Shown one piece after another: positions 1 to 9,286 of a stretch of 9,286 bases of DNA. The DNA lies in the NCBI GenBank assembly GCA_002715545.1, contig PAZI01000027.1, positions 109,099 through 118,384 of the forward strand, read 5' to 3'. Position 1 is the stretch's first letter. Every line of letters begins with the position of its first letter. Origin of the DNA: Methanobacteriota archaeon. Its GTDB lineage: Archaea > Thermoplasmatota > Poseidoniia > Poseidoniales > SP79. Made by a program: the position numbers and the translations under genes. The notes below the pieces were generated by a model, which did no database searches, was not told where the DNA came from, and saw only the letters and a list, made by a program, of their open reading frames with translations.

Positions 1-3000
1 TGTCTTTTGACCGAACACCACAACACCATCAGTATGAGGGAATGCTGTGATTGGGTTAATGTCTACATCATAAAGTGAATCTAGATTATCTCTATTAAGC
101 TTAACCTGGGTCTCAGCTACATTGGCCATGGCGCCTCGCGTGAAGCCCGCGGGAGCGTACCATGGGTGTGCTAATTGATCGTTAAGAGCAAAGGCACCAA
201 GGACCGGAACAGAAGGCGGAACCTGGATATTCTGGCCAGTGGATGGATCACTTAAAATAACATCTGGAAAGTATGCAGCAGCAAAGCTTGAATCAAGAAC
301 TCTGTTATTGAATCTTGTCACCGTATTTGATACGCTTGCCTTTTGCGCTGAGCCTGTAACCACTGTATTTTCTGTATCGTATACAATCGCGTCCATAATA
401 TACATGGCATCGAATCGTTCTTCAACAGCGTCAATTGCTCTGTCTGTTACCAGGGATTGCCTTATACCTGGAATCGCAAGAAGTTGAATATCTACATCAC
501 TTCTTTCAGCCAAGACATCGATTGCCTTCATATAGGTTGCGGCAGTCGCGCCTTCTTTGCCACCCTGTCTTGATACATCATCAACTTCTCTCATAATAGC
601 TATATCGGATAACGCTGATTTTTCTTTATCAAAAATCTCTGTACCGTCAAAACCACCAGCAACGAAAAGATTAAACTTAAGATATCTTCTAACGGAACCT
701 AAGTCTAGGTCGGTAGTTGTATTTAAGAATCTTGATCTGCCAGAAGCCGCGAGACCGTTGGTATCAACAATACTATCGTCTACAACACCATCTCTTCTAT
801 ATTCTGCAGCAGCCCATTCGGCTGAATCAGGAATACCAGCGCTAGAAGTAAGTACCTGAATATTTTCAAGAGTAAATAAGTTGTTATTATGTGAATCAGC
901 CGCTGCTGAACCCTTTCTTGCAGTTACTAAAGCCAATGAGTCTTGATCAAAATCAGGAAAATACTTTGTCCATGATTCGGCACAACTTACGACCTTGCTA
1001 TTTTTATTTGGCTCATTATATAAATCATCAATCTCAAACTGGATACCCCAGTTTAGGGATGAAACAAGCCTCTTCTTTGGTGTTTGGCCCACCGCCAGGT
1101 TTCTTCTCATTGGAAGAGGTGGTGCGACCATCGACTTATGTGCGATATTAGTTGCGTCTAATAACGCGTTTCCAGCTGTGTCTACAATTCCAGACGGTGA
1201 ATATAACGCATCGGCATTATCAATATTAAGCTTCTGCGGCCCTCTAAACCCGAATGGTAACGCGGTTGCGTCCATCGTACCATTCTCTACAGAGTCTGCT
1301 AATTCTACTCTAACATAGCTTGAGTTATTCGCGAATTTTCCTGCGAGGGTTAACTTTTGGCTACCCGCTCGTTTATCAAAATCGTAGAATAATCTTTGAT
1401 CACCTATAATTCTTGAAATAAACCTTTCCGAATTAGGATCAAGGCTTAAGCTAGAGAATCTTTCTAGTACCACAGGCTCACGATCATTATCTGTGAAGCT
1501 TCTTATAAGAAGATCGAATGTTCCATATCTGTTTTTATCAGACTGTGATCTCCTTATATTTTCTACCGTTATCTTATATACACTATTTCCACCCGCGCCA
1601 TCATCAAGAGAGTGTAGTCTAAATAATGGTTGATTTACGCCACCAAGCTTTTGAGACACAATCGTTGGAGATACCGCAGTTCGGAATCTATCAGAAAATG
1701 ATTCCGCGTTTGCCTTTGTGGCGCTGCCCGTATTTCGGTCACCCCTTGTAGAGAGTAACATTGCGACATCAGTACCTGCCTGACCTTGCGACGTTAGGTA
1801 TGGATTACCTGTACCAGCTGGCGTAGCGTAGGTGCTAAATACGTCGTAGTGAGTATATAGATAATGACCAGTTGTCTGAATTGCAGTTGGGTCAGTATTC
1901 AATACATTCGGAAAGTAATTCGACGCTTGAGGATCAAATGATGCCGTTAAAGCGCTTGGGTTGTTTTGAGTCGACTTATGACCATTAAGAATCATAATGA
2001 ACTCTTGCTTTCCGCTTGTCGTAGTTACATTACCCAATTGTGAGCCACCATTTTCGTGACCTACCCTGTTTGGCTTTATACCAAAAGCTGCGGTTGAACC
2101 AGCATATTGAGGAACTGAATCTGCTCCACCTTCGAAGTGTGAAGGTATGGAAGCTACGGTAGATTCTATCGTTGTTGCTATTGCAGTGTTCTTAGCCGAA
2201 CCTGCGATTAGCTGACTAAGCGTAACCATTGAACCTGATGCCACAGCACGAATTGTGCCAGAGTGGCCTGTGGATGCGTTAACAGCTCTTGCGAAATCAG
2301 TCGCGGCCAAGGCGGCTTTAGCGGCAGCGTTACCGCCTGAGTTACCTCGCTTAAAATCTAAGCCGGCTTCGCTACCATCGTTAACGGCGCGGTAAGTTCG
2401 AGAAGTAGATCCGTCTGTTACTATGATAGTACGTGTAGCAGTAATTTCGTTTAGAAAATTAATTTCCGCGTGGGCAGTTGCCTTAAGACTAGATTTACCG
2501 ACTGGAGAGTTATTAGTAATTGCAGTACGAGAAGCTGCAAGCGAAGGTACCACACCAGATGGGTACATTAGCACACCGCGCAAGACGTTTGCATATCTAA
2601 TACCATCAGTAGTAGCGACGCCCGTACCGGCTTCAGAGAATATTCTTTCACCGACTCCGCCCGTAAATGCAGATACAATCGTTAAGTTACCAATAGATGC
2701 ATGCGATAATGTAATCGGCCTGTTACCAGCTCGTCCTGGCGAGTCCTGAGTTATCACCGCGTATTGAGCTTCAGCGGCGGCTGACGATGCGGCGTCTCCA
2801 TCAGCGTCGTAAATTGAAACTGAAAGTTTTCCTGCATGACCGTCGGTGTCTTCGATCGACTCCTTTAATTTAGTCAAGAATGTATATTGGTTATCCTGGC
2901 CGGCGTCGGCAGTTAAGTCTAAGCTAACGGAAATGCCATCCACGACGCCAGCGGCGCCGGCGGTTGATCCGTTTCCTAGCGCGTCATTGGCTACAAGCTT

Positions 3001-4692
3001 TTTATGATTAGCAACACCACCGTTACCAGAATCTACGATCACATATGTTCTAGATGTTCCATCAGCGGAAGTGACTTTAATTGTTCTTCCTGCTTCCACC
3101 GCAGAATTGGCATTACCGGCAGCCACCGTAATTCTTGCAGAAGCCTTAGAGGGCGCAGACTCTTTCATCAAAACACTCAAAAAGTGTGTTCTGCCTTCCA
3201 TACCATTACCATCGCGGCCACCAGTAAAGTCATTTACTGTCGCTGCTTCATCAATGCGAAGTCCGCCAAGAGTTACAGCTTGTGGTAAGCCTGTATTCAA
3301 GACTGTTGTATTACCTGCTGTCCCACCTGCTTTTTGCGTTAATGTTAATGTCTGAGCGCCGTCCATTGGGCCTTCAGCTGAGCCGTGACCCTCTGTACCA
3401 ACGCCGGTGGCAGTAAAAGTAGCGCCGACTGTGGCATTCTCAGGACCCCCGAAACCAGACCAATTAGCTTCCAGAACTTCCGTTATCTTATATACTTGAC
3501 TGGCGACGAATGCCCCAGCAGCGACAGTGCTTTGGACTCCAGCAATTTCGCCATCATGTCCGGTTGAGGATTCCATGGCAGTCTCTAATTCTTTTAAGAA
3601 TGTATGCGCCGCAGATACAGAGCCACCTGTTGTATTAATATTTACTGCGACGGTGCCTACTTGAGCGGCCTCAGCCAAACCAGAACCGGTTCTATCATGA
3701 AGCGCCAAGACTGTTCCTGTCGCCACAGCTGAGCCACCACCCACAAAATTTCCACTAAACGATGAGCCAGCCGCCAAAGTCGCCGTAATCGCTTTGTTGC
3801 CAGCAGCAGTTGTGGGTTTTTGTGTGAACACAATATTACCAGCATTATTATTATCGCCAGCATTATTATGGGTCATTTCGATTTTGTCATCGGCCGATCC
3901 TGCGTTGTTACCCGCGGCGTGATTAATTGCTACAATGAGCTGAGCATAGTCTGCGTCACCGTTTGCGCCTCTTCTTACAACGACTTTGCCATCAACCACT
4001 TGGCCGGTACTACCTTCGTCTTTAAAGATATAGGTTTTTGTAATATTATCGTGGGTAATGAGCGTGATTACATTATCAGCAACTGGTCGGGCAGTATACG
4101 TTAAGGTCGCTGTTGCTTTCTGCGCAGCATGGCCACCGTCGACGACGCTGTAGGTCTTTGTTACGCCACCTGCATCTGTCAGTGTTATTGTATCATCTTC
4201 TGCTATGCCGTGATTAGTGGCATCACCATCAGTAACACCTAGGACGATTGTTGCCTTAGCACCAGCTGCCTCAGCACCTGCGTAAGGATTTGCAGCCACC
4301 CTGCCCGTATCTGGATTAACAATTTCAGAACCAACTACGAAACCAGCATTTTTTACTGCACCAGCGGCGATATCATTACCGCGAGAGTCTTTACCGGCTT
4401 CACCTATTCGAGCCTTACCGTCACCAACACCTAGGACCTTAAGGTAAAGACCGGCCCTCGCATTTGAAAACCATTCCCTTAAAGCCATTGGGCCGAATTT
4501 ATCTGGACCCACAGCACCAAACTCAGCTACGAATTCTGAGAGGTTTGCGAATACCAGAGGAACAAAGGCACGACCCTTAGCGGATGTACCAATGACGCCA
4601 GCCGGCGTTCCAACCGGGCCAACTCTAGAGGGACCAGAAAGATCAATCTCTCGAGTGCTTACACCTGGACTTTTAAATGTCAGTTCTGCCAT
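1..4692 (-). CDS. giant tail sheath protein B with inserted repeat modules, 3'-partial
   Basis: An open frame of 1564 codons runs from ATG 4692 to the left edge without a stop. The last visible residues are FGQKT, equal to residue 988 of sheath A, so about 112 residues should be missing and the full protein would be near 1676. The N-terminus (MAELTFKSPG, REIDL, GVIGTSAKGRAFVPL at 33-47) and later landmarks match A: VLRGVLMYPSG (703-713), LDPNSERF (1084-1091), LPFGFRG (1145-1151), GGFDG (1344-1348), IPGIRQS (1405-1411), AAYFPDVIL, WYAPAGFTRGA and DVDINPITAFP. This is the contractile sheath fold. Between the N-terminal domain and the middle it carries three insertions (about 140-493, 516-681 and 733-870) made of divergent copies of one Gly/Ala/Thr-rich, probably beta-rich repeat. 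These should loop out of the protruding domain to the sheath surface. It could be the main sheath subunit, a minor or decorated subunit mixed with A, or a paralog with a separate role; the sequence does not decide. Confidence 0.92.
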   Translation of the reverse strand, partial: MAELTFKSPGVSTREIDLSGPSRVGPVGTPAGVIGTSAKGRAFVPLVFANLSEFVAEFGAVGPDKFGPMALREWFSNARAGLYLKVLGVGDGKARIGEAGKDSRGNDIAAGAVKNAGFVVGSEIVNPDTGRVAANPYAGAEAAGAKATIVLGVTDGDATNHGIAEDDTITLTDAGGVTKTYSVVDGGHAAQKATATLTYTARPVADNVITLITHDNITKTYIFKDEGSTGQVVDGKVVVRRGANGDADYAQLIVAINHAAGNNAGSADDKIEMTHNNAGDNNNAGNIVFTQKPTTAAGNKAITATLAAGSSFSGNFVGGGSAVATGTVLALHDRTGSGLAEAAQVGTVAVNINTTGGSVSAAHTFLKELETAMESSTGHDGEIAGVQSTVAAGAFVASQVYKITEVLEANWSGFGGPENATVGATFTATGVGTEGHGSAEGPMDGAQTLTLTQKAGGTAGNTTVLNTGLPQAVTLGGLRIDEAATVNDFTGGRDGNGMEGRTHFLSVLMKESAPSKASARITVAAGNANSAVEAGRTIKVTSADGTSRTYVIVDSGNGGVANHKKLVANDALGNGSTAGAAGVVDGISVSLDLTADAGQDNQYTFLTKLKESIEDTDGHAGKLSVSIYDADGDAASSAAAEAQYAVITQDSPGRAGNRPITLSHASIGNLTIVSAFTGGVGERIFSEAGTGVATTDGIRYANVLRGVLMYPSGVVPSLAASRTAITNNSPVGKSSLKATAHAEINFLNEITATRTIIVTDGSTSRTYRAVNDGSEAGLDFKRGNSGGNAAAKAALAATDFARAVNASTGHSGTIRAVASGSMVTLSQLIAGSAKNTAIATTIESTVASIPSHFEGGADSVPQYAGSTAAFGIKPNRVGHENGGSQLGNVTTTSGKQEFIMILNGHKSTQNNPSALTASFDPQASNYFPNVLNTDPTAIQTTGHYLYTHYDVFSTYATPAGTGNPYLTSQGQAGTDVAMLLSTRGDRNTGSATKANAESFSDRFRTAVSPTIVSQKLGGVNQPLFRLHSLDDGAGGNSVYKITVENIRRSQSDKNRYGTFDLLIRSFTDNDREPVVLERFSSLSLDPNSERFISRIIGDQRLFYDFDKRAGSQKLTLAGKFANNSSYVRVELADSVENGTMDATALPFGFRGPQKLNIDNADALYSPSGIVDTAGNALLDATNIAHKSMVAPPLPMRRNLAVGQTPKKRLVSSLNWGIQFEIDDLYNEPNKNSKVVSCAESWTKYFPDFDQDSLALVTARKGSAAADSHNNNLFTLENIQVLTSSAGIPDSAEWAAAEYRRDGVVDDSIVDTNGLAASGRSRFLNTTTDLDLGSVRRYLKFNLFVAGGFDGTEIFDKEKSALSDIAIMREVDDVSRQGGKEGATAATYMKAIDVLAERSDVDIQLLAIPGIRQSLVTDRAIDAVEERFDAMYIMDAIVYDTENTVVTGSAQKASVSNTVTRFNNRVLDSSFAAAYFPDVILSDPSTGQNIQVPPSVPVLGAFALNDQLAHPWYAPAGFTRGAMANVAETQVKLNRDNLDSLYDVDINPITAFPHTDGVVVFGQKT
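2125..2481 (-). repeat. sheath B repeat module copy 5
   Basis: Residues 738-856. All four signatures are present: TIIVTDGSTSRTY (755-767), FARAVNASTGHSGTI (800-814), LSQLIAGSAKNTAI (825-838) and FEGG (853-856). It lies beyond the LRGVLMYPSG landmark, in a loop where sheath A has only a short connection, so it marks a third insertion site. Confidence 0.7.
2656..3144 (-). repeat. sheath B repeat module copy 4
   Basis: Residues 517-679. All four signatures are present: TIKVTSADGTSRTY (537-550), FLTKLKESIEDTDGHAGKL (605-623), ITQDSPGRAGNRPIT (647-661) and FTGG (676-679). It is separated from copies 1-3 by about 24 residues of apparent sheath sequence (MEGRTHFLSVLMKES), so it is an independent insertion site. 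Confidence 0.7.
3217..3735 (-). repeat. sheath B repeat module copy 3, interrupted by a nested module
   Basis: Residues 320-492. The TKTY signature is lost or very diverged, but FLKELETAMESSTGHDGEI (365-383), LTQKAGGTAGNTTV (451-464) and the closing FTGG (489-492) are clear. About 50 residues of a different module (389-439) separate the GH-x-G part from the TQ part, which makes this copy longer than the others. Confidence 0.65.
3376..3528 (-). repeat. nested YKIT...GATFTATGVGT module inside repeat copy 3
   Basis: Residues 389-439 read AAGAFVASQVYKIT, then a Trp/Gly-rich middle, then TVGATFTATGVGTEGHGSA. From memory this resembles a short repeat common in marine phage structural proteins, of the form G-x-x-Y-x-I...T-x-GA...VG-x-x-FTATG-x-G-x-G. 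That family is distinct from the surrounding repeat. Its function is unknown; it may be a small beta structure. Confidence 0.5.
3736..4119 (-). repeat. sheath B repeat module copy 2
   Basis: Residues 192-319. First signature VITLITHDNITKTY (208-221), a helix-like YAQLIVAINHAAG (249-261), then FTQKPTTAAGNKAIT (289-303) and the closing FVGG (316-319). Between the helix and the TQ signature there is an Asn/Ala/Gly-rich stretch (about 274-286) absent from the other copies. Confidence 0.65.
4138..4200 (-). repeat. sheath B repeat module copy 1 (short, partial)
   Basis: Residues 165-185 of sheath B hold only the first signature of the repeat family, TITLTDAGGVTKTY (168-181), followed by SVVDGG. 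The GH-x-G, TQ and FxGG signatures seen in other copies are absent before copy 2 begins, so this is a truncated unit. Confidence 0.55.
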
Positions 4693-4700
4693 TTGTTAAC

Positions 4701-4709
4701 TTCTCCTGT
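4701..4709 (-). promoter_or_regulatory. ribosome binding site of sheath B
   Basis: The minus strand reads ACAGGAGAA, 8 bases before the ATG at 4692. The site lies within the 24-base gap after the TAA of sheath A (4719-4717). There is no room for a terminator, and no promoter is evident, so A and B are very probably co-transcribed. The 9-mer and its spacing are identical to those before sheath A. Confidence 0.8.
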
Positions 4710-4716
4710 TATACTC

Positions 4717-7700
4717 TTATTCAAAAGAAACTCCACTATTAGTTATCACGAAGTCAATCGCGATGAACTCGATTGCCCTGGTCGGTACAACGACTATACG
4801 ACCGTTCAATCTATTATTCTCAACATCTTGAGGACTATTATTCGAATCATCCATCACAACTCTAAAGCTATCAATACCAGCCTGCGCTTGAACAGTTGCA
4901 AGCAATGGAGTTACCAAATTAATAAATCTTGCTCTCGTTTCAGCGTTATTTGGTTCGAATAATAATCTTTGTGCAATGCCTGTAATCAAACGCTTAATTT
5001 CTAGTAGTAATCTTCTTACATTTACTCTGTCTAGTGCGCTCTTAGCCATTTGCAAAGTTTTTTGTCCAAAAATCACAAACCCACCATCAGGGAAGTTTGC
5101 AATTGGATTAATTCTAGCATCATATAATTCATCTCTATCGCCGGCTGTTAGCCTAACGTCTACATTCGTTACGTTATCCAGAGCACCGCGATTAAAACCA
5201 GCGGGTGCGAACCAAGGAAAAGATACCGAATCGCTGAACGCGAGGGCCTTCATTGCAGCAACAGATGCAGGTACCTTGACCTGCGTTGAATTGGCCGCAT
5301 CTGCCAATATAATATCTGGAAAATATGCGGCTGAATAATTGTTATCAATCACTCTAGAAGATAATTGTTCTGATGTCTCTCTTACATCCGGGACAGACTT
5401 TCGCAATTTAGTAAATGCTGTTCTATCCTCTGTTCCGAATAAGCGAGTTCCATTCTCGGAGTAAGCAGGCACATCCATAAGGTATAATGCCAACGAATAC
5501 TCTTTAACCTTATCAGAAGCAAAATCAGCCACAAAGGAATCCCTTATACCTGGCACTGCAAGAATATTATGACGAACAGTCATTGGGTCGGTCATAATCG
5601 AAACAGCTTGACGATATGAAATCACCGTGCTATTGTTTTTGCCTGTTCCTGGAGCGCCTGTATTTAACCCAGTGTTTGTTGTAAAAGCTGCGTTAAATTC
5701 AGTTGATGCCTTTCCTTCAAACCCAAGTGGGGCGTCAGATGATGTACTTCTATCATTCATAAGTGACATATCCTTGTCTAGAGGATTTAAACCATCAAAT
5801 CCGCCGTACATAGGAAGTGTGAACTTGTTATAAGCAACAAACCTATTAAACTTAACAGATGAACTGTTTAATAGGGTCGCCATTGTTATTCTATCGCCGT
5901 ATGAACCATCAGTTACACGATAGTCACTAGGATCAACAGCTGCACTTCTCATATATACAGCTTCTAGCATGTGCTCTTTAGCAGATCCTGTTACGTATTC
6001 GGCGATTTTTGCTGCAGATGAACCAACTTTATTTAAAGCCACCCTTGCAAGAGTAAACTTATTTGAGTTGTATACATCGACAGCTGAACCTGTGAGTAAT
6101 GCTCCTGTCTTCGCAATACCCTGGAACTTTGTGTATCCTTCAATTAATGTGTTAAACTGCGCTCCTGCGTTTGGGTTTCTTGCCGCATTAGCAATTGATG
6201 CAGTCCTTGGTAAGCGTGCTGATTTCATACCCCAATATAATTTAGCATCAACCTTTTCTGTTAGTGCAGGATTACCGGATGGATCCGAACCGCCGACGTC
6301 TGCAGCAGCAGGCATTAGCCCACGAGTCAACTTATATCGTAGTGGGAATGGCGGAAAAATTGGAGAGTTTAGTGTCGCACTAGCTCTATCATCATGATCA
6401 ATAAGAGTTGCCGTATGGATTCTACAGATATCGCGGTGGGCCGCGGCAGCTTGCTTTAGTCCTTCGTTACCGTCACAAATTGCTACTGTTGCGGATGCGC
6501 CTGACGCTCTATCTGCAATTACCACATTACCTAATGGACCAGAATCGTCCATAATCGTCTTGGTGGCGTCATCAGTAAGTGACTCAGATGTCTTAAGAAC
6601 TGGAATCCCTCTAAATCCAAAAGGTAATGATCCAGCAGGAACCTCTCCTCTTTCGAACTTATCGCTCATCACAACCCTTACGTGAAGCGAACGATTAGGG
6701 TATTTACCTGAAACAATCAAGCGACGCTCTTCTTCTAAGTCAGCGTCAAAATTAAACTGTGCTTTATAATCACCAATCTTTCTTGCGACAAAGTCTTCTG
6801 AGTTTGGATCAAGAGTACAACCAGGATAAGATTCTAGAATTTCAGGATCAGTATCTAAATCCTTTAATTTTCGAACCTGAACTTCGAACGTTCCGAAAGG
6901 TTGTTTTGGATCAAGAGAAGCCCTTATGTTTGCAATACTAATTTTTACATCTTTATTTCCAGCTTCGCCATCAGAAAGAGATTCGAAATGCATAATATCG
7001 AATTCTTGAGTACCGAAAGGTTGTGATATAATTGCTGGTGATCTGGACGTTGTATAACGTGCGTCCATTCTTCCCATAACAGACCATGCCCGGGCATCAT
7101 CTCCAGTAAAAGGAGATCCACCAACAGTTGATCTGGATGGTGTTGATACAAACGCTACAGTTGCAGACGCAACCTCGTCCTCTACAGGGAGGTCTAAGTG
7201 TAATAAGTGCTTTTCTTCTAAAAATTTGTGTGGATCAGTATTCAAGGCCTTAGAGATATATGAGTCATGCTCAGGATCAAGAGATGCCTTGACATTTTTA
7301 ATAACATTTTGACTTGAGTCTAGTATCAATAATCTAAATTCAGAAGATACCAAAGCTGCCTTAGAGTCAGTCTGGATGCGTGGATCGCTATCGAATGTTG
7401 CCGTTGTTGCCATACACGCGAGTCGATGACCATTAGAAGTATATACAACACCTCGTAATAGTTGGGTTGATACAGATGAATTGGTAACGCTTGAGTTATC
7501 AACAAAAATAGGGTATGACTCACGGGCTTCTTGAGACTTACCAGCAACGTTAAGATCATGAGTAGCCATGATTAGATTAACACCACCGTTAAGAAGCAAA
7601 CCGGCGACGTTGCCTGAATCACCAGCTGAACCTGCAGCGAGTGCGATGTTATCTCTGTTGGTGGTGGCCTCAACGCCATTAACTCTAAAACCAGCACCCT

Positions 7701-8019
7701 TTACAATACCTGATGTCCTTGTTGTGTCGCGATCGGCGGCAGTTATATTACCACCTGCGCCTAGAACCCTCATGAACGTTAGAGCCCTTTTGTTCTTTAA
7801 AAATTCGAACGCAGCATAAACAGCTGGAAGATCGGGGTCAAGACCACCGAACCTGTTTACGAAATCTGTGAAATCACCGACGGTGACCGGTACGAAGGCG
7901 GGACCTTTTGCTGATGTACCAATAACACCACCAGGTACTCCAGAAACTGTTTGGCGCCTCGCCGCAAGGTCAATTTCCCTTTCAAAAAATCCGGGGGATC
8001 TGAATGTTTGCTCTGCCAT
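4717..8019 (-). CDS. contractile tail sheath protein A (gp18 family), complete
   Basis: This is a tail sheath subunit of 1100 residues, much longer than T4 gp18 (659). Sheath subunits stack around the tail tube and contract to drive it through the host envelope. The N-terminus (MAEQTFRSPGF, EREIDL, then GVIGTSAKGPAFVPV at 31-45) is typical of the family and in known sheaths forms part of the inter-subunit mesh. Family-like landmarks follow: LRGVVY (188-193), LDPNSEDF (403-410), LPFGFRG (465-471) and GGFDG (739-743). The C-terminal sheath domain carries AVPGIRDS (821-828), AAYFPDIIL (897-905), FAPAGFNRGA (937-946), RDELYDARINPIANFP (962-977) and FGQKTL (984-989). The last strand, RIVVVPTRAIEFIAIDFVI, should be the C-terminal arm exchanged between neighbours. 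The start is ATG 8019 with a strong ribosome binding site. Sheath B follows after 24 bases. Compared with B, it lacks the repeat insertions but has about 45 extra residues at roughly 489-550 containing clustered Cys and His. Confidence 0.93.
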   Translation of the reverse strand: MAEQTFRSPGFFEREIDLAARRQTVSGVPGGVIGTSAKGPAFVPVTVGDFTDFVNRFGGLDPDLPAVYAAFEFLKNKRALTFMRVLGAGGNITAADRDTTRTSGIVKGAGFRVNGVEATTNRDNIALAAGSAGDSGNVAGLLLNGGVNLIMATHDLNVAGKSQEARESYPIFVDNSSVTNSSVSTQLLRGVVYTSNGHRLACMATTATFDSDPRIQTDSKAALVSSEFRLLILDSSQNVIKNVKASLDPEHDSYISKALNTDPHKFLEEKHLLHLDLPVEDEVASATVAFVSTPSRSTVGGSPFTGDDARAWSVMGRMDARYTTSRSPAIISQPFGTQEFDIMHFESLSDGEAGNKDVKISIANIRASLDPKQPFGTFEVQVRKLKDLDTDPEILESYPGCTLDPNSEDFVARKIGDYKAQFNFDADLEEERRLIVSGKYPNRSLHVRVVMSDKFERGEVPAGSLPFGFRGIPVLKTSESLTDDATKTIMDDSGPLGNVVIADRASGASATVAICDGNEGLKQAAAAHRDICRIHTATLIDHDDRASATLNSPIFPPFPLRYKLTRGLMPAAADVGGSDPSGNPALTEKVDAKLYWGMKSARLPRTASIANAARNPNAGAQFNTLIEGYTKFQGIAKTGALLTGSAVDVYNSNKFTLARVALNKVGSSAAKIAEYVTGSAKEHMLEAVYMRSAAVDPSDYRVTDGSYGDRITMATLLNSSSVKFNRFVAYNKFTLPMYGGFDGLNPLDKDMSLMNDRSTSSDAPLGFEGKASTEFNAAFTTNTGLNTGAPGTGKNNSTVISYRQAVSIMTDPMTVRHNILAVPGIRDSFVADFASDKVKEYSLALYLMDVPAYSENGTRLFGTEDRTAFTKLRKSVPDVRETSEQLSSRVIDNNYSAAYFPDIILADAANSTQVKVPASVAAMKALAFSDSVSFPWFAPAGFNRGALDNVTNVDVRLTAGDRDELYDARINPIANFPDGGFVIFGQKTLQMAKSALDRVNVRRLLLEIKRLITGIAQRLLFEPNNAETRARFINLVTPLLATVQAQAGIDSFRVVMDDSNNSPQDVENNRLNGRIVVVPTRAIEFIAIDFVITNSGVSFE

Positions 8020-8027
8020 ATTATGGA

Positions 8028-8036
8028 TTCTCCTGT
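8028..8036 (-). promoter_or_regulatory. ribosome binding site of sheath A
   Basis: Read on the minus strand this is ACAGGAGAA, with an AGGAG core and 8 bases between the 9-mer and the ATG at 8019. It fixes the start of sheath A. The same 9-mer at the same distance precedes sheath B. I saw no sigma70-like or T4 late (TATAAATA) promoter in the gap, so this gene probably depends on read-through from upstream. Confidence 0.8.
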
Positions 8037-8043
8037 GATTTAC

Positions 8044-8100
8044 TTATGCAACCACATAATAACTATTTTCTAAAATCTCTAGTTTCTCGTGGTTCGTCAT
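8044..8100 (-). CDS. possible 18-residue micro-ORF between gp15-like gene and sheath A
   Basis: An ATG at 8100 opens an 18-codon frame (MTNHEKLEILENSYYVVA) ending in TAA at 8046-8044. It starts three bases after the stop of the upstream gene, a spacing that would allow translational coupling. It occupies most of the 84-base gap and ends before the ribosome binding site of sheath A. No good Shine-Dalgarno is visible before it; the nearest purine run is AAGAAA inside the end of the upstream gene. The peptide begins like a normal charged helical protein, so it could be a real micropeptide, the remnant of a longer decayed gene, or chance. No function can be assigned. Confidence 0.25.
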   Translation of the reverse strand: MTNHEKLEILENSYYVVA

Positions 8101-8103
8101 ATT

Positions 8104-9286
8104 TTATTTCTTAATTAAGTCTTCTAGTTTAATTATAAAGTCATATGCCCTTAAGACAGTCTCACCAGACTTTCTATTTTGATCAGCGACTCTTACTTCC
8201 ACGTTACGCTCTCTTCCTGTAATCGGGTCGCGGCCTTTAACTTTATGCAAAGTACCCATCGACCCTATATTATTATTTAATGTCGTAGTACCCAAAGAAT
8301 CCAAATTACTGTCAATTTGTTGGTATATAGTTTCACTTACACCTCTTTTTGGGCCTCCGTCTAACTCATGACTTAAATCACTAAGTACATGATCGGTTGG
8401 ATTGTTCGAATCTACAACTGGAGTTACTCCAGATCCCACAACATCAAATCCTTCATGAATCGTAAAAGAAATATTGGGAGCCGAAACATACCTTCTAATC
8501 GGCGTCGGTTGCCCTATACTTCTAGGCGCAACTAGATACGCCTGGACTTTCATATTAATACTACACTTTACTAATCTTTCGTCTTCGGTAAAATCATCGA
8601 AATTTACATCTGGAGAAAACCCATCCTCCACAAAGCCAGTAAAGAAATATCCCTTATCTGTTTCCAGCTTAAAAGATGGGCGATTATTATTTGTATAACC
8701 TCCCATTAAAATTGTTAACATACTGTTCATTTGCTGGGTATACTGGCACCAAAACGTTACTTCATACGTCGCAGTGAAATGCTTAACAGGTGGTATTTCA
8801 AAAATCTCGAATATATTATACGTTATATCTTTTCCAATAAGGGGATTAGAAGGTCCTGGTTCGCCCATTTTCACCTTAAGCTTTTTCGCAGAGGCGTTTT
8901 CGTGGTTTGGACAATCATCAGATTCAAGATTTTCAGCAGACACTAGATTGTCGTCATTCATAAGACCTTGTTTGTTTACATAGGCTTGATATGATGCATC
9001 TTCAGGAGCCAATCTTTTCTTTACAATAAGAGGAACATTTTCACCGATGCCCTGGGATTGGTCTACCGCTGTTCTCATAATGGATATTAGAGGAAGTATT
9101 AATGCAGATGAAGCATCCCTAAGCGGCTTTTTTCTAGCCAATAATGCAAAGCGCTCGCCTGTTGCAAATATTACTGGAACCTTTGTGGGCTTTTTATTAC
9201 TCTTAACAGTAAAATCTAAACTATGTTCAAATAAATTAAAAACTGAGCGATCGACATCCTCGATTGTACATGAAGGAATATCGAGA
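8104..9286 (-). CDS. T4 gp15-like tail sheath stabiliser/terminator protein, 5'-partial (putative)
   Basis: The reading frame is open from the right edge (first full codon at 9285) to a TAA at 8106-8104, giving 393 visible residues; the true start lies outside the window. A TTG at 9141 is not the start, because conserved sequence continues upstream of it (VPVIFATGERFALLARKK, then ALILPLISIMRT). This matches the remembered layout of T4 gp15: an amphipathic N-terminus, a VPITYAS-like strand, an ILP-x-I strand, then a core with a YE-x-x-x-F-x-x-Y segment (here YEVTFWCQYTQQM, visible residues about 174-186) and a DERLVKCSINMKVQAYLVAP segment (about 235-254). In T4 that protein caps the top of the tail tube and sheath and joins the tail to the head. 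The position directly before two sheath genes fits. About 130 residues follow the core and contain GRDPITGRERNVEVRV; I do not recognise this tail, and T4 gp15 (about 270 residues) lacks it. A different tail-completion protein (gp3-like) is possible. Confidence 0.6.
   Translation of the reverse strand, partial: LDIPSCTIEDVDRSVFNLFEHSLDFTVKSNKKPTKVPVIFATGERFALLARKKPLRDASSALILPLISIMRTAVDQSQGIGENVPLIVKKRLAPEDASYQAYVNKQGLMNDDNLVSAENLESDDCPNHENASAKKLKVKMGEPGPSNPLIGKDITYNIFEIFEIPPVKHFTATYEVTFWCQYTQQMNSMLTILMGGYTNNNRPSFKLETDKGYFFTGFVEDGFSPDVNFDDFTEDERLVKCSINMKVQAYLVAPRSIGQPTPIRRYVSAPNISFTIHEGFDVVGSGVTPVVDSNNPTDHVLSDLSHELDGGPKRGVSETIYQQIDSNLDSLGTTTLNNNIGSMGTLHKVKGRDPITGRERNVEVRVADQNRKSGETVLRAYDFIIKLEDLIKK

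Follow-up and report, generated by a model that had tools for sequence, protein, structure and literature searches.

The window, by which we mean the whole 9,286-nucleotide stretch analysed here, belongs to a 188,264-base virus record from a large phage known from environmental DNA alone, and carries two tail sheath genes on its minus strand. Sheath B (1..4692, minus strand; phrog_23 tail sheath, E 8.7e-24) is present as residues 1-1564 of a protein that is 1675 aa long when complete, and for which we located an uninterrupted frame at L008:89-5116; sheath A (4717..8019, minus strand) encodes 1100 aa and likewise matches phrog_23 (E 5.1e-58). On the same strand, upstream of the sheaths, a frame resembles the gp15 sheath stabiliser below threshold (E 0.017), and downstream of B, outside the window, lie a tail tube gene (PF06841, E 8.8e-5, which is below the cut-off; phrog_4542, E 2.2e-33) and a baseplate-hub gene (phrog_150), so that the sheath genes have a tail tube gene and further tail genes as neighbours. 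Sheath B is a gp18-type contractile tail sheath protein: it matches the sheath family, has the conserved C-terminal domain (PF17482 is present in the full-length protein, P0001) and has the sheath fold. Residues 459-651 of gp18 of phage AV118 align with core columns 798-990 at P 1e-23 (hhalign, one gp18 sequence), and the N-termini align with AV118 gp18 weakly (P 0.15 for B and 0.013 for A). The gene order A-B recurs in 93 of the 98 fetched loci with at least two sheath frames, several of which share a contig; two loci (L068 and L115) have three sheath frames, and one (L119) has four, the fourth being cut. In all, 15 contigs are reported to carry the complete sheath B protein, and since the longest of these has 250,389 bases, the 188-kb record is probably not a complete genome.

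Compared by BLASTP, the two sheaths align at their ends (A 1-113 with B 1-120 at 45% identity, E 1e-20; A 227-988 with B 897-1564, E 2e-85), with no significant match between these two blocks. B thus has a conserved N-terminal part (residues 1-139; 4276..4692, minus strand) and a conserved core (residues 880-1564 of the window's share; 1..2055, minus strand), and an alignment of 89 complete relatives places the inserted stretches of B at 141-497, 514-682 and 745-877. The first of these (site 1, B 140-497; 3202..4275, minus strand) is missing in most of the 89 relatives; a fourth site (695-698) is empty in B and occupied in other relatives. Both comparisons bear out what a sequence-only reading had proposed, namely that B has extra sequence at three points. 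GC content at fourfold sites is 0.387, 0.405 and 0.298 in inserts 1, 2 and 3 (inserts 1 and 2 corresponding to window 2650-4275), 0.294 in the B core, 0.257 in the B N-terminus and 0.239 in sheath A; we draw no conclusion from these values.

The inserts contain copies of a beta-alpha module of about 115 residues, which we recognised with a profile built from six seeds, drawn from B and from three further proteins that the phage encodes, and then iterated over all frames in hand. Site 1 holds an N-terminal part only (module 1a, B 160-190; 4123..4215, minus strand; profile positions 7-37 of 122, E 4e-6), a full copy (module 1b, B 194-319; 3736..4113, minus strand; E 1e-22) and a split copy (module 1c, B 341-492; 3217..3672, minus strand; profile positions 37-84 at E 5e-4 and 78-121 at E 4e-6). 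Site 2 and site 3 hold one full copy each, module 2 (B 519-679; 2656..3138, minus strand; E 6e-23) and module 3 (B 742-856; 2125..2469, minus strand). Detection requires a profile, because a plain BLASTP comparison of B with itself finds no repeat. A profile of 66 modules, all from other phages although originally gathered with a profile seeded from this one, hits B at 146-191 (21.0 bits), 190-319 (62.3), 515-679 (66.1) and 737-856 (71.8), and finds the split copy at 340-388 (11.9) and 443-492 (17.5), as against 9.8 bits for the highest-scoring of 1000 copies of B whose inserts had been shuffled and 1.9 bits for sheath A. A second profile, whose 15 modules come from proteins other than the sheath, again in other phages, and have the same history of collection, recovers every piece in B at 8.7-46.5 bits, with shuffled versions reaching at most 7.9 and sheath A scoring -2.5. 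The repeat in B is therefore real; its five pieces, distributed over three inserts, comprise three full copies, one split copy and an N-terminal fragment. The expectation that the five segments resemble one another and are not core parts shared with A holds, as does that of a common module in all inserts, provided that it is not taken to mean five whole copies.

The module is also present outside the sheath. An alignment of 39 modules finds 17 matches in six open frames of the 188-kb record: six in sheath B (its five pieces), four in a frame of 2034 aa (T; two of them parts of one split copy), three in a frame of 1308 aa (U), one in a frame of 1133 aa (V), one in a frame of 640 aa (E 7.3e-9) and two in a frame of 5187 aa (G000:C1:17474-21481; E 5.2e-5 and 0.0094), which is the weakest case. 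The module had been tied to the sheath, where it certainly occurs, but five further open frames share it. T also matches Laminin_G_3 (E 3.2e-27), as V does below threshold; neither T, U nor V has a match in PHROGs at E up to 0.1, and tblastn with T and V against annotated phages found nothing. T carries the module at five of the 16 fetched T loci (L179, L180, L181, L182 and L186), some of the 16 holding only a partial gene, and V at one of three (L176); T and V thus also occur without it. The module-bearing frames other than the sheath presumably encode virion proteins.

Some module copies contain an element of their own. About 50 residues long, with the motif YxI...G..FTAT...G and unrelated to the module, it is nested in module 1c (B 392-441; 3370..3519, minus strand), where it is found with a small profile made from three copies from this phage; further copies lie in T (1094-1148) and U (463-510) of locus L009 and twice in T of L180 (780-831 and 1241-1293). 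It occupies different loops of the module in B and in T, and a search of annotated phages gave no match. A candidate case of the element as an insertion in module 1 of L180, missing from L009, was dropped when the alignment showed a different module type there.

Modules 2 and 3 have a fold of their own in structure models (pLDDT 57-90 across the module 2 block); the model of the module 1b stretch is unreliable. Foldseek returned no match under E 0.001 for the B model, the fold match coming from a second aligner: the model of module 3 has the fold of the sheath beta-sandwich domain II (PF17481). By hhalign the module scores 29.0 against PF17481 (probability 54.5), compared with at most 11.7 for 40 column shuffles and 11.4 for the reversed profile; a second insert type scores 44.5 (probability 92.6, a pair without shuffle control). 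Neither PF17481 nor any Ig-like family is among the 13 Pfam families listed at E up to 1 for the 39 modules, and neither Pfam nor PHROGs offers a usable name for the module. Searches with single modules against bacterial genomes and viral contigs yielded no confirmed relative, in a procedure that needs near-exact words; the search of viral contigs missed the known L179 relative (65%), so the negative outcome does not speak for absence. Judged by profile and modelled fold, the module is a distant relative of a domain native to other sheaths, and this kinship modifies the earlier suggestion of a domain that the sheath tolerates, since the domain is not alien to sheaths.

Large inserts are restricted in position: those of more than 50 residues fall within core columns 129-201 of 994, with inserts of 20-47 residues at a few later points. 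In the B model, strands 502-511 and 699-709 flank site 2, and strands 715-718 and 886-888 flank site 3. The insert sites would correspond to the exposed domains I and II of gp18, an assignment based on chain order because hhalign placed only the ends of B, and the modules would then face outward on the tail. In the Mu sheath, the outward domain is the structurally divergent one, according to the excerpted account (PMC11915804). Three loci, L092, L093 and L153, also have an insert in sheath A, near the counterpart of site 3, with module matches in L093 alone.

To follow the inserts among relatives we used metagenomic collections, with a protein search that scored the 7993 candidates sharing most words, and built a core-column tree of 99 complete or nearly complete sheath B relatives (P0008, which is cut at its N-terminus, was left out). 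An insert is present at some site in 42 of the 99 and at none in 57. Insert states require at least 16 changes on this tree, 14 of them forced by well supported branches, with per-site minima of 5 (site 1), 2 (site 2), 10 (site 2b) and 4 (site 3), the labels 2 and 2b being alignment-dependent. The relatives with sites 1, 2 and 3 all filled are set apart from all others by a single branch (14 rows, 12 distinct). Because this group is united with support 100, three-site occupancy probably arose once, its contents changing ever since. Repeated invasion of one protein, as first proposed, thus suits the wider family better than it suits B by itself, the three-site state belonging to a single group.

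Differences also separate close relatives. Of the 84 pairs whose cores are more than 75% identical, 44 have a site at which they differ by over 40 residues (nine of the 44 involve P0008, and some are near-duplicates). The clearest replacement is seen between P0002 and P0003, which are 95% identical over the N-terminus, 95% and 94% at sites 2 and 3 and 90% over the C-terminal part, and at site 1 have 165 and 324 residues that match at 37% over half the length. The clearest presence/absence case is the pair L106 and L147, with 90% core identity and a difference in the site 3 module. In 150-column windows their DNA is 78-96% identical upstream of B and 85-99% over the gene's later portion, compared with 65-83% over about 1.7 kb around the module; since the flanks of the module differ too, this suggests a recombination tract and not a precise insertion. 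No clear tract emerges from the pairs L027/L037 and L075/L070 or the tandem pair of L119, whose divergence is greater along the whole length, and fast local change may be an alternative account of pair differences. The tandem B genes of L119 share 84% core identity, and one has an insert that its neighbour lacks. Of the 52 inserts of at least 60 residues, 21 have no module match; five of these 21, picked by eye for comparison, are linked by a profile, the others being at most putative members of the family. The idea of a mobile or recombining domain is borne out by presence/absence and cassette replacement in close relatives, and the agent of these changes would be homologous recombination.

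Exchange between sites and proteins was assessed on a tree of 70 modules, which has few columns for its rows (matches that were short or partial, covering fewer than 85 profile positions, were left out of both module trees, P0008 and four long-branch modules were left out of the careful one, and the unlabelled modules of L043, L108 and L121 were likewise excluded). Site and protein labels require 29 changes on this tree, between the possible minimum of 7 and the mean of 45.6 for shuffled labels; modules cluster by site and protein, yet without anything near a clean separation. The well supported branches alone impose a minimum of five changes for site 3, four for site 2, five for site 1, three for site 2b, six for T and four for U. 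In 26 of 73 cases a module is matched best by one from another site or protein, the strongest such match being that of a P0011 sheath module with a T module of L179 (63% over 115 columns, at most 36% at its own site). Module 1b has its nearest counterparts, at 46% each, in a site 2 module of L012 and in module 1 of T from its own phage; the V module stands closest to site 3 of the sheath in the same phage (47%, compared with 46% for a V relative). For module 3 of B, the nearest sequences are those at site 3 of relatives (68%), which counts against constant exchange.

We interpret the middle of the sheath as a docking area for recombining cassettes, likeliest one that gives the tail a weakly adhesive, diversified surface, and put the probability of this reading at about 60%. 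The segment between the N-terminal part and the core of B would serve as the docking area, with four spots accepting modules of about 115 residues related to the single beta-sandwich domain of many other sheaths. Cassettes would be added, removed and replaced by recombination from phage to phage, and perhaps from gene to gene within a genome; with the conserved ends of the sheath gene as its anchors, this recombination would leave the contraction core intact. The same module pool would supply other proteins of the phage, and the putative adhesion would keep the virion at the host envelope by way of a diversified outer tail surface. Weak adhesion is the preferred candidate for the function of the modules.

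The modules could instead cement or shield the tail through neighbouring subunits, the baseplate or folded fibres, without contact with the host. Stabilisation is among the roles proposed for extra sheath domains in the available sections of PMC9230969, and domain I of gp18 is where the baseplate and the retracted fibres attach (PMC9230969 and PMC3004832, in part), but the 57 insert-free relatives, and a module number and content that vary between close relatives, would be odd for fixed partners and make this unlikely. We find it a little harder still to believe that the modules are nearly functionless, tolerant loops collecting domains by chance recombination that persist as they do little harm: frequent gain and loss and the existence of truncated or split copies would fit, but across some 1,000 bases of insert sequence in B the frames stay open, and the group of 14 rows keeps its three sites filled as their contents change, which suggests that occupancy is maintained.

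An active role for a dedicated mobile or mutating element (a diversity-generating retroelement, an intein or something transposon-like) that inserts or rewrites modules is very improbable. The element nested in several module copies could be cited for it; against it, the 188-kb record, possibly a fragment, contains no PF00078 reverse transcriptase (the control was positive in three of 14 genomes), and the differing flanks around the L106/L147 module do not look like precise insertion. Even the three-insert state common to the whole group around B hardly lends credence to the inserts being ordinary parts of the sheath core lost by sheath A and most relatives, for the rest of the protein aligns in the relatives without inserts and the tandem genes of L119 differ by one insert. 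Our preferred reading of a docking area for cassettes can be widened, tentatively and with considerable doubt, to a tail sheath and four or five other proteins that draw on one interchangeable pool of modules recombining among sites, genes and phages, some of these modules with the second element inside them.

Variation in phage host recognition is usually sought in tail fibres. Were the pool to exist, variation of cassette type would extend over the whole tail surface, beyond the fibre tips. Here the variation sits at defined spots of a motor protein whose working core retains about 90% identity between close relatives; should the modules bind hosts, numerous weak contacts spread over the length of the tail might be of consequence to a phage in dilute water. 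In the sections available, the paper on sheath evolution leaves the role of extra sheath domains as a hypothesis (PMC9230969), and the L106/L147 pair and the tandem genes of L119 are natural with/without pairs for probing it.

The nearest known counterpart of the module is PF17481 (Phage_sheath_domII), the beta-sandwich domain II of Mu-type sheaths (Mu gpL 99-203), to which it is too distant in sequence for Pfam. The sheaths of A-1(L), PhiTE, Bas63 and Milano have, like Mu-type domain II, one matching stretch each, unlike B with its five pieces at three sites, variable between relatives and common to other proteins. Variable outer domains of flagellin and FliD reach Z of at most 8, a level that may mean a common arrangement alone, and belong to a different machine. 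The accessible portions of PMC9230969 report that sheaths gain extra beta-sandwich domains away from the tube, more so in large phages, with adhesion or stability suggested, and that some phages have two sheath copies; its multi-domain type 3 sheaths resemble B in these respects, but those portions mention neither a single module family repeated within a sheath nor its movement from one site or protein to another, nor its replacement between close relatives. Promiscuous Ig-like domains (Fraser et al. 2006, as quoted in PMC9230969 and PMC5259590) are exchanged horizontally between phage structural proteins, and the same quotations propose that they bind weakly to cell-surface sugars; like the B modules they are accessory and exchanged, although the modules match no Pfam Ig-like family. 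Tandem BACON repeats in tail-associated proteins of crAss-like phages, two lineages of which spread by single-domain transfer in the partial account of PMC6949934, are likewise beta-sandwich arrays, but of another domain, in tail-fibre-associated proteins and not in a contractile sheath. Phage CBB has tail whiskers without an assigned gene in the extracts available, and such extracts of the 7-7-1 and CBB literature hold nothing decisive on modules. A multi-site sheath fed by one recombining pool that also serves other proteins was not found in the literature covered, which included few subscription journals. Extra sheath domains are thus known; what would be new is several sheath sites filled from one recombining pool common to other proteins.
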